Below, piece by piece: positions 1-64,000 of a stretch of 64,000 nt of DNA. Source of the stretch: Luteolibacter flavescens. Lineage in GTDB: Bacteria; Verrucomicrobiota; Verrucomicrobiia; Verrucomicrobiales; Akkermansiaceae. Below the pieces are notes generated by a model. It saw nothing but the letters and a program-made list of their open reading frames with translations. It was not told the origin of the DNA and did no database searches. The stretch spans positions 310,001-374,000 of the forward strand of contig NZ_JAPDDS010000005.1 in assembly GCF_025950085.1 (NCBI RefSeq), in the 5' to 3' direction. A program made the translations under genes and the position numbers. The stretch's first letter is position 1. The number at the start of each line of letters is the position of its first letter.

Positions 1-1
1 G

Positions 2-643
2 GACAATCCCACCTTCTTCCCCGAGGCGCAGACCATCCAGGAGATCCGCGAGCCGATCGTGAATGTCTACATCATGGTCCCGGGCGAATACATCGGGGAC
101 ATGATGCAGCTCGTGCTGGAGAAGCGCGGCGAGGTGACGAACACCGAGACCATCGACGACATGCGCGTGATGCTCTCCTGCGTCCTGCCGCTTTCCGAGA
201 TCCTCGTCGATTTCAATGACAAGCTGAAGTCCATGACCCGCGGCTACGGCTCCATGGACTACGAGCACGCCGGCTACCGCGCCGCGAAGATGGTGAAGAT
301 GGACATGCTCATCGCCGGCGATCCGGTCGAGGCATTCTCCACCATCGTCCACCGCGACAAGGCCGAGTCCTACGGCCGCATGCTGGCCGGCAAGCTGAAG
401 GACGTCATCCCGCAGCACCTTTTCGTCGTCGCCATCCAGGCGGCCGTCGGCGGCAAGATCGTCGCCCGCGAGAGCATCTCCGCCATGCGCAAGAACGTGA
501 CCGCCAAGTGCTACGGCGGTGACATCACCCGCAAGCGCAAGCTGCTCGAGAAGCAGAAGGAAGGTAAGAAGAAGATGAAGATGTTCGGCAAGGTGAACAT
601 CCCCCAAGACGCCTTCATCAAGGTGCTGAAGAGCGGGGATTGA
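2..643 (+). CDS. lepA: Elongation factor 4 (LepA), 3' part
   Basis: C-terminal 213 residues of the ribosome back-translocase EF-4/LepA; the frame is open from base 2, so the N-terminal GTPase domain lies outside the window. The visible part holds the end of the EF-G-like domain V (EPIVNVYIMVPGEYIGD, then MTRGYGSMDYE) and the LepA-specific C-terminal domain (IQAAVGGKIVARES, YGGDITRKRKLLEKQKEGKK). The Lys/Arg-rich segment that binds tRNA and ribosome is intact, and the protein ends in a normal stop. The family acts on stalled or misregistered 70S ribosomes at the inner face of the membrane. It is not part of the downstream ribosomal cluster; a hairpin about 77 bases after the stop probably ends its transcript. 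Confidence 0.97.
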   Translation, partial: DNPTFFPEAQTIQEIREPIVNVYIMVPGEYIGDMMQLVLEKRGEVTNTETIDDMRVMLSCVLPLSEILVDFNDKLKSMTRGYGSMDYEHAGYRAAKMVKMDMLIAGDPVEAFSTIVHRDKAESYGRMLAGKLKDVIPQHLFVVAIQAAVGGKIVARESISAMRKNVTAKCYGGDITRKRKLLEKQKEGKKKMKMFGKVNIPQDAFIKVLKSGD

Positions 644-719
644 GGCCCCGGCGGCGTTCCTCGAGTGCTCGCCGGACCGGCATGCAGGCTTGAATCTGCG
701 GTCGACTCCGGAATGATGT

Positions 720-741
720 GGCAATGCTGAGATGCATTGCC
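720..741 (+). terminator. Hairpin after lepA
   Basis: A perfect 8-bp stem (GGCAATGC, loop TGAGAT, GCATTGCC) is followed within 7 bases by GTTTT. It sits between the lepA stop and the next gene. The stem is only moderately stable and the T tract is short, so this is a plausible rather than certain intrinsic terminator. Confidence 0.4.
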
Positions 742-906
742 CTGCTCGTTTTCGTGCCTCGGAGGAGAACGGTTGGGCGGTGATCTTTGGTGTTCTCCCG
801 CTGATTGGAGGAACAGGGACTGAGAGCGGCTTTTCAGGGAGCTGCTCTGCCGGTGTCACGTGTTGACCCTTGAATGATCTATCATTGCCGTGCCATCACT
901 CCGGCG

Positions 907-2019
907 ATGACGAAATCGCAGTTGTTGTTTTTCTCGGGCATTGCCCTTCTGCTCACTTCCTGCGGTGCGAGCCGTTGGTCGGAGGCTCAAAAGGCGTCGT
1001 TGGGTTCGATTGCCGTTCCTCCGGTACCCGTCGCTGGTGATGGCTACGACAAGCCAATCGGAAGCCCGGAAATAGCGGCTCCCTACATCTCGGCACCGGT
1101 GGGCAGCGGCTTTGCCGGCGGCGCGATCGCGGCAGGTGTCGGGCAGCTTGCGGTAGAGATCGCAGCGGTGGCGGAGCAGAAGTCCTTCGAGGGCCGCTAT
1201 GCGGACGCCATCTCGAAGGCCCCCGGCACGGTCCCCGGCGATCTCTCCGGCCGCGTGCGCAAGGCCGTGGCAGGCACCGTGGGGTCCCTGCCTCATTTTC
1301 ATGGGAAGGTGCGCGATGATTCGCCCAACCGTCTCGTCGTCACGGTGGAAAAATTCCGCTACGTCCGGGTGGGCAATGACGGTGGAGAGATGCTGATGGT
1401 TCCCTCGCTCTCAGGGAAATTCGATCTCACCGGTGCCGGCGGGACGAAGCTCCTGTCGCGGAATTTCAACGCTTCCGCAACTTCGGTCCGCCGCACGATT
1501 GATGGATTCGTGCGTGACCGGGGCGCGGCTTCAAGGGCCTTCGACGAAGCGGCCGCCGAGGTCGCCCGGCAGATCGGTGAAGCCGTCGGCGAGAAGCTCG
1601 GCGAAACACCCGGCGCTCCCGCGGTCACGACACCGGCCGGACGCACCGCAAAGCCCGGCAAGCCCTATCAACTCTCGGACGTCAGCGGTCTCACCGCCAC
1701 CTGCAGCAATCCGTATCCTCTCACTCAATCCTGCAACATCTGGTCTGGCGCGGCACGCCGGATCGAGGTGGGCGGCCAGAAGCTGAAGATCGCGGGAAGT
1801 GCCGACGGGAAGATCATCCTGATCCGCGATGCCGGGCTCGTCCCGAAGAACGCCGTCTCGTCAAAGGGCAGCGCGCAGTATGATGCGGTGAAGGCAGCTC
1901 TGGAAGCCTCGGGCGTCTGGGTTCTCAAGCAACGCGACATGGTGAGCGCAGGTAAGACGGTCGGCTTCTTCCTGGAAACGAGCGGAGACGCCTACGGAGC
2001 CATCACCAAGGGCTCATGA
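907..2019 (+). CDS. Predicted lipoprotein of unknown function
   Basis: A 370-residue protein. I chose the ATG at 907 rather than the in-frame ATG at 874 because it places a classical lipoprotein signal at the N-terminus: MTK, a hydrophobic core, then lipobox LLTSC, with Cys about residue 19. The mature part begins with a low-complexity Ser/Ala/Pro/Gly stretch. Its middle (VVTVEKFRYVRVGNDG, then a beta-rich segment) looks like an envelope lipoprotein fold, and the C-terminal 100 residues hold a second beta-rich block with two Cys (TATCSNPYPLTQSCN) that may form a disulfide. I recognise no named family. It stands alone and converges on the peroxiredoxin gene. Confidence 0.75.
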   Translation: MTKSQLLFFSGIALLLTSCGASRWSEAQKASLGSIAVPPVPVAGDGYDKPIGSPEIAAPYISAPVGSGFAGGAIAAGVGQLAVEIAAVAEQKSFEGRYADAISKAPGTVPGDLSGRVRKAVAGTVGSLPHFHGKVRDDSPNRLVVTVEKFRYVRVGNDGGEMLMVPSLSGKFDLTGAGGTKLLSRNFNASATSVRRTIDGFVRDRGAASRAFDEAAAEVARQIGEAVGEKLGETPGAPAVTTPAGRTAKPGKPYQLSDVSGLTATCSNPYPLTQSCNIWSGAARRIEVGGQKLKIAGSADGKIILIRDAGLVPKNAVSSKGSAQYDAVKAALEASGVWVLKQRDMVSAGKTVGFFLETSGDAYGAITKGS

Positions 2020-2073
2020 CCTCGGAGCGGGGCGGGCGATGGCCGCGATGATGGACTAAGAAAACTCGACTTG

Positions 2074-2090
2074 GCGGCTCTGTGAGCCGC
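2074..2090. terminator. Short hairpin between convergent genes
   Basis: GCGGCTC-TGT-GAGCCGC, a 7-bp stem with a 3-base loop, lies between the convergent lipoprotein and peroxiredoxin genes. An A-run on the left (AAAACTCGACTT) becomes a T-rich stretch on the minus strand, so it would serve the peroxiredoxin transcript best. The evidence is weak. Confidence 0.3.
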
Positions 2091-2106
2091 TCACGAGGGC
2101 TGATCC

Positions 2107-2622
2107 TCACTTCTTCTCGCCGATCTCCTTCAGCACGTCCGCGGCCTGCTGTTCGGTCGAGGCCTCGAGGTCGCGCCAGGCGAGCTTGCCGTCCTTGAAG
2201 AGAAAGGCTTGCCGCTTCGTGAAGCCCATGCTGTGCGGCACGCCGAAGGCATCGGCGACCTTGGCCTCCTTGTCCGCGAGGAGCGGGAAGGGGAGCTTGT
2301 ACTTCTCCTGGAAGGCCTTTTGCGCGGCCACGTCGTCCATGCTGACGCCATAGACCTTCACCTTCTTCTCCGTGAGCGTGGCGTAGGAGTCGCGCAGGGA
2401 GCAGGCCTGCTTCGTGCAGCCGGGGGTATCGGCCTTCGGGTAGAAATAGACCAGCGTCCAGCCCTCGGCACCGCTCTTGGCGAGTTCGACGTCCTTGCCG
2501 TCCTGATCCTTCGCCGTCACGGCCGGCAGGGCGGCGCCGACTTCGATGGGTTCGGCGGCGTTTGCGGCGATGGCGAGGCCGATGGGAGCGACGACTGCGG
2601 CGAGGATTTGGAGCGGCTTCAT
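2107..2622 (-). CDS. Exported Bcp/PrxQ-type peroxiredoxin
   Basis: A thiol peroxidase of the AhpC/TSA superfamily, Bcp (PrxQ) subgroup, which reduces hydrogen peroxide and organic hydroperoxides. The start at 2622 gives 171 residues with an N-terminal signal peptide ending near ANAA-EP, so the enzyme is probably periplasmic, unlike the usual cytosolic Bcp. The motif DTPGCTKQACSLRD contains Cys69 (peroxidatic) and Cys74 (resolving) in the CX4C arrangement of the atypical 2-Cys PrxQ type. VYFYPKADTPGC and the later GVPHSMGF are also family features. Upstream in-frame codons reach 2802 but run through the tRNA gene and have no signal-like sequence. The reductant partner is not visible here. Confidence 0.93.
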   Translation of the reverse strand: MKPLQILAAVVAPIGLAIAANAAEPIEVGAALPAVTAKDQDGKDVELAKSGAEGWTLVYFYPKADTPGCTKQACSLRDSYATLTEKKVKVYGVSMDDVAAQKAFQEKYKLPFPLLADKEAKVADAFGVPHSMGFTKRQAFLFKDGKLAWRDLEASTEQQAADVLKEIGEKK

Positions 2623-2745
2623 GCTGGCCGGGAGACTGCCATGGGAAATCCTCTCCGCAAGCAGGCGATTTTTCAATGGACAGACAGGCCGGGCGACGCT
2701 AGAGCCTTCGCCCCGCCCGCAAGGGTGGTCACAGAATTTGGTAAC

Positions 2746-2820
<75 letters not shown>

Positions 2821-2841
2821 AATCTTTTTCCCCTTCCTTCT

Positions 2842-3295
2842 TTAGGAAGCCCTGTCCGTGGTCGAGATCGTGTCTCCCATCGCCAGCTCCCCGTCCGCGA
2901 GGATCTCGGCATACAGCCCGCCGCGATGGATCAGGCCTGGGAATACCGGCAGCGACGTGACCCGGCCAGGTGGGCGCAAGGCTCACAGAGGCGCAGCCCA
3001 CGCATGGAAATGGCACCGACGGTGAAATCCCTGCCGCCCAGCTCATTCAGGCGGATTCCCCGGGTCAAAAGATTGCGTTGCGCCTGGGCGGGGCTCAGCG
3101 GCAGGCCGGAGTCCTGGCGGAAAAGCTCCAGAGCTTCCACCTCGATGAGCGTGATGTCCCTCCGTCCGGAGTTCTTCGAGAAAGTCCCTGTCCCGAGCGC
3201 ATAGCGGTCGCCCTCCAGGCCCAAGCCCGCCGGATCTCAACAGGCAGCGTGCCGACGGCCGGAGCGATGAAAATACCGAGGAGAGTGCCCTTCAT
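2842..3295 (-). pseudogene. MOSC-domain protein, broken by two lesions
   Basis: MOSC (molybdenum cofactor sulfurase C-terminal) domain remnant read in three frames. The N-terminus MKGTLLGIFIAPAVG starts at 3295. The frame changes near 3222-3230, where several residues normally found before GLGLEGDRYA also seem to be missing. The core GLEGDRYALGTGTFS, RDITLIEVEALE, RNLLTRGIRLNEL and LCEPCAHLAG follows. A second shift near 2960-2966 then restores the typical ending LPVFPGLIHRGGLYAEIL and GELAMGDTI up to the stop at 2842. The second lesion is explained by loss of one base in a GC-rich run; the first needs a deletion. Intact relatives bind sulfur carried on a conserved Cys, which is still present. 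A sequencing error could explain one lesion but hardly both. Confidence 0.8.
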
Positions 3296-3665
3296 GGGGT
3301 GGATGGCCATTGGTCCTCTGCGCCGTGGTCCCCATTTGATGAGAAGCAAGCGGCATGCATTCTATAAAGAAGAGAGTCAGCCAGTCCTCGGAAGCGCTCC
3401 GTTCGCGAGGATGCAGCCGGGGCGGATTCCCGGATTTGCTTTAAAAGGACGCCCCGTTCAGTGCGGCCTGAATTATTCCAAACCACCTCGTGGACGTCGA
3501 ATCCGGTCGGTCGTGCCCCGTTCTGTGCGACGAACTCGGCAGATGACGCATGGATTAGATGATTGATGCACAATCAGTTGAATTGGATCAAGGGCTCCCC
3601 GAAAGATCGTAAAATTTCCCCCGGAGCCACCCGGAAGATTTCTGAAAACTTTTTCGAAATAGGAC

Positions 3666-3693
3666 TTGTCAGAGGTGCTTCGATCCCTAGATT
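3666..3693 (+). promoter_or_regulatory. Candidate distal promoter of the str cluster
   Basis: TTGTCA, 16 bases, TAGATT. This would start transcription near 3700 and leave a leader of about 160 bases before rpsL. It matches the sigma70 consensus only partly. Confidence 0.35.
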
Positions 3694-3729
3694 CGCCGCC
3701 CCACATCGCCACCTGCCAATACGCATTCA

Positions 3730-3758
3730 TTGCAACGCGGGCGGCTTCATTCTCTAAA
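3730..3758 (+). promoter_or_regulatory. Candidate proximal promoter of the str cluster
   Basis: TTGCAA, 17 bases, TCTAAA. Spacing is ideal, four of six bases match in each box, and it is closer to rpsL than the first candidate. The two may both be used; the sequence does not decide. Confidence 0.35.
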
Positions 3759-3860
3759 CACTATCGGGTGCAGCTCCGGATAAAAGGCTCCTGCGAGGAT
3801 TTTCGCTCGCTCCTTTGTCCGGCTACGCATCTAGCGAACACCGAACCACGCAGGAATCCC

Positions 3861-4274
3861 ATGCCGACCATCAACCAGCTCGTCCGCAAAGGACGGCAGA
3901 CTCCGATCGAAAAGTCGAAGTCTCCGGCGATGACCAATTGCCCGCAGCGCCGCGGCGTCTGCCTCCAGGTCATGACCCGCACGCCGAAGAAGCCGAACTC
4001 GGCTCTCCGTAAGGTGGCGAAGGTCCGCTTGACCAACGGTTACGAAGTCATCGCCTACATCGGCGGTGAAGGCCACAACCTCCAGGAGCACTCCATCGTG
4101 CTCGTCCGTGGCGGCCGTGTTAAGGACCTTCCAGGTGTCCGCTACCACATCGTCCGTGGTTCGCTCGATACCCTCGGCGTCGACAAGCGTCGCCAGAGCC
4201 GCTCGAAGTACGGCGCCAAGCGTCCGAAGCCGGGTCAGCCCGCCGCTGCTGCCAAGGGTGGCAAGAAGAAGTAA
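3861..4274 (+). CDS. rpsL: Small ribosomal subunit protein uS12
   Basis: 137 residues, a slightly long uS12 because of a basic Ala/Lys tail ([10 protein letters not shown]). It forms part of the decoding centre of the 30S subunit. Diagnostic stretches are [12 protein letters not shown], the streptomycin-site loop [12 protein letters not shown], and [14 protein letters not shown] with the Asp commonly methylthiolated by RimO. The start at 3861 was chosen by alignment to the invariant N-terminus; an open frame extends upstream to 3666 but is unrelated. It is the first gene of a run that continues to map without a strand change. Only AGGA is visible as a weak ribosome-binding site. Confidence 0.98.
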
Positions 4275-4306
4275 TCCCGCGTCGAAAGCCTTAATCTTTT
4301 CCGACC

Positions 4307-4780
4307 ATGTCACGCCGCAAGCGCACTTTCCACAAGCCCGATCGCCGGGACTCCCGCTACGACAGCTCCCTCGTGGGTCACCTCATTTCCAAGGTGATGC
4401 TCGACGGCAAGCGTTCCCTCGCGGAGCGCATCGTCTATGCCGCCATCGACAAGGCGAGCGAAGGCGCAGATACCGTCGATCCGCTTGAGATCGTCACCCG
4501 CGCCATTGAGAACGCCAAGCCGCGCGTGGAAGTGAAGAGCCGCCGCGTCGGTGGTGCCACTTACCAGGTTCCGCTTGAAGTGGCCGCCGATCGTTCCGAG
4601 TCCCTCGCCCTGCGCTGGATCGTCGGATACGCCCGCGGTCGCAAGGGCACCCCGATGCACGTGGCCCTGGCCAACGAGCTGAAGGACGCCGCGAACAACC
4701 AAGGCTCGTCCGTCCGCAAGCGCGACGACGTGCACAAGATGGCCCAGGCCAACCGCGCCTTCGCCCACTTCCGCTGGTAA
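4307..4780 (+). CDS. rpsG: Small ribosomal subunit protein uS7
   Basis: 157 residues, the normal length. It nucleates assembly of the 30S head and contacts the E site. Family signatures seen are MSRRKRTFHKPD at the N-terminus, VEVKSRRVGGATYQVP in the middle and ALRWIVGYARGRKG. It lies 32 bases after rpsL and 34 before fusA, the classical str order. No Shine-Dalgarno sequence precedes the ATG; the upstream bases are a pyrimidine-rich CTTTTCCGACC. Confidence 0.98.
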   Translation: MSRRKRTFHKPDRRDSRYDSSLVGHLISKVMLDGKRSLAERIVYAAIDKASEGADTVDPLEIVTRAIENAKPRVEVKSRRVGGATYQVPLEVAADRSESLALRWIVGYARGRKGTPMHVALANELKDAANNQGSSVRKRDDVHKMAQANRAFAHFRW

Positions 4781-4814
4781 ATCATTCAAGGGGAAGTTTC
4801 TTCCCCATCCTGCC

Positions 4815-6962
4815 ATGTCTTCCACTGTCAACAATCCCGATCGCCCGTATCCGCTTGAGCGGACGCGGAACATTGGGATTGCGGCGCACATCGACGCCGG
4901 GAAGACGACGCTCACGGAACGCATCCTCTTCTACACGGGGATGATCCACAAGATCGGCGAGGTGCACGATGGTGCCGCCACGACCGATTGGATGGAGCAG
5001 GAACGCGAGCGCGGCATCACGATCACTTCCGCCGCCGTGACCACCAAGTGGTTCCAGCGTGCGGAGGAGGGTGTGACGAAGCTCTTCGCGAAGGAAGAGC
5101 AGCGCATCAATATCATCGATACTCCCGGCCACGTGGACTTCACGGCCGAAGTCGAGCGCTCCCTGCGGGTGCTCGACGGGGCGATCGTCGTCTTCTGCGG
5201 CGTCGCCGGGGTGCAGCCCCAGACCGAGACGGTCTGGCGCCAGGCGACGAAGTATCACGTCCCGCGCATCGTCTTCGTCAACAAGATGGACCGCGTCGGC
5301 GCGAACTTCGACAGCGTCTTCCACGAGGTGAAGGACAAGCTCGGCGCGAATGCCGTGCGCATCCTCATCCCGATCGGCTCCGAGGACACCCTCAGCGGCC
5401 AGATCGACGTGGTGAACCAGAAGGAGATCCACTTCAATGACGACGACAAGTTCGGCTCCACCTACGTGGTCCGCGAGCTGAGCGCCGATCTGAAGGAAAT
5501 CGCCGAAGAGGCCTACACCGAGCTGGTGGGTGCCGTGGCCGATGTGGACGACATCCTCGGCGAGAAGTTCCTCATGGAGGAGCCGATCTCCACCGAAGAG
5601 CTGAAACAGGCCATCCGCCGCGCCACGATCGGGAACAAGCTGGTGCCCGTCGCCGGTGGTTCCGCCTTCAAGAACAAGGGCGTCCAGTATCTCATCGACG
5701 CCGTCGTCGATTACCTCCCGAGTCCGCTCGACATCCCGGCAGCCGTCGGCATGAACCCGGACAACGAGGAAGAGAAGATCGAGGTCCACACGAGCGACAA
5801 CGAGAAGTTCTGCTCCCTCGCCTTCAAACTCTGGGCGGACAAATTCGTCGGCAAGCTGGTCTTCTTCCGCGTCTATTCCGGAGTCATCAAGAAAGGCGAC
5901 ACGGTCTACAACCCGCGAACCCGCCGCTCCGAGCGAGTCGGACGCCTGATCCAGATCCAGGCCGACGAGCACAAGGACATCGATGCTTGTTACGCCGGCG
6001 ACATCGCCGCGATGGTCGGGATCAAAAACGTCACCACCGGTGACACGCTGGCCAAGGAAGGCTACGACGTCGTTCTCGAACCCCCCACTTTCCCGGATCC
6101 CGTCATCTCTCTGGCGGTCGAGCCGAAAACCAAAGCCGATCAGGAAAAGCTGGCAAATGCGCTGGCACGGCTTTCGGAAGAAGATCCCACTTTCCAGGTC
6201 AAGACCGACGAGGAAACCGGCCAGACCATCATCTCCGGCATGGGCGAGCTCCACCTGGAGATCATCGTCGATCGCCTGAAGCGTGAGTTCAAGGTCGAGG
6301 CCAATACCGGCGACCCGCAGATCGCCTACCGCGAGACCATCACCGGCGAAGCCAATGGTGAGGGCAAGCTGGTCAAGCAATCCGGTGGCCGCGGCCAATA
6401 CGGCCACGTCCGTCTCCACGTCCGTCCGAATGAAAAGGGCAAGGGCCTCACGATCGAAAACAAGATCGTGGGCGGTGAAATCCCCAAGGATTTCCACAAT
6501 GCCGTCTTCAAGGGCGTGCGCGAGTCGATCACGAATGGCATCATCGCCGGCTACCCGGTGATCGACGTCCACGTGGACGTGCTCGGCGGATCCTTCCACG
6601 AGGTGGACTCGAACGAGAACGCCTTCACGATGGCCGCCATCTTCGCGATGAAGGACGCCTTCAAGAAGGCGAAGTCCATCCTCCTCGAGCCCATCATGGC
6701 CGTGGAAGTCTCCACCCCGGACGACTACCAGGGCGACGTGATGGGCGATCTGAACCGCCGCCGCGGCCAGATCCAGAACCTGGAAACCAAGGGCAAGCTC
6801 GCCGTCATCAAGGCGAATGTTCCGCTCAAGGAAATGTTCGGCTACTCCACGGACGTCCGCACCATTTCCTCCGGCCGCGCTTCCTACTCGATGACTCCGT
6901 CACACTTCGAGCAGGTGCCGACCAACATCCTCACGCAGATCGTCAACGATCGCGGCCACTAA
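4815..6962 (+). CDS. fusA: Translation elongation factor G
   Basis: 715-residue GTPase that drives translocation of mRNA and tRNAs. G1 is [14 protein letters not shown]2 contains [10 protein letters not shown]3 is [11 protein letters not shown] and G4 is NKMD, followed by domains II-V with [14 protein letters not shown] and [21 protein letters not shown]. It is slightly longer than the usual 690-705 residues because of an insert of about 12 residues before G3 ([11 protein letters not shown]). It sits between rpsG and rpsJ; here tuf does not follow fusA, so EF-Tu must be encoded elsewhere. A 605-codon frame on the opposite strand is a composition artefact. Confidence 0.98.
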
Positions 6963-6994
6963 TTTACCCAACATCTCTAACTACATCCACTGCC

Positions 6995-7303
<309 letters not shown>

Positions 7304-7356
7304 GGTCCCGCACGGATCTCACTTTCAAGTTCTCAAATTTCAAATCGACCAACGCC

Positions 7357-7998
7357 ATGTCTCTCGGACTTCTCGGCAAAAAGCTCGGTATGACCCGCCT
7401 CTTCGATGAGAAGAGCCAGGCCATGATCCCCGTCACCGTCATCGAAGTGGGTGGCAACACCTGCCTGCAGGTCAAGACCGTCGAAAAGGACGGCTACTCC
7501 GCCGTCCAGGTCGGCTACGGTGACAAGAAGGAATTCCGCACGGACAAGCCTTCCCTCGGTCACTTCAAGAAGTACGGCTCCACGCCGAAGTACAAGGTGC
7601 AGGAGTTCCGCTTCCCGGCCGACCAAGCTGCCCCGGACACCCACACCGGCATGGACACCTTCACGGCCGGTCAGTGGGTCGACGTGATCGGCACCACCAA
7701 GGGCCGCGGCTTCCAGGGTGCTGTGAAGCGCCACGGCTTCGGCGGTCTCAAGATGACCCACGGCTCCATGATGCACCGCCGGACCGGCGCCATCGGCTGC
7801 CGCTCCACCCCGGGCCGCGTCTGGAAGAACCAGAAGATGCCCGGACACATGGGCGACGTGCCACGCACCACCCAGAACCTCAAGGTCGTCGCCGTGCGTC
7901 CTGAGGACGGTGTGATCCTCATCTCCGGTGCCGTCCCCGGTGCCAAGGGTGGCTACGTCACCATCCGCCCCGCCAAGAAGAAGACCGCCGCCGCCTGA
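7357..7998 (+). CDS. rplC: Large ribosomal subunit protein uL3
   Basis: 213 residues. Signatures are GLLGKKLGMTRLF at the N-terminus, VDVIGTTKGRGFQGAVKRHGF, and the loop reaching the peptidyl-transferase centre (KMPGHMGDVPRTTQNLKVV). The Gln that PrmB methylates in E. coli is His here. It initiates 50S assembly. A 53-base gap separates it from rpsJ and 40 bases from rplD. Confidence 0.98.
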   Translation: MSLGLLGKKLGMTRLFDEKSQAMIPVTVIEVGGNTCLQVKTVEKDGYSAVQVGYGDKKEFRTDKPSLGHFKKYGSTPKYKVQEFRFPADQAAPDTHTGMDTFTAGQWVDVIGTTKGRGFQGAVKRHGFGGLKMTHGSMMHRRTGAIGCRSTPGRVWKNQKMPGHMGDVPRTTQNLKVVAVRPEDGVILISGAVPGAKGGYVTIRPAKKKTAAA

Positions 7999-8038
7999 GG
8001 CCGGGGTTTGAACCGCAACTCTCAATCGCATCCCAGTC

Positions 8039-8647
8039 ATGCCCGCGAAAACTTTCACCGCTGACGCCGCGCAGAGCGCGAACATCCTGCTCGCCGAAGC
8101 CGACAAGGGCGCCCAGGCCGTGCACGATCTCGTCACCGCCTACCGCGCCAACCGCCGCACCGGGTCCGCCAACTCGAAGACCCGTGGCGAAGTCCGCGGT
8201 AACAACAAGAAGATCTACAAGCAGAAGGGCACCGGCAACGCCCGTCACGGCGACAAGCGCGCCCCGATCTTCGTCGGTGGTGGCGTGGTCTTCGGCCCGC
8301 GTCCCCGCGACTACTCGAAGCACGTCCCGAAGAACGTCCGTAAGCTCGCCCTGCGCCGTGTCCTCGGTGACATCGTCCGCGACGAGACCGCCAAGGTCCT
8401 TCCTTCCTTCTCCATCGCCGATGGCAAGACGAAGTCCTTCATCTCCGCCGTCTCCGCAGACGCCGAGCCGAAGAAGGTGCTCATCGTCGCCAAGAGCTTC
8501 GACGAGAAGACCTACCTCTCCGCCCGCAACGTCGCCTGGGCCCAGCTCGTCACCGCCGACAGCGTGAACGTCGAGGAACTCCTCCACGCCAATACCGTGC
8601 TGCTCGTCGAGGACGCCCTCGAGACCCTCGCCAAGCGCACCGCCTAA
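8039..8647 (+). CDS. rplD: Large ribosomal subunit protein uL4
   Basis: 202 residues, normal length. The extended loop lining the exit tunnel is visible as the basic stretch RGEVRGNNKKIYKQKGTGN followed by ARHGDKRAPIFVGGGVVFGPRPRDYS. In E. coli uL4 also represses the S10 operon by binding its leader. No comparable S10 leader exists here because rpsJ follows fusA directly, so that form of autoregulation seems unlikely. Confidence 0.97.
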   Translation: MPAKTFTADAAQSANILLAEADKGAQAVHDLVTAYRANRRTGSANSKTRGEVRGNNKKIYKQKGTGNARHGDKRAPIFVGGGVVFGPRPRDYSKHVPKNVRKLALRRVLGDIVRDETAKVLPSFSIADGKTKSFISAVSADAEPKKVLIVAKSFDEKTYLSARNVAWAQLVTADSVNVEELLHANTVLLVEDALETLAKRTA

Positions 8648-8669
8648 TTCTCATCGCTGAAACCGCGCC

Positions 8670-8954
8670 ATGAAAGACATCTACCAAGTCATCAAGAACG
8701 TCCGCCTCAGCGAGAAGGCCACCATGCTCCAGGAGACCAACAATGAGGTCGTCCTCGAGGTGAACCGCGACGCCAACAAGCTCGATATCAAGCGTGCCGT
8801 CGAAACCCTGCTGGGCAAGAAGGTCGCCGCCGTCCGCACCGCCAACTTCGCAGGCAAGGCCAAGCGCCGCCGCCGTGCCGATGAAGGCCGCACCAACCAC
8901 TGGAAGAAGGCCATCGTCCGCCTCAAGGAAGGCGAAACGCTCGACCTCGTCTGA
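8670..8954 (+). CDS. rplW: Large ribosomal subunit protein uL23
   Basis: 94 residues. It lies at the tunnel exit, where it docks trigger factor and the signal recognition particle. Seen: IKNVRLSEKATMLQE at the N-terminus, VLEVNRDANKLDIKRAVETL and KRRRRADEGRTNHWKKAIV. It follows rplD by 22 bases and precedes rplB by 34. Confidence 0.97.
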   Translation: MKDIYQVIKNVRLSEKATMLQETNNEVVLEVNRDANKLDIKRAVETLLGKKVAAVRTANFAGKAKRRRRADEGRTNHWKKAIVRLKEGETLDLV

Positions 8955-8988
8955 TTTCTAACCGGCTAACCCCGAACCAACCAGAGCC

Positions 8989-9834
8989 ATGCCTCTCAAG
9001 GAGTTCACACCCAATACCCCGTCCGAACGCTACAAGGTGCTCCCGTCCTTCGACGAGATCACCAAGCACAAGCCGGAGAAGAGCCTTCTGACCCCGCTCA
9101 AGAGGAGCGGCGGCCGCAACAACACCGGCCGCATCACCACCCGCCACATCGGCGGTGGTCACAAGCGCCACTACCGTCTGGTCGACTTCAAGCGCGGCAA
9201 GTACGACGTCGCCGCCACCGTGGTCGGCATCGAGTACGATCCGAACCGCACCTGCCGCATCGCCCTCATCCAGTACAGTGACGGCGTGAAGAGCTACATC
9301 CTCGCCCCTGCGGGCCTGGAAGTCGGCGCGACCGTCACCTCCGGTGAAAAGGCCGCTCCGAAGGTGGGCAACGCAATGCCGCTCAAGAGCGTCCCGCTCG
9401 GCACCGCGATCCACAACATCGAGCTCATCCCGGGCAACGGTGGCAAGGTCGCCCGCGCCGCCGGCCAGCAGGCCGTGCTCTCCAACCGCGAAGGCGGCTG
9501 GGCGCTGGTCAAGATGCCTTCCGGTGAGATCCGCCGCTTCAACGAGAACTGCTTCTGCACGATCGGCACCGTCGGCAACCGCGATCACATGAACGAGGTG
9601 TCCGGCAAGGCTGGCCGCACCCGCTGGCAGGGCGTCCGCCCGACCGTCCGCGGCATGTGCATGAACCCCGTCGACCACCCGAACGGTGGTGGTGAGGGCA
9701 AGTCGAAGTCCGGTGGTGGTCGCCAGCACCTTCTCAGCCCCTGGGGCCACGCGAAGGGACAAAAGACCCGCAAGCCGAAGAAGCAGACCTCGACCTTCAT
9801 CGTCGAAAGCCGCCACGCCAAGAAGAAGCGCTAA
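8989..9834 (+). CDS. rplB: Large ribosomal subunit protein uL2
   Basis: 281 residues. It is a primary 23S rRNA-binding protein close to the peptidyl-transferase centre. Seen: [37 protein letters not shown], and the C-terminal [13 protein letters not shown] with the conserved His, then [16 protein letters not shown]. The order rplW-rplB-rpsS is standard. Confidence 0.98.
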
Positions 9835-9853
9835 CCTTCACCTCTAGTAAATC

Positions 9854-10123
9854 ATGCCACGCTCTCTCAAGAAGGGTCCGTACATCGACCAGAAGCTTCT
9901 GGCCAAGATCGACGCCGCCACCGCCTCCGGTGACAAGAAGCCGATCAAGACCTGGAGCCGCGCCTCGATGATCACGCCTGACTTCGTCAACCTGACCTTC
10001 GCCGTCCACAATGGCAAAACCTTCGTTCCGGTGCACGTCTCCGAGAACATGGTTGGCCACAAGCTCGGTGAATTTGCCCAGACCCGCCTGTTCAAGCAGC
10101 ACGGCGGTATCGGCAAGAAGTAA
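9854..10123 (+). CDS. rpsS: Small ribosomal subunit protein uS19
   Basis: 89 residues. Typical [16 protein letters not shown] start, then [24 protein letters not shown] and [15 protein letters not shown]. It is located in the 30S head next to uS13. In nearly all bacteria rplV follows directly; here an exported coiled-coil protein gene starts 21 bases downstream. Confidence 0.97.
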
Positions 10124-10144
10124 GCCTATCACGCCACCGCTCCC

Positions 10145-10858
10145 ATGCACCGCCCGCGTCCACTCACTCTCGCGACCGCAGTCCTCGGACTGTGCGCCGG
10201 GACGTGGACCTGTGCGGCGCAGGGGACGGATGCGATGGCACTTCAGGACAAGATCATCGAGCAACAGGCCAGGATCGATTCGCTCGAAAAGAGCCTCGTC
10301 CAGGCCAATCGTGCCGAGAAAGACGCCTCCGCGCAGCTCGCCCAGGTGAAGCTCCGCCTCGAAGCGCTCGGCCGCGACCTGCTCGATGGTGGCGACGACC
10401 GTCTGGTCCAGGCGAATTCGGACCTCGAAGTGGTCCGCCGCCGCACCAGCGACCTCGAAGCCGTCTGCTCCCGCCTCGTGGGCACCGTGACCGACTACCT
10501 CCGCCAGGCGGTGGCAGCCGATCCCGACGCCCGCCTCCGTGTGGAAACCTCCATGAGGGAGCTTGACGAAGTGCTCGGTCTGAGGCAGAAGCCCGCCCCC
10601 GCAGCCGCCGCCGGTAACGCCGGCCAAGCAAAAGTGGTGAGCATCGACTCGGAAAGCGGCCTCCTCGTCCTCAACGTCGGGGAAAGCCAGACTGCCCGCA
10701 TCGGCACCACCTACCGCCTCGTCCGCGGGGAACAACCATTCGGCACCGCCATCGTGGCCGACGTCCGCCGCAACGTATGCGGCGCCTTTGTCGAGGAGCT
10801 CGACCCGGGTCAAGGCCCGGTCCGCCTCGGCGATTCCGCCCTTCTCATCACTGAATAA
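10145..10858 (+). CDS. Predicted exported coiled-coil protein inserted in the S10 cluster
   Basis: 237 residues, no named family recognised. The N-terminus has a signal peptide (basic MHRPRPLTLATAV, hydrophobic core, cleavage near CAAQ). Residues about 35-75 and 85-120 form heptad-like helices rich in Leu, Glu, Lys and Gln (IIEQQARIDSLEKSL). A Pro/Ala linker near 150-160 leads to a beta-rich C-terminal domain (VVSIDSESGLLVLNVGE, then RLVRGEQPFGTAIV and RLGDSALLI). That last domain resembles the small beta modules at the end of some envelope proteins, such as the FlgT C-terminal type; I am not certain. It shares strand and tight spacing with rpsS and rplV (21 and 47 bases), so it is probably co-transcribed with ribosomal genes. 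Confidence 0.85.
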   Translation: MHRPRPLTLATAVLGLCAGTWTCAAQGTDAMALQDKIIEQQARIDSLEKSLVQANRAEKDASAQLAQVKLRLEALGRDLLDGGDDRLVQANSDLEVVRRRTSDLEAVCSRLVGTVTDYLRQAVAADPDARLRVETSMRELDEVLGLRQKPAPAAAAGNAGQAKVVSIDSESGLLVLNVGESQTARIGTTYRLVRGEQPFGTAIVADVRRNVCGAFVEELDPGQGPVRLGDSALLITE

Positions 10859-10905
10859 TCCGCGCGACGCGCACCATTCTTCTAAACGCCTCACCGACCC
10901 GATCC

Positions 10906-11298
10906 ATGGAAGTCAAGAGCACCACCAAATACGTCCGCCTCTCTCCGAAGAAGGCACGCGACGTCGCCCGCGAAATCCAAGGGCTGCCCGTGTCGAGCGC
11001 GCTCGACATTCTCACCTTCACTCCGAAGAAGGCCGCCTTTCACATCAACAAGACCCTCAAGACCGCCATCGCGGACGCCGAGAACAACTTCTCGCTGAGC
11101 GCCGAGTCCCTGATCGTGAAGGAAGCTGTGATCGGTGCAGGTCCGGTCCTGAAGCGTTTCTCCCCGCGTGCCAAGGGCTCCGCGGGTGGCATCCTGAAGC
11201 GCACCAGCCACATTTTCATCACCCTGGCCGAAGCTCCGGAAGGCGAAGCGAAGCCGAAGAAGGTCAACGTTTCCCCGAAGGCATCCAAGGACGCCTGA
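10906..11298 (+). CDS. rplV: Large ribosomal subunit protein uL22
   Basis: 130 residues. Seen: TTKYVRLSPKKARDVAREI at the N-terminus, FTPKKAAFHINKTL, and the tunnel-lining hairpin PRAKGSAGGILKRTSHIFI. It ends in a Lys-rich tail. Normal in length and sequence; only its upstream neighbour is unusual. Confidence 0.97.
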   Translation: MEVKSTTKYVRLSPKKARDVAREIQGLPVSSALDILTFTPKKAAFHINKTLKTAIADAENNFSLSAESLIVKEAVIGAGPVLKRFSPRAKGSAGGILKRTSHIFITLAEAPEGEAKPKKVNVSPKASKDA

Positions 11299-11323
11299 TC
11301 CCAATCCCACACCGCATTTCATC

Positions 11324-12067
11324 ATGGGCCAGAAAGTCAACCCCATCGGTTTCCGCCTCGCCGTCTCCAAGGACTGGCGCTCCAAGTGGTTCGCCGCCGG
11401 CAAGGATTATGCCGAGAAGCTCCACGAGGACCTCAAGATCCGTGGCTACATGCGCCAGCGCCTGCAGTTCGCAGCGCTTGCCCGCGTCGTCATCGAGCGC
11501 GCTTGGAACAGCGTCCGCGTCACGCTCCACACCTCCCGCCCGGGCCTTATCATCGGCCGCAAGGGCTCCGAGATCGAGCGCATGACGAAGGAGATCTCCG
11601 ACATCTGCAAGGGTGCCCAGGTGAAGATCGACATCGTCGAGATCCGCAAGCCGGAGCTCGATGCCCAGCTCATCTGCGAGCAGGTCGCCGTCCAGCTCGA
11701 GCGCCGTATCTCCTTCCGCCGTGCCATGAAGCGCGCCGTGCAGACCGCCATGGACTTCGGTGCCGAGGGCATCCGTATTCGCTGCGCCGGTCGTCTCGGT
11801 GGTGCTGACATCGCCCGCTCGGAGTGGTATCGCGAGGGCAAGGTGCCGCTTCAGACGCTGCGCGTTCCCCTTGACTACGGCTTCGCCGAAGCCCGCACCG
11901 TCTACGGTGTCATCGGCATCAAGTGCTGGGTCAACAAGAAGGAAGACGACGGCAGCTCCCCGCGCCCTGAGCGTGGCGGCGACCGCCGCGATCGTGACAA
12001 CCGCGGCCCCCGTGGCCCGCGTGGTCCCCGTCCGCCCCACGGTGGTGGCGGTGGCAACCAGCAGTAA
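11324..12067 (+). CDS. rpsC: Small ribosomal subunit protein uS3 with Arg/Gly-rich tail
   Basis: 247 residues. N-terminal MGQKVNPIGFRLAVSKDW, KH domain with PGLIIGRKGSEIERM, and C-terminal domain with GVKIRCAGRLGG-like IRIRCAGRLGGADIARSEW. With uS4 and uS5 it lines the mRNA entry channel and has helicase activity in E. coli. From about residue 206 it continues into a charged low-complexity tail: KKEDDGSSPRPERGGDRRDR, then [20 protein letters not shown]. Similar tails occur in some lineages. The same RGPRGPR core recurs in the uS5 extension at 15781. Confidence 0.97.
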   Translation: MGQKVNPIGFRLAVSKDWRSKWFAAGKDYAEKLHEDLKIRGYMRQRLQFAALARVVIERAWNSVRVTLHTSRPGLIIGRKGSEIERMTKEISDICKGAQVKIDIVEIRKPELDAQLICEQVAVQLERRISFRRAMKRAVQTAMDFGAEGIRIRCAGRLGGADIARSEWYREGKVPLQTLRVPLDYGFAEARTVYGVIGIKCWVNKKEDDGSSPRPERGGDRRDRDNRGPRGPRGPRPPHGGGGGNQQ

Positions 12068-12096
12068 GACTATCTTTTAACTTTCAACATTTTCCC

Positions 12097-12102
12097 AGGA
12101 GG
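12097..12102 (+). promoter_or_regulatory. Strong Shine-Dalgarno site of rplP
   Basis: AGGAGG with an 8-base spacer (ACTGAGCC) before the ATG at 12111. This is the only consensus-strength ribosome-binding site I see in the ribosomal run. It fixes 12111 rather than the in-frame ATG at 12120 as the rplP start. Confidence 0.75.
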
Positions 12103-12110
12103 ACTGAGCC

Positions 12111-12530
12111 ATGCCCTTGATGCCCAAACGCACGAAGTTCCGCAAGTCGCACCGCGGCAGCCGCGCCGGCAATGCGCAGCGCGGAACCACCGTCGCCTTC
12201 GGTGACTTCGGTCTCCAGGCCCTCGACCGCGGCTGGATGACCAACCGCCAGATCGAAGCCTGCCGTATCGCGATCAACCGCTTCCTCAAGCGTAAAGGAA
12301 AGGTCTGGATCCGGATCTTCCCTCACAAGTCGATCACCGCCCGTCCGCCGGAAACCCGTATGGGTAAGGGCAAGGGCGCCGTCGAGGCCTGGGTCGCCGT
12401 GATCCGCCCCGGCAACATGCTGTTCGAAGTCGCCGGCGTGCCGGAGTCGCAGGCCAAGGAGGCCATGCGCCTTGCTTCCTACAAGCTCGGCCTTCCGACC
12501 CGCTTCGTCGTCCGCAATCCGCACGCCTGA
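12111..12530 (+). CDS. rplP: Large ribosomal subunit protein uL16
   Basis: 139 residues. MLMPKR-like start ([16 protein letters not shown]), [40 protein letters not shown] and [11 protein letters not shown]. It helps position tRNA in the A site. The second Met (12120) is a possible start, but the consensus Shine-Dalgarno site fits 12111. Confidence 0.97.
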
Positions 12531-12558
12531 AGCTCCCAACCTTTAAAGAACCACGACC

Positions 12559-12759
12559 ATGGCTCAGACCAAGTTCAAGGACATCAAGGATCTCTCCGTG
12601 AAGGAGCTTGAGACCAAGCTCCGCGACCTCAAGGAGGAGGGCTTCAACCTCCGCCTGCAGCAGGCCACCGGAACGCTTGAAAATTCCGCCCGCATCCGCG
12701 TGGTCCGCCGCGAGGCCGCCCGCGTCCAAACCGTGCTCACCCAGCGCAACAGCGCCTGA
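12559..12759 (+). CDS. rpmC: Large ribosomal subunit protein uL29
   Basis: 66 residues, two-helix protein near the tunnel exit. Seen: FKDIKDLSVKELETKLRDLK, then NLRLQQATGTLENSARI and VRREAARVQTVLTQR. It follows rplP by 28 bases and precedes rpsQ by 41. Confidence 0.95.
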   Translation: MAQTKFKDIKDLSVKELETKLRDLKEEGFNLRLQQATGTLENSARIRVVRREAARVQTVLTQRNSA

Positions 12760-12800
12760 GCCGCCCGCATCCGCAGCAGCAGCCACCACCACCAATTTCC

Positions 12801-13076
12801 ATGAGCGAGCAGCAACAGCAGGAAGGTGCCGCAAAGCAGGTCCGCAAGACCCGCGTCGGCGTCGTCACCTCGAACAAGATGAGCAAGACCCTCGTGGTCG
12901 AGCACGTCGCACGCGTCCCGCACCCGACCTTCAACAAGATCGTCAAGCGGTCGAAGAAGTACTACGTGCACGACGAGAAGGGCGAAGCCCAGATCGGCGA
13001 CAAGGTCCGCATCGTCGAAACCCGCCCACTTTCCAAGCTGAAGCGCTGGACGCTCGAGAAGGTGCTCACGCACTAA
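12801..13076 (+). CDS. rpsQ: Small ribosomal subunit protein uS17
   Basis: 91 residues. OB-fold protein that binds 16S rRNA early in assembly. Seen: RVGVVTSNKMSKTLVVEHV, YYVHDEKGEAQIGDKVRI and ETRPLSKLKRW. It has a Gln-rich N-terminal extension (MSEQQQQEG) of about ten residues that is not part of the core fold. Confidence 0.96.
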   Translation: MSEQQQQEGAAKQVRKTRVGVVTSNKMSKTLVVEHVARVPHPTFNKIVKRSKKYYVHDEKGEAQIGDKVRIVETRPLSKLKRWTLEKVLTH

Positions 13077-13124
13077 AGGCTCCGCCGGTTCTACCGATCC
13101 TTCAACACTCACGTATTTCCTGCC

Positions 13125-13490
13125 ATGATCCAGATGGAATCCCTCGTCACGGTCGCCGACAACACCGGCGCCCGCTCTGCCAAGATGATCGGTGTCCTCG
13201 GCAAGCGCTCCCGCACCGCCCAGGTGGGTGACATCATCACCGCCCACATCCGCGACTCGATCCCGACCGCCTCGGTCAAGAAGGGCTCCGTCGTGAAGGC
13301 AGTGGTCGTCCGCACCGCATTCCCGATCCGCCGTGCAGACGGCTCCGTCCTCCGCTTCGACAGCAACGCCATCGTTGTCATCGACAAGGACAACAACCCG
13401 AAGGGCACCCGTATTTTCGGCCCCGTCGCCCGCGAACTGCGTGAAAAGCAGTTCATGAAGATTGTCTCGCTTGCACCCGAGGTCCTCTGA
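13125..13490 (+). CDS. rplN: Large ribosomal subunit protein uL14
   Basis: 121 residues. [19 protein letters not shown] start, then [40 protein letters not shown] and [20 protein letters not shown]. Canonical length and sequence. It lies at the intersubunit face, where it contacts uL19 and the silencing factor RsfS. Confidence 0.98.
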
Positions 13491-13524
13491 GGCTACGGCG
13501 CATCCCTTCAACCGAACATTTCAC

Positions 13525-13749
13525 ATGAAGACTCACGTCAAGAAAGGCGACGAAGTTGAGATCATCGCCGGCGGCCACAAGGGCAAGCGCGGCACGGTCC
13601 TCTCCGTCGACGCTGCCAAGGGCAAGGTCGTCGTCCAAGGCGGACGCACCATCAAGAAGGCCATCCGCCGCTCCGAGAAGAATCCCGACGGCGGGATCCT
13701 TGAGCAGGACGGCCCCGTCCATATCTCCAATGTCAAGAAGCTGGGCTGA
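13525..13749 (+). CDS. rplX: Large ribosomal subunit protein uL24
   Basis: 74 residues, at the short end for the family, ending soon after the KOW-containing core. Seen: [36 protein letters not shown] and [21 protein letters not shown] start it at the ATG at 13525; the frame is open back to 13462, but that stretch overlaps rplN and is not uL24-like. It is an assembly initiator near the tunnel exit. Confidence 0.95.
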
Positions 13750-13812
13750 GACCTGCAAGGTCTTTGCCCGCGCTTAAGCGCAACGAACAAAGCGCTGACC
13801 CGCTAAAACAAA

Positions 13813-14394
13813 ATGAGCACCCCAGTACTGCAAAAGCACTACGCGGAGAAGGTCGTGCCAGCTCTCAAGGAGAAGCTTGGCTACACCAACCCGCATCAGA
13901 TCCCACGGCTTGAAAAGATCGTGGTGACCTCCTGCATGGGCAAGGCCCCGGACCGCAAGGTCGCCGTGGACGATGCCGTCGCCGAAATCGCCAAGATCAC
14001 CGGCCAGAAGCCTTCGATCACCTATTCGAAGAAGGCTGTTGCGAACTTCAAGCTGCGTGAGGGTGAAGCCCTCGGCGCCCGCGTGACTCTCCGCGGTGCC
14101 CGCATGTGGGAGTTCCTGTACCGCTTCATCAACGTCACCGCGCCGAACATCCGCGACTTCCGCGGTATCTCCGCAAAGGGCTTTGATGGCCGTGGCAACT
14201 ACGCCGTCGGTTTCCCCGACCAGTCCATCTTCCCGGAAATCGAGCTCGATCAGATCAAGCGCACCATCGGTTTCGACTTCATCTTCGTCACGTCTGCCAA
14301 GACCAATGACGAAGGCCGTGCCCTGCTGACCGAGCTGGGATTGCCGTTCCGCGACACGAAGAAGGCGGAAACCACCGAAGGCGCCGCCGCCTGA
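13813..14394 (+). CDS. rplE: Large ribosomal subunit protein uL5
   Basis: 193 residues, about a dozen more than usual because of the C-terminal tail KKAETTEGAAA. Seen: GYTNPHQIPRLEKIVVTSCM, GQKPSITYSKKAVANFKLR, LRGARMWEFLYRFINVTAP and FPEIELDQIKRTIGFDF. It binds 5S rRNA. In most bacteria rpsN (uS14) comes next; here the gap to rpsH is only 28 bases, so rpsN is absent from this position. Confidence 0.97.
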   Translation: MSTPVLQKHYAEKVVPALKEKLGYTNPHQIPRLEKIVVTSCMGKAPDRKVAVDDAVAEIAKITGQKPSITYSKKAVANFKLREGEALGARVTLRGARMWEFLYRFINVTAPNIRDFRGISAKGFDGRGNYAVGFPDQSIFPEIELDQIKRTIGFDFIFVTSAKTNDEGRALLTELGLPFRDTKKAETTEGAAA

Positions 14395-14422
14395 TTCCGT
14401 TAACTTCCAAGGAACCACCATC

Positions 14423-14821
14423 ATGGCCGTTCTCTCCGATCCAATTTCCGACTTCCTCACCCGCTTCAAGAACTGCTGCCGCGCCGGCAACGAGCAGTTC
14501 CTGGCTCCTTACTCCCGCATCAAGGCTGACATCGCCAAGGTGCTCCAGGAGGAAGGCTACATCTGGGGCTTCGAAGTCGTGACCGAATCCGGACACCCGC
14601 AGCTCAAGGTCAAGGCCCGCTACGTCGATGGCCGCCCGGTCCTCACCGACCTGAAGCGCGTCTCGAAGCCAGGTCGCCGCGTCTATGCCGGCGGTCAGGA
14701 AATGCCACGCGTCCTCAACGGACTCGGCATCGCCGTCGTCTCCACCTCCAAGGGCGTCATGACCGGCGCCCGTGCCAAGCGCAGCCAACTCGGCGGCGAA
14801 GTGCTGGCCCACGTCTGGTAA
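14423..14821 (+). CDS. rpsH: Small ribosomal subunit protein uS8
   Basis: 132 residues. Seen: SDPISDFLTRFKNCCRAGNE, EEGYIWGFEVVTESGHPQLK, LKRVSKPGRRVYAGGQEMPR and the C-terminal GGEVLAHVW. It binds the central domain of 16S rRNA and represses the spc operon in E. coli by binding rplE mRNA. AAGGA upstream gives a moderate ribosome-binding site. Confidence 0.97.
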   Translation: MAVLSDPISDFLTRFKNCCRAGNEQFLAPYSRIKADIAKVLQEEGYIWGFEVVTESGHPQLKVKARYVDGRPVLTDLKRVSKPGRRVYAGGQEMPRVLNGLGIAVVSTSKGVMTGARAKRSQLGGEVLAHVW

Positions 14822-14851
14822 TCACCCAACCCGAGAAAGGAACAAACCACC

Positions 14852-15391
14852 ATGTCACGAGTTGGTCTCAAACCGATTTCCCTGCCCGCAAAGGTCAGCG
14901 TGAAGGTCGATGCCGGCAAGGTTGTCGTCGAGGGCCCGAAGGGCAAGCTCGACCTCGCCCTGCCCGCAGGCATCTCCATCAAGAGCGAAGACACCTCCGT
15001 CGTCGTCGCCCGCGCCACCGAGGCACGTAACCACCGCGCGCTGCACGGCACCGTCCGCAGCCTGGTGAACAACATGATCACCGGAGTCTCCCAGGGCTTC
15101 GTCAAGGACCTTGAAATCCAGGGCGTCGGTCTCCGTGCCGCCGTCAAGGGCCAGGACCTCGACCTCTCCCTCGGCAAGTCCCACCCGATCCTTCACCCGA
15201 TCCCGGCCGGCCTGACCGTCACCGTGAACGAAAACACCAAGATCAAGGTGGAAGGCATCGACAAGCAGCTCGTCGGCCAGTTCGCCGCCGAGGTCCGCGG
15301 CTACTACCCGCCGGAGCCTTACAAGGGCAAGGGCGTCCGCTACGCAGGCGAGCACGTTCGCCGCAAGGAAGGCAAGAGCGTCGGCAAGTAA
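14852..15391 (+). CDS. rplF: Large ribosomal subunit protein uL6
   Basis: 179 residues. [19 protein letters not shown] start, [34 protein letters not shown] and the C-terminal [20 protein letters not shown]. It lies near the GTPase-associated centre. AAGGAA precedes the ATG, one of the few visible Shine-Dalgarno-like sites in the run. Confidence 0.98.
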
Positions 15392-15411
15392 CCCCGAAAC
15401 CTTTACTCGAA

Positions 15412-15768
15412 ATGAGCAAAATCAATCGCAAGGAAGGACGCCGCCGCATCCACGCGCGCATCCGCAAGAAGGTCGCCGGGACCGCCGAACGCCCACGCCT
15501 GGCCGTTCACTACTCGAACCAGCACGTCTACGCGCAGGTCATCGACGATGTCGCCGGTCGCACCCTCGTCTCCGCCTCGACGCTCGACAAGAGCTTCGAA
15601 AAGGCCTCCTCGAACGTCGAGTCCGCCGCGAAGGTGGGTGCCCTCGTCGCCGAGCGCGCCAAGGCAGCAAATGTCAGCGCCGTTGTCTTCGACCGCGGCG
15701 GTCACCTCTACCACGGCAAGATCAAGGCGCTGGCCGATGCAGCCCGCGAAGCCGGCCTCCAATTCTAA
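15412..15768 (+). CDS. rplR: Large ribosomal subunit protein uL18
   Basis: 118 residues. Seen: [40 protein letters not shown] and [20 protein letters not shown]. It binds 5S rRNA with uL5. The gap to rpsE is 12 bases. Confidence 0.97.
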
Positions 15769-15780
15769 TATCTTACCGTC

Positions 15781-16458
15781 ATGGTGACTCCTCAAGATTC
15801 GACCCCGACTCCATCCGCACCTCAGGGACCGCAGGGTGGCCAGCAGCAACAGGGCGGCTACGGCCAGCGCGGCGGTGGCTACGGCCAGCGTGGTGGTGGC
15901 TACGGCGGCGGCCAGGGCGGCCAAGGCCGCGGACCCCGTGGTCCGCGCCGTGACGACCGGAACCAGCAGCAAGAGTCCGATGGACCGCAGCTCGCCGAGA
16001 AGGTCGTTTTCATCAACCGATGCGCCAAGGTCGTGAAGGGCGGTCGTCGCTTCAGCTTCTCCGCACTCATCGTCACCGGTGACAAGGAGGGCAAGGTCGG
16101 CCTCGGCTTCGGCAAGGCCAACGAAGTGGCAGATGCCATCAAGAAGGCCGGCGAAGCAGCCAAGAAGGTCCTCAAGCCGATGAACATCGTGGACGGAACG
16201 ATCCCCCACGAGATCTACGCCGAATTCGGCGGTGGCAAGGTCCTCCTGAAGCCCGCCTCTCCCGGTACCGGCATCATCGCCGGCGGTGGCGTCCGCGCCG
16301 TCTGCGAAGCAGTCGGCATCCGCGACATCCTCGCCAAGTCGATGGGTTCCTCCAATCACTCGAACGTGGTCAAGGCCACCCTCAAGGCCCTCTCCCTGCT
16401 TCGCACCCGCGACCAGATCCTCGGATCCCGCGGCAAGAAGAAGGAAAAGGCGATCTAA
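15781..16458 (+). CDS. rpsE: Small ribosomal subunit protein uS5 with Gly/Arg-rich N-terminal extension
   Basis: 225 residues against a usual 160-175. The core ([64 protein letters not shown]) is canonical. It is preceded by about 66 low-complexity residues: a Pro/Ser/Gln start, two GYGQRGGG repeats and [17 protein letters not shown]. The extension is in frame with the only good ATG, 12 bases after rplR. uS5 lies at the mRNA entry site and helps fidelity and unwinding. The shared RGPRGPR core with the uS3 tail suggests a common RNA-binding role; that is inference. Confidence 0.97.
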
Positions 16459-16538
16459 GTTATTGGTTAAGGGTAAGAGGTTATCGGGTCTCGGCCCGAA
16501 GGCTCTTTCCCAGTAACCATTAACGACTAACCAATAAC
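16459..16538 (+). repeat. Nested inverted repeat between rpsE and rplO
   Basis: The outer arms GTTATTGGTTA (16459-16469) and TAACCAATAAC (16528-16538) are perfect 11-base complements. Inside them GGTTATCGGG and CCCAGTAACC form an imperfect second stem around a small CGGG/CCCG hairpin. It fills the 91-base gap in which rpmD is normally found and begins right after the rpsE stop. It could be an RNA processing or attenuation structure, or a small palindromic repeat element. Confidence 0.7.
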
Positions 16539-16549
16539 GCTTCACGAAG

Positions 16550-16999
16550 ATGAAACTTCACACTCTCGCGCCGAACAAAGGTGCCAAGCATCGCGTCAAG
16601 CGCCTCGGCTGCGGCGAAAGCTCCGGCCACGGCAAGACCTCCGGCAAGGGCAACAAGGGTCAGAAGGCCCGTTCCGGCAGCGGCACCCGCGTCGGTTTCG
16701 AAGGTGGCCAGATGCCCCTTCACCGTCGTCTGCCCAAGCGCGGTTTCAACAACATCAACTTCAAGACCAAGGTCGAAGTGGTGAACTTGGCCCAGCTCGA
16801 CAAGGCCTTCAACGATGGCGATACCGTCAACGAGGAAGCCCTGCGCAAGGCCGGTCTCATCAACCGCTCCTGTGATCAGGTCAAGGTGCTCGGCCAGGGC
16901 GAGATCAGCAAGAAGCTGACCCTCGTCGTGGACACGATCAGCGCCTCGGCCAAGGAAAAGGTGGAAAAGGCTGGCGGCTCCGTCCAGCTCCCCGCTTGA
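16550..16999 (+). CDS. rplO: Large ribosomal subunit protein uL15
   Basis: 149 residues. MKLHTLAPNKGAKHRVKRLG, the glycine-rich GCGESSGHGKTSGKGNKGQK and FEGGQMPLHRRLPKRGFNN are diagnostic. It is a late-assembly protein bridging 23S rRNA domains. The preceding gene is rpsE, not rpmD, so uL30 is missing from the cluster. Confidence 0.98.
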   Translation: MKLHTLAPNKGAKHRVKRLGCGESSGHGKTSGKGNKGQKARSGSGTRVGFEGGQMPLHRRLPKRGFNNINFKTKVEVVNLAQLDKAFNDGDTVNEEALRKAGLINRSCDQVKVLGQGEISKKLTLVVDTISASAKEKVEKAGGSVQLPA

Positions 17000-17034
17000 T
17001 CCCCCGTTGGTCATACCCGTTTTGACGGTTCTCC

Positions 17035-17064
17035 GGCGAGGAAGCGCTTGATCGCTTCCTCGCC
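17035..17064 (+). terminator. 12-bp hairpin between rplO and secY
   Basis: GGCGAGGAAGCG, loop CTTGAT, CGCTTCCTCGCC. The stem is perfect. What follows is GCGTTTACAAACCC, without a real T tract, so it is not a textbook terminator. It may attenuate transcription or protect the upstream mRNA 3' end, setting secY, adk and map at a lower level. Confidence 0.5.
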
Positions 17065-17106
17065 GCGTTTACAAACCCGTCGCTTTTTGCAGCCCATCGC
17101 TTCCCC

Positions 17107-18597
17107 ATGATCTCCGCTTTCGCGAACACTTGGAAGGTGCCGGAACTCCGGGACCGCATTCTTTTCACCCTGGCGATGATCATCATCGTCCGCCTTGGCG
17201 TCCACATCACGCTGCCCGGGGTGGATTCCACGGTCATCGAGAAGTGGATGGCAGAAGCCGCGAAGAGCGACGAAGGGGGCAATGCCTTCGGTGCGATGCT
17301 CACCATCTTCGCCGGTGGCGGTCTCCAGCAGGCAGGCATTTTCGCGCTGGGCATCATGCCCTACATTTCCGCGTCGATCATGGTGCAGCTCATGACTGCG
17401 GTCGTGCCGAAGCTTTCCCGCCTGTCCCGCGAGGACGGCGGACGCCAGAAGATCACCCAGTATACCCGCTACATCACCATCGTGATCGCACTGGTGCAGG
17501 GCTACTTCGTGGCGACCTCGCTGATGCATCCCGAGCGTCTCTTCTACATGCAGGGCATCCAGAACTTCGGCGTGCTCGTCCCCGGGGCGAACATGCTGTG
17601 GATCGCCCTGACGGTGCTGACCCTCGTCTCCGGCACCCTGCTGCTGATGTGGATCGGTGACCAGATGACCGAGCGAGGCCTCGGCAACGGCACCTCGATC
17701 ATCATCACGGTGAACATCATCTCCGCGCTGCCCGGCGCGCTCGTCCTGACCTGGAAGCACTTCGTGACCGGTGACGACGTGAATGCCTTCCGCTCGGTCA
17801 TGATGGTGGTCATGATCGCCATGCTGATCCTCGTGATCGCCGGCACCATCGCCATCACGCAGGCACAGCGCCGCATCGCGGTGCAGTATGCGAAGCGCGT
17901 TGTCGGCCGGAAGCAATTCGGCGGCCAGACCCAGTATCTCCCGCTGAAGGTGAACTACGCTGGCGTGATGCCGATCATCTTCGCGACCGCCATCCTCTCG
18001 CTGCCCACCATGATGATCTCGATGGTCTTCAAGGGCGAGGAGTGGGCGGTGAAGCTCCAGGAAGCGCTGAATCCCGGCGGCACCTGGTATTACGTGCTCG
18101 GTGGCCTGTTCATCTTCTTCTTCTCCTACTTCTGGGTGGCGACGATGTTCCAGCCTTCCCAGATCTCCGAGGACCTGAAGCGCAATGGCGGCTACATCCC
18201 CGGCGTCCGCCCGGGCAAGCCGACGGCTGACTTCCTCGACTTCACGATGACCCGCCTGACCTTCGCGGGTGCCATCTTCCTGTCCCTCATCTTCGTGCTG
18301 CCTCCGCTGGTCGGCCACCTCGTGGGCCTGCCGCAGCACTCGATGGTGCTCCAGTTCTTCGGCGGCACCAGCTTGCTGATCCTTGTCGGCGTGGTGCTCG
18401 ACATCATGCGCCAGGTGGAGACCCACCTGCTGCAGCGCCACTACGACGGCTTCCTGCGGAAGGGCAAGATCAAGGGCCGCTACGACCGCCTCGCCCAGAC
18501 CGGCAATGCCGCGTCCAGCACCGCGCTCGTCTATCTCTGGGCCGTGGTCGGTCTGCTCCTCGTGGTGGCCGCCGCTGCCTGGATCGCCAAACAGTAA
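17107..18597 (+). CDS. secY: Preprotein translocase channel subunit SecY
   Basis: 496 residues, about 55 longer than proteobacterial SecY. It has ten predicted membrane helices, starting with ILFTLAMIIIVRLGVHITLP. The conserved LGIMPYISASIMVQLMTAVV (helix 2), ERGLGNGTSIIITVNIIS and the cytosolic loop EDLKRNGGYIPGVRPGKPTA are all present. Extra length lies in periplasmic loop 1 (EKWMAEAAKSDEGGNAFGAM) and around residues 130-165. It forms the inner-membrane channel with SecE and SecG. It heads the secY-adk-map tail of the cluster, seven bases before adk. Confidence 0.97.
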   Translation: MISAFANTWKVPELRDRILFTLAMIIIVRLGVHITLPGVDSTVIEKWMAEAAKSDEGGNAFGAMLTIFAGGGLQQAGIFALGIMPYISASIMVQLMTAVVPKLSRLSREDGGRQKITQYTRYITIVIALVQGYFVATSLMHPERLFYMQGIQNFGVLVPGANMLWIALTVLTLVSGTLLLMWIGDQMTERGLGNGTSIIITVNIISALPGALVLTWKHFVTGDDVNAFRSVMMVVMIAMLILVIAGTIAITQAQRRIAVQYAKRVVGRKQFGGQTQYLPLKVNYAGVMPIIFATAILSLPTMMISMVFKGEEWAVKLQEALNPGGTWYYVLGGLFIFFFSYFWVATMFQPSQISEDLKRNGGYIPGVRPGKPTADFLDFTMTRLTFAGAIFLSLIFVLPPLVGHLVGLPQHSMVLQFFGGTSLLILVGVVLDIMRQVETHLLQRHYDGFLRKGKIKGRYDRLAQTGNAASSTALVYLWAVVGLLLVVAAAAWIAKQ

Positions 18598-18604
18598 TAC
18601 GGCG

Positions 18605-19267
18605 ATGTCAAAACGTGTGGTCCTCCTTGGTCCCCCCGCCTCCGGCAAAGGGACCCAGGGACGTCGCTTGGCCGAGGAGCTCGGCCTCGCTTACCTGAGC
18701 ACTGGCGCCCTTTTGCGCTCCGCCGTGGAAGAGGGCTCCGAGCTTGGCAAGCAAGCCGAGCCGATCCTTGCCCGCGGCGAATATCTGCCAGACTCGCTCA
18801 TGTGCCCGATCATGGGCGAGTGGCTGACGAAGCAGACCGGTGGCTGGGTGCTCGACGGATTTCCCCGCAGCGTCCCGCAGGCCGATTTCCTCGCTGATTG
18901 GCTCTCCAAGCATGGTCAGAAGCTCACCGCCGCGGTGATGCTCGAGGTGCCGGTGGATGAGTTGCTGGTCCGCATTGGCAACCGGATTGAGTGTCCGGAG
19001 TGCCGCTGGTCCGGTCGCCGTCAGGAGCTGAACCGCGCCGACCGCTGCCCGGAGTGCGGCGGGGTGACCGGCCCGCGTGCTGACGACACGCCTTTGAATT
19101 TCCGCTCGCGCCTCGCCGAGTACGAGGAGCATACGCTTCCTCTGGTGGCCCGCTATGAAAGCGAGAGCCTGCTGCACCGCTTCGACGCCACCACCGGTGC
19201 CGATGATGTCGGCGGGCGTCTGGTGGAGTGCATCCGATCCCTAGAAGCGCATGGCCAGACGGCATAA
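18605..19267 (+). CDS. adk: Adenylate kinase
   Basis: 220 residues. It interconverts ATP plus AMP with two ADP. P-loop GPPASGKGTQGRRL at residues 8-15, AMP-site STGALLRSAV, and DGFPRSVPQADFL. The lid domain contains CPEC and, 18 residues further, CPEC, a four-Cys zinc site as in Gram-positive enzymes, followed by RADDTPLNFRSRLAEYE. The ATG at 18605 gives the correct N-terminus. Its end overlaps the start of map by 17 bases. Confidence 0.97.
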   Translation: MSKRVVLLGPPASGKGTQGRRLAEELGLAYLSTGALLRSAVEEGSELGKQAEPILARGEYLPDSLMCPIMGEWLTKQTGGWVLDGFPRSVPQADFLADWLSKHGQKLTAAVMLEVPVDELLVRIGNRIECPECRWSGRRQELNRADRCPECGGVTGPRADDTPLNFRSRLAEYEEHTLPLVARYESESLLHRFDATTGADDVGGRLVECIRSLEAHGQTA

Positions 19268-20033
19268 GATCAAGATCAAGACGCCGCACGAGATCGGTCG
19301 CATGCGGATCGCCGGCGCGACTGCCAGCGAGATCCTCATGGAGCTGGTCAAGGCCGTCGAGCCCGGCCGCACCACGCTGGAGATCGACCAGCTTGCCGCC
19401 GACCTGATGCGCCAGCGCGACTGCAAGAGCGCCTTCCTCGGCTATCGCGGCTTCCGCGGGCAGATCTGCATTTCGGTGAATGAGGAGATCGTTCACGGCA
19501 TCGGCGGGCCGCGGAAGATCCAACCGGGCGACGTGGTCACGCTGGACGTGGGCGTCGTGAAGAGCGGCTGGATCGGCGACAACGCGATCACCGTGGCGGT
19601 CGGCGACGTGACTGACGAGACGCGCCGCTTGCTCGTCGCCACCGAGCAATCCCTTTTCGAAGCCATCTCGCATGCCTATGCTGGCAAGCGGCTGGCAGAT
19701 CTCTGCGGTTCCGTGGAGGAATATGTGGCACCGCTGGGCTTCACCGTCGTGCGCGAATTCGTCGGGCACGGCGTCGGCCGCGATCTCCATGAGGAGCCGC
19801 AGGTGCCGAATTACCGCCCGCAAGGAAAGAGCCCGATCCTGGAGCCCGGCATGATCCTCGCGATCGAGCCGATGGTGAATGCCGGGACGCGATCCATCCG
19901 CATCCTCGATGACGGCTGGACCGTAGTGACCGCCGATGGAAAGCCTTCGGCGCACTTCGAGCACACCGTGCTGATCACGGAGGGCGAGCCGGAGCTGCTC
20001 ACCTGGCGTGAGCGTGGCGTGCCCGGCTTGTGA
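19251..20033 (+). CDS. map: Methionine aminopeptidase, type I
   Basis: 260 residues. It removes the initiator Met from nascent proteins after deformylation. The metal ligands are visible: two Asp in DVGVVKSGWIGDNA, His in FVGHGVGRDLHEEPQVPNY, Glu in PGMILAIEPMVNAG and Glu in SAHFEHTVLIT. The start overlaps adk by 17 bases (MARRHKIKIKTPHEIGRMRI). It is the last gene of the long ribosomal run. Its partner deformylase is encoded at 49995. Confidence 0.97.
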   Translation: MARRHKIKIKTPHEIGRMRIAGATASEILMELVKAVEPGRTTLEIDQLAADLMRQRDCKSAFLGYRGFRGQICISVNEEIVHGIGGPRKIQPGDVVTLDVGVVKSGWIGDNAITVAVGDVTDETRRLLVATEQSLFEAISHAYAGKRLADLCGSVEEYVAPLGFTVVREFVGHGVGRDLHEEPQVPNYRPQGKSPILEPGMILAIEPMVNAGTRSIRILDDGWTVVTADGKPSAHFEHTVLITEGEPELLTWRERGVPGL

Positions 20034-20043
20034 GTTGGGCGCT

Positions 20044-20063
20044 GGCCTGAGGTGACTCAGGCC
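20044..20063. terminator. Bidirectional hairpin between map and the DUF2007 gene
   Basis: GGCCTGAG-GTGA-CTCAGGCC lies between the convergent genes and overlaps the DUF2007 stop codon. No T tract follows on either strand. Confidence 0.35.
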
Positions 20064-20368
20064 GCCAGTTCGGTCCCGCAGTTCCAGCAGATGTCAAAGC
20101 TGTGGGGATTCGTCTCACCGCACTTGCCGCAGGTGCAGTCCTCGATGGATGCCTTCGCCGCCTCGGCCTCGGACTCGTGCAGGAGCTGCATCGCCCGCTC
20201 ATAGTCCCCGTCCTCGACCACACACAGGGCGGGGCAGAAGGTCGGGATGGGCACCTCGAGGTGGGCGAGGCTTTCGTTGCGGATGAAGGTCGGGATGCCC
20301 GCGCCTTCCAGCACCGCCTGATAGTGGGAGAGCTTGATCAGGGTCCGTTCACGCACGAGTTCCTTCAT
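20057..20368 (-). CDS. DUF2007-like protein with C-terminal zinc ribbon
   Basis: 103 residues, cytosolic. The first 75 residues match the DUF2007 (putative signal transducing) fold: LSHYQAVLEGAGIPTFIRNE, then CVVEDGDYERAMQLL. The C-terminus carries a four-Cys ribbon, CTCGKC then CWNCG. No biochemical function is established for the family. It is 97 bases from the amidase gene on the same strand and may be read from the amidase promoter. Confidence 0.8.
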   Translation of the reverse strand: MKELVRERTLIKLSHYQAVLEGAGIPTFIRNESLAHLEVPIPTFCPALCVVEDGDYERAMQLLHESEAEAAKASIEDCTCGKCGETNPHSFDICWNCGTELAA

Positions 20369-20465
20369 AAGCTACACCATCGCCGCCATCAGGAGCGGTG
20401 GCAAGTTTACCGCGATACAAGCGGGCGGAATGATTCCACCCGGGGCCGTGCGGTCTTTCCGTCGT

Positions 20466-21536
20466 TTACGGATTCGCAGCCGGGCTCTTCGAGACTGCCT
20501 TGCTGTACTTCATGACAGCGGCGGTGATGCCCTTGGCGATCGTGTTGCGGTAGGCCTCGTTGTGGATCAGGCGTGCCTCGTAGGGGTGCGTCATGAAGCC
20601 GCATTCCACGAGGATGGCCGGGTGCTTCACGCCGGTCAGCACGCTGAAGCGCGCGCGTTTGATGCCGCGGTCCAGCGTGTAGGATTTCTCCGTCTTTGGC
20701 TCCTTGAGCAGGGTCAGCAACGAGCCGTGGACGGCGGTGGCGAGGGCCACGTTGCCGGAGTCGTGGCTATTGCCCGCGCGCATCTGGAAGTCGCTGGCAT
20801 TCAGGCCGCGGCCATAGTGTGCCACGCCGATGGGCGAGAGGGTGAAGGTTTCCAGCCCACGTGCCGCGCTGCCGCCGGAGTTGTGGTGGATGGAGATGAA
20901 GATCGCGTTGTCATTCACGCGGTTCGCGATCTGGACGCGCTCCTGCAGGGTCAGGTAGCGGTCGGTATCGCGGGTCATGACCACCTTGTAGCCGAGCTTC
21001 GGATCCGAGAGCATCCGCTTGAGGCGGTTGGCGATGTCCAGGTTGTAGGCCGCCTCGGTGCCCAGCGCGTTCGTGGCGCCGGGGTCCTTGCCGCCGTGAC
21101 CGGCATCGATGATGACGGTTTTGAAATTGCCCGCGTTCGCGATGTAGTTCGGCCGCAGGACGGGATCGACGAGCTTCGTGAGGTCGATGCGGGAGATCCA
21201 TGCGCGGCCGCCCTGGTCCTCCACCTTGTAGCTGAAGACGAATTTCACGCCGTTCATCAGGCATTCCTGCGAGCCCACTTGGAGCTTCATCAGCACGCCT
21301 TGCTTCTCCGGCTTGCCGGTGCGCGGGTTCTTCACCACCACCACCTTGTCCAGCAGGAGCTGGTTTCCGGTGCGTTTGATGGAATCGAAGCCGTAGAACT
21401 TCTTCATACCATCCACGGAGATGTAGTCGCGGCCACTGATCTGCTTGGTCTCCCACTGGGCGCGGGCCACGGGCGATGCTCCCAGCCACGCGAAAAGCAC
21501 GGCCAGCATGAGCGGAATCGAGAATCGGTTCGGCAT
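20466..21536 (-). CDS. N-acetylmuramoyl-L-alanine amidase (Amidase_3)
   Basis: 356 residues. Zinc amidase that cleaves the bond between MurNAc and the stem peptide in peptidoglycan, used in cell separation. Start at 21536 gives a signal peptide ending at VARA-QW. Residues 27-135 are an N-terminal domain resembling the copper-amine-oxidase-like or AMIN-type beta modules attached to amidases. The catalytic domain begins with VIIDAGHGGKDPGATN (His147), followed by GTEAAYNLDIANRLK (Glu161), IFISIHHNSGG and LVECGFMTHPYEA. All expected zinc ligands and the catalytic Glu are present. Confidence 0.93.
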   Translation of the reverse strand: MPNRFSIPLMLAVLFAWLGASPVARAQWETKQISGRDYISVDGMKKFYGFDSIKRTGNQLLLDKVVVVKNPRTGKPEKQGVLMKLQVGSQECLMNGVKFVFSYKVEDQGGRAWISRIDLTKLVDPVLRPNYIANAGNFKTVIIDAGHGGKDPGATNALGTEAAYNLDIANRLKRMLSDPKLGYKVVMTRDTDRYLTLQERVQIANRVNDNAIFISIHHNSGGSAARGLETFTLSPIGVAHYGRGLNASDFQMRAGNSHDSGNVALATAVHGSLLTLLKEPKTEKSYTLDRGIKRARFSVLTGVKHPAILVECGFMTHPYEARLIHNEAYRNTIAKGITAAVMKYSKAVSKSPAANP

Positions 21537-21691
21537 GGGGTTTTTCGGGGCGTGACGCGGGGGAGACCTAGGGAATAGCGGATCCGGCGGCGTATGACAA
21601 ACTCGTTTTCCACGGAGAGAACGCCTCATGCGCCGGATATTGCCTGAGCTTTTGCTTTCCCCGATCTAACGGCGGCTTACGGTCCCGCCCC

Positions 21692-22537
21692 ATGACCATC
21701 GAAACCGTCGGCAACTACCGCGCCCGCTGGGGTGAAGGCCCCCTGTGGTGGAAGGATTCGCTCCTCTATGTGGACATCGAAAACCACCGCGTGGTGCGCT
21801 TCGATCCCGCCACCGGTGCCGAGCAGACGTGGGACGTGGGCGAGCGCGTGGGGACCATCGTCCCGCGCGAGGCCGGTGGCTTCGTGATCGCCGGGGACAC
21901 CGGATTCCACTTCCTGAGCGAAGCCGGGGAGCTGACGGCGCTGGGTGACCCCGAGCCGGACAAGGCCGACAACCGCTTCAACGACGGCAAGTGCTCGCCC
22001 GACGGCCGCTTTTTCGCCGGAACGATCAGCCTAGTGAAGAAGACCGGCGACGCCCGCCTCTACCGCCTCGATCCCGACCTCACGGTCCACGAGGTCTTCG
22101 GTCCGGTGACGAATTCGAACGGCATCGTCTGGAGCGCCGACGGCCGCACGGTCTATTACATCGATACGCCGCGGAAGGAGGTCCTCGCTTTCGACTACGA
22201 GGCAGGTCATCTGACGAACCTGCGCAGCGTCGTTTCCACCGCGCACTACGAGTGGTCGCCGGACGGCATGACCATCGATGACGGGGGAAACCTGTGGATC
22301 GCCTTTTGCCACGGTGCCTGCGTGGTGTGCTTCAGCCCGGAGAGCGGCGAGGAATTGCGGAAGGTGGACCTGCCTTGCCTGGAGACGACCGCCTGTGCCT
22401 TTGGCGGGCCGGATCTGGCGGACCTCTACGTCACCACCGGCGTCCACAAGGACGTGAAGGAAGAGGACGCCGGAAGGCTCTTCGTGATCCGCGGGCTGGG
22501 GGTGAAAGGGCTGCCCGCACACGGATTCGCCGGGTAG
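21692..22537 (+). CDS. SMP-30/gluconolactonase family protein
   Basis: 281 residues, six-bladed propeller lactonase family. Metal-site motifs are present: GEGPLWW near the N-terminus, NRFNDGKCSPDGRFFAGT, SNGIVWSADGRTVYYIDT and WSPDGMTIDDGGNLWIA. Members hydrolyse sugar lactones such as glucono- or arabino-lactone; the substrate cannot be read here. No signal peptide is seen, so it is probably cytosolic. It stands alone, divergent from the amidase. Confidence 0.9.
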   Translation: MTIETVGNYRARWGEGPLWWKDSLLYVDIENHRVVRFDPATGAEQTWDVGERVGTIVPREAGGFVIAGDTGFHFLSEAGELTALGDPEPDKADNRFNDGKCSPDGRFFAGTISLVKKTGDARLYRLDPDLTVHEVFGPVTNSNGIVWSADGRTVYYIDTPRKEVLAFDYEAGHLTNLRSVVSTAHYEWSPDGMTIDDGGNLWIAFCHGACVVCFSPESGEELRKVDLPCLETTACAFGGPDLADLYVTTGVHKDVKEEDAGRLFVIRGLGVKGLPAHGFAG

Positions 22538-22605
22538 CCATTTTGTGAGACACGCCATTCTTGTGAAACGAATGGCGATTTGGTTTGGTAGGAGTCGCGA
22601 ATCCG

Positions 22606-25600
22606 ATGTCGCGATTTCCCGTCATTCCTGCGGTTTTCGTCTGCTTCGCCGTATCAGCATCGGCAGAGCAGGCGGTCTCGTATGCGTTTGAGGTCCAGCC
22701 CATCCTTTCGGACAAGTGCTTCGCCTGCCACGGCCCGGACGGGGCGAAGCGCGACTCGGGCCTACGGCTGGACACGGCGGAGGGAGCCTACGGACCGCTG
22801 AAGGACACGCCGGGCAGCGCGATCGTGCAGGGAGATCCGGGGCGGTCGGTCGCATGGCAGCGCATCAATTCGGACGACCCGGACGAGGTGATGCCACCGG
22901 TGAAATCGCGCCTCGTCCTGACGGCGGAGGAGAAGGACGTGCTGAAGCGCTGGATCGCGCAGGGTGCCAAATACGAGCCGCACTGGGCATTCCAGCCGCT
23001 GCCTGATTCCGTCCCGGTGCCTGCAACGCGGGATGCGGCGTGGCCGCAGGGAGAGATCGACCGCTTTGTGCTGGCCAGGCTGGAGTCGGAGGAGCTCGCG
23101 CCCTCGCCCGCGGCGGACCCGCTGCGCTGGCTGCGGCGGGTGACGCTGGACCTCACCGGCCTGCCGCCGACGCCCGAGGAGATCGCGGCTTTCCGGGAGC
23201 ATCCGGACAAGGCCGGCGCGGTGGACCGGCTGCTGGCCAGCCCGCGCTTTGGCGAGCACTTCGCGGTGCCATGGCTGGATGCGGCGCGCTATGCGGACTC
23301 GTATGGCTATCAGTCCGACCAGCTCACCGCCTTCTGGCCGTGGCGGGACTGGGTGATCCGTTCGCTGAATGCGAACCTGCCCATCGACCAATTCATCACC
23401 TGGCAGGTCGCCGGTGACCTGCTGCCGGAGGCGACGCGGGACCAGCAGCTCGCGACGACCTTCAACCGCCTGCATCGCCTGACGAACGAGGGCGGTTCGG
23501 TGGTGGAGGAATTCCTCGTGGAGAACATGGCGGACCGGATTCACACCTTCGGCTCCGTCTTCCTCGCGCTGACCATGGAGTGCAGCCGCTGCCATGATCA
23601 CAAGTACGACCCGATCTCGATGCGGGACTACTACTCGTTCGGCGCGTTCTTCAATTCGATCCCGGAGCGCGGTTTTTACAGCGCCGCCTCCATCCAGCCG
23701 TCGCCGGGGCTGCTGCTGCCGGACGCCGCGCAGGAGGCGCAGCTCGCCGGGGCCAGGCAGGCGGTCATCGCCGCGGAGGCGGTGGTGGACGGTCGGCGTG
23801 CGGATTCCTACGGGGACTTCGAGGCGTGGCTGGCGACCTCGCCCGCGCTTCCCGCGGCGGACCTGGTTTCGTCGCTCGGCTTCGATGGCGATGCGCTGGA
23901 GGATGCTGCGGGTGCTCCCGCGGCTTCGGCGAATGGACTGCCGCGCGTGCCGGGGAAATCCGGCATGGCCATCCGGCTCGATGGCGATGTCGGCATCGGC
24001 TTGCCGGGACGGCTGGAATACGACCGCTGCGATCCCTTTACCATCGACATCGTCCTGCGTGACACGGTGGCCAATCCCGCTCCGGTCACGGTGCTTCACC
24101 GGAGCTTTGGCACGGATGTCGGCTACAATGGGATCGAGCTGCTGCTGGCAGGCGGGCACCTTGAGGCGAGGCTGGTGCGGGATTGGCCGGGCAATGCGAT
24201 AGCCGTGCGCAGCGTGGCAGCGATCCCGCGCGATGCCTGGGCGCGCGTCACGTGGACCTACGATGGATCTAGTAGATCAGAAGGCATCCGGCTTTATCTC
24301 GATGGCAGGCCCTTGGAAACGGTGGAGACGGCGGGAGTGGTGTACAAGTCGATCGTCACGCGCACGCATGGCGACGGGATCGCGGCGATCGGTGCGCGCT
24401 TCCGGGACCGGGGATTCAAGGGCGGCGAGGTGGACGCGCTGAAGATCTACGGGCGGGCGCTGACATCGCTGGAAGTCGCGGCGATGGAAGATGCGTCCAT
24501 GTGGGCGAATGCGGATGCGGCAGCAAAGAAAGAGGCCTGGCTGGGCTCCGTAGATGCCGGATATCGCGAGGCACAATTTGCCTTGAGGAATGCCCGTGCC
24601 GCGGTCATCGCCGTGGAGGAGGGCGTCTTCGAGATTCCCGTGATGAGGGAGAGCATGTCGATTCGTCCGGCGCATGTCCTCGCGCGGGGGGCGTATGATT
24701 CACCCCGCGACAAGGAGAATGAAGTGGGGCGCAATACCTTCGCGGAGATCCTGATTCCCTTTCCGCAGGATGCGCCGCGGGACCGGCTGGGCCTTGCGCG
24801 CTGGCTGGCGGATCCGCGGCATCCGCTCACGTCGCGGGTCTTCGTCAATCGAGTCTGGGCGAATTTCTTCGGCTCCGGAATCGTGGAGACGTCAGACAAT
24901 TTCGGCCTGCAGGGATCGCTGCCGACGCATCCGGAGCTGCTCGACTGGATGTCGCGCGACTTCGTTTCCCACGGCTGGGACCTGAAGCGGCTGTGCCGGT
25001 CCATCGTGCTCGGCGCGACCTACGGTCAGGATAGTAGATGGCGTGCCGACCTGCGCGAGCGCGACCCGGCGAACCGCCTGCTCGCACGCGGGCCGTCGCG
25101 ACGCCTGTCCTCGGAGCAGATAAGGGACTCCGCGCTCGCGGCATCGGGCCTGCTCCAGCAGCGGGACGGCGGCCCTCCGGTTTCGCCGTATCAGCCGGGT
25201 GGCGACCTCTGGCGCGAGTCGAACTCGATGTCCCCGGCCTATCAGCGCTCGCACGGTCCCGACCTCTACCGGCGCTCGCTTTACTCGGTGTGGAAGCGCA
25301 CGGCACCGCTGCCAAACATGCTCGCCTTTGACAGCCCGACGCGCGAGATCTGCACGATCCTCAGGCCGCAGACGAATACCCCGCTGCAGGCGCTGGTGCT
25401 GCTGAATGACGTGCAATTCATCGAGGCCGCCCGCGCGCTGGCGGAGAAGGTGCATGCGCTGCCGGAGGGCGAGCGGCTGGCTGCGGCCTTCATCGCGTGC
25501 GCCTCGCGCCCGCCAACGGATCGTGAGGCGGAGTTGCTCGCGGAGCTGCATGCCGGGCAGCTCGAGCGATTCAAGGCGAGCCCCGAGGACGCTCGGAAAT

Positions 25601-25716
25601 ACCTCGCCCAAGGTGACAGCCCGGCGGGCCGTGACCTCGATCCCGTTTCTGCCGCGGCGCTGGCCGTGACCTGCTCCGCCATCCTGAATCTCGACGCCTC
25701 CGTGTGGAACCGATGA
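22606..25716 (+). CDS. PSD1-type cytochrome with embedded LamG-like domain (DUF1549/DUF1553)
   Basis: 1036 residues, exported (signal peptide [20 protein letters not shown]). Order: PSC1-type cytochrome with heme motif CFACH (Cys38, Cys41, His42), DUF1549 with [16 protein letters not shown] and [14 protein letters not shown], an inserted concanavalin/LamG-like domain (about 430-620), then DUF1553 with [40 protein letters not shown] and [21 protein letters not shown] chose the ATG at 22606, with GGAG upstream, over an upstream TTG. Such proteins are common in Planctomycetes and Verrucomicrobia and are thought to act in polysaccharide use; the reaction is unproven. The stop overlaps the next ATG (ATGA). 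Confidence 0.92.
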
Positions 25717-27176
25717 ACCCGTCACCCGATACCTTCACGGGCCTGACCCGCCGGCACTTCTTCAAATCCGGAGCGACGGGCATCGGCGGGGCGGCGCTTG
25801 CGTCGATGCTCGGCGGTGGGCTGCATGCCTCGGCACCGCCGAGCTTCGCTCCGAAGGCGAAGCGCATCATCCATCTCTTCCAGTCGGGCGGACCGGCGCA
25901 GCAGGATCTCTTCGACTACAAGCCGCTGCTGAATGAGATGAACGGCCAGCCGCTGCCGGATCACGTGCGCGGCAGCCAGCGCCTCACCGGCATGTCCGCG
26001 CAACAGGCGTCGATCCCGCTGGCGGGCAGTCATTTCAAGTTCCAGCAGCACGGGCAATCTGGCGCATGGGTCTCCGAGCTGCTGCCGCACACCGCGGCCA
26101 TCGCGGACAAGCTGTGCTTCGTGAAGTCGATGTTCACGGACGCGATCAACCATGACCCGGCGATCACCTTTTTCCAAACGGGCTCGCAGATCGCGGGGCG
26201 TCCTTCGATGGGTTCGTGGCTTTCCTACGGGCTCGGTTCCGACAATGCGAACCTGCCGGACTTCATCGTGCTCGTCTCGGCGGGGCAGGGGGACCAGCCG
26301 CTCTACGCGAGACTGTGGGGGAATGGCTTCCTCGACTCGAAGTATCAGGGCGTGCAATTCCGCTCGGGGAAGGACCCGGTGCTCTATCTCTCGAATCCCG
26401 ACGGCATCTGCCGCTCCGGTCGACGCGCGATGCTCGACAAGCTCTCGGAACTGAATCGCGCGCAGTTCGAGAGCGAGCTGGACCCGGAGATCGAGTCACG
26501 CATCGCCCAGTATGAAATGGCCTACCGGATGCAGTCCAGCGTGCCGGATGCGACCGACCTTTCCGGCGAGCCGGACAGCGTCCATGCCCTCTACGGTGAA
26601 GATAGTAGGAAGCCCGGGACCTTCGCGGCGAATTGCCTGCTGGCGCGCCGCCTGGCCGAGCGCGGCGTGCGTTTCATCCAGCTCTATCACCAGGGCTGGG
26701 ACCAGCATGACAACCTGCCGTCCGCGATCCCCGGCCAGTGCAAGGAGACGGACCAGGCGTCCGCCGCGCTCGTCCGCGACCTGGAACAACGCGGGTTGCT
26801 GGATGACACGCTCGTCATCTGGGGCGGGGAATTCGGCCGCACCTCCTACTCGCAGGGCAAGCTGACGAAGGACAACTACGGCCGCGACCATCACCCGCGC
26901 TGCTTCACCCTCTGGATGGCGGGCGGCGGCATCAAGCCGGGCATCACCCACGGCCACACCGATGCGTATGGCTACAACATCGCCGATGCGGACGGGAATC
27001 CGCTCGCCGCGGACAAGCACATTTACGTCCCCGGCGCGGTGCACGTCCACGACCTGCAAGCGACCATCCTGCACCTCATGGGCATCGACCACACGGCGCT
27101 GACCTATCTCCATCAGGGCCGCCGCTTCCGGCTGACCGACGTGCACGGGCGCGTGGTGAAGGACATCCTGGCGTGA
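25713..27176 (+). CDS. DUF1501 protein with Tat-like signal
   Basis: 487 residues, translationally coupled to the PSD1 gene. The N-terminus [20 protein letters not shown] is a twin-arginine-type signal. The body is DUF1501, a sulfatase/alkaline-phosphatase-like fold: [58 protein letters not shown] and [20 protein letters not shown]. His and Asp residues fit a metal site. The PSD1-DUF1501 pair is a recurrent module in this phylum, probably secreted together; their substrate is unknown. Confidence 0.92.
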
Positions 27177-27204
27177 AGCCGGGGCTGCCGCTTACTCCGG
27201 CTTC
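27175..27204. terminator. Hairpin between convergent genes
   Basis: GAAGCCGG and CCGGCTTC form a perfect 8-bp stem around a 14-base loop, followed on the plus strand by TTCTCTTCC. It overlaps both stop codons and may serve both transcripts. Confidence 0.4.
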
Positions 27205-28298
27205 TTCTCTTCCGCGGCCTCCGGTGCGGGCGCTTTCTTTTCCTCCTCCTTTTTCTCTTCCTTCTTCGGGGCGGGGGAGATGGTCACGGAGTCCTCCTTC
27301 TTCACCTTCAGGGCGTCGGCTGCATTGCCGCCATTGATGACGATGGCGAGCCAGCCATTCGGCGTGACATAGACGGAAGCATGGCCTTCCCCGACATCGG
27401 AGTGGTAGAGCGCGACGGTGGCCACGATCTCCCCGGCATCGCTCTTCACGAGCACCTGATCGCCCACCTTCACGCCGAGCGTTTCGAGGTCTGCGGAAAC
27501 GAGATCGCTGGAGAGATTTCCAAAGCCCGCTGAGACAAAAGTGATCTTGCCGGAAAGCCCGGCGTCCTTCTTCACCGCGGTGCTCTTCCTGACGGGCGGG
27601 CCCACGGTGGCATCCTTGTCCTTCTCCGGCGCGGTGCCGTCGATCCACGCGTCGAGCGCGACCACGGCGTTGTATCGCTCGGTGGCGGAGACATTGCAGT
27701 GGCCGGGGCGCTTCACCTCCCACAGCGCGGTGTTTGCCGCCATGCCGGCCTTCTCGCGGTAGTGCCGCGGGTGATCGAGCTCGGTTTCGTTGGTCAGGAA
27801 GATGATGGGGGCCTTCGGCTTCCACGAGAGCGTCTCGTAGTAGGCGCCGGTCTCGCGGTGGCCGAGGTAGGCCCCGATTGCGACCACGCCGCTGAGATTG
27901 TCGATGGCACCCTCGGCGGCGAGCGTTCCGATCAGTCCGCCCATCGAGCTGCCGACCAGGATGCAGCGGCTCACGCCGCCTTTCCCCGCGGAGACGTGGT
28001 CGCGGAGCGCCTTCAGGTCGAGGATGGCGTCCTCGATGATCCAGCCATTGCGACGGTAGCTCGTGGAGGCGATGGCCCAGCCTTTTTCGATCAGCGGCTG
28101 GGCGAAGCGCTTGTCGATCTCGTAGTCGGCCTTCAGCGGCTGGTCCTCGGCCCGGTAGCCGTGGGCGATGAGGATGAGCTTGCCCTGCCACTCCTCCGGG
28201 GACGCGAGCATGTACTTCGCGCCGTTGATCTCGCCGGTCGATACCTCCTGTGCGCGGAGGCCGACGATCAGCAAGAGGGCGATCACGAAGGCTTTCAC
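27192..28298 (-). CDS. Exported alpha/beta hydrolase fused to a SAM-hydrolase-like C-terminal domain
   Basis: 368 residues. A signal peptide (MKAFVIALLLIVGLRAQ) is followed by an alpha/beta hydrolase domain to about residue 225: LILIAHGYRAEDQPLK, nucleophile elbow VGSSMGGLIGTLA, and a candidate catalytic His in RPGHCNVSATERY. After a linker rich in Lys and Asp, residues about 250-345 (KITFVSAGFGNLSSDLVSAD, then VYVTPNGWLAIVINGGNAAD) resemble the C-terminal beta-barrel of the SAM hydroxide adenosyltransferase/DUF62 family. The DUF62 N-terminal catalytic domain is absent. The end is a Lys/Glu/Pro-rich tail. Substrate unknown. Confidence 0.82.
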   Translation of the reverse strand: MKAFVIALLLIVGLRAQEVSTGEINGAKYMLASPEEWQGKLILIAHGYRAEDQPLKADYEIDKRFAQPLIEKGWAIASTSYRRNGWIIEDAILDLKALRDHVSAGKGGVSRCILVGSSMGGLIGTLAAEGAIDNLSGVVAIGAYLGHRETGAYYETLSWKPKAPIIFLTNETELDHPRHYREKAGMAANTALWEVKRPGHCNVSATERYNAVVALDAWIDGTAPEKDKDATVGPPVRKSTAVKKDAGLSGKITFVSAGFGNLSSDLVSADLETLGVKVGDQVLVKSDAGEIVATVALYHSDVGEGHASVYVTPNGWLAIVINGGNAADALKVKKEDSVTISPAPKKEEKKEEEKKAPAPEAAEEKKPE

Positions 28299-28346
28299 CC
28301 CGACACGCTACGAAATGCAGAACCGTGTAGGGAAGGGGGAAGTCGC

Positions 28347-29135
28347 CTAAAGTGCCCGAAGTGACAAATATGCCTCGATTTCCTCCGCAGGATTATGAGC
28401 CCGCATCAGGGATTCCCCGATGAGCACGGCGCTCGCACCGGCGTCGAGCGCGCGCTGGACGTCCTCCGGCGTGCGCAGGCCGGACTCGGAGACGAGGATC
28501 ACGTCATCGCCCACCTCATCCGCGAGGGCCTCGGTGGTGGCGAGGTCGATCTCGAAGGTCTTCAGGTTGCGGTTGTTGATGCCGATCAGGTCCGCGCCGA
28601 GTTCGATCGCGCGCTCCATTTCCGGCAGGTTGTGGACCTCCACCAGCACGTCGAGCTGGAAGTCCTTCGCCTCGTTGTAGAGGCGCTTCAGGGTGTCGTC
28701 GTCCAGTGCCGCCACAATCAGGAGGATCGCGTCCGCCCCGGAGACGATCGCCTCGTGGATCTGGACCGGGTGGACGGTGAAGTCCTTGCGGAGCAGCGGG
28801 GCGTCGGAGAATTCGGAAATCTTCGAGAGATAGCTCAGCGAGCCTTGGAAATACTTCTCGTCCGTGAGGATGGAGAGGCAGGAGGCACCGCCGTCGAGGT
28901 AGCGCTTCGCCTGGCGGATGGGGTCGAAATTCGGGTCGATGAGGCCGACGGATGGCGAGGCCTTCTTCACCTCGGCGATGACGCCGACGCGGTCCGGGCC
29001 GAGGTCGAGTGCGGAGCGGAAGCCGCGGAACTCATTGCGCTGCAAGGCGGCGGCGCGCAGGTGGCCGGCGCGGGAAAGGAGCGCTTCGACTTCCTGGTGC
29101 TTGGTGGCGATGATCTCGGCGAGCTTGTCGGACAT
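28347..29135 (-). CDS. trpC: Indole-3-glycerol-phosphate synthase
   Basis: 262 residues, normal length. It converts carboxyphenylamino-deoxyribulose phosphate into indole-3-glycerol phosphate in tryptophan synthesis. Seen: VIAEVKKASPSVGLI with the catalytic Lys, ASCLSILTDEKYFQGSL, APLLRKDFTVHPVQIHEA, DVLVEVHNLPEME, GINNRNLKTFEIDL, VSESGLRTPEDV and ASAVLIGESLM. It stands alone; no other trp gene is in the window. The start at 29135 was chosen because upstream sequence to 29840 runs antisense through the response regulator. Confidence 0.97.
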   Translation of the reverse strand: MSDKLAEIIATKHQEVEALLSRAGHLRAAALQRNEFRGFRSALDLGPDRVGVIAEVKKASPSVGLIDPNFDPIRQAKRYLDGGASCLSILTDEKYFQGSLSYLSKISEFSDAPLLRKDFTVHPVQIHEAIVSGADAILLIVAALDDDTLKRLYNEAKDFQLDVLVEVHNLPEMERAIELGADLIGINNRNLKTFEIDLATTEALADEVGDDVILVSESGLRTPEDVQRALDAGASAVLIGESLMRAHNPAEEIEAYLSLRAL

Positions 29136-29267
29136 GGCGGGCGGGGAGGAGAAACCACGGAACGCCCGGCGCGTGAAGCGGAAAGACCGGCACGCGGGCG
29201 GCGCGGTTTTCCCTGTCCCGGCGGCGGGTTGCTTTGGTAGGGATCTTTCCGACACCTCCTTTTTGCC

Positions 29268-29933
29268 ATGTCCTCCCTGGAGCCAAAGCGAGATCTGCTC
29301 ATCGTGGATGACCATCCGATCATCACCCTCGCGGTGAAGTCCTTGGTCGAGACCATGCTTACGAACTACGAGCCGCACACGGTTCACACGGCGGCGGCCG
29401 CGCTGGAGATGGCCGGGCGGTGCAAGCCTGCCATCGCGGTGGTGGACATTTCCCTGCCGGATGGCGACGGGCTCGACCTGGTCCGCCGGATCAAGGAGGC
29501 CGCGCCGACCTGCGCGGTGCTCGTCTTCAGCATGCAGAACGAGCTCCAGTACGGGGCCCGTGCGCTGAAGGCCGGGGCGAACGGCTACCTCATGAAGGGC
29601 GACAAGGTCTCCGCCGTGGTGGACGCGATCCGGAAGATCGAGTCCGGCGGCATGTATGCCTCGCCCGCCCTCGCCGAGGAATTGCTGCGGAACGTGGCCA
29701 AGCCCGCGAACTCGGGCATCGAGACTTTCAGCGACCGCGAGTACCAGGTCTTCCGCCTGCTGGCCGAGGGGCACTCGACGAAGGAGATCGCCCTGCGGCT
29801 GAAGATCAGCACGAAGACCGTGGACAGCCACATCGAGCACATGAAGGTGAAGGTGGGCTGCTCGAACAAGACGGAGCTGCTGCTGCAGGCGCGCGATTGG
29901 TGGCGCTCGACGCAGGGTCAGGGCGCGTCCTGA
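29268..29933 (+). CDS. NarL/FixJ-type response regulator (orphan)
   Basis: 221 residues. Receiver domain with LLIVDDHPII, phospho-acceptor Asp60 in VVDISLPDGDGLDLV, and Lys110 in GYLMKGD. The C-terminal LuxR-type HTH has FSDREYQVFRLLAEGHSTKE, then ALRLKISTKTVDSHIEHMK. No histidine kinase gene is in the window. It lies 91 bases upstream of, and on the same strand as, the decarboxylase-like gene, so it may regulate or be co-transcribed with the next three genes. Confidence 0.95.
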   Translation: MSSLEPKRDLLIVDDHPIITLAVKSLVETMLTNYEPHTVHTAAAALEMAGRCKPAIAVVDISLPDGDGLDLVRRIKEAAPTCAVLVFSMQNELQYGARALKAGANGYLMKGDKVSAVVDAIRKIESGGMYASPALAEELLRNVAKPANSGIETFSDREYQVFRLLAEGHSTKEIALRLKISTKTVDSHIEHMKVKVGCSNKTELLLQARDWWRSTQGQGAS

Positions 29934-30024
29934 TACCCCGGGAAAAATTTGGGAGTTTCTCCGATGGTCGGGGTGGGGAGTTTTTGTTAGTTGTGATTTC
30001 CGGTCCTCCCCGGCCGGCCTCCCG

Positions 30025-31005
30025 ATGATTCCCTATACAGAGCGAGATACCGATCTGAATTTCAGCCCGCCCTACCGGATCACCGGAGTTGAGGCATTGT
30101 CCGCGGTCCGCAGGATCGACACCGGAGTCGCGCAGGACTGGCTGGACCAGACGCTGAACTGGCGGCCCGGGAAGGAAGAGGCGAAGCCGAAGTTCACCGC
30201 GCTGCCCATCGCCTTCATCATCTTCATGCACATGAAGGCGATGCGCTCGACCAAACCGCCCTTCAACTCGTGGGGCTCGGTCTCCGAGACAGAGATGGTG
30301 GTCACGCTGCCGGTGCTGGAGTGGGACAATGAAGGCTTCATCTCGGTGCCGTCGCTGAAGTTCTACCCCATCGTGCTCTGCCTGGATTCCGGCCCGGCGC
30401 TCATCAGCGGGCGCGAGGTCTTCGGCTTTCCGAAGATCCTGGGACAGGTCGAACTGAACGCCCACGGCGGGGTAGCGCGCACCGAGGTCTGCCGCGCCGA
30501 GGGCGAGCCCGCCACGGACCGGGATGGCCTGCTGCTCGCGCTGCGGAGGGACAAGGAGGACGGCCCTCCTTCCTCGCCGGACTCCTTCAACAAGGGGCTG
30601 GTGGAAATGGTGAAGGAGGAGCTGCTGACCGGCATGGACCGCGGCGTCCTCGGCCACCTGCTCAATTTCAATCCCGCCCGCAAGATGCTCAATCTCGGCC
30701 TGGAATGGGTGGTCGAGGCTTTCGAGGGACTCGATATCGGGCAGAAGTTCGTTTTCCTGAAGCAATTCCGCGACGTGGCGAATCCCGCCTACGCCTGCCA
30801 TCGCTCGGTGGCGGAGTGCCTGCTGGAATTCTCCCATCTCGAGAGCCTCACGCGCGAGACCGGCGACTGGGAGCTGGAGGTGCCGGAGTGGCGCAGCAGC
30901 CGCTTGCTGAAGCGCCTCGGCGTGGACAGCGGCCCCATCGGCGCGCCGCTGCGGTCGTCATTCCAGATCGACATGTCGGTCGGCAAAACCCTCTGGAGCA
31001 GTTAA
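30025..31005 (+). CDS. Acetoacetate-decarboxylase-like protein
   Basis: 326 residues, no signal peptide. The middle (PSLKFYPIVLCLDSGPALIS, then GREVFGFPKILGQVEL) matches the acetoacetate decarboxylase superfamily, where GRE.xGFPK is the best-known signature. The Schiff-base Lys cannot be assigned with confidence. Some superfamily members act as aldolase-dehydratases in natural-product pathways rather than as decarboxylases. The C-terminal 100 residues (VFLKQFRDVANPAYACHRSV) are not recognised. The gap to the following ATPase gene is only 7 bases, so they are almost certainly one operon. Confidence 0.8.
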   Translation: MIPYTERDTDLNFSPPYRITGVEALSAVRRIDTGVAQDWLDQTLNWRPGKEEAKPKFTALPIAFIIFMHMKAMRSTKPPFNSWGSVSETEMVVTLPVLEWDNEGFISVPSLKFYPIVLCLDSGPALISGREVFGFPKILGQVELNAHGGVARTEVCRAEGEPATDRDGLLLALRRDKEDGPPSSPDSFNKGLVEMVKEELLTGMDRGVLGHLLNFNPARKMLNLGLEWVVEAFEGLDIGQKFVFLKQFRDVANPAYACHRSVAECLLEFSHLESLTRETGDWELEVPEWRSSRLLKRLGVDSGPIGAPLRSSFQIDMSVGKTLWSS

Positions 31006-31012
31006 AGCGAAG

Positions 31013-34000
31013 ATGTCCGGCGAAGACCGCATTCACGATCCCGCGTCCGCCTGGGAAATCTGGCGGCACGAGTCCGACGAGGCATGCAGCAGGCTCCGCG
31101 GCGAAGCGGGAGATGCGGCAGATCTCCTGAAGGTGCTGCTCGCGGAGGCGACCGGCCTTTTGGAAAAGGACGCCGCCGCCCTTCTGGCCCTGCGCTCCGG
31201 TCGTGCCGCGAATGGCGAGCCGGTGTCGCAATTGCTGGCGGGCCTCGCGGCGATGGGTCTGGACGGCCTTATCATGGACGAGCGGTCCGCGGCGCAGTTG
31301 CCGCCACCGTATCGCGCCGAGCGCATCGGCTTCCTGCCGGGCATCCTGTCCGAGCCCTTTTGCGCGCACCGCCTGGAGGTGCGGAAAGCCGTGCCGCTGG
31401 AGATCGAGGTGCCTGCGCGGGCTCTGCTGTGGGAAAAGCTCCAGCAGAGAATCGAGGAGCAGGGAGATGAATTTCTCAGCGTTTCGATCTCCGGTCCTGC
31501 TGGTGCGGGCAAGTCCCACCTGATCGGCGCGCTGGCCACCTGGCTGGTCTCCCGGGGGAAGGAAGTCGCGCGGGTATCATGTCTCCCCACGGACGTGCCC
31601 GGCACCTTCGCCGCGTGGCGTTCGCTGCTGGGGAAATTCGGAGGCGACCGCCTGGCGGAGACCATCGCCGCCGCAGGTGCCGCGCTGACGCTGGACGAGA
31701 CGCTGGTGAAGAATCTCGTGCGCTTCCTTTCCGGGCCGGTGCATGCCGATACGGATGACATCGGGCTCTCGCCGCTCCAGTACAAGGACATCCTTCCCGA
31801 ATTCATCGCCGGTGTGCTCGCGCGGCTGCTGGCCGGGCGGGACTGCGCCGCGATCATCGATGACATCCAGTGGATGGACGAGGGCAGCCATGGCGTGACC
31901 GAGGCACTGAGGCATTCCGGCACGCCGCTGCTGCTCGTGCTGGGCAGGCGGGGCCAGCCGGCGCCGGATGACATCGTGCTCGGCCCGATGTCGGGAGAAG
32001 AGCACCGCAAGCTGCTCGGCGAGCTTTCCGGAAACGCGGAGATCACCGATGCGCTGAACAACGAGATCCTCCGCATTTCCGGCGGGCTGCCGCTGGTCTC
32101 GCGCGAAGTTTACTCGATGCTGAGCCAGCGCCGCCGGCTCATCGCGATGGGTGGCACGCTGGACCTCGCGCCTGCGGGCGCGACTGCCGATCCACTGCAC
32201 GAGACGCCGCTGATCGGGCGCTTCCGCGATCTCTCGCCGCGGCTCCGCTCGCTGCTCGGTGCCTGCGCGATCTGGCGCGAACCTTTCACGAAGGAACAGG
32301 CGGAGACGACCGCGAAGGCATGTGTGCCCGGGATTGAATTCGAGACCTGCTGGGAGTCGCCATTGCTCGGTGAGTTCATCGTGGCGACGCCGGGCGCACC
32401 GGGGCGCTTTTCATTCTATCATGACCTGCTGCGCGAGGCGGCGCTGTCGCTGATGGCGGACCGGGATCGCGCCGCGGGGCACGGTGCCGCGCTGGAGTGG
32501 ATGACGGCGCGACCCATTCGCGACCTGTCTCCTGCAGAGGCAGCTTTCCATGCGCGCGAGTCCGGGCGCGATGAGGTGGCGGTGGAGCTCTTCGACCGTG
32601 CGGCGCGTGCGGCGCTGGGTCGCTTCGCGCTGCGTGAGGCGCGCGAGGCGGCGCGGGCGGCGCTCGATCTGGATCGGGCGAACGAGCACACCGGCGACCC
32701 GGTGGCGATCGCCCTGCGCGCACGGCTCTATCAGATCGAGGGCGAGGCCGCATTCCACTGGGGCATGGTGGAGGATGCGGTGGGCCTGCTGGAAAGGGCG
32801 ATGGTGCTCTATCGCGTGAGCCCGCAGGCAGGGGTCTTCCCGATCAAGGCGAGCATGCTGCTGCGGCACCTGTGGCTCTTCGCCACCGGCAAGCCATGGG
32901 CGGATGCGAATGTCTCGCCGGTGCGGGAGGGCGCGGCGCGCACGGCGCTGATGCTCGCGGAGATCGCCTATTTCCAAAATGACCAGAAGCGCTCCGCCGA
33001 CTGCTGCGTCACCGCGCTGGACCTCGCGTCGAAGAATGGCGAGAGCGCGATGCTGGCGTCGCTGTGCGCGGCGATCGCTTGCCCGCTGTCCGGCAGGCGT
33101 CCGCGCTGGTTGGCCGACCGCTACCGGAACATCGCGCGCCGGATGATCGCGCGCGTCGGGGATCGCACCGAGCAGACTTACATCGAGCACGTCGGCTGCC
33201 TCGTCGATCTCGACAAGACTCGCTGGCCGGAGGCTGCCGAGCGTGCCGCGGGGAATGTCGCCTACTGGCGTTCCCACGGGCACGGCCGCCGCGTCGAGGA
33301 GGCGGCCACGCATGCCTTCTTCGTCGACTATTTCCGCGGGGATCTCGGGCGTGCCTCGGAGTGGGCGCAGGTCCTTCAGGAGTCCGCCTACAAGCGCACC
33401 GACCGCCAGTCGCGGACGTGGGCGGCAATGATGGGCAGCCTCCATTCGCTCGCCTGCCTCGGCACGAAGGAAGCGGAGGCGCATTGCCGGAAGGTGCCGG
33501 TGCACGGCGGCGATGCCATCACGCAATCGTCGATCCACGTGATGCGCGCGATGTGCGCGTGGCGCTCCGGGAATCCATGGCAGGCGATGGATTGCCTGCG
33601 CGATGCGGAGGAGCTGGCCGGCCAGCACCCGCCGGTCTCCTCGACGCAGTTCCTGCTGGCGGATGCGGCGGTGCTGCTCGGCGAGATGCGCTCGTGGGGG
33701 CCGCCGGAGCTGGAGGCGGATCCGATGTTCGGCGGGCTGGTGGATCGCTTCATGAAACGGGCGACGGCGTTCGCGAAGAGCTTCTCGCTCGGCGCCGCCA
33801 TCCTGCACTGCGCGCGCGGCCTGCATGGCACCGGTGTGGGCAAGGACTTTCCCGCCGCGGCAATCGCGGCCCGGCGTCTGGGGGCGGATCTCTTCGAGGC
33901 ACGTGCCCTCTGCTACCAGGCGCTGAAATCCCCTGCATCCGCGCGACTTCAAGATGGTCTGACCCTGCTGGAAAAATGCGGCGCGAGCGCGGAGGTCGCA

Positions 34001-34042
34001 TTCTTCCAGCAACTCTCCTCCCGCCATGATCGATTCCCGTGA
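31013..34042 (+). CDS. Large STAND-type ATPase with TPR-like C-terminal half
   Basis: 1009 residues, cytosolic. After an N-terminal helical region of about 130 residues, an AAA/STAND NTPase follows: Walker A SGPAGAGKSHLIG near residues 160-170, Walker B and sensor AAIIDDIQWMDEGSHGV near 278-292, and RISGGLPLVSREVY resembling the GxP motif. Residues from about 480 are repetitive helices typical of TPR or MalT-like repeats (AVELFDRAARAALGRFALRE). No DNA-binding or catalytic effector domain is recognised at either end, so it could work as a scaffold or sensor for its neighbours. The 3' end overlaps the oxidoreductase start by 17 bases. Confidence 0.82.
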   Translation: MSGEDRIHDPASAWEIWRHESDEACSRLRGEAGDAADLLKVLLAEATGLLEKDAAALLALRSGRAANGEPVSQLLAGLAAMGLDGLIMDERSAAQLPPPYRAERIGFLPGILSEPFCAHRLEVRKAVPLEIEVPARALLWEKLQQRIEEQGDEFLSVSISGPAGAGKSHLIGALATWLVSRGKEVARVSCLPTDVPGTFAAWRSLLGKFGGDRLAETIAAAGAALTLDETLVKNLVRFLSGPVHADTDDIGLSPLQYKDILPEFIAGVLARLLAGRDCAAIIDDIQWMDEGSHGVTEALRHSGTPLLLVLGRRGQPAPDDIVLGPMSGEEHRKLLGELSGNAEITDALNNEILRISGGLPLVSREVYSMLSQRRRLIAMGGTLDLAPAGATADPLHETPLIGRFRDLSPRLRSLLGACAIWREPFTKEQAETTAKACVPGIEFETCWESPLLGEFIVATPGAPGRFSFYHDLLREAALSLMADRDRAAGHGAALEWMTARPIRDLSPAEAAFHARESGRDEVAVELFDRAARAALGRFALREAREAARAALDLDRANEHTGDPVAIALRARLYQIEGEAAFHWGMVEDAVGLLERAMVLYRVSPQAGVFPIKASMLLRHLWLFATGKPWADANVSPVREGAARTALMLAEIAYFQNDQKRSADCCVTALDLASKNGESAMLASLCAAIACPLSGRRPRWLADRYRNIARRMIARVGDRTEQTYIEHVGCLVDLDKTRWPEAAERAAGNVAYWRSHGHGRRVEEAATHAFFVDYFRGDLGRASEWAQVLQESAYKRTDRQSRTWAAMMGSLHSLACLGTKEAEAHCRKVPVHGGDAITQSSIHVMRAMCAWRSGNPWQAMDCLRDAEELAGQHPPVSSTQFLLADAAVLLGEMRSWGPPELEADPMFGGLVDRFMKRATAFAKSFSLGAAILHCARGLHGTGVGKDFPAAAIAARRLGADLFEARALCYQALKSPASARLQDGLTLLEKCGASAEVAFFQQLSSRHDRFP

Positions 34043-36242
34043 GCACATAGTCATCCTCGGCGGTGGTGTCGGCGGATGCGCCGCCGCCTACTGGCTGACC
34101 GCCACGCCCGAGTTGCGTGCGAAATACCGGGTCACACTTTACCAGACGGGATGGAGATTGGGCGGGAAAGGGGCGAGCAGCCGCGGCGAGAGCGACCAGC
34201 ACCGCAGCGAGGAGCACGGGCCGCACGTGTGGTTCGGCTTTTATGAGAATGCCTTCAAGACGATGCGCGGGGCGATGGAGGTCCACCAGCAGCTCGGCCA
34301 CACGGTCGGGCCCTTCAAGACGCTGAAGGATCTCTTCATGGAAGCGCGCGAAGGTGTCTTCTACCATCACGATGAGAAGGCGGAGAAATGGGAGCCGTGG
34401 AAGATGTCCCTGCCTCGCTATGCGGGCGAGCCGGGCGATGGCACTCCCTGCCCGGACATCCGCGAGAACCTGTGGCGCATGGCCGATCATCTGGCGCTGA
34501 ACCTGAACAAGGTCGGTGCCTTCGGCCCTATCGTGACGTGGTTCCTCGGGAGGATGGAGAAGATCCTCGGGCGCAGCGTGAAGTGGCAGGAAGCCATGAG
34601 CTGCCCCACCGGCATCGAGCCCGGCGATCCCAGCGGCTGGGCGAGCTATCTCTCGCGCCGCCTCATCGATCTCGCGGGCAGCGAGAAGCATTGGTACGGC
34701 GAGCCGGTCATCGGCAGGTTGTTCAGGCTGCTGCTGGACTATCTCGGCTGGAAGCTGCGACGGATGAAGAAGCGTGCGAAGAACAGCGCGGAGCTGCGCG
34801 AGATCTGTCTGGCGGATCTCTACCGCACCTGCCTGCGCGGCGCGCTGGTGGACCTGCTGATCCGGGACGAGACCTTTCGCCAGCTCGACCGGCATGAATT
34901 CCTCGCGTGGCTGAAGCTACACGGTGCCGGCTTCACCACGGTGAAGGAGTCGCCTTTCCTGCGTGGCTACTACGATACGCCTTTCGCCTTTTCCGGGGGA
35001 AAGGCGCATGATCCGAACAACGCGAACTTCGCCGCCGGTGCCGCCCTGCGCGGCTTCTTCCGCATCTTCTTCGGCTACAAGGGCGCCTACGTCCACCGCA
35101 TGAATCTCGGCATGGGCGAGTGCGTCTTCGTCCCGATGTATCGCGTGCTGAAGGAGCGCGGCGTGCGCTTCGAGTTCTTCCACCGTGTGGAATCCATCGA
35201 GCCGAATGCCACGGGCAACCGGGTCGGCCGCATCCGCATCAACCGTCAGGTGCGCCTCGCGCCGGGGAAGGACGAGTACCAGCCGATCAAGGAAGTCGCC
35301 GTGCCGCACGCGGATGCGCCGCCGGTCTTCTGGCCGGTGTGGCCGGAGCATCCGATGGTGGACCAGCTTGACCCGACGTCATTGCCGCCGCCGGAAGACC
35401 CGGGGCTGGAATCGCACTGGAGCTCCCACACGAGCGGGACGGTCGAGCTCTTCGATCGCAAGGAGCCTTTCGGCGATGGGCAGGAGCGCTTCGACCACGT
35501 GGTCCTGGCGATCCCGCCTGCCGCGCATCCGCACGTGGCGAAGGGCCTGCTGGCAAAGGACACGCGCTTCCGGACGATGGTGCAGACCAGCGAGACGATC
35601 CGCACCATCGCCTGCCAGTTCTGGTTTTCCGACAAGGATGACCTCGGCTGGGACACGCACGACTACTTCTGCGAGCTGGCGATGGCAGGCTCTGGGCCGG
35701 ATCCCTTCAACATCATCATCGAGGCCACGAATATCCTCCAGACCGAGGCGACCCCGGGTGCCAGCCACCTGCTCTATCTCTGCGGGCCGATCTCCGACGA
35801 CGAGAACGAGCCCCCGCCCGGCACCGACCCGGGCTACCCCGCGCGGGAAAAGGCGCGCGCGAAGTCGATCGCCCTCGCATGGCTGCAGGAGCGCGCGTCG
35901 CTGTGGCCCGGCGTGTGCAGCCCCGGCACCACCTGCCTCGATCCCTCGACGCTCTACCACCCGGACCCGCATGCGACCGTCGAGCAGCGGCTGGACTGGC
36001 AGTACTTCCGCATGAACATCGACCCCGGCGAGCGCTACGTGCTCTCGACGAACACCGCCGCGCCGAACCGCCTGTGGCCGTGGGAAAGCGGCTTCAACAA
36101 CCTCGTCTTCTCCGGCGACTGGTGCCGGAACTCCATCGACATCGGCTGCGTGGAGTCCGCCGTCACCTCCGCCATGCTCGCGGCCCACCACCTGACCGGC
36201 TATCCGACCCGCGACATGATCGACGGGATGCAGTACGAGTGA
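34026..36242 (+). CDS. Large FAD-dependent amine-oxidase/desaturase-like oxidoreductase
   Basis: 738 residues. The N-terminal Rossmann motif HIVILGGGVGGCAAAYWL binds FAD, and GWRLGGKGASSRG is the second flavin motif of the amine oxidase/phytoene desaturase group. HRSEEHGPHVWFGFYENAF resembles the conserved stretch of carotenoid and squalene-type desaturases. The C-terminus with SGDWCRNSIDIGCVESAVTS, then AMLAAHHLTG, is the usual FAD-binding end (GD....G..E.A..SG..AA). It is about 200 residues longer than most desaturases. It ends the cluster, and its start is translationally coupled to the ATPase gene. The substrate is not known; a lipid or isoprenoid is a guess. Confidence 0.85.
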   Translation: MIDSREHIVILGGGVGGCAAAYWLTATPELRAKYRVTLYQTGWRLGGKGASSRGESDQHRSEEHGPHVWFGFYENAFKTMRGAMEVHQQLGHTVGPFKTLKDLFMEAREGVFYHHDEKAEKWEPWKMSLPRYAGEPGDGTPCPDIRENLWRMADHLALNLNKVGAFGPIVTWFLGRMEKILGRSVKWQEAMSCPTGIEPGDPSGWASYLSRRLIDLAGSEKHWYGEPVIGRLFRLLLDYLGWKLRRMKKRAKNSAELREICLADLYRTCLRGALVDLLIRDETFRQLDRHEFLAWLKLHGAGFTTVKESPFLRGYYDTPFAFSGGKAHDPNNANFAAGAALRGFFRIFFGYKGAYVHRMNLGMGECVFVPMYRVLKERGVRFEFFHRVESIEPNATGNRVGRIRINRQVRLAPGKDEYQPIKEVAVPHADAPPVFWPVWPEHPMVDQLDPTSLPPPEDPGLESHWSSHTSGTVELFDRKEPFGDGQERFDHVVLAIPPAAHPHVAKGLLAKDTRFRTMVQTSETIRTIACQFWFSDKDDLGWDTHDYFCELAMAGSGPDPFNIIIEATNILQTEATPGASHLLYLCGPISDDENEPPPGTDPGYPAREKARAKSIALAWLQERASLWPGVCSPGTTCLDPSTLYHPDPHATVEQRLDWQYFRMNIDPGERYVLSTNTAAPNRLWPWESGFNNLVFSGDWCRNSIDIGCVESAVTSAMLAAHHLTGYPTRDMIDGMQYE

Positions 36243-36264
36243 TCTAGTAGTTCCGGAGAGGAAA

Positions 36265-36292
36265 GCGGGCACCCGGTCTCCCGGATGCCCGC
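36265..36292. terminator. Hairpin between convergent genes
   Basis: GCGGGCA, one mismatch, CCGG, loop TCTC, CCGG, mismatch, TGCCCGC. It lies between the oxidoreductase and the LamG/calcium-repeat gene. A GAAA run on its left would give a short T tract for the minus-strand transcript. Confidence 0.45.
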
Positions 36293-36316
36293 CAGATTCA
36301 CCAGCAACGTGGGGTT

Positions 36317-38995
36317 TTATTCGGTGAAAAGGATGCGGTAGAATGCCCTGCCGGCTGGTGGCGCGGGATCGGTCCACGTGCCGGTCGCTCCGATGGCGGT
36401 CACCGTCGTGATGGTGTCCCATGCGCCCAGCGTGGTGCTCCGCTGGATCGTGAATTGCAGGCCATTCGCAGCGGGCCAGGTGATCGTGCTGCCGCTGAGA
36501 TGACCGGCGAAGAACGACGAGCCGCTCATCGGATTCAGGCCCAGGCGATACTCCGCGAGGTTCGAGGTGCCGTCGCCATCGGGGTCGGCGGTTTCACCGC
36601 GCATGCCTGCATCGGGGATGTTCGCCGCGGCCCAGAGTTGGAAGGGCGAGCCATCTTCATGGAAGAGGAACTCGGTCTCCGGCAGCGCCGCCGCACTGAT
36701 GCGGACCTCATCGATATTGCCTTGGAAGGGGTCGGTGGCGCCGCCATTCCACATGCCTTGGCCGATGTTCCAGGCGCTGTCGAGCGGGCCGGTCGCAGGC
36801 ACGTGCCAGGCTCCCGAGATGGCCACCGTGCCCTCCAGCACGTAGGCGGCATCGCCCGGCTTCTTCAGCCACAGCTTCAGCTCCGTTGCGGTCGCGGTGA
36901 CGGCGGTGGAGTACCATGAATTCGCGGCGATGGTCGAGGTGCCGATGATCTCACGCGCCACTCCGGAGCCATCCACCAGACCGGCGCGCAGCTTGTTCGT
37001 CGTGTCGATCTTGATGGAGAACGGCGGTTGTCCACCCACCGGGTTGCCCAGCTTGCACACCGGCACCTGCCACTGGCCGGTGAGGTTCGTATTGAAGCTC
37101 GCCTCCACCGTGAAGCCAGTGAAGGGGTAGTTCCTCAGCGTGGCCACGCCGCCACCGAGATTTGCGGTCGGCGTGGAGAAGATAGCCTCGATGTAATAGA
37201 CGCCGTTGTTGTTCCGCTGGAAAAAGAGCGAGGCGGTGTTGCTCGCGCCCGTGCCCGGGACGGTGGCTGCGGGGACGACCGCGGTGTAGTTCGGCCGGCT
37301 GTAGTCGGCCCACGCCATCATGTGGTTCCCATAGACGGACGAGTCCTGGATGGAGGTCGGATAGAGATACTGGTTGTTGCCACCGGCCGGCACTTCGCCT
37401 GCGGTCATTTCCTCGAAGCGCCAGTAGCCGAGCGTGGTCTCTGCGGAAGCGGCGCTGGTCGGGTCGGTGCCCGCGCGGAATTCCAGGCGGTTGTTCACGC
37501 CATCGCCATCCGGGTCGCCATTCGCATCCTGGCGCGCGATGGCTTCGGCGAGCGTCTCATTGCCCACGCGGAAGTACTTCACCTCCCAGCCATCGGGCAG
37601 TCCGTCGCCGAGGAAATCGTTGTCGGTGTCCGGTGAGGAAATCTGGTCCATCGGGTTTGTGCCCGACCACATCTCTTCTTCGTTGTCGAAGAGGTCACCA
37701 TCCGGATCCGCGCTGGGGATGCCCGCGGCGAGGCTGCCGAAGTGGAAGACCTCCCATCCATCGTTCAGCCCGTCGCCATCGGTGTCGGGGAAGGAGAAGG
37801 CGTTGTTAGGCTCGGTGTCTGCGGTCTGCTCGGCGAGGTTCGTATTGTGGTCGCCGTCGGCATCGCCGTCCGCGGTCTGGGCGAGGTTGTTGAAGTAGTA
37901 GAGCTCCCAGCCGTCATTGAGACCGTCGCCGTCCGCGTCGGGATAGGAGCTTGCGAGCATCGGGTTCGTGCCGCTCTGGTATTCCAGCAGATTGTTGGCT
38001 CGGTCGCCGTCCGGATCGTCCGTGGCACCGAGTGCGAGACTCTGGAAATGGGTCATCTCCCACGCATCCGGCAGGCCATCGCCATCGGTGTCCGAGGAGA
38101 TGCGCGTGAGCACGCCGGTCGCTTCATTGAACTGGTAGCGACCATCCGCCGAGGTCCAGAAGTTCTCGTTCTCCGTGAAGCCGGTGACGTGGAAATTCGC
38201 GCCGTAGGTATCGCCGAGTGTCGCGCCGTCCACCAGCGTCCAATGGTCGCCGACGGTGTCACCCGCGGTGGTGAGGTCGATGTTGAAGGCTCCGTCGAAG
38301 TTGAACGGCACCGCGCCGGTGATGGTATTGTTCACGCCGGTCGCGCCGACCTTGAAGGCGAGCGCGCCGGTGCTGGTGAGCACCGCGCCGCTCGCCCCGG
38401 TGACGTTGATGTTCCCGGTGTAGGTGTTCACCCCGGTGAGCACGATCTGGCGGCCGAGCGTGTTGTTCGTCTGCAGCAGCAGCGTGCCGCTGTTCCCCGC
38501 GATGGGAGCGGTGATGGTGATGGTGCCGTTGTTCGAGAAGATGGTGGTCGTTCCCGTGCCCGCGATGGTGATGCTGCCCGCGAGATTGAAGGCGGTGGAG
38601 CTGTTGCTCGCGTTGTTCACCAGCGATCCGTTCAACGTGAGATTGTTGATCGTGATCGTGTTGACGTTCGTGCCGCCCTTGTAGACGAGGCTGGCCCCGG
38701 TGATGGTCAGCGAGTCACCGGCGAAGGTGAGGTCGGTCGCACCGTTGGCCGGAGTACGAAGGTTATAGTTGTTAGCGACGTAGTAGGCATGGCCCGTCGC
38801 CGGGATTGCCGTATTGGACCACGAGAGGTTCGTGTTGAACGAGGTGGTGTCGATGCCATTGGACGCCGTGAGATTGACGTCGGCCGCGAGGACGGGGTGG
38901 GCGAGTGCCGCGAGGATGAGTGCGGCGCGTGGGCCGGACGGCAGGGCAAAGGCGCGCCGTGGGGATTCTTCTGAGTGGAAACGGATCGGGTTCAT
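36317..38995 (-). CDS. Large exported LamG and calcium-repeat protein
   Basis: 892 residues, secreted (start at 38995 gives a basic N-terminus, a hydrophobic stretch ending at VLA-AD). Residues about 30-270 are Asn/Thr/Gly-rich beta-helix-like repeats of the autotransporter-associated strand kind (LTGVNTYTGNINVTGASGAV). The middle has at least five thrombospondin-type-3-like calcium motifs, each DxDGDGLxDxWE plus a Phe/Tyr helix and a DPDGD loop. Then comes a LamG/concanavalin domain (GYWRFEEMTAGEVPAGG through GNIDEVRISAAALPETEFL) and a further DPDGDGTSNLAEY repeat. A C-terminal beta segment follows, which may attach it to the surface. It is probably an adhesin or glycan-binding surface protein. 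Confidence 0.85.
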   Translation of the reverse strand: MNPIRFHSEESPRRAFALPSGPRAALILAALAHPVLAADVNLTASNGIDTTSFNTNLSWSNTAIPATGHAYYVANNYNLRTPANGATDLTFAGDSLTITGASLVYKGGTNVNTITINNLTLNGSLVNNASNSSTAFNLAGSITIAGTGTTTIFSNNGTITITAPIAGNSGTLLLQTNNTLGRQIVLTGVNTYTGNINVTGASGAVLTSTGALAFKVGATGVNNTITGAVPFNFDGAFNIDLTTAGDTVGDHWTLVDGATLGDTYGANFHVTGFTENENFWTSADGRYQFNEATGVLTRISSDTDGDGLPDAWEMTHFQSLALGATDDPDGDRANNLLEYQSGTNPMLASSYPDADGDGLNDGWELYYFNNLAQTADGDADGDHNTNLAEQTADTEPNNAFSFPDTDGDGLNDGWEVFHFGSLAAGIPSADPDGDLFDNEEEMWSGTNPMDQISSPDTDNDFLGDGLPDGWEVKYFRVGNETLAEAIARQDANGDPDGDGVNNRLEFRAGTDPTSAASAETTLGYWRFEEMTAGEVPAGGNNQYLYPTSIQDSSVYGNHMMAWADYSRPNYTAVVPAATVPGTGASNTASLFFQRNNNGVYYIEAIFSTPTANLGGGVATLRNYPFTGFTVEASFNTNLTGQWQVPVCKLGNPVGGQPPFSIKIDTTNKLRAGLVDGSGVAREIIGTSTIAANSWYSTAVTATATELKLWLKKPGDAAYVLEGTVAISGAWHVPATGPLDSAWNIGQGMWNGGATDPFQGNIDEVRISAAALPETEFLFHEDGSPFQLWAAANIPDAGMRGETADPDGDGTSNLAEYRLGLNPMSGSSFFAGHLSGSTITWPAANGLQFTIQRSTTLGAWDTITTVTAIGATGTWTDPAPPAGRAFYRILFTE

Positions 38996-39307
38996 GAGGT
39001 CGGCAGGGGTAGGCCATGCTCGCCGCCGGAGACGGGTGCCTGCACCGGAGGGAGCACTTGCATACAAGCGAGCACCCCCGATACCACGGCCTCATGAATC
39101 GTTTTTGGGACTGGCGAATCGGCATAAAACCGACCCTTTCGGCCTAATCTCCAGCAGGCGCTGGCAAACCCGCCATGGGCTCAAGGTCGCCCGGAAATGG
39201 CGTTTATGACGCATTCGTCATAATTTGGCGAATGCATCAACACGACGGCGAACCCTCCTGAGAAACCTTCAGCTTCCGCACCGGGCGGAATACCCGCGAC
39301 GGCGCTG
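38996..39307. other. Gene-free region upstream of the LamG gene
   Basis: 312 bases between the end of ruvX and the start of the LamG protein gene, both on the minus strand. It must hold the LamG promoter. No gene is visible. Two overlapping palindromes at 39204-39235 are its only striking structure. Confidence 0.6.
39204..39235. promoter_or_regulatory. Overlapping palindromes, candidate operator or RNA switch
   Basis: TTATGACG-CATT-CGTCATAA is a perfect 8-base inverted repeat at 39204-39223. Its inner part GCATTCG (39211-39217) also pairs perfectly with CGAATGC at 39229-39235, so the two pairings exclude one another. It lies about 210 bases upstream of the LamG gene start and 69 bases past the ruvX stop. 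Confidence 0.5.
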
Positions 39308-39739
39308 TTAGATGCCGTTCATCCACGCTTCCAGGATCTCGACGGCGGCGGCCTGGTCGATGATGCCTTTCTGCTGCTTCGCCTTGCGGCCGGCCTCGCG
39401 CAGCTTCGCCGAGGCGGCGAGGGTGGTGTAGGCTTCATCCACGAAGATCAGCGGCAGCTCCGGGATACGGGCGGCGAGCTTTCCGCCGAAGGCGCGGACC
39501 TTCTCCGCGGCGGTGCCCTCGGTGCCATCGCTCCGGATGGGCAGGCCCAGCACCAGCGTGCGGATGCCTCGCTGCCCCGCCAGCACCGCGATGCGCTCCA
39601 GCGCGTCCGTGGTGCGCACGTCGATGGTCTCCACCGGGTGGGCCAGGATGCCGAGCGGATCGGTGGCGGCGATGCCGATGCGGGCGTCGCCGTGGTCGAT
39701 GCCGAGTGCGGGGTGCGGGCCGTCTTCCTCCATGGTCAT
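39308..39739 (-). CDS. ruvX: Putative pre-16S rRNA nuclease / YqgF-type resolvase
   Basis: 143 residues, RNase H-like fold. Family members mature the 16S rRNA 5' end; older annotations call them Holliday junction resolvase-like. Seen: ALGIDHGDARIGIAATDPLG with the first catalytic Asp, LVLGLPIRSDGTEGTAAEKV and LIFVDEAYTTLAASAKLRE, then GIIDQAAAVEILEAWM. The ATG overlaps the TGA of the upstream GH16 gene (ATGA), so I start it at 39739. Pairing a housekeeping gene with a glycanase in this way is fortuitous as far as I can tell. Confidence 0.93.
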   Translation of the reverse strand: MTMEEDGPHPALGIDHGDARIGIAATDPLGILAHPVETIDVRTTDALERIAVLAGQRGIRTLVLGLPIRSDGTEGTAAEKVRAFGGKLAARIPELPLIFVDEAYTTLAASAKLREAGRKAKQQKGIIDQAAAVEILEAWMNGI

Positions 39740-40575
39740 TCCGGTTTCTGATAGATCCTCACGTAGTCCACCTCGTAGCGCTGCGGGAAGCTCGTGCCGG
39801 AGGGGTCGCCGCCATTCATGCCGCCGATCGCGAAGTTCAGCCGCATCGCCTGCGGGGCGAGGAAGGGATTCACCGGCGGGCCGTCCTGGTTCTTCACGTG
39901 CGCCATGTACTGCGTGTTTAGTAGTTCGCCGTCGAGCCAGATGGTCATCTTCTCCGCGTCCCACTCCAGCACCCAGGTGTGGAATTCATCCTGCCAGCCG
40001 GGCCTGTCGAAGCGGCCGAAGGAATGCGACCCGGTATTCCACAGGTCGCGGCCGCCCTTTCCGGCCCAGCAGAAATTCGCGTAGATACGGCCCCCGTAGT
40101 ACTCGAGAATGTCGATCTCTCCGCCATGCGGCCAGCGTCCGCGGCCCGTGGTCCAGATGGCCGGCCACAATCCTTGTCGTGCCGTGAAGCGCGCGCGGAT
40201 CTCGAAGCGGCCGAATTTCCAATCCTGCTTCCCGGCCGTGGTCAGCGAGGCCGAGGTGTATTCCGCCTCCTTCCGCTGGTCGCGCCAGTCACGGGCCCCC
40301 TCGCGGAATTTCGGGTTGGGCACCTTCTCGCGGCGGGCTTCGATGACCAGCACGCCGTTCTTCCGCACGGCATTGTCCTTCTGGTACCACTGGAGTTCGT
40401 GGTTCCGCTGGAAGCCCTCCTCGAAGCGCCACTTGCTCTCGTCCACCGCGCCGTCGCCGTCGAATTCATCCGACCACACCAGCTTGTAGGCCGGATCGCG
40501 CGGTGGCGACGCCGGCTCCGCGGTCTGGGCGTGGGCAGCGGTGGCGAAAAGCAGCGGCAGGAGATATCGGGTCAT
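39736..40575 (-). CDS. Glycoside hydrolase family 16
   Basis: 279 residues, exported (signal peptide MTRYLLPLLFATAAHA). GH16 beta-jelly-roll enzymes cleave beta-1,3 or beta-1,4 glucans and galactans. The catalytic signature GEIDILEYYG has nucleophile Glu153, Asp155 and acid/base Glu158. WSDEFDGDGAVDESKWRFE at the N-terminus, TARQGLWPAIWTTG and the C-terminal YEVDYVRIYQ are typical. The substrate class (laminarin, agar or carrageenan) cannot be settled by eye. It is coupled to ruvX by an ATGA overlap. Confidence 0.95.
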   Translation of the reverse strand: MTRYLLPLLFATAAHAQTAEPASPPRDPAYKLVWSDEFDGDGAVDESKWRFEEGFQRNHELQWYQKDNAVRKNGVLVIEARREKVPNPKFREGARDWRDQRKEAEYTSASLTTAGKQDWKFGRFEIRARFTARQGLWPAIWTTGRGRWPHGGEIDILEYYGGRIYANFCWAGKGGRDLWNTGSHSFGRFDRPGWQDEFHTWVLEWDAEKMTIWLDGELLNTQYMAHVKNQDGPPVNPFLAPQAMRLNFAIGGMNGGDPSGTSFPQRYEVDYVRIYQKPE

Positions 40576-40652
40576 CGGCGGATGCGAGCCTAGCAAGGCA
40601 GGCTATGAAGACTGCGACGCCATTTCCACATCTGTAGCCACTCCGGACGCGC

Positions 40653-42215
40653 TTACTCGGCTTCCTCGATGACGATCTTCGGGAAGACGGGCTTGGGCTT
40701 GCCGGTCTCGTGGCTGTTCGGCACCAGGCCCCACTTCAGGTCGTCCAGCTTCAGCTTCAGCAGGTCGTCCATGCGGAGTTGCGCGGCGATGCGTGCGGCG
40801 GGATCCGGCAGCACCGGGGCGATCAGCACGGCACAGTGGGCGAGGCTCTCGACGAGGTTCGCGAGTACGGTTTCGAGCTGCGATTTCTTCGCCGGGTCCT
40901 TCGCCAGTTCCCACGGCTTGCTGCGCTCGGCGTAGGCATTGCAGACGGTGACGTGGCGGTTGATCGCCTTGAGGCCTTCGGCGATGTCGTAGCCATCCAT
41001 GGCCGCGCGATAGTCGCCCAGCACGGTCTCCAGCGAGGCGCGCACGTCGAGGTCGTCATCGCTCATCTCGCCACCGGTGGTGACGATGCCATTGCAAAAG
41101 CGGCCTGTCATGTTGAGCGCGCGGTTGCAGAGGTTGCCGAGTTCGTTGGCCAGCTCCTGGTTGTAGAGCATCACCAGGCGCTCGAGATCGAAGTCCGCGT
41201 CCTTGCCGGTGGTCACGTCGCGCACCAGGTAGTAGCGCAGCGCGTCCACGCCGAACTTGTCGGCCAGCTCGTCGGGATCGACGACATTGCCGAGCGACTT
41301 CGACATCTTCTCGCCGCGGATGTTCCACCAGCCGTGGACGAGGATCTTCGGCATCTCCTCGTCGGAGAAGCCCATCGCATGCAGCATGCAGGGCCAGTAG
41401 ATGCCGTGGGCGGGGACGAGGATGTCCTTGCCGATGACGTGGGCGGCGCAGGGCCAGAGCTTGCCGAAGTCCGGCAGCGCGGCGTCTTCCTTCGCCTTGT
41501 AGCCGGCGAAGGAGATGTAGTTGATCAGCGCGTCGAACCAGACGTAGGTGACGAAATCGGGGTCGAAGGGGAACTCGATGCCCCAGCGCAAGCGCTCCTT
41601 CGGGCGGGAAATGCAGAGGTCGAGTTCTTCGGCATTTGCCAGAGCGCCGAGCAGTTCGTTGCGGCGGAAGGCGGGGGTGACGAAATCGGGGTTGTTCGCC
41701 ACGAAGTTCTTCAGCCACTCGGTGTGAGCGCTCAGACGGAAGTACCAGTTCTCTTCATCCCGCTCTTCGACTTCGCCCCATTCGGGGCCGAATTCGCCGA
41801 CCTCGTTCCGGTCGCGGTCCGTCAGGAACTGCTCCTGACGGAGCGAGTAGAAGCCCTTCGTAGGCTTCTTGTAGAGCTCGCCGCGTTCGTTCAGTTCGGT
41901 GAGGATCGCCTGGACGCACGCCTTGTGGCGATCATCCGTGGTTGCCGCCCAACCGTCATAGTCCAAGCCGAGCTTCTTCCAGAGGTTGAGGAAGAGCTTG
42001 GTCTTCTTCGCGACAAATGTGGCGGGGTTGATGCCTTCCTTCTCCGCCGTCTGCTGGACCTTTTGCCCGTGCTGGTCCACTCCCGTGAGGAAGTACACCT
42101 CGTCGCCGCGCATTCTCCGGTAGCGGGCGATCACGTCGGCCAGCACCTTCTCATAGGCGTGGCCGATGTGCGGGGCACCATTGGTATAGTCGATGGCGGT
42201 GGTGATGTAGAACAT
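40653..42215 (-). CDS. metG: Methionyl-tRNA synthetase
   Basis: 520 residues, class I synthetase charging tRNA-Met. HIGH motif at residues 16-19 (APHIGHAYEKVLADVI), KMSKS near 302-306 (NIRGEKMSKSLGNVVDPDEL), WFDALINYISFAGYKAKED and the anticodon-binding helical domain after about residue 370. The zinc-binding CXXC knuckles of the E. coli enzyme are missing, and so is the C-terminal tRNA-binding EMAP-like domain. It is therefore the short form found in many bacteria. The start at 42215 (MFYITTAIDYTNGAPHIGHA) was chosen by family alignment. Confidence 0.97.
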   Translation of the reverse strand: MFYITTAIDYTNGAPHIGHAYEKVLADVIARYRRMRGDEVYFLTGVDQHGQKVQQTAEKEGINPATFVAKKTKLFLNLWKKLGLDYDGWAATTDDRHKACVQAILTELNERGELYKKPTKGFYSLRQEQFLTDRDRNEVGEFGPEWGEVEERDEENWYFRLSAHTEWLKNFVANNPDFVTPAFRRNELLGALANAEELDLCISRPKERLRWGIEFPFDPDFVTYVWFDALINYISFAGYKAKEDAALPDFGKLWPCAAHVIGKDILVPAHGIYWPCMLHAMGFSDEEMPKILVHGWWNIRGEKMSKSLGNVVDPDELADKFGVDALRYYLVRDVTTGKDADFDLERLVMLYNQELANELGNLCNRALNMTGRFCNGIVTTGGEMSDDDLDVRASLETVLGDYRAAMDGYDIAEGLKAINRHVTVCNAYAERSKPWELAKDPAKKSQLETVLANLVESLAHCAVLIAPVLPDPAARIAAQLRMDDLLKLKLDDLKWGLVPNSHETGKPKPVFPKIVIEEAE

Positions 42216-42304
42216 GCGGAGACCCGATGGGACGCCGGGGAATGCCGCGAGGCAAGCCCTTCCACCGCCCGGAGATAAAACTTCCCTGTCTGCCGGGCCG
42301 GGAA

Positions 42305-43063
42305 TCAGGCGCGGCGGCGGCGGTGGAGCAGGCTGCCGGAAAGAAGCAGCACCGGGAGGACGCTCGCCACGGAGACTTCCGGGGTAGCGCTCATCGCCGG
42401 GGTGCCTGCCGGGCGGCTGGCGACTGGAATGTTGTTGCTGACGCTCACATTGTCGTAGCTCGCATACGTGTGCGGCCATCCGCCGGTATTGTATGCGCCG
42501 ATAAAGATAGCGATGGCTCCGGAGCCGGAATAATCGAAATTGATATTGTAGCTTCCGGCAGTGGTATATTTCTGCTCCGCGACCTTTGTCACGGTGGTCG
42601 CGCCATTTCCCTGAAGTTCCGCGGTGCCGGTGCTCACGATGAGCTGATTCGGCCATGTATTGCCGGTATTGTATCCGGTGCCGGACCAGATGCTTACCGC
42701 GGCGGAGTCGCCGTGGTTGGCCGGGAGATTTCCACTGCTGGCCACGCCGACGAGGTCGAAGGAGAGCGTGTAAGTGCCTGATCCGGTGGAGAGGACGGAC
42801 GAGTCCAGAAGCACGGAGGCTCCGCGGAATCCTTCCGTATCGCTGTAGGTGCGCAGATAGCCGTCGACCAAGGTGGCATTGTTCCAGCCGGAACTGACCC
42901 ATTGGCCGAAATTCACGTTATCACCATAGGAATTATACTCCTGAGATAACACCGTGGGGTTCGATGTGAAATCAGCAGAATATAGGGTCACGGCTTGCGC
43001 CATGGCGGATAGGCCGAAGAAGGCCGAGAGCCCTGCAAGCACAGGGCGGATGGGGAGTGTCAT
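42305..43063 (-). CDS. PEP-CTERM-like exported protein
   Basis: 252 residues. A signal peptide (ending near AMAQA-VT) is followed by one beta-sandwich domain rich in Ser, Thr, Gly and Tyr (SADFTSNPTVLSQEYNSYGD), then residues 225-252 with the sorting signal TPEVSVASVLPVLLLSGSLL ending in HRRRRA. The PEP motif is the variant PEV with a hydrophobic stretch and a basic tail, as recognised by an exosortase (EpsH/XrtA type). The exosortase gene is not in the window. Its likely location is the outer membrane or extracellular matrix; function unknown. Confidence 0.85.
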   Translation of the reverse strand: MTLPIRPVLAGLSAFFGLSAMAQAVTLYSADFTSNPTVLSQEYNSYGDNVNFGQWVSSGWNNATLVDGYLRTYSDTEGFRGASVLLDSSVLSTGSGTYTLSFDLVGVASSGNLPANHGDSAAVSIWSGTGYNTGNTWPNQLIVSTGTAELQGNGATTVTKVAEQKYTTAGSYNINFDYSGSGAIAIFIGAYNTGGWPHTYASYDNVSVSNNIPVASRPAGTPAMSATPEVSVASVLPVLLLSGSLLHRRRRA

Positions 43064-43253
43064 GTTCTGTGTGGGGAGTGAACGGGGCGACTAGTCCCTC
43101 GATTCACCCCCGACAACAAGGGAAAAATCGGACGTCAAAAATCCGAATTTCCCATAATTCGATTATTTTCAGTGGGTTGAATCACTTATCTGGTTCCTGT
43201 ACGCGATCATGTGTATCATGTCAGGAAAAATCAGCCACTCGGGCTGAGAGAAG

Positions 43254-43598
43254 TCAGCCTTCGGTCCGTAACACCTTGCCACCCAAGGACAAGATGCGGG
43301 CGTTGCCTTTGGCGAACTCGGCCTCGGCAATCTGGCCGTCCCGCACATACATCTGGGACAGCGCGGTCCAGGCGAGCAGGTCATTTGGCCGCAGGGTGGT
43401 GGCCTGCAGGCCGCAGCCGATGGCTTCCTTTACCTCACCGAGCTTCAGGAGGCACATGCCGAGCGCATGCCAGCCATCGAAGAAGCCGGGATCAAGGGCC
43501 ACGCAGCGGCGATAAAGGGCCGCCGCTTCATCAAGCTCGCCAACGGCAAGGGCGCCGTTGGCGTCATCAAACAACAAGTCGCGTTCGGAGTCGGGCAT
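43254..43598 (-). CDS. Small TPR protein
   Basis: 114 residues, soluble. Two to three tetratricopeptide repeats are visible: FDDANGALAVGELDEAAALY, then CVALDPGFFDGWHALGMCLL and KLGEVKEAIGCGLQATTLRP. The start at 43598 (MPDSERDLLFDD) lies 31 bases downstream of the PpiD-like gene stop, so the two are probably co-transcribed. Its partner is unknown; a role in envelope protein assembly would fit the neighbour. Confidence 0.8.
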   Translation of the reverse strand: MPDSERDLLFDDANGALAVGELDEAAALYRRCVALDPGFFDGWHALGMCLLKLGEVKEAIGCGLQATTLRPNDLLAWTALSQMYVRDGQIAEAEFAKGNARILSLGGKVLRTEG

Positions 43599-43629
43599 GG
43601 GGCTGCAGCAGGCTCCGTGGCGGAGCCGG

Positions 43630-45276
43630 TCAGGGCTTCTTGGTGAGGTCAACGATCTGGGCCGCGGCCAGCTTCTCCTCCAGCCAGGCGGAGAAGGCAA
43701 TGCGCTGCTGGGTGGAAGCCAGGCCGGTAAGGGACTGGTTCACCCGCTCGTCGCGGCCGGGGTCGTTCACCAGTTCGCGCTTCTCGACGAAGATGAAGGT
43801 GGCACCGTCCGGGCGCATCAGGGGATCTGCCAGCGTGCCGGGATCCACCGTGGCGGCGGCTTCGAAGAGGGCCGAGCTGTCGGCTTCGTCAGGCACCTTG
43901 TCGGCGGACTTGAAAGCAGGCAGGGACTTCACCTCGAGGCCGAGTTCCTTGGCGGCGTCGGCGAAAGTCTTCCCGGCGGTGAGCGCCTCGCGGATCTTCG
44001 CGGCTTTTTCATCGGCGTCCTTCTTCAGGGCTTCGCCTGCCTTCTCCGCGATGTAGTCCACCAGGACCTGCTCCTTCGCTTCGTCAAAGGTCTTCGTGCG
44101 GGCTTCCTCGGCTTCGTCGAGGTGAGCGACGAGGTAGGCACCGTCCGCGATCGGCAGGGCGTCGCTGAAGCGCGACATGGCATCGGTGCCCGGCGAGATC
44201 TGGAACAGGAAGTCACCGATCGGGCGGGGATTCGAGGTCGAGCGGGTATTGATCGAGAGCTCGGTCGGCAGGGAAGTGCGGGCGAAGAGATCGGTGGTCA
44301 CCACCGTCCAGCCATTCTCTTCGGCGAGCTTGGCGAAGTCCTTGCCTTCGGTCTCGTTGATATTGTGGAGGAAGGTGTCCACGGTGTCGGCCATCTCGCC
44401 GTCGATGCGGCGCTTGTCCTCGGCCAGCTTGGCCTCGTCGGCGGCCTTCTTCTCGGTGGCTTTCGCTTCCGCTTCCTTCTTCTGCTCCTCGGTCACGGCG
44501 TCGGGCAGCTTCACCTCTTCCTTCGGCAGTTCCGGGTAGGTCGGCTTGGCGATGATGTAGGAGACCTTGATCTTCCGGTCGGTCTGGTAGCGCTCCTTGG
44601 TGGTATCCCAGTGTGCCGTCAGCTCCTCGTCGGTCGGCTTCAGCTCGTCCTGGAATTTCGAGAGGGGCAGGCGGGTGAGCTGGAGGGTCACCTGCTGGTC
44701 GTTGCGGGCCACCATGTTGGCGGCGAAGTTGCGGTCCACGGCGAGGCCGCCGCCGATGATCTCGGTCAGCTTGCGGGTGGCGATCTTGTCGCTGACCAGG
44801 TCCAGGAAGTCGCTCTCCACGAGGCCTGCGCGACTGATCGACTTGGTCATGAAGTCATTGTAGTTCGCTTGGCTGAAGGCGCCGTCCGAGCCTTGGAAGG
44901 CGGTCATCTTCTTGATCTCCGCGAAGATTTCCTCCTTCGACGGATGCACGCCGTAGTCCTCCGCGGCCTGGCGGATATTCAGGCGGTTCACGAATGCGCG
45001 ATGCAGGGCCTCCGGGGCACCGCCCACGCCGCCGAGGATGCTGGCGAATTCGTAGAAATCGAACATGTGGAAGCCGGAGACCATGGCCATCGGCATGCTG
45101 CCGAGCTTCTGCACTTCGGACGCGGTGTATTGGTCTCCATCCACGGAGAGCACCAGGGGATCATTTCCCGAGCGGTGACCCTTGGTGACATTGTCGCCGA
45201 CGAAGGCCAAGCCGATGAAGAGCAAGGCGATCACGAAGATGATCAGGCCGGTGTATTTGCGGAGGTGTTCGATCAT
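43630..45276 (-). CDS. PpiD/SurA-like membrane-anchored chaperone
   Basis: 548 residues. A single N-terminal membrane helix (YTGLIIFVIALLFIGLAFVG) anchors a large periplasmic part. The region after it (EVQKLGSMPMAMVSGFHMFD, EALHRAFVNRLNIRQAAEDY) resembles the SurA_N chaperone domain. A highly charged Lys/Glu/Ala coiled-coil-like segment lies near 260-300. The parvulin domain is not clearly recognisable, so isomerase activity is uncertain. By analogy with PpiD it would help newly exported proteins fold next to SecYEG. It is upstream of, and coupled with, a TPR gene. Confidence 0.8.
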   Translation of the reverse strand: MIEHLRKYTGLIIFVIALLFIGLAFVGDNVTKGHRSGNDPLVLSVDGDQYTASEVQKLGSMPMAMVSGFHMFDFYEFASILGGVGGAPEALHRAFVNRLNIRQAAEDYGVHPSKEEIFAEIKKMTAFQGSDGAFSQANYNDFMTKSISRAGLVESDFLDLVSDKIATRKLTEIIGGGLAVDRNFAANMVARNDQQVTLQLTRLPLSKFQDELKPTDEELTAHWDTTKERYQTDRKIKVSYIIAKPTYPELPKEEVKLPDAVTEEQKKEAEAKATEKKAADEAKLAEDKRRIDGEMADTVDTFLHNINETEGKDFAKLAEENGWTVVTTDLFARTSLPTELSINTRSTSNPRPIGDFLFQISPGTDAMSRFSDALPIADGAYLVAHLDEAEEARTKTFDEAKEQVLVDYIAEKAGEALKKDADEKAAKIREALTAGKTFADAAKELGLEVKSLPAFKSADKVPDEADSSALFEAAATVDPGTLADPLMRPDGATFIFVEKRELVNDPGRDERVNQSLTGLASTQQRIAFSAWLEEKLAAAQIVDLTKKP

Positions 45277-45633
45277 GAGCTGGACGCTGCTTGGGTGGCC
45301 CTTGCGGGCGCGGAAGTAAAGGGAGCCGCAGGGACGGCTTCAACCCTTATTCGCGGCCTCGAAATCAATGCTTCGGGGCAAAAAAGAGCCGCCGGGGAGC
45401 ACCCACTCCCCGGCGGCCAAGTTCGTCAACCCCGGCAGGCAAGCCTGCCAGAAGCTGACAACTGCTGTTCACCCTTACATGAAAACTGCACTCGCGCGCG
45501 GTTTTCAATGGGCTCTGACCTGCGGGGGAGGGATTCGTTCAAAGGTTTCCCGGAAAATTTTCCCGCGCGAATATCCGCGTCGGATGGAAAAGCGCTCTTG
45601 TCGCGGGGCGGGCAAGTCGCCATCGCTCGCGGC
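45277..45633. other. Gene-free divergent region between the PpiD-like gene and rsmA
   Basis: 357 bases. It must hold promoters for both flanking genes. It contains a GGCAGGC-AA-GCCTGCC hairpin at 45434-45449 and a strong terminator-like hairpin reading leftwards at 45380-45417. No open frame with protein-like character is visible. Confidence 0.55.
45380..45417 (-). terminator. Strong orphan terminator on the minus strand
   Basis: A perfect 12-bp stem, GCCGCCGGGGAG / CTCCCCGGCGGC, with a 6-base loop. On the minus strand it is followed by TC and a run of six T (A-run at 45380-45385). It would stop transcripts moving left before they reach the PpiD-like gene, whose start is about 100 bases further. 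No gene on the minus strand lies to its right. Confidence 0.75.
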
Positions 45634-46965
45634 GTGACGGGAAGTGAGATCCGCGATGCCCTGGAGACCGCCGGGGTGATGCCCAGCCGCCAGCTTGGCC
45701 AGAATTTCCTCTGCGATCCGAACATGGCTCGCTGGATCACCGAGCAGCTCGATGCCGGGCCGGACGACGCCATCGTGGAGGTGGGTCCGGGGACCGGCGC
45801 GCTCACGGAGCACCTCGTCGGACGCGTCCGGCGCATCGTGCTGGTGGAGTTCGACTCGCGGCTGGCCGCCTATCTCAAGGCGCGCTTTGCTAATGAGCCC
45901 AGCGTGGAGGTGCATCATGCCGACGGTGCGAAATTCGACATCCGCTCGCTCTGGAAGCACCGGCCGCTGAAGTTCCTGGGGAATCTGCCGTACTCCTCCG
46001 GCGGGGCGATCCTGCGGAATTTCCTGTCCCGGCCAAATCCCTTCGAGCGCGCGGTGGTGATGCTCCAGAAGGAAGTCATCGAGCGTCTCGCCGCGGGTCC
46101 GCGCACGAAGGAGTATGGCGTGCTGACCCTGCGCGTGCAGAGCGAGTGGCAGGTGAAGCCGCTCCGCACGGTGCCGCCGGAAGCCTTTCATCCCCGGCCG
46201 CAGATCGACTCCTCGGTGGCGCTGATGCTGCCGCGCGGGAAGGAATTCCCGGCCTACGATGCGCGGCGCTTTGACGAGATGATCCGCCGCGGATTTGCCC
46301 AGCGCCGCAAGCAGATGGGACGGCAGATGCCGGAGAATCCGCCGTGGGAGGAAGTGCATGCCAGCCTCGGGGTGCTGCCGACCGCTCGTGCCGAGGAGCT
46401 GTCGCTGGTCCAGTGGATCGAGCTGGCGCGCGTGTATGATGATCATCCGCTGCGCGACGTGCCGCAGCGGGGGGAGGAAATCTTCGACGTGGTGGACGAG
46501 GCGGATCAGGTCACCGGCCAGGCGACCCGGCGGGAGGTGCATGAAAAAGGCCTGCTCCATCGCGCCGTCCACGTCTTCGCCGTGAATCGCCACGGCGAGC
46601 TACTTTTGCAAAAGCGCTCGCGTTTCAAGGACGCGCACCCGGGCGTATGGGACTCCAGCGTCTCGGGCCATCTGGACTCCGGCGAGGACTACGAGACCGC
46701 CGCGATCCGCGAACTGGAGGAGGAAATGGGCATCACCGGCGTGCCGATCCAGGAAGTCGGCAAGATCGGCCCGTGTGACGCAACCGGTTGGGAACACGTG
46801 CGGCTCTACCTTTGCCGCTGGGATGGCTCGCCGCGATTCCCCTGCGCCGAGGTCGAGGCCTCGATGTGGATGAAGCCGGACGAGCTGGACCAGTGGATCG
46901 CCGCGCGACCAGAGGATTTCGCCAGTGGCTTCCTCGAATGCTGGAAACTTTCGCGCGGAAGGTAA
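45634..46965 (+). CDS. rsmA: RsmA (KsgA) 16S rRNA dimethyltransferase fused to a Nudix hydrolase
   Basis: 443 residues, start GTG at 45634 giving MTGSEIRDALETAGVMPSRQ. Residues 1-270 are RsmA, which dimethylates two adenines near the 3' end of 16S rRNA: SRQLGQNFLCD, SAM site VEVGPGTGALTEHL and catalytic FLGNLPYSSGG. Residues about 285-443 are a Nudix domain: EIFDVVDEADQVTG, then HLDSGEDYETAAIRELEEEM, which fits the Nudix box GX5EX7REUXEEXGU. The domain resembles the IPP-isomerase-like Nudix group. There is no stop or frameshift between the two parts. Typical RsmA has about 270 residues. Confidence 0.93.
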   Translation: MTGSEIRDALETAGVMPSRQLGQNFLCDPNMARWITEQLDAGPDDAIVEVGPGTGALTEHLVGRVRRIVLVEFDSRLAAYLKARFANEPSVEVHHADGAKFDIRSLWKHRPLKFLGNLPYSSGGAILRNFLSRPNPFERAVVMLQKEVIERLAAGPRTKEYGVLTLRVQSEWQVKPLRTVPPEAFHPRPQIDSSVALMLPRGKEFPAYDARRFDEMIRRGFAQRRKQMGRQMPENPPWEEVHASLGVLPTARAEELSLVQWIELARVYDDHPLRDVPQRGEEIFDVVDEADQVTGQATRREVHEKGLLHRAVHVFAVNRHGELLLQKRSRFKDAHPGVWDSSVSGHLDSGEDYETAAIRELEEEMGITGVPIQEVGKIGPCDATGWEHVRLYLCRWDGSPRFPCAEVEASMWMKPDELDQWIAARPEDFASGFLECWKLSRGR

Positions 46966-47059
46966 TTTGCAATGCTGGAATGTTTTTATAATAAGCTTGT
47001 TTTGAGGGGTTGATATTTTAATCTCGGGACGCTCCCCGCAATGTTCACCTGTCCCCAAG

Positions 47060-47506
47060 ATGAAACCAGCCAACCTCGTCGGGTCCCGCCGGACGCGTTT
47101 CCGGTATTGCCATGCTGAAGATATAAGCCGTTCCCGTGGCATGACCCTCATCGAGCTCACCGTGGTCATCCTGGTGTTGCTCTCCCTCATCGGCGTCCTC
47201 TTCCTCGGCGCGAATGCATGGAAAAACGGGTCGGACCGGGTGCTCTGCATCCTGAACCTGCAATCGGTCCAGAAGGGTGTCCGCAGCTACTCGAATCTCA
47301 ATGGCCGCGCTCCCGGCGAAACGGTGCCCGGCTTGCAGTCGGAAGTGATCGGCCTGGGCCGCTTCGTCGAGGCGATGCCCGAGTGTCCCGCCCAGGGCAG
47401 CTATACCACGACCGGCGATACGATCCCGATGCTCGGCAGCCTTTACCTCGAGTGCTCGCTAGGCACGTCCGGCTCGCATGTGCCCGCAAACGCGGAGGAT
47501 TGGTAA
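47060..47506 (+). CDS. Type II secretion/type IV-like pseudopilin
   Basis: 148 residues. An unusually long basic leader of about 27 residues precedes the prepilin peptidase site RG-MTLIELTVVILVL with Glu5 of the mature protein, followed by a single hydrophobic helix. The rest is a soluble globular domain with four Cys, two of which could pair (CILNLQ and MPECPAQG). Such pseudopilins are abundant in this phylum. No secretion ATPase is nearby, so its machine is encoded elsewhere. Confidence 0.85.
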   Translation: MKPANLVGSRRTRFRYCHAEDISRSRGMTLIELTVVILVLLSLIGVLFLGANAWKNGSDRVLCILNLQSVQKGVRSYSNLNGRAPGETVPGLQSEVIGLGRFVEAMPECPAQGSYTTTGDTIPMLGSLYLECSLGTSGSHVPANAEDW

Positions 47507-47585
47507 AGTGGTTGGTTAAGAGGCAGGCCGGATTTCCCGGATTGCAGGATCGCCGGTTTCGGTGGAGTGTCGCCGCCGTGATTCC

Positions 47586-48818
47586 ATGAGCGCGGCCTCC
47601 AGTCCCTACGAAAGCCAGGCCCGGTTGTGGCTGGTGGCATTCGGCGTGTCCGCGCTGGTCAATCTGATCGCGCTGGCAGTGATCGGTTTCTGGGTGCTGG
47701 CGAAGATCGCGCTGCAGACCCCGCTGCCGGTGGCCGCGACGGCTGCGCCGGAGGAATCGGTGAAGGTGATCGTTCCCGAAATGATCGCCAGTCTGGCCGG
47801 TCAGCCGTTGCCGGAGGTGGCGCCCGCCCCGCCGCCTCCGCCGCCCGCCCAGCAGTATGCACGGACCTCGCCGGATCAGGCGGAGGTCGTGCCGGAGCGG
47901 CCGGACTTCATGGGGGAGCGGAACACGCAGGCCACCAGCGATAACGTGCCGGACGCCGCCGCGCCGGACCAGATCGCGCAAAAGGGCCGCGAGCCGATCG
48001 ACGAGAACGAGGTGGAGACCACCCAGAGCAATTATCAGGACGGCGACCTCGCTCATGACCGCATCAATCGCAGCATGCGGACGCCCATGCCGGAGCAGGC
48101 CTCGACTCCGCCTGTCCCGCCCACGCCTCCGGCCCCTGCGGCCGAGGTGCCTCCCGTCCCGCCAAGTCCCACCGACACTCCGAATACCGAGCCGCCGGCG
48201 GAGACCGCGAAGCTCGACGGCACCAGCGACTCCGAGGAGAAGCCCGCCGAGGCGACCCGCGAGCGTTTCGCGGAAGGTCCCTTGCCCGTGGAGCGCCGGG
48301 TGAAGGAGGCGAAGCCGGAGGATGAAACCAAGCCCGCCCAGCCGGAGCGCCGCGCCGATGGCCAGAAGCCCGAGGAAAAGGCCGTGGCCGAGCAGCCGAA
48401 GCCACCCGCCGCGAGCGCGAATGCGAATCCGAATGCCCCTGGCTTCCGCGGGAACCAGAAGAAGACCAAGCTGGTCGGCTCGATCAACCGCACCGGTCGC
48501 TCCGCGCTGAATGTGGAGGATTCCGTGCTCGGCCGCTATCACGCCGCCGTCAGCCGCGCGGTGGAGAAGGAGTGGCAGCTCAATTGCCTCCGCAACCGCG
48601 ACTTCATCACGCCCGGGATGCTCACCATGAGCTTCACGCTCGATGCGAAGGGGAAGGTCCGCGAGATCCGCGTCGATGAGGCGCTGCAGGTCGGCGCGAT
48701 CCCGAAGGGCTTCACCCTCAATGCCATCAATGACGCCGAGATCCCCGCGATGCCGGCCGACCTGAAGAAGCAGCTCAATGGCGAGCCGCTCGAACTCCTC
48801 TACCGTTTCAGTTTCTAA
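47586..48818 (+). CDS. TonB/TolA-like periplasm-spanning protein
   Basis: 410 residues. One N-terminal membrane helix (LWLVAFGVSALVNLIALAVI), a long Pro/Glu/Ala/Lys-rich linker (PAPPPPPPAQQY, VPPTPPAPAAEVPPVPPSPT-type stretches), and a C-terminal TonB/TolA-like domain (YHAAVSRAVEKEWQLNCLRN, TMSFTLDAKGKVREIRV). It lies directly upstream of exbB and exbD (3 bases to exbB). Together they would form a proton-driven energy transducer to the outer membrane. Whether its target is a TonB-dependent receptor or a Tol-type envelope role cannot be told. Confidence 0.87.
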   Translation: MSAASSPYESQARLWLVAFGVSALVNLIALAVIGFWVLAKIALQTPLPVAATAAPEESVKVIVPEMIASLAGQPLPEVAPAPPPPPPAQQYARTSPDQAEVVPERPDFMGERNTQATSDNVPDAAAPDQIAQKGREPIDENEVETTQSNYQDGDLAHDRINRSMRTPMPEQASTPPVPPTPPAPAAEVPPVPPSPTDTPNTEPPAETAKLDGTSDSEEKPAEATRERFAEGPLPVERRVKEAKPEDETKPAQPERRADGQKPEEKAVAEQPKPPAASANANPNAPGFRGNQKKTKLVGSINRTGRSALNVEDSVLGRYHAAVSRAVEKEWQLNCLRNRDFITPGMLTMSFTLDAKGKVREIRVDEALQVGAIPKGFTLNAINDAEIPAMPADLKKQLNGEPLELLYRFSF

Positions 48819-48821
48819 TTC

Positions 48822-49544
48822 ATGTCCTTTTCCTTGTTCCTCGCCGCCACTGCCACCACCGCCGACGCTGCGGAAAAGAGTGCCGTGGAGAAGCTCTGGC
48901 AGTTCTTCGCCGATGGCGGCTACTGCATGATCCTGCTGCTGCTATGCTCCTTCGTCATGGTGGCTTCGATTTTCTTCAAGATCCTCTCGCTGCGCCGCTC
49001 GCTCATCGTGCCCGCCGGGCTGGAGAAGAAGCTGCGCGAGTACGAGCATCACCACGAGGCGAGCCCCGGGCTCTTCGATGAGATCAAGGAGGGCCGCACG
49101 CCGCTGGCCCGTCTTTGCGGAGTCGCCCTCCGCCATCGCGGCGAGACCCGCGAGCAGATCACGGATGCCGTCCAGGCGTCCGCCCGCGAGGAGGTGCTGC
49201 GGCTGCATGCGGGCATGTCTTCCATCGACGTGATTGTCAGCCTGGCCCCGCTGCTGGGTCTCCTCGGCATGGCGAGCGGTCTGGTCGTCATGTTCGGCGG
49301 TCTCGGCGAAAGCCCGGATCCCACGCTGGTCTCGCGCGGCATCAGCGAGGCGCTGAATACCACGGTCTTCGGCCTCGGCCTGGCGGTCCCGGCCATCGTC
49401 GCCCACGCGATTTTCCTCCGCCGCATCGACATGTTCGTGGCCCGTCTGGAGGGCCTGCTCGCAGGCTTCGCCCGCACTTGTGAGAAGGCCCCGTCCTCGA
49501 CGGCCCGCCCGTCCTCGATGCCCGCCGCGCAAGCCCACGCCTGA
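48822..49544 (+). CDS. ExbB/TolQ/MotA family proton channel
   Basis: 240 residues with three membrane helices: near 35-55 (MILLLLCSFVMVASIFF), near 145-165 (LAPLLGLLGMASGLVVMF) and near 180-200 (FGLGLAVPAIVAHAIFL). The family signature ISEALNTTVFGLGLAVPAIV is intact, with the conserved Thr. The charged cytoplasmic loop lies between helices 1 and 2. The C-terminal 25 residues are Ser/Pro/Ala-rich. It forms the stator with the exbD product. Confidence 0.93.
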   Translation: MSFSLFLAATATTADAAEKSAVEKLWQFFADGGYCMILLLLCSFVMVASIFFKILSLRRSLIVPAGLEKKLREYEHHHEASPGLFDEIKEGRTPLARLCGVALRHRGETREQITDAVQASAREEVLRLHAGMSSIDVIVSLAPLLGLLGMASGLVVMFGGLGESPDPTLVSRGISEALNTTVFGLGLAVPAIVAHAIFLRRIDMFVARLEGLLAGFARTCEKAPSSTARPSSMPAAQAHA

Positions 49545-49557
49545 TCCGCCGGCCGCC

Positions 49558-49998
49558 ATGCGATTCGAACAGCCCGTCCGCAAGTCCCGTGGGGTCCCGG
49601 TGGTCCCCATGATCGACCTGCTTTTCGTCATCCTCATCTTCCTGGTGGTCTCGACCACCTTCAAGAAGCCGCGCAGCGTGCTCCCCATCGAGCTGCCCAC
49701 CTTGAAGGAGATCACCGGCTCCGAGGTCGTGGATTCCCGCTCCGTCCTCTCGCTCGACAAGGAAGGGAAGATCACCCTCGACGCCGTGGCCGTGCCGGAC
49801 GTGCTGCTGCTGGACTCCTACCTGAAGGCCTTCACGAAGGAGAATCCCGGCCGCAAGCTGGAGCTGGAGGCGGACAAGCAGGTGCCACTGGAGAAATTGC
49901 TCGGCGTGTGGGACGCGTTGACCCGCGCGGGCATCGCGATTAAGGACGTGCCCGCCCGCATCCGCCTGCCGCAGGATGCGGAGAGTCCCTCGCAATGA
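49558..49998 (+). CDS. ExbD/TolR family protein
   Basis: 146 residues. One N-terminal membrane helix (VPMIDLLFVILIFLVVSTTF) with the proton-carrying Asp20, then a periplasmic domain. ATG at 49558, 13 bases after exbB. The last four bases (ATGA) overlap the deformylase start, so the two are translationally coupled. Confidence 0.93.
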   Translation: MRFEQPVRKSRGVPVVPMIDLLFVILIFLVVSTTFKKPRSVLPIELPTLKEITGSEVVDSRSVLSLDKEGKITLDAVAVPDVLLLDSYLKAFTKENPGRKLELEADKQVPLEKLLGVWDALTRAGIAIKDVPARIRLPQDAESPSQ

Positions 49999-50543
49999 TC
50001 CTCGATATCGTCCAATACGGGCATCCCGTCCTCCGCGAACGCTGCAAGCCTGTCGAAAAGGTCGATGACGACCTGCGCAAGCTCGCCGCCGACATGCTCG
50101 AAACCATGTACCACGCCAATGGCGTCGGGCTGGCCGCGCCGCAGATCGGCCTCGCCATCCGCCTCGCCGTCGTCGATGTGGCGCATGATCCCGAGTGTAT
50201 CACCTTCCTGAAGGTCGCCGGGGAAGACGCTCCGCTGGAGTCCATCATGCCGCTGACCTTCATCAATCCCGAGCTGGAATTCACCGGCCCGAAGGAGAAG
50301 GACACCGAGGGCTGCCTGAGCATCCATGACGTGCGCGCCGACGTCAGCCGGCCCTCCGCGCTGAAGGCGAAGCTGCCACAACTCGACGGCACCGTGCTGG
50401 AGATAGAGACCGACGGCCTGCTCGCCCGCGCGATCCAGCATGAGACGGATCATCTCAATGGTATCCTTTTCATCGACCGCGTGGCCCCTGCCACGAAGAT
50501 CAGCCTGCGCCGGAAGTTGAGGCGTCTCGCTGCGGACGAATGA
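49995..50543 (+). CDS. def: Peptide deformylase
   Basis: 182 residues. It removes the formyl group from nascent N-termini. Motif 1 GVGLAAPQIG (43-52), motif 2 EGCLSI with metal ligand Cys107, motif 3 QHETDHLNG with His149, catalytic Glu150 and His153. A Pro/Leu insertion near 75-85 (KVAGEDAPLESIMP) is a common type I variation. It is coupled to exbD by a four-base overlap, an unusual neighbour for def. Confidence 0.97.
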   Translation: MILDIVQYGHPVLRERCKPVEKVDDDLRKLAADMLETMYHANGVGLAAPQIGLAIRLAVVDVAHDPECITFLKVAGEDAPLESIMPLTFINPELEFTGPKEKDTEGCLSIHDVRADVSRPSALKAKLPQLDGTVLEIETDGLLARAIQHETDHLNGILFIDRVAPATKISLRRKLRRLAADE

Positions 50544-50633
50544 CATCCGGTGGGGATTGAGGGCTCGACTTTTCGGGAAGCCGAAGCTATCGAATCCCCC
50601 CGATAGCTTGTTTTTCCAACAAAAGTCAGCCCC

Positions 50634-51506
50634 ATGAACAGCAGCCGCGGTATTTTCGAGCCCCAGGAAGGGTTCGCCCCAGCCCCTCCCGCCAAGAGCC
50701 CGTTCGCCGTTTCCGACGATGGTCCGGCCACCAGCCCGTTCGCCATCGTCTCGGAGCCTGAGTCTCCGTTTGCCGCGATGAAGGACGAGCATCCCACCCG
50801 CCTGGCGAATGAGCCGGGGCGTCCGGTGAAGCTCCCCGAGCGCCGTCCTGCCGCGGGTGAGACCCCGGCTGCAGAGGCCCGCTCGCCGTTCGCCGCCGAG
50901 TCTTCGAATCCCTCTCCGTTTGACGCTCCGGCGTCTGCTTCCTCCCCATTTGCCAGCTCCCCTCCGCCCGTGCCTGCTGCATCCGCTTCCTCCAGTCCAT
51001 TCGGCTTCGGTGCCGAGCCCGCCGCCGCTCCTGCGACCACTCCAGCCCCGGCCGCCGTGGCTGCTGCCGCTGCCGCCGCCCTCGCGGAGGTCGCGCCTGC
51101 ACCGGCTCCGGTCGCTGCACCGGCCCCGGTGTCCTCGCCTGCCGCTTCCAGCGACTCCTCCATCGATCTCGACTCCGGCTCGATCCGCCAGCTTGCCCTG
51201 CGCGCCATCTTCGGCGTGGACCGCGAGCTGGGTGCCGAGGAGATGCTCCAGCGTGCGCGTGGCCTTTCCGGCATCCGCCACGTCGCCCGCATTCCGGCCT
51301 CCGAGGTCGCCACGGTCGATGCTTTCAAGAAGATCATCAACAGCCTCGGCTTCCCCGCCGGTCAGGTGAAGCTCGTCGCCGGCAACACGCCGATCGAGTT
51401 CATCCGCGAAGGCAATGTCGTCCTGGCCATCCAGAATGACGGCAGCTTCGCCCCGGGCGTGAAGGAAACGCTCATCATCGTCGCCCGCGAACTGGGCAAG
51501 CTGTAA
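50634..51506 (+). CDS. SPF-repeat protein with possible roadblock-like C-terminus
   Basis: 290 residues, soluble, no signal peptide. The first 170 residues are disordered, rich in Pro/Ala/Ser, and carry at least seven Ser-Pro-Phe repeats (KSPFAVSDDG, TSPFAIVS, ESPFAAMK, RSPFAAES, PSPFDAPA, SSPFASSP, SSPFGFG). The C-terminal 120 residues are compact: IDLDSGSIRQLALRAIFGVD, GLSGIRHVARIPASEV, VVLAIQNDGSFAPGVKETLI. Alpha/beta pattern and the final strand-helix recall roadblock/LC7 (MglB-like) proteins; I am not certain. It lies 19 bases upstream of an MglA-like GTPase. Confidence 0.75.
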   Translation: MNSSRGIFEPQEGFAPAPPAKSPFAVSDDGPATSPFAIVSEPESPFAAMKDEHPTRLANEPGRPVKLPERRPAAGETPAAEARSPFAAESSNPSPFDAPASASSPFASSPPPVPAASASSSPFGFGAEPAAAPATTPAPAAVAAAAAAALAEVAPAPAPVAAPAPVSSPAASSDSSIDLDSGSIRQLALRAIFGVDRELGAEEMLQRARGLSGIRHVARIPASEVATVDAFKKIINSLGFPAGQVKLVAGNTPIEFIREGNVVLAIQNDGSFAPGVKETLIIVARELGKL

Positions 51507-51525
51507 GGCCTGTCGTCCCCCCGGC

Positions 51526-52092
51526 ATGACGGTCCAGCAAAACGGACGTCAGGTTTCCGTGAAGGTCGCCCTCACCGGGGCGGCCGATACGGGGAAGCTT
51601 GCGATCTTGCGAGCCATTGCCGGGCGCAATGGCTCGGCGACCGTCCGCGAGCACTCCATCGGCGCGCTCCACGTCCATCGTGTCGAGTGGACCGAGCCCG
51701 AGACCCTGCCGGACGGCCGCTTCCTGAATGTGGCGGTCCATTCCCTGACCGGGCGCATGGAATACAATGCCGCGGAGGAGCTGCTCGTCCGTGATACGGC
51801 GGGCATCATCTTCGTGGTGGATGTGGATCCAGCGAAATTCCAGGCGACGTGGGACAGCCTCATGCGGCTCTCCGGGAATACGAAGCGGAACGGCTTCGAC
51901 CTCCACTCCGTGAGCCTCGCGATCCAATATCATCGCACGGACCTCATCCCGGACTTCGATCCGGTGAAGCTCGACAAGCGTCTCGGCGTGCCTCCGGGCG
52001 TCATCCCGCGCTTCGTCTCCACCAGCCGCCAGCCCGATGCCGAGGGCCTGGCATTTGACTCCGTGCTGGCGCAGATCAAGGCGAAGCTGTGA
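51526..52092 (+). CDS. Degenerate MglA-like small GTPase
   Basis: 188 residues. It has the layout of the bacterial MglA/Ras-like group: P-loop region at 18-25 (GAADTGKL, Leu in place of Ser/Thr), NVAVHSLTGRMEYNAAEELL where MglA normally has TVPGQ, IIFVVDVDPAKFQATWDSLM, and AIQYHRTDL where NKxD would be. Each nucleotide-binding motif is altered, so GTP binding or hydrolysis may be reduced or lost. It follows the SPF-repeat gene by 19 bases on the same strand. MglA/MglB pairs set cell polarity and motility in other bacteria. Confidence 0.75.
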   Translation: MTVQQNGRQVSVKVALTGAADTGKLAILRAIAGRNGSATVREHSIGALHVHRVEWTEPETLPDGRFLNVAVHSLTGRMEYNAAEELLVRDTAGIIFVVDVDPAKFQATWDSLMRLSGNTKRNGFDLHSVSLAIQYHRTDLIPDFDPVKLDKRLGVPPGVIPRFVSTSRQPDAEGLAFDSVLAQIKAKL

Positions 52093-52114
52093 CGCCGCCA
52101 GCGGCGCGGGGCTC

Positions 52115-52735
52115 TTACTTCGCCTTCAGCAGGCCGCGGCTGCTCCAGACGTAGTTCCAGCCGGAGATCAGCGTCAGCGCCACTGCGGTCCAGAGGGACA
52201 CGTGCATCAGCCAGCCGGTCGGCTTTGACAGGTTAGCCAGCATCCCGGAGAGGCCGCCATCGCTGCCGCGGAAGGTGAGCCACACGAGGCCATTGATGCA
52301 GTAGGTGAGCTGGAAGGTGGTCTTCCATTTCCCCAGCTTGTCCGCGGCCAGCACTTGCCCTGCTTCCACGGCGATCTGGCGCAGCCCGGTGACGAGGAAT
52401 TCACGCGCGATGATCAGCGCCGTGACCCACACCGGGCAGTGGTAGCCGCCTACCGGTTGGGCTGAAAAATACACGAAGGCCGCGCACACCAGGATCTTGT
52501 CCGCCAGCGGGTCGAGCAGTTTTCCCAGCGGCGTGACCAGGCCGAGCTTCCGCGCGAGGTAGCCATCCAGCCAGTCCGTGGCGGCGGCGACGGAGAAGGT
52601 GACCAGTGCGATGATGTGGCCTGTGGAGCCCGGGAAGCCCACGGCAATCACGAAGACTGCCGTCAGGAAAAGGCGGGACAGGGTGATCGCATTGGGCAGG
52701 TTCACGGCCGGAATGTGGGGAATGCATGGCAGCAT
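52115..52735 (-). CDS. pgsA: CDP-diacylglycerol-glycerol-3-phosphate 3-phosphatidyltransferase
   Basis: 206 residues, membrane enzyme of phosphatidylglycerol synthesis. The CDP-alcohol transferase motif DGX2ARX8GX3DX3D is read as DGYLARKLGLVTPLGKLLDP followed by LADK. Membrane helices flank it (ITLSRLFLTAVFVIAVGFP, VWVTALIIAREFLVTGLRQI). Start at 52735. It converges with the MglA-like gene and diverges from gnd. Confidence 0.93.
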   Translation of the reverse strand: MLPCIPHIPAVNLPNAITLSRLFLTAVFVIAVGFPGSTGHIIALVTFSVAAATDWLDGYLARKLGLVTPLGKLLDPLADKILVCAAFVYFSAQPVGGYHCPVWVTALIIAREFLVTGLRQIAVEAGQVLAADKLGKWKTTFQLTYCINGLVWLTFRGSDGGLSGMLANLSKPTGWLMHVSLWTAVALTLISGWNYVWSSRGLLKAK

Positions 52736-52804
52736 GGCAACAAGGGGTTGCACCAAGCCTTCCTGTTCCCTACACGGCGCTCGTTTCCCGAACCGTTCAA
52801 GATC

Positions 52805-54223
52805 ATGAGTAACAGCGATTTCGGCCTTATTGGCCTGGCCGTGATGGGCCAGAACCTCGTCCTCAACGTGGAGTCCCGCGGCTTCCAGGTGTCCGTTTAC
52901 AACCGCACGACCTCCGTCACCGAGGAGTTCGTGGCTGCCCACCCAGACAAGAAGCTCGTCGGCGCGAAGTCCTTGGAGGAGTTCGTCCAGTCGCTCGCTT
53001 CCCCGCGCAAGGTCATGATCATGGTGAAGGCCGGCGGCCCCGTGGACGCGGTCATCGAGTCCCTGATCCCGCTGCTCGACAAGGGCGACATCATCATCGA
53101 CGGCGGCAACTCGCTCTACACCGACACCGAGCGCCGCGACCAGTGGCTCGGCGACCTCGGCTTCCGCTTCATCGGTGCCGGTGTCTCCGGTGGTGAAGAA
53201 GGCGCCCGCAAGGGCCCGTCCATCATGCCCGGCGGCCCTGCCTCCACGTGGGACGTGATGAAGCCGATCTTCGAAAGCATCTCCGCGAAGGTGGAGGGCG
53301 AGCCCTGCGTCATCCACATCGGCCCCGGCGGTGCCGGCCACTATGTGAAGATGATCCACAACGGCATCGAGTACGGCGACATGCAGCTCATCTGCGAAGC
53401 CTACAACATTTTCAAGGCCGCGGGCTTCACCCCGGCCGAGCTCGCCACCGTCTTCACCGACTGGAACAACGGCGACCTCGAGAGCTACCTCATCCAGATC
53501 ACCTCGAAGATCTTCGAACAGGTCGATCCCGAGACCGGCGTGGCACTCGTGGACCTGATCCTCGACACCGCCGGCCAGAAGGGCACCGGCAAGTGGACCA
53601 TCATGAACGCGGTGGAAAACGCCGTGGTGATCTCCACCATCAATGCCGCCGTGGAAGCGCGTATCCTCTCCTCGATGAAGGACGCCCGCGTCGCCGCCTC
53701 CGCGAAGCTCGAAGGCCCGAAGGCCGAGATCTCCGCCGACAAGGCCGAGCTGGTGAAGAAGGTGCACGACGCGCTCTTCGCCTCGAAGATCATCTCCTAC
53801 GCGCAGGGCCTCGACCTCATCACCGCCATGGGCAAGGAGAAAAACTGGGGTCTCGACCTCGGCAAGATCGCCGCCATCTGGCGTGGCGGTTGCATCATCC
53901 GCGCACGCTTCCTGAACGACATCACGAACGCCTACCGCTCGGATCCGGCGCTGAGCAACCTGATGCTCGCCCCGTTCTTCACGAACCTGCTCAACGAATT
54001 CCAGCAGAACTGGCGCGAGGTCATCGCCACCGCCACGCTCGCCGGCATCCCGGTGCCCGCATTCTCCGCCTCCCTCGGCTACTACGACAGCTATCGTAGC
54101 GCCGTGCTGCCGGCGAACCTGCTCCAGGCACAGCGCGACTTCTTCGGCGCGCACACCTACGAGCGCACGGACAAGCCGCGCGGCGAGTTCTTCCACACCG
54201 AGTGGCCGGAAGTCATCGGCTGA
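52805..54223 (+). CDS. gnd: 6-phosphogluconate dehydrogenase, decarboxylating
   Basis: 472 residues, NADP-dependent oxidative pentose-phosphate enzyme. Start at 52805 gives MSNSDFGLIGLAVMGQNLVL with the GxAxMG nucleotide motif. YNRTTSVTEEFVAAH, GAGVSGGEEGARKGPSIMPG with the substrate-binding residues, HYVKMIHNGIEYGDMQLICE with the catalytic Lys, and the C-terminal RDFFGAHTYERTDKPRGEFF are canonical. The frame is open back to 52616 but the extension is antisense to pgsA. Confidence 0.97.
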   Translation: MSNSDFGLIGLAVMGQNLVLNVESRGFQVSVYNRTTSVTEEFVAAHPDKKLVGAKSLEEFVQSLASPRKVMIMVKAGGPVDAVIESLIPLLDKGDIIIDGGNSLYTDTERRDQWLGDLGFRFIGAGVSGGEEGARKGPSIMPGGPASTWDVMKPIFESISAKVEGEPCVIHIGPGGAGHYVKMIHNGIEYGDMQLICEAYNIFKAAGFTPAELATVFTDWNNGDLESYLIQITSKIFEQVDPETGVALVDLILDTAGQKGTGKWTIMNAVENAVVISTINAAVEARILSSMKDARVAASAKLEGPKAEISADKAELVKKVHDALFASKIISYAQGLDLITAMGKEKNWGLDLGKIAAIWRGGCIIRARFLNDITNAYRSDPALSNLMLAPFFTNLLNEFQQNWREVIATATLAGIPVPAFSASLGYYDSYRSAVLPANLLQAQRDFFGAHTYERTDKPRGEFFHTEWPEVIG

Positions 54224-54250
54224 GGCCGGTGCCACATTGATTCACGCAGA

Positions 54251-54282
54251 GGCGGCCGGGAGAGATCCCGGCCGCCTTTTTT
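54251..54282 (+). terminator. Intrinsic terminator of gnd
   Basis: GGCGGCCGGGA, loop GAGA, TCCCGGCCGCC, then TTTTTT. A perfect 11-bp GC-rich stem with a six-T tract, 27 bases past the gnd stop. It is a textbook rho-independent terminator. Confidence 0.9.
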
Positions 54283-54339
54283 CGTGCCCGGGAATCTCAT
54301 TGCCGCCGTGCCATCCGGAGGGAATCATACCTGAGAATC

Positions 54340-55020
54340 ATGAAAGCGACGTCTCTCGTCTTCGCCCTGCTTTTCACGCTGCCGTGTCCGCTTCTCGCCC
54401 AGCAGCCGGAGCCTACGCCAACGCCAGCACCGGTCCCAACTCCGGCCGAGCCGCTCGATGTGGAGCGGCTGAAGAAGATCGCGAGCGTGGCCACCTGGAG
54501 CAAGGCGACGCAGGCCTACGAGGCAGGAATGAAGTCCTACGATCAGGCGAAGGGCGTGGACGCGATCGCGAAGTTCACCGAGGCACTCACCCACATCGAC
54601 AAGTACACCGATGCCCGCATGGCGCGCGGGCGCACCCACTTCGAGATGAAGAATTTCGAGCCCGCGCTGGAGGACTTCACCCGCGTGATCGCCGAGCGTC
54701 CGGATGATGCGGACGGCTACTTCCTGCGTGGCCGGACCCTCTGGAATCTCAAGCGGCCCGAGGAAGCGCTGCGGGATTTCGACACGGCGATCATGAAGGA
54801 TCTCCGCACCTATCATTATCATGAGGCGCGCGCGATGCTGCTTGAGTCAATGAAGCGGCAGGAGCAGGCGCTGGCCGACTACGACATGATGGTGGCGCTG
54901 CGGCCCCTGCATCCATCGAATCTGGATCGCCGCGCGAAGCTGCTGCGCGAGCTTGGCAAGAAGGAGGAGGCCGACGAGGACGAGCGGCTGGCGGAGCAGA
55001 TCCGCGAGGCGGGATTTTGA
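54340..55020 (+). CDS. Exported TPR protein
   Basis: 226 residues. A signal peptide (MKATSLVFALLFTLPCPLLA) and a Pro/Thr-rich linker (PEPTPTPAPVPTPAEP) precede three to four TPR units: ATQAYEAGMKSYDQAKGVDA, RMARGRTHFEMKNFEPALED, YFLRGRTLWNLKRPEEALRD. It is likely periplasmic or outer-membrane attached. Its partner is unknown. The EF-hand lipoprotein gene follows 116 bases later. Confidence 0.85.
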   Translation: MKATSLVFALLFTLPCPLLAQQPEPTPTPAPVPTPAEPLDVERLKKIASVATWSKATQAYEAGMKSYDQAKGVDAIAKFTEALTHIDKYTDARMARGRTHFEMKNFEPALEDFTRVIAERPDDADGYFLRGRTLWNLKRPEEALRDFDTAIMKDLRTYHYHEARAMLLESMKRQEQALADYDMMVALRPLHPSNLDRRAKLLRELGKKEEADEDERLAEQIREAGF

Positions 55021-55136
55021 CCACGGGAGGAGCCGAAGGGAAAAGCGGTCCGCAACTTCGTGCACGGCGTCCGGTTTCATCGTGCTGGTCACCCCCGGGC
55101 CCCATTTCCCTGAAAAACTCCCAATCCCGTCTGGTC

Positions 55137-55760
55137 ATGATCAATCCGAAGTTCGTCCTGATGCTTCCAGCCGCATTGCTGCTGGCCGCTTGCGAAGAGA
55201 AACAAGAGCCCGTGGCCGCACAGCCGCGGCTGCCCACGCCGGGCAAGCGCGTCGCCGACAAGGCCGCGACCCCGCCTGCCGAAGAGGAAGCTCTCCCACC
55301 TGCACCCGCGCCGGTCGATCCTCCGGTGGCGCAGCAGACCACGCCGCCGCTCGTCACCCCGGCGGCGCCGCCCGCTACCGCGCCTGGCATCCCGACCCAG
55401 GCGGAGCGTGAGGCGCGCCGTGCCGAGCAACGCCAGGAGCGCATCGCGCGCTTCTCCGAGCAGATGACGGCGCGCTTGAAACAGGCCGACGCGAATGGCG
55501 ATGGCATCCTCACGCAGAACGAACTCAACGGCCCGATGCAGCGCGGCTTCTCGCGCGCCGATACGAATGGCGACGGCTCGCTCGATGCCGCCGAGCAGCA
55601 GGCGATGATCCAGAGCATGTCCGAGCGCATGGGCAACTCCGACCGCGGTGGCCGAGGAGGGGATCGCGGTGGCTTCGGTGGCCGTCGTGGCCAAGGGAAT
55701 GGCGGTGATCGCGGCGGCTTCGGCGGTGGCGGTGGCCGCGGACGTGGCCGCGACAACTGA
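55137..55760 (+). CDS. EF-hand lipoprotein with Gly/Arg-rich tail
   Basis: 207 residues. The ATG at 55137 gives a lipoprotein signal (MINPKFVLMLPAALLLAACE, lipobox Cys). A Pro/Ala/Thr-rich linker, then two EF-hands with DANGDGILTQNE and DTNGDGSLDAAE, suggests calcium binding. The C-terminal 45 residues are a Gly/Arg/Asp repeat tail (DRGGRGGDRGGFGGRRGQGN), like the extension seen in uS5 but on an exported protein. Such EF-hand proteins are common in this phylum and their roles are mostly unknown. Confidence 0.87.
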   Translation: MINPKFVLMLPAALLLAACEEKQEPVAAQPRLPTPGKRVADKAATPPAEEEALPPAPAPVDPPVAQQTTPPLVTPAAPPATAPGIPTQAEREARRAEQRQERIARFSEQMTARLKQADANGDGILTQNELNGPMQRGFSRADTNGDGSLDAAEQQAMIQSMSERMGNSDRGGRGGDRGGFGGRRGQGNGGDRGGFGGGGGRGRGRDN

Positions 55761-55865
55761 TCGCGTTGCGGAAAGCATCAATCCGCCAGATTTGCATCGG
55801 GTTCGGGAAATGCCGGTTGCTTTCCGTCGATAGGAAAGACACACCGTCCCGCGCCCGATGTAAGC

Positions 55866-56894
55866 ATGACGAATGAGCTGCTGATCCTGGTCGCTGAAGC
55901 GATCGTCGTTTACTTCCTCGTGTTGTGGGCGCACTCGCTTCGCGGCAAGCTGGGGCTTGCGCATTTTTACGCACTCATCGGCAGCCTCACCGCCGTCATG
56001 GTGTGGGTCACGGATGCGGGCGTGCGGGTGAATATCCCGGGCGTGTCCTTCATGGTGGGGTCCACGGTGTTCTACACCGCGCTCCTGTTAGGCGTCTTCG
56101 TCGTCTATGTTTTCGACGGGCCGCGGGCGACGCGCATCGCGATTTCCACGATCATCGGCGTGTCGATCATGGTGCCGATCGTGACGCTGGTGCTGCACTG
56201 GCAGCTTCACATTTCCGGGCAGGGTGCGGGCAGCTACTTCCCGCCGCAGAGCCTGCGGATCTACAGCGCCTCGGTATTCGCCGCATTCTGTGATCTCGTG
56301 TTCCTCGCCATCGCGTGGGAATACCTCGGCCAGCCGAAGCTCCAGGTGCGGCTGTGGCTGCGGGCCTTCCTCACGCTGCTCGGCGTGCTGTGGCTGGATG
56401 TGATCCTCTTCGCCACCGGGGCCTTCGCCGGCACGGATGACTACCTGAAGATCATGAGCGGCACCTTCATCAGCCGCTTCGTCATCGGTATCTTCGCCTT
56501 CCCCTTCCTCTACTGGTATCTCGCCTGGCAGAGCGGGAAGAATGGCATGGAGATCGAGAATCGTCCCGTGCTCGCCATTCTCAAGGAAGTCACCCGCGTG
56601 CGCCTGGAGCTGAGCCTGGCCCAGCGCGAGATCGAGCGACGGAAGGAAGTGGAGCGGGAAAACGTGCAGCTCATCGAGTCCCTGCAGGACGCGATGCGGG
56701 AGGTGAATGTCCTGCGCGGCTTCCTGCCGACCTGCTGCTACTGCAAGGACATCCGCGACGAGGAGGGGAAGTGGCACCAGCTCGAGGCCTATCTCCAGCG
56801 CCACAGCGAGGTGAAATTCAGCCACGGCATCTGCGACAAGTGTCTGAAGGAGCACCATCCGGGCGTGGACATTTCCTCGGGGAGCGCGTCCTGA
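55866..56894 (+). CDS. Multi-pass membrane protein with coiled coil and Cys-rich C-terminus
   Basis: 342 residues. Six or seven membrane helices occupy residues 1-225 (LLILVAEAIVVYFLVLWAHS, FYTALLLGVFVVYVFDGPRA), with a pattern like the YhhQ/VUT family of queuosine-precursor transporters. A cytoplasmic coiled coil follows (LAQREIERRKEVERENVQLI, about 248-290). The C-terminus LRGFLPTCCYCKDIRDEEGK, then SHGICDKCLKEHHPG, has four or five Cys in a CxxC-like pattern also seen at the end of some bacterial sensor and diguanylate-cyclase proteins. It could be a sensor rather than a transporter. Confidence 0.75.
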   Translation: MTNELLILVAEAIVVYFLVLWAHSLRGKLGLAHFYALIGSLTAVMVWVTDAGVRVNIPGVSFMVGSTVFYTALLLGVFVVYVFDGPRATRIAISTIIGVSIMVPIVTLVLHWQLHISGQGAGSYFPPQSLRIYSASVFAAFCDLVFLAIAWEYLGQPKLQVRLWLRAFLTLLGVLWLDVILFATGAFAGTDDYLKIMSGTFISRFVIGIFAFPFLYWYLAWQSGKNGMEIENRPVLAILKEVTRVRLELSLAQREIERRKEVERENVQLIESLQDAMREVNVLRGFLPTCCYCKDIRDEEGKWHQLEAYLQRHSEVKFSHGICDKCLKEHHPGVDISSGSAS

Positions 56895-56928
56895 GCGTCG
56901 GGTTTTCCCCCCGGAAGAGGGGCGACGC
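56895..56928 (+). terminator. Hairpin after the membrane protein gene
   Basis: GCGTCG ... CCCC / GGGG CGACGC, directly after the stop codon. The stem is interrupted by GGTTTT on one side, so stability is moderate, and no T tract follows. Confidence 0.35.
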
Positions 56929-57036
56929 GGGCCTGTGGATGGGTTGATCTTCCGGGCCGTGCCTGTGGGAACGTGTACATTCCGTCACGCGGCCTTGCGT
57001 GGCGGCGCAGTCCCGCAAGACTGCGAGGAGCACCGA

Positions 57037-57918
57037 ATGAAACCGCTGTACCTCCTCCTTGCCACCGCGGCGCTCGCGGCGGCCGATCCCCCGGCACAGG
57101 TCTTCCAGATGAATTGCTCCGCCTGTCACATGGTGGACCAGATGGTAGTAGGCCCGTCGCTGGTGGAAATCGCCGGCATCTACCGGAATGACCCCGATGG
57201 CTTCGTGAAGTGGTGCGTCGCGCCGCAGCACAAGCGCCCGGGCGTGATCGAGATGCCCTCGATGGCCCATCTCGGCGAGCCGGTGCTGCGCGACATCCAC
57301 AAGTACATCATCGCCGAGGCCGCGGGGAAGAAGGAGCAGAAGAAGGCCGAGGGCGACCCCTTCGCCGTGCCGGATGCGCAGGTGAAGCGGCCCCAGGTCC
57401 AGCGCATCTTCCTGCCGGATGCCTCGCCCGCGGCGATCGCGGTGGCACTGCCCGGCGATCTCTCGTTTTGCTTCGATGCCTCCGAGTGCCGCCTCCGCTA
57501 CGTGTGGAAGGGCGGCTTCATCGACGGCTGGTCGTATTGGAAGGGGAATGGCAGCTCGCTCGCGAAGCTCGGCGGCGAGGTCGTTTACAAGGAGGCTTCC
57601 TATCCGGTCATCACGGCAGGCAGCGCCGGGAACATGATGAAGCCGAAGTTCCTCGGCTACCGCATCGGCAAGGACGGCATCCCCACCTTCCGCTACCAGG
57701 TAGCGGGCGCGGGCTTCTCCGAGACGATCCGGCCTTTGCCTTCCGGCGACGGCATTGTCCGCGAGTTCACCTCGGATGCCGGAACCTTGCTGGTCTCGTC
57801 CTCTGATGGAGCAGCCATCGACTCGAGCACGGGCGAGACCCGTGAAAAGTCCGCCGATACCGGCTTCACCGTGCAGTCGGAGCAGAACAAGCCTTTCGCC
57901 CTCACCTACCGCTGGTAA
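57037..57918 (+). CDS. Exported c-type cytochrome with extra C-terminal domain
   Basis: 293 residues. Signal peptide (MKPLYLLLATAALAA), heme site CSACH near residue 28, and a Met axial-ligand candidate in GVIEMPSMAHL. Residues about 110-293 form a beta-rich domain (RIFLPDASPAAIAVALPGDL, WKGGFIDGWSYWKGNGS) also found attached to cytochromes in this phylum; function unknown. GAGGAG lies 8 bases upstream of the ATG, a good ribosome-binding site. The next gene starts inside its stop codon (TAATG), so the two are coupled. Confidence 0.9.
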   Translation: MKPLYLLLATAALAAADPPAQVFQMNCSACHMVDQMVVGPSLVEIAGIYRNDPDGFVKWCVAPQHKRPGVIEMPSMAHLGEPVLRDIHKYIIAEAAGKKEQKKAEGDPFAVPDAQVKRPQVQRIFLPDASPAAIAVALPGDLSFCFDASECRLRYVWKGGFIDGWSYWKGNGSSLAKLGGEVVYKEASYPVITAGSAGNMMKPKFLGYRIGKDGIPTFRYQVAGAGFSETIRPLPSGDGIVREFTSDAGTLLVSSSDGAAIDSSTGETREKSADTGFTVQSEQNKPFALTYRW

Positions 57919-59408
57919 TGATACGATACCTCTCGTACTTCGCGCTGCTCGGCGCCGCATCCGCCGCGACCTTCACCATCGAGCGCATGCCAAATCCCGC
58001 GGGCGTGGACCCGCAGGTCGGCGGCGTGGACGTGCTGCCGGATGGGAAGGTGGCGGTGGTCTTCCACCGCGGTGAAGCCATGATCTTCGACCCCGTGGCG
58101 AAGACCTGGAGCAAGTTCGCCGAGGGCCTGCAGGAGCCGCTCGGTGTCATCGCCGAGTCGGCATCGTCATGGCTCGTCATGCAGCGAGCGGAGCTGACCC
58201 GCCTGAAGGACACCGATGGCGACGGCCAGGCGGACGACTACGAGACCGTCTTCGACGGCTTCGGCATGACGGGGAACTACCATGAGTTCGCCTTCGGTCC
58301 GGCGAAGGGCCCGGACGGCTCGATCTACATCGCGCTGAATGTCGCGTCGAATGGTGCCGGCATCCGCGAGGAAATCCGCGGCGAATGGTCGAAGGCGGGC
58401 GACCTCGATTTCCAGCAGATGATCCACGACGACCAGTGGGGCAAGCGCTCCGAAAAAGCGGGCCGCATGTACTCGCGCGTCCCGTGGCGCGGCTGGGTGC
58501 TGAAGCTCTCGCCGGATGGCAAGACGATGACGCCCTACGCCTCCGGCTTCCGCTCGCCGGATGGCATCGGCGTGGATGCGGACGGTCACGTGCTGGTCAC
58601 GGATAACCAGGGCGACTGGCGCGGCACCTCGCCGCTGCACGCCCTGAAGCCCGGTGGCTTCCACGGCCACCCTGCCTCGCTCGTCTGGCAGGAAGGCTGG
58701 GACCAGGGTGACCCGCGCAAGCTCCCGGTGGCGAAGCTGGACGCGATGCGTGTGAAGGAGAGCGGCCAATTCGCCCAAGGCGAGCTGGCGAACTCGCCGA
58801 CCCAGCCCATCGTCTTCCCGGAGACCTGGGGTCCCTATGCCCGGCAGGTCCTGATCGGCGAGATGAACCAGAACCGCATGGTGCGCTTCCTGCCGGATGA
58901 TGTGAATGGCTTCCGCCAGGGCTCGCTGCTGCCGATCTTCGACGAGACCGACCTCGGCAATGGCAACCATCGCCTCGCCTTCGCGAAGGACGGCACGCTG
59001 TGGGTCGGCAAGACCCACCTCTCGTGGGCCGGTGCGGAGGGACTCGTGAAGGTGACACCGACCGGGCTCTCCGACGTTTTCATCGTCACCGGTGTGAAGC
59101 TGGAGAAGACCGCCGACGGATACGCCTTCCGCGTTTCATTCAACCGGCCCCTGCCATCGGTGAATTCCATCCGCATCAATCGCTTCAGCTACCGTTACCA
59201 CGAGGAGTACGGATCGCCGAAGGTGGATGAAGCGAAGGTGGAGATCACCAGCCGGGAAAAGATAGGCGATGGCAGCGAATGGCGGCTCGCGGTGACGCCC
59301 CGGCTTGGCGCGCTGCATCGCCTCGATTTCTCCGGGCTGAGATCGGAGGATGGCGTCCATCTGGAAGGCAAGACCGCCTACTATCAGGCGAGCGAATTGC
59401 TGAAATAG
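57918..59408 (+). CDS. Exported sorbosone-dehydrogenase-like beta-propeller
   Basis: 496 residues. Signal peptide (MIRYLSYFALLGAASA), then a six-bladed propeller of the L-sorbosone/glucose dehydrogenase-like group that is often near cytochromes: GGVDVLPDGKVAVVFHRGEA, EFAFGPAKGPDGSIYIALNV, ASGFRSPDGIGVDADGHVLV and NGNHRLAFAKDGTLWVGKTH. Residues 378-496 are an unrelated beta domain. It may use PQQ or be a PQQ-less relative; the sequence does not decide. It is coupled to the cytochrome c gene, which suggests electron transfer between them. Confidence 0.87.
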   Translation: MIRYLSYFALLGAASAATFTIERMPNPAGVDPQVGGVDVLPDGKVAVVFHRGEAMIFDPVAKTWSKFAEGLQEPLGVIAESASSWLVMQRAELTRLKDTDGDGQADDYETVFDGFGMTGNYHEFAFGPAKGPDGSIYIALNVASNGAGIREEIRGEWSKAGDLDFQQMIHDDQWGKRSEKAGRMYSRVPWRGWVLKLSPDGKTMTPYASGFRSPDGIGVDADGHVLVTDNQGDWRGTSPLHALKPGGFHGHPASLVWQEGWDQGDPRKLPVAKLDAMRVKESGQFAQGELANSPTQPIVFPETWGPYARQVLIGEMNQNRMVRFLPDDVNGFRQGSLLPIFDETDLGNGNHRLAFAKDGTLWVGKTHLSWAGAEGLVKVTPTGLSDVFIVTGVKLEKTADGYAFRVSFNRPLPSVNSIRINRFSYRYHEEYGSPKVDEAKVEITSREKIGDGSEWRLAVTPRLGALHRLDFSGLRSEDGVHLEGKTAYYQASELLK

Positions 59409-59463
59409 TCTTGTTTTGTGATATTTATTGAAACAAAGTGACTCCTTGGGCGTTCTTCTGGGC

Positions 59464-60774
59464 ATGCATTTGCCTGTCCAGATCCGCCCGTGGCTTCTCA
59501 TCGCCGGTCTCGCCACCCTGCCGCTGCATGCCCAGGAAAAGGCGGCGGCAAGCTGGACGGTGCCTCTTGGCGGGAATGCCTACGTCACCGCCGGCGAGGC
59601 AGGACAGGGTGGTCGGGGCGGCCCGCGCTGGGACAGCCCGGATACGGTGCGCTCGATCTACTTCCGCGTGGACCGACCCGCCGAGCTGCGGCTCGCGCTG
59701 AAAGCCAGCGTACCGCAGGGTGGGTCGAAGGTTCGCGCGACAGTCGCGGGAAAGAGCTTCGAGGCCGATCTCAAGGGCAGCGGCGAATTCCCCCTCGGCA
59801 CGGTGAAGGTGACGGAGGCGGGCTATGTGCGCGTCGATTTGCAGGGCGTGAAAAAGAGCGGCCCTGTCTTCGCGGAAGCCACCGACCTGCTCGTTACCTC
59901 GGAGACGCCGGAAGTCGCCGTGGCATTTGTGAAGGACAATGAGGACAACCGTTTCTACTGGGGCCGCCGCGGTCCCTCGGTCCACCTGACCTACCGCCTG
60001 CCCGAGGACAAGACCATCGAGTGGTTTTACAACGAGGTGACGGTGCCGGAAGGCAAGGACCCGATCGGCTCCTACTTCATGGCGAATGGATTTGGAGAAG
60101 GCTACTTCGGCATCCAGGTGAACGGCCCGGAGGAGCGCCGCGTGCTCTTCTCGGTGTGGAGTCCGTATTCCACGGATCGACCGAGCGAGATCCCGGAGGA
60201 CCAGCGCATCGTCCTGCTCGCAAAGGGCGAGGGCGTCCATGGCGGGGAATTCGGCGGCGAGGGCTCGGGTGGCCAGAGCTACCTGCGCTACCCGTGGAAG
60301 GCGGGGACCACGTATCGCTTCCTCAATCGCGCGAAGCCGGACGGCAAGGGTCACACGGTCTATACCGCGTGGTTTTTTGCCCCGGAGGCGGGCGAATGGA
60401 AGATCATCGCGAGCTTCAAGCGCCCGAAGACCGACAAGCATCTCACCGGCGCGCACTCCTTCCTGGAGAACTTCTCGGACCGCAATGGCTGGCAGTACCG
60501 CGAGGCGCACTATGGCAACCAGTGGGCACGCGATACCGAGGGCAAGTGGCACTCGCTCACCGAGGCCCGCTTCACCGGTGATGACATCGCGCGCCGCGGC
60601 TATCGCCTCGACTACGGCGGTGGCGTCACGGGCGACGAGTTCTTCATGCGGAACGGTGGCTACTTCGTCGATACCGTGAAGCTCGACAGCAGGTTCAAGC
60701 GCCCCGCGAATGGCAAGAGCGAGCCCGCGGTCGATCTCGAGAAGCTCGAAGGCCTGACCAGCGGGCTGGAGTGA
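59464..60774 (+). CDS. Exported DUF5077/DUF3472 protein
   Basis: 436 residues. The ATG at 59464 gives a signal peptide ending at LPLHA-QE. Residues about 30-150 resemble DUF5077 (ASWTVPLGGNAYVTAGE, SIYFRVDRPAELRLALKAS), a beta-sandwich. Residues about 155-410 match DUF3472: SVHLTYRLPEDKTIEWFYNE, NGFGEGYFGIQVNGPEERRV, LFSVWSPYSTDRPSEIPEDQ and WYTAWFFAPEAGEW-like YTAWFFAPEAGEWKIIASFK. DUF3472 proteins are mostly secreted and poorly characterised. It follows the propeller gene by 55 bases, so one operon of three is likely. Confidence 0.87.
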   Translation: MHLPVQIRPWLLIAGLATLPLHAQEKAAASWTVPLGGNAYVTAGEAGQGGRGGPRWDSPDTVRSIYFRVDRPAELRLALKASVPQGGSKVRATVAGKSFEADLKGSGEFPLGTVKVTEAGYVRVDLQGVKKSGPVFAEATDLLVTSETPEVAVAFVKDNEDNRFYWGRRGPSVHLTYRLPEDKTIEWFYNEVTVPEGKDPIGSYFMANGFGEGYFGIQVNGPEERRVLFSVWSPYSTDRPSEIPEDQRIVLLAKGEGVHGGEFGGEGSGGQSYLRYPWKAGTTYRFLNRAKPDGKGHTVYTAWFFAPEAGEWKIIASFKRPKTDKHLTGAHSFLENFSDRNGWQYREAHYGNQWARDTEGKWHSLTEARFTGDDIARRGYRLDYGGGVTGDEFFMRNGGYFVDTVKLDSRFKRPANGKSEPAVDLEKLEGLTSGLE

Positions 60775-60801
60775 ATCGAAGCAGGTCCTGTACGCAGGAG
60801 A

Positions 60802-60834
60802 GGCATCCTCCCGGCTCGTGCCGTGAAGGATGCC
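60802..60834. terminator. Hairpin with GGCATCCT arms
   Basis: GGCATCCT, CGGC, loop TCGT, GCCG, AGGATGCC with small internal bulges. It lies between convergent genes. The GGCATCCT/AGGATGCC arms recur in the longer palindrome at 62417-62480. Confidence 0.5.
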
Positions 60835-60854
60835 CACCCCGTACTAGTCAGGCA

Positions 60855-61124
60855 TCAGCGATGCCAGTGACCACGATGGCGGTGGTAGCCGCCGCGATGG
60901 TAGTGACCGCCGCGGTAGTAATTACGACCGCCATAGTAGACGTTTCGGTCGCCGTTGTTCTGGCCGATGGCGTAGCCGAGGGCACCGGCGGCAACGGCGG
61001 CACCTGCAGCGGCACCCGGGTCAACCGATTGCACCGGGCGACCGGCGGCATCGTAAGTGGTCATACAAGAAGTGGTGGCTACGGCCAACACGGCGGCGGT
61101 GATGATACTTCCATAGGTCTTCAT
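60855..61124 (-). CDS. Small glycine-zipper lipoprotein
   Basis: 89 residues. Start at 61124 gives a lipoprotein signal ending in lipobox TTSC. A glycine-zipper-like segment follows (GAAAGAAVAAGALGYAIG), then a Gly/Tyr/His/Arg-rich tail (YYRGGHYHRGGYHRHRGHWH) that could bind metal ions. Such proteins are common in outer membranes; function unknown. It is divergent from the L,D-transpeptidase gene. Confidence 0.8.
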   Translation of the reverse strand: MKTYGSIITAAVLAVATTSCMTTYDAAGRPVQSVDPGAAAGAAVAAGALGYAIGQNNGDRNVYYGGRNYYRGGHYHRGGYHRHRGHWHR

Positions 61125-61365
61125 AGCACTTTGGGGTTGTTGTAAGACTAATGGAGCAAACCCGGTGCCGTCGCATTTCAAGAGCTGGCTGGATGATTTG
61201 TAGTTGGCTGGAATTCAGATTGTTGTGATGCTTGTGGTGAGGCGTTGGCCGATGGTTTGCAGCGGGTAGGACTGCGCCTTTTGCGAGTTTGAAAAATGCA
61301 CGTTGCACGGGGTTGCCACTCTCCGTTGACACCGGTCGATCCCTTGGCACCGGTGTGCCGTTTCC

Positions 61366-61899
61366 ATGAAAAAGCTCCTGTCCCGCCTCGTCCGTTGGAT
61401 GGCCGTCGCCGTCCCGCTCGCCCTCGCCAACTGCACCCACGTCCCGGAACTCGGCGCGCTCGCCGACCAAGGCGGGACCAGCCAGCGACGCATCGTCGTG
61501 AGCCTCGGCGAGCAAAAGGCGCGTCTCTATCATCAGGGCAAGCTGGTCGCCGTCTCGCCGATCTCCTCGGGCCGCGAGGGCAAGCGCTCACCCGTCGGCC
61601 GCTTCTCCGTGATCGAAAAGGACATCGACCATCGCTCCTCCCTCTATGGGAATTACGTCCGCAATGGCAAGGTGGTGAAGGAGAACATCGACATCCGCAA
61701 GGGAGGCCGCCCGCCCGGCTCGAAGTTCGAGGGCGTGCCCATGCCCTACTTCCTCCGCTTCAGCGGAGCCTACGGGCTGCACGAGGGGAACCTGCCCGGC
61801 TACCCCGCATCCAGCGGCTGCATCCGCCTGCCGAAGCGCCAGGCCAAGCGCTTCTACGACGCCGTCCGCCTCGGCACGCCGGTGATCGTGCAACGGTGA
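61366..61899 (+). CDS. L,D-transpeptidase (YkuD) lipoprotein
   Basis: 177 residues. N-terminal signal with lipobox-like LANC. The YkuD domain runs about residues 43-177: IVVSLGEQKARLYHQGKLVA, SPVGRFSVIEKD and the catalytic site GLHEGNLPGYPASSGCIRLP with His and Cys. It forms 3-3 crosslinks in peptidoglycan or attaches proteins to it. With the amidase at 20466 it belongs to cell-wall remodelling. Confidence 0.93.
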   Translation: MKKLLSRLVRWMAVAVPLALANCTHVPELGALADQGGTSQRRIVVSLGEQKARLYHQGKLVAVSPISSGREGKRSPVGRFSVIEKDIDHRSSLYGNYVRNGKVVKENIDIRKGGRPPGSKFEGVPMPYFLRFSGAYGLHEGNLPGYPASSGCIRLPKRQAKRFYDAVRLGTPVIVQR

Positions 61900-61978
61900 C
61901 AATGCTTTTGCCGCGTAGTTAACTCCTTTGACAAACCGGCAGGAGCGGTGATCGCTTCTACCGAATCAAACTAACGCC

Positions 61979-62410
61979 ATGGCACGTACCAGCACCTATC
62001 TGAATTTCCCCCGCAACACGGAGGAAGCCTTCCGCTTCTACCAGTCCGTCTTCCAGACGGAGCTGGGCGAGATCCATCGCATGGGCAGCGTGCCGCCGAA
62101 TCCGGAGCAGCCGTTGGCGGAGGAGGACAAGGATCTGGTGCTGCACGTCGAGCTACCGATCCTGGGCGGGCACGTCCTGATGGGCACCGATGCGCCGGAG
62201 TCGATGGGCTTCAACTGCAAGCCGGGGACCAATGTCTATCTCAACCTGGAGCCGGACACGCGTGAGGAAGCGGACCGGCTTTTCAGCGCGCTCACCGAGG
62301 GAGGCAAGGTCGAGATGCCGCTGCAAGACATGTTCTGGGGTGCTTACTTCGGCTCGCTCACCGATCGCTTCGGCGTGCAGTGGATGGTGAACTGCGCGAC
62401 TCCGGCTTGA
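61979..62410 (+). CDS. VOC-family (PhnB-like) protein
   Basis: 143 residues. Two beta-alpha-beta-beta-beta modules of the vicinal-oxygen-chelate fold: STYLNFPRNTEEAFRFYQSV, HVELPILGGHVLMGTDAP, GTNVYLNLEPDTREEADRLF and GAYFGSLTDRFGVQWMVNC. The PhnB-like subgroup has no agreed reaction. It is a single gene ended by a large hairpin. Confidence 0.9.
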   Translation: MARTSTYLNFPRNTEEAFRFYQSVFQTELGEIHRMGSVPPNPEQPLAEEDKDLVLHVELPILGGHVLMGTDAPESMGFNCKPGTNVYLNLEPDTREEADRLFSALTEGGKVEMPLQDMFWGAYFGSLTDRFGVQWMVNCATPA

Positions 62411-62416
62411 GCCCCC

Positions 62417-62484
62417 GTGGCCACGGCATCCTGCCGCGAGCCTTCCTGCGAAGAGGCTTGCGGCAGGATGCCGCAGCCACTTTT
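62417..62484 (+). terminator. Very long hairpin after the VOC gene
   Basis: Outer GTGG/CCAC, then a perfect 14-bp stem CGGCATCCTGCCGC (62424-62437) with GCGGCAGGATGCCG (62460-62473), a G-T pair and an inner AGCCT/AGGCT stem. It is followed by ACTTTTG. It is much longer than a terminator needs and may be a palindromic repeat element that also terminates. Confidence 0.65.
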
Positions 62485-62485
62485 G

Positions 62486-63508
62486 TTAGACGCTGAGGAA
62501 GCGGTGCTGCACGGCGTGCTGCATCGCCAGCTTCAGCAGCGGGCCGGCATCGTCGCCGAGTTCCGCGCCCACGATCTCGTGTTCCTTCTTCAGGTTCGTG
62601 TGCACGAGGTAGGGGTTGTCGGTATTGATGCAGAAGGGGACGTCGCACTTTTCCAGCAGCCGCACGAAGCCGCCGAGCCACTGGAAGTCCGGAACGACGC
62701 GCGTGACCCGGTTCACGGTGGGGCACAGCTCCAAGCAGATGCCGTGCTCCTGCAGGCGGGCGATGAGGTTTTCGCGCAGCTTGCCCTCGGCGCGGCGGAG
62801 TTCGATGCCGTGGCCGATGCGGTCCGGGCGGATGGCGTCGATCACGCGCATCATGCCCTCGGGGCCGGTGCCTTCGCTTTCCCCGACGTGATAGGTGATC
62901 TTCAGCCCGGCCTCGCGCGCCTTTCCCATCATGGTGCTCACCTCGCTGAGCCACGGGCTGCTCAGCTCCAGCGAGCGTGACTCGGGGCCTGCCATGTCGA
63001 TGCCCACGACGCCGTTCGCGCCATTGAGCGCGCCGCGGCTGCGCCACTTGATCGCGGCATCGATGATCTGCCAATTCGCCTCCAGCGGCATGTCCCGGCC
63101 GAGCGAGAGGATGATGCCGGTGGCCACGCCGTAGTGCAGCGATGCGCGCTCGAGCCCCTGCATCACGGCGAGGATGATGGCGTCCATGGTGTGCAGGCCA
63201 TGGCGCACGCGCTTGAAGGGATTGAAGCGCAACTCCAGCGCCTGCACCTGTGCCCGCCGGTAGGCCTTTGCCACCACTTGGTAGGCCGAGACGCTGGCAG
63301 CGGAGGGCGAGGACTGGATCTCCTCGGTGACCTGGAAGTAGCGGCCGAGGAAGTCATCCAGCGATGCCACCTCGTCCGGCCGCGCGGTCAGCGACTGGTG
63401 GAAGCTCGCGAAATTGTCGAAGCTCGTCCGCAGGCCATTGTCGCAAAGGATCTCCCACAGGACCGACGAGGGAACCGCTCCGCCGAGATGGATGTGCAGG
63501 TCGTGCAT
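62486..63508 (-). CDS. Adenosine-deaminase-family protein
   Basis: 340 residues, metal-dependent deaminase fold. Metal site HIHLGG at residues 5-10, then TYHVGESEG, GHGIELRRAEGKL, CPTVNRVTRV and NTDNPYLVH with the catalytic Asp. The N-terminus is very short before the HxH motif. Members deaminate adenosine, adenine or related nucleosides; substrate specificity cannot be read. The start at 63508 is the only reasonable Met. Confidence 0.93.
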   Translation of the reverse strand: MHDLHIHLGGAVPSSVLWEILCDNGLRTSFDNFASFHQSLTARPDEVASLDDFLGRYFQVTEEIQSSPSAASVSAYQVVAKAYRRAQVQALELRFNPFKRVRHGLHTMDAIILAVMQGLERASLHYGVATGIILSLGRDMPLEANWQIIDAAIKWRSRGALNGANGVVGIDMAGPESRSLELSSPWLSEVSTMMGKAREAGLKITYHVGESEGTGPEGMMRVIDAIRPDRIGHGIELRRAEGKLRENLIARLQEHGICLELCPTVNRVTRVVPDFQWLGGFVRLLEKCDVPFCINTDNPYLVHTNLKKEHEIVGAELGDDAGPLLKLAMQHAVQHRFLSV

Positions 63509-63548
63509 GAGCTATCAAAGCCGTGCGGCAAGCCCGTGGCAAGAGCGG

Positions 63549-64000
63549 CTACTTGAGCGGCACCCGCGTGGAGATCCAGGTGCCGCTGCCGGCATCGCCC
63601 GCGATCCACTCGGCCTCACGCGCGGTCGTTTCTGCCGGCGGGATCATCTTCCAAGCCAGGTTGTCTTGCGTGACCTGGCTGGCCTGCGCCGTCCAGCGGG
63701 GTGGGGGAATCAATTTCACCCGGCTCTGCCAGTTCTTCCCCGCTGAGCACTTCACCTCCCCGGCGGTGGCGGTCAGTTGCACCGGCGAATCCGGCAGCGC
63801 GGATGGCAGTTTCGCATCGCCATCGAAAAGCATCATCACCGGCTCGGCACCCACCGTCAGCCGGTAGCTGCCATCCGGTGACTTCAGTTCCGTGGTGCGT
63901 CCGTCGATGGCGATGTGGGTCATGGCCCGCGTGCCTGCCAGCCGCCACTCCACCTGCCGGGACTTGGTGTCGTTCCAAGTAACCAGCAAGGCATGCTGCC
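63549..64000 (-). CDS. C-terminal part of an unrecognised protein, cut by the window edge
   Basis: About 150 residues read leftwards from the window end with the frame still open there. It is beta-rich (HIAIDGRTTELKSPDGSYRL, GAEPVMMLFDGDAKLPSALP). The style resembles the C-terminal domains of glycoside hydrolases or other exported sugar-acting proteins, but no family can be named. It ends 40 bases upstream of the adenosine-deaminase-family gene on the same strand. Confidence 0.65.
   Translation of the reverse strand, partial: QHALLVTWNDTKSRQVEWRLAGTRAMTHIAIDGRTTELKSPDGSYRLTVGAEPVMMLFDGDAKLPSALPDSPVQLTATAGEVKCSAGKNWQSRVKLIPPPRWTAQASQVTQDNLAWKMIPPAETTAREAEWIAGDAGSGTWISTRVPLK

Follow-up and report, generated by a model that had tools for sequence, protein, structure and literature searches.

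Within a 64,000-nucleotide stretch of the Luteolibacter flavescens genome (contig NZ_JAPDDS010000005.1, positions 310,001 to 374,000 of the forward strand; hereinafter the window), we found a pair of adjacent genes that we read, on balance, as a remodelled remnant of an MglA–roadblock switch, whose MglA homologue would now be a pseudo-GTPase subunit of its roadblock-like partner. The partner and GTPase reading frames (50634-51506 and 51526-52092) are both open and lie on the same + strand with a gap of 19 nt, in agreement with an earlier note on this DNA that had placed a Ras/MglA-like gene 19 bases downstream of the partner. The pair ends a row with the order TolA-like–ExbB–ExbD–def–partner–GTPase, whose features are as follows:

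47562..48818 (likely start 47586), + strand: TolA/TonB-like protein, so called only because of its layout (a hydrophobic segment at the N-terminus, a Pro-rich middle, and a small domain at the C-terminus)
48822..49544, + strand: ExbB/TolQ/MotA-like protein (PF01618, 3.1e-24)
49558..49998 (open reading frame scanned from 49480), + strand: ExbD/TolR-like protein (PF02472, 5e-19)
49995..50543, + strand: def, peptide deformylase (PF01327), directly 5′ of the partner gene
50634..51506, + strand: partner protein, 290 aa, with an N-terminal Pro/Ala-rich region carrying 7 SPF repeats and a predicted C-terminal roadblock-like domain at about residues 180-290
51129..51503, + strand: segment with the predicted roadblock-like domain, modelled part (helix, helix, strand, helix, three strands, helix)
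51526..52092, + strand: MglA-like protein, probable pseudo-GTPase, 188 aa, with P-loop GAADTGKL (18-25), G3 SLTGR (73-77), and G4 YHRTD (135-139)

The SPF-repeat partner and its C-terminal domain

The earlier note had counted at least seven Ser-Pro-Phe repeats in the partner N-terminus; we find SPF exactly seven times (residues 22, 34, 44, 84, 94, 104, and 121), and every Pro-Phe within residues 1-175 is part of a Ser-Pro-Phe. A chance origin of the repeats can be rejected: when residues 1-175 were shuffled 20,000 times, SPF turned up 0.29 times on average and never more than 4 times. Among the named loci, at least three SPF repeats are seen in 24/31 partners accompanied by a GTPase reading frame versus 23/42 of those without one, the other 19/42 having only zero to two; Roseibacillus-type partners have SPF only once or twice, along with as many as three NPF. 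The window partner begins with the motif MNSSRGIFEPQEGF (50634 onward), and an opening like MSxxRGIF[ED] is kept in many partner lineages devoid of the GTPase (partners of L039-L064); it is a candidate second docking motif independent of the GTPase. In other families the partner is far longer, with open frames of 470-1252 aa and extra N-terminal sequence (L183-L187, L195-L214). Second partner-like copies lacking SPF repeats, def, and the GTPase were recovered at L068 and L072, in genomes that also hold a standard copy; two partner matches each were obtained in genomes G006 and G012, and the window partner, when searched against its own genome, retrieved itself and two weak matches (E 0.026 and 0.69).

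For the C-terminal domain, an AlphaFold2 model of the 51129..51503 segment, computed from a 71-row alignment (pLDDT 84.5, pTM 0.71), supports the roadblock-like fold that the earlier note had proposed for this region. The best 30 Foldseek matches of this model are by title all roadblock/LC7-type proteins or complexes holding them, including Ragulator, dynein, and archaeal roadblocks, at E 0.056 or worse and query TM-scores of 0.28-0.46. VIA-align places an Asgard roadblock at Z 7.5 and a Streptomyces roadblock and Myxococcus xanthus MglB at Z 7.0, values that are by themselves middling, profilins also reaching Z 5-6.3. At the sequence level, the window domain has no family match in Pfam, including Robl_LC7, which is matched by one of the 30 aligned partner members (E 0.029); the partner-domain profile reached 7f8f in the PDB at E 0.28. 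After the first strand, the domain is missing about 22 alignment columns that its relatives in other families possess; one strand of the roadblock fold is missing.

An altered MglA homologue under purifying selection

The protein encoded by the second gene is a member of the MglA family by sequence and fold: the window GTPase is related to MglA by phmmer (9.2e-10), and a profile of 30 GTPase relatives, 11 of them canonical (profile A2), matches MglA at 1.5e-54. The fold was taken from a relative (L076) whose two genes were folded as one read-through fusion; each domain of this model is confident on its own (fusion pTM 0.61, without an error matrix), and its GTPase domain matches MglA-GDP over 192 residues (Z 25.1, 2.5 Å). 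The MglA ancestry suggested earlier is thus upheld, as are the motif changes that had been described for this protein. Its P-loop (GAADTGKL) has Leu in place of Ser/Thr, its G3 (SLTGR) has Arg for the catalytic Gln, and its G4 (YHRTD) has HRTD for NKxD; the residues kept are Gly18, Gly23, the P-loop Lys24, Arg52 of the switch I region, and the G4 Asp139.

We surveyed these motifs across relatives using M. xanthus MglA numbering, as given in the available text of PMC3000849. In a canonical set of 12 sequences (11 from other families plus L101, being those aligned out of 116 genomes of the order outside the family with a match), GK[ST], Gln82, Asn141, Lys142, and Asp144 are each present in 12/12. 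The derived set, comprising 34 aligned orthologues of the window's family, retains GK[ST] in 2/34, Gln82 in 5/34, Asn141 in 6/34, Lys142 in 1/34, and Asp144 in 17/34, and none of the 34 keeps all the nucleotide motifs, a figure that applies to full-length genes, the remnants L059, L065, and L091 having been left out of the alignment (A5). A further alignment (A4) covers 70 of the 73 named loci, excluding L069, L097 (which holds X), and L100. The earlier note had reasoned that canonical motifs in the orthologues would reduce the changes to local drift; local drift in one genome is ruled out by these counts, the altered motifs being common to the orthologues and kept by selection near the window (see below).

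The nucleotide motifs have been lost to different degrees across the family. The window and its 11 closest rows share one P-loop, GxADxGKL; L015 and L077 retain a GKS P-loop and Gln82, with the G4 altered and a full NKxD absent. A loose pattern picked after viewing the alignment, [DS]xxLG, marks 33/34 derived versus 2/12 canonical sequences. In 25 further sister-family loci (five from genomes already among the 12), the GK[ST] P-loop and [NT]KxD occur in 25/25; the G3 is more variable, reading TVPGQ or SVPGQ in 18/25, with five lacking a pattern match, and in L187 the simple pattern matched elsewhere, this gene (aligned as L020) reading TVPGQ in the alignment. One f2 GTPase (L197, genome G052) scores far lower against the family (113 bits), with a G3 read as SLSGW; its motifs have perhaps changed independently, outside the window's family.

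Selection on the pair was assessed by Nei-Gojobori counts, and the resulting dN/dS values are rough because synonymous divergence is 0.5-1.35. Within the window's lineage, six pairs of close relatives (the pairs overlap) give a GTPase dN/dS of 0.077-0.112, and in all 17 same-genus genomes searched its reading frame is uninterrupted, at 188-216 aa. The altered GTPase is accordingly held by strong purifying selection in this lineage, and a pseudogene is ruled out there. The roadblock segment near the window gives 0.25-0.28, values that are probably too high because about 20 low-confidence residues were included. The Haloferula rosea/H. luteola lineage has GTPase ratios of 0.33 (L018-L026) and 0.63 (L014-L018), with 0.10-0.17 for the roadblock segment in these two pairs; in a third pair (L014-L016) the GTPase is saturated.

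A G fold whose nucleotide motifs are lost and which is nevertheless under purifying selection argues strongly for a putative pseudo-GTPase, in which weak nucleotide binding is possible because the P-loop Lys24 and the G4 Asp139 are kept in the window. The five kept residues, the strength of the purifying selection, and the departure of MglA itself from Ras rules (Thr78 in place of Asp; available text of PMC3000849) would also suit a non-canonical but live GTPase, binding guanine nucleotide through Lys24, Asp139, and Arg52 and switching without the usual Mg ligand and Gln. However, the same text reports that the M. xanthus MglA mutants K25A, T26N, Q82A/R, N141A, K142A, and D144A left MglA undetectable, and the window GTPase differs at four of these six sites at once; moreover, the P-loop Lys is also lost in 8/34 derived sequences (L016, L017, L018, L026, L044, L084, L089, and L090), and we regard a live GTPase as rather unlikely. 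More probably, going by its lost motifs and the selection on it, the altered GTPase works as a fixed building block and not as a switch.

Sister families, gene row, and gene loss

The partner domain is found in 183/288 genomes of the order and the GTPase in 142/288 (E up to 1e-10). Outside the window's family, 115 of the 129 partner-bearing genomes also have the GTPase and the other 14 lack it, and one further genome has a GTPase but no partner; in 40/40 pairs picked by hand from these, the partner and GTPase profile matches are 9-150 nt apart. We fetched 25 loci from sister families, selecting only genomes in which both genes were already known; there MglA follows the partner in 25/25 and is followed by an MglB relative in 22/25. 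The second gene of the window pair thus corresponds to a canonical MglA gene that sister families have in the equivalent position after this partner. The partner itself is distinct from the MglB of these operons, since a separate MglB relative adjoins MglA in the 22 loci. No MglB was found in any of the 73 named partner loci. Likewise, Robl_LC7 scored over the cut-off in 0/35 genomes of the window's family versus 9/22 others (the window's own genome gave a sub-cut-off match of 21.4 bits in a 620-aa frame), and a profile built from ten sister-family MglB relatives recovered matches genome-wide in 0/35 family genomes versus 12/22 others, only 65 of up to 102 candidates having been scored in some genomes. 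An absent MglB match does not by itself predict motif loss, because five of six f4 genomes lack one, yet four of these five contributed MglAs to the alignment, and those MglAs are canonical.

The window row contains ExbB and ExbD genes, as expected for an ExbB–ExbD/TolQR-type energised complex (PF01618, PF02472); the TolA/TonB-like protein preceding them has no match in Pfam. The exbD stop overlaps the def start (ATGA, 49995-49998), and def may therefore be translationally coupled to exbD. Before the TolA-like gene lies a small pseudopilin-like protein (47060-47506, +) whose N-terminal methylation motif scores below the cut-off (PF07963, E 0.0008), and related reading frames stand in that place in several relatives. 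Where enough upstream sequence is available, def precedes the partner in 53/65 named relatives and ExbB and ExbD are upstream in 33/62 named loci. Elsewhere, L034 and L037 have the partner and GTPase adjacent and open, with def and ExbB–ExbD not found upstream, so that the pair may move as a unit. A joint test of GTPase presence against ExbB presence yielded five independent pairs on starred branches, too few to judge a link.

As def has a housekeeping function, its neighbors in the row could be only loosely associated. In that case the pseudo-GTPase–roadblock pair would be unrelated to ExbB–ExbD, and the row a historical or expression neighborhood around def, an account to which we assign a minor but real weight. 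It would explain the fetched f3, f4, and f6 loci (L183, L185, L186, L213, and L214), which have the pair without Exb genes, one f1 branch that has kept def–partner without them, and the eight of 20 f2 loci that have no ExbB downstream (two of these offering less than 1.1 kb to look at). It sits less well with the remaining 12/20 f2 loci, in which ExbB lies downstream of MglB: L202 and L204 additionally have TolA-like–ExbB–ExbD–def ahead of the partner, placing Exb genes on both sides, and in the ten others they are 3′ of MglB, making two placements in all.

In the window's family, 78 of 145 genomes have the partner and 50 have GTPase matches at E 0.001; nine of these 50, whose only matches are above 1e-4 in frames of more than 600 aa, were not counted as relatives. 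A quick tree of def plus partner comprises 73 rows, in which the GTPase is present in 26, canonical in three outgroup rows, a remnant in three, absent in 39, and undecided in two; the short L069, L078, and L100 were left out. On this tree, in which 27/70 inner branches are weak and the outgroup branches are long, GTPase presence changes at least six times if remnants are scored as present and at least five times if not. The remnants (L059, L065, and L091) are broken or truncated; behind the other partners lacking a GTPase reading frame, tblastn recovered none where at least 300 nt were available. A search of a plasmid collection gave one weak Deinococcus match (E 9e-5). A PilT-type ATPase model matched 57/57 relatives (56 over the cut-off), with or without the GTPase, and 13/14 control genomes (five over the cut-off); such matches do not discriminate on a type IV pilus link, because relatives of both kinds and controls alike match. 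That the GTPase is simply a relic on its way out, the process being complete in many relatives, would accord with the 39 absences and three broken or truncated copies and with the raised dN/dS of the two Haloferula pairs, but is very improbable given the low ratios in the window's lineage, the intact frames in 17/17 same-genus genomes, and the P-loop shared by the window and its 11 closest rows.

A proposed mechanism and related systems

In the reading that we favor, the remodelled remnant would have lost its GTP cycle, leaving the MglA fold to act permanently as a structural subunit bound to the partner's roadblock domain, a contact suggested by descent and adjacency. The disordered, SPF-studded N-terminus would tether the partner to another component via many weak contacts, and the module would possibly serve the co-encoded TolA/TonB-like–ExbB–ExbD complex, to which gene order points as the most likely client. 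The partner would form the core of the module, since many relatives keep it without the GTPase. A broader proposal, that a Ras-type switch once coupled to ExbBD-type motors was frozen as a structural subunit, with the SPF-repeat roadblock protein and not the GTPase as the hub, is offered more tentatively, as a possibility that we rate somewhat below even. A polarity role for the pair is unproven, and nothing here supports polarity or motility.

To our knowledge, most of the Ras-type pseudo-GTPases described so far are eukaryotic, and within the terms searched in an open-access library we found no report of a verrucomicrobial MglA with degenerate motifs or of MglA and ExbB genes sharing a row in this phylum. 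The window thus offers a candidate bacterial pseudo-GTPase with canonical, intermediate, altered, and lost forms in living relatives, and these make it directly testable whether a switch may give up GTP before it gives up its partner. Under the broader proposal, a canonical counterpart, half-changed intermediates, a constrained pseudo-GTPase, broken remnants, and complete losses would coexist among these relatives. Further, MglA, a roadblock-like protein, and ExbB–ExbD are brought together by gene order in some Verrucomicrobiales, apart from the gliding machinery of Myxococcus.

Among the closest known systems, the pair resembles the MglA/MglB GTPase–GAP module of M. xanthus and Thermus thermophilus in the fold and descent of MglA, the adjacent roadblock-fold gene, and the position of the switch I Arg; the sister-family counterpart carries the TVPGQ and Arg of MglA Group 1, as defined in the accessible portion of PMC4316618. 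In contrast to that module, the window GTPase is devoid of the P-loop Ser/Thr, the catalytic Gln, and the Asn-Lys of NKxD, MglB was not found, and the adjacent roadblock-like protein has a long SPF-repeat region and is missing one domain stretch. A likeness by description is seen in RomY of the M. xanthus polarity module, a further protein beside MglB that acts on MglA in a "roadblock domain-containing GAP complex" (excerpted text of PMC9481161), as the partner adjoins MglA and MglB in sister families; however, RomY is 188 aa long and stimulates MglB, which was not found in the window's family. For the possible link to ExbB–ExbD, which gene order suggests, the nearest parallel would be the AglRQS TolQR-like motor of M. 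xanthus gliding, where ExbB/TolQ- and ExbD/TolR-type proteins are proposed to act in one machinery with MglA (PMC3169522, as far as its text was available); here the link is purely one of gene order, and Luteolibacter soli is described as non-motile (PMC11427321, in the part available). Finally, the dynein light intermediate chain and CENP-M, likened here by description, are proposed to use their G-protein fold without cycling through nucleotide states (available text of PMC4359372); they differ in being eukaryotic and in not being encoded beside a roadblock gene, and pseudo-GTPases of this eukaryotic type, the dynein light intermediate chain among them, would, by analogy, provide the closest working model for the altered GTPase of the window.
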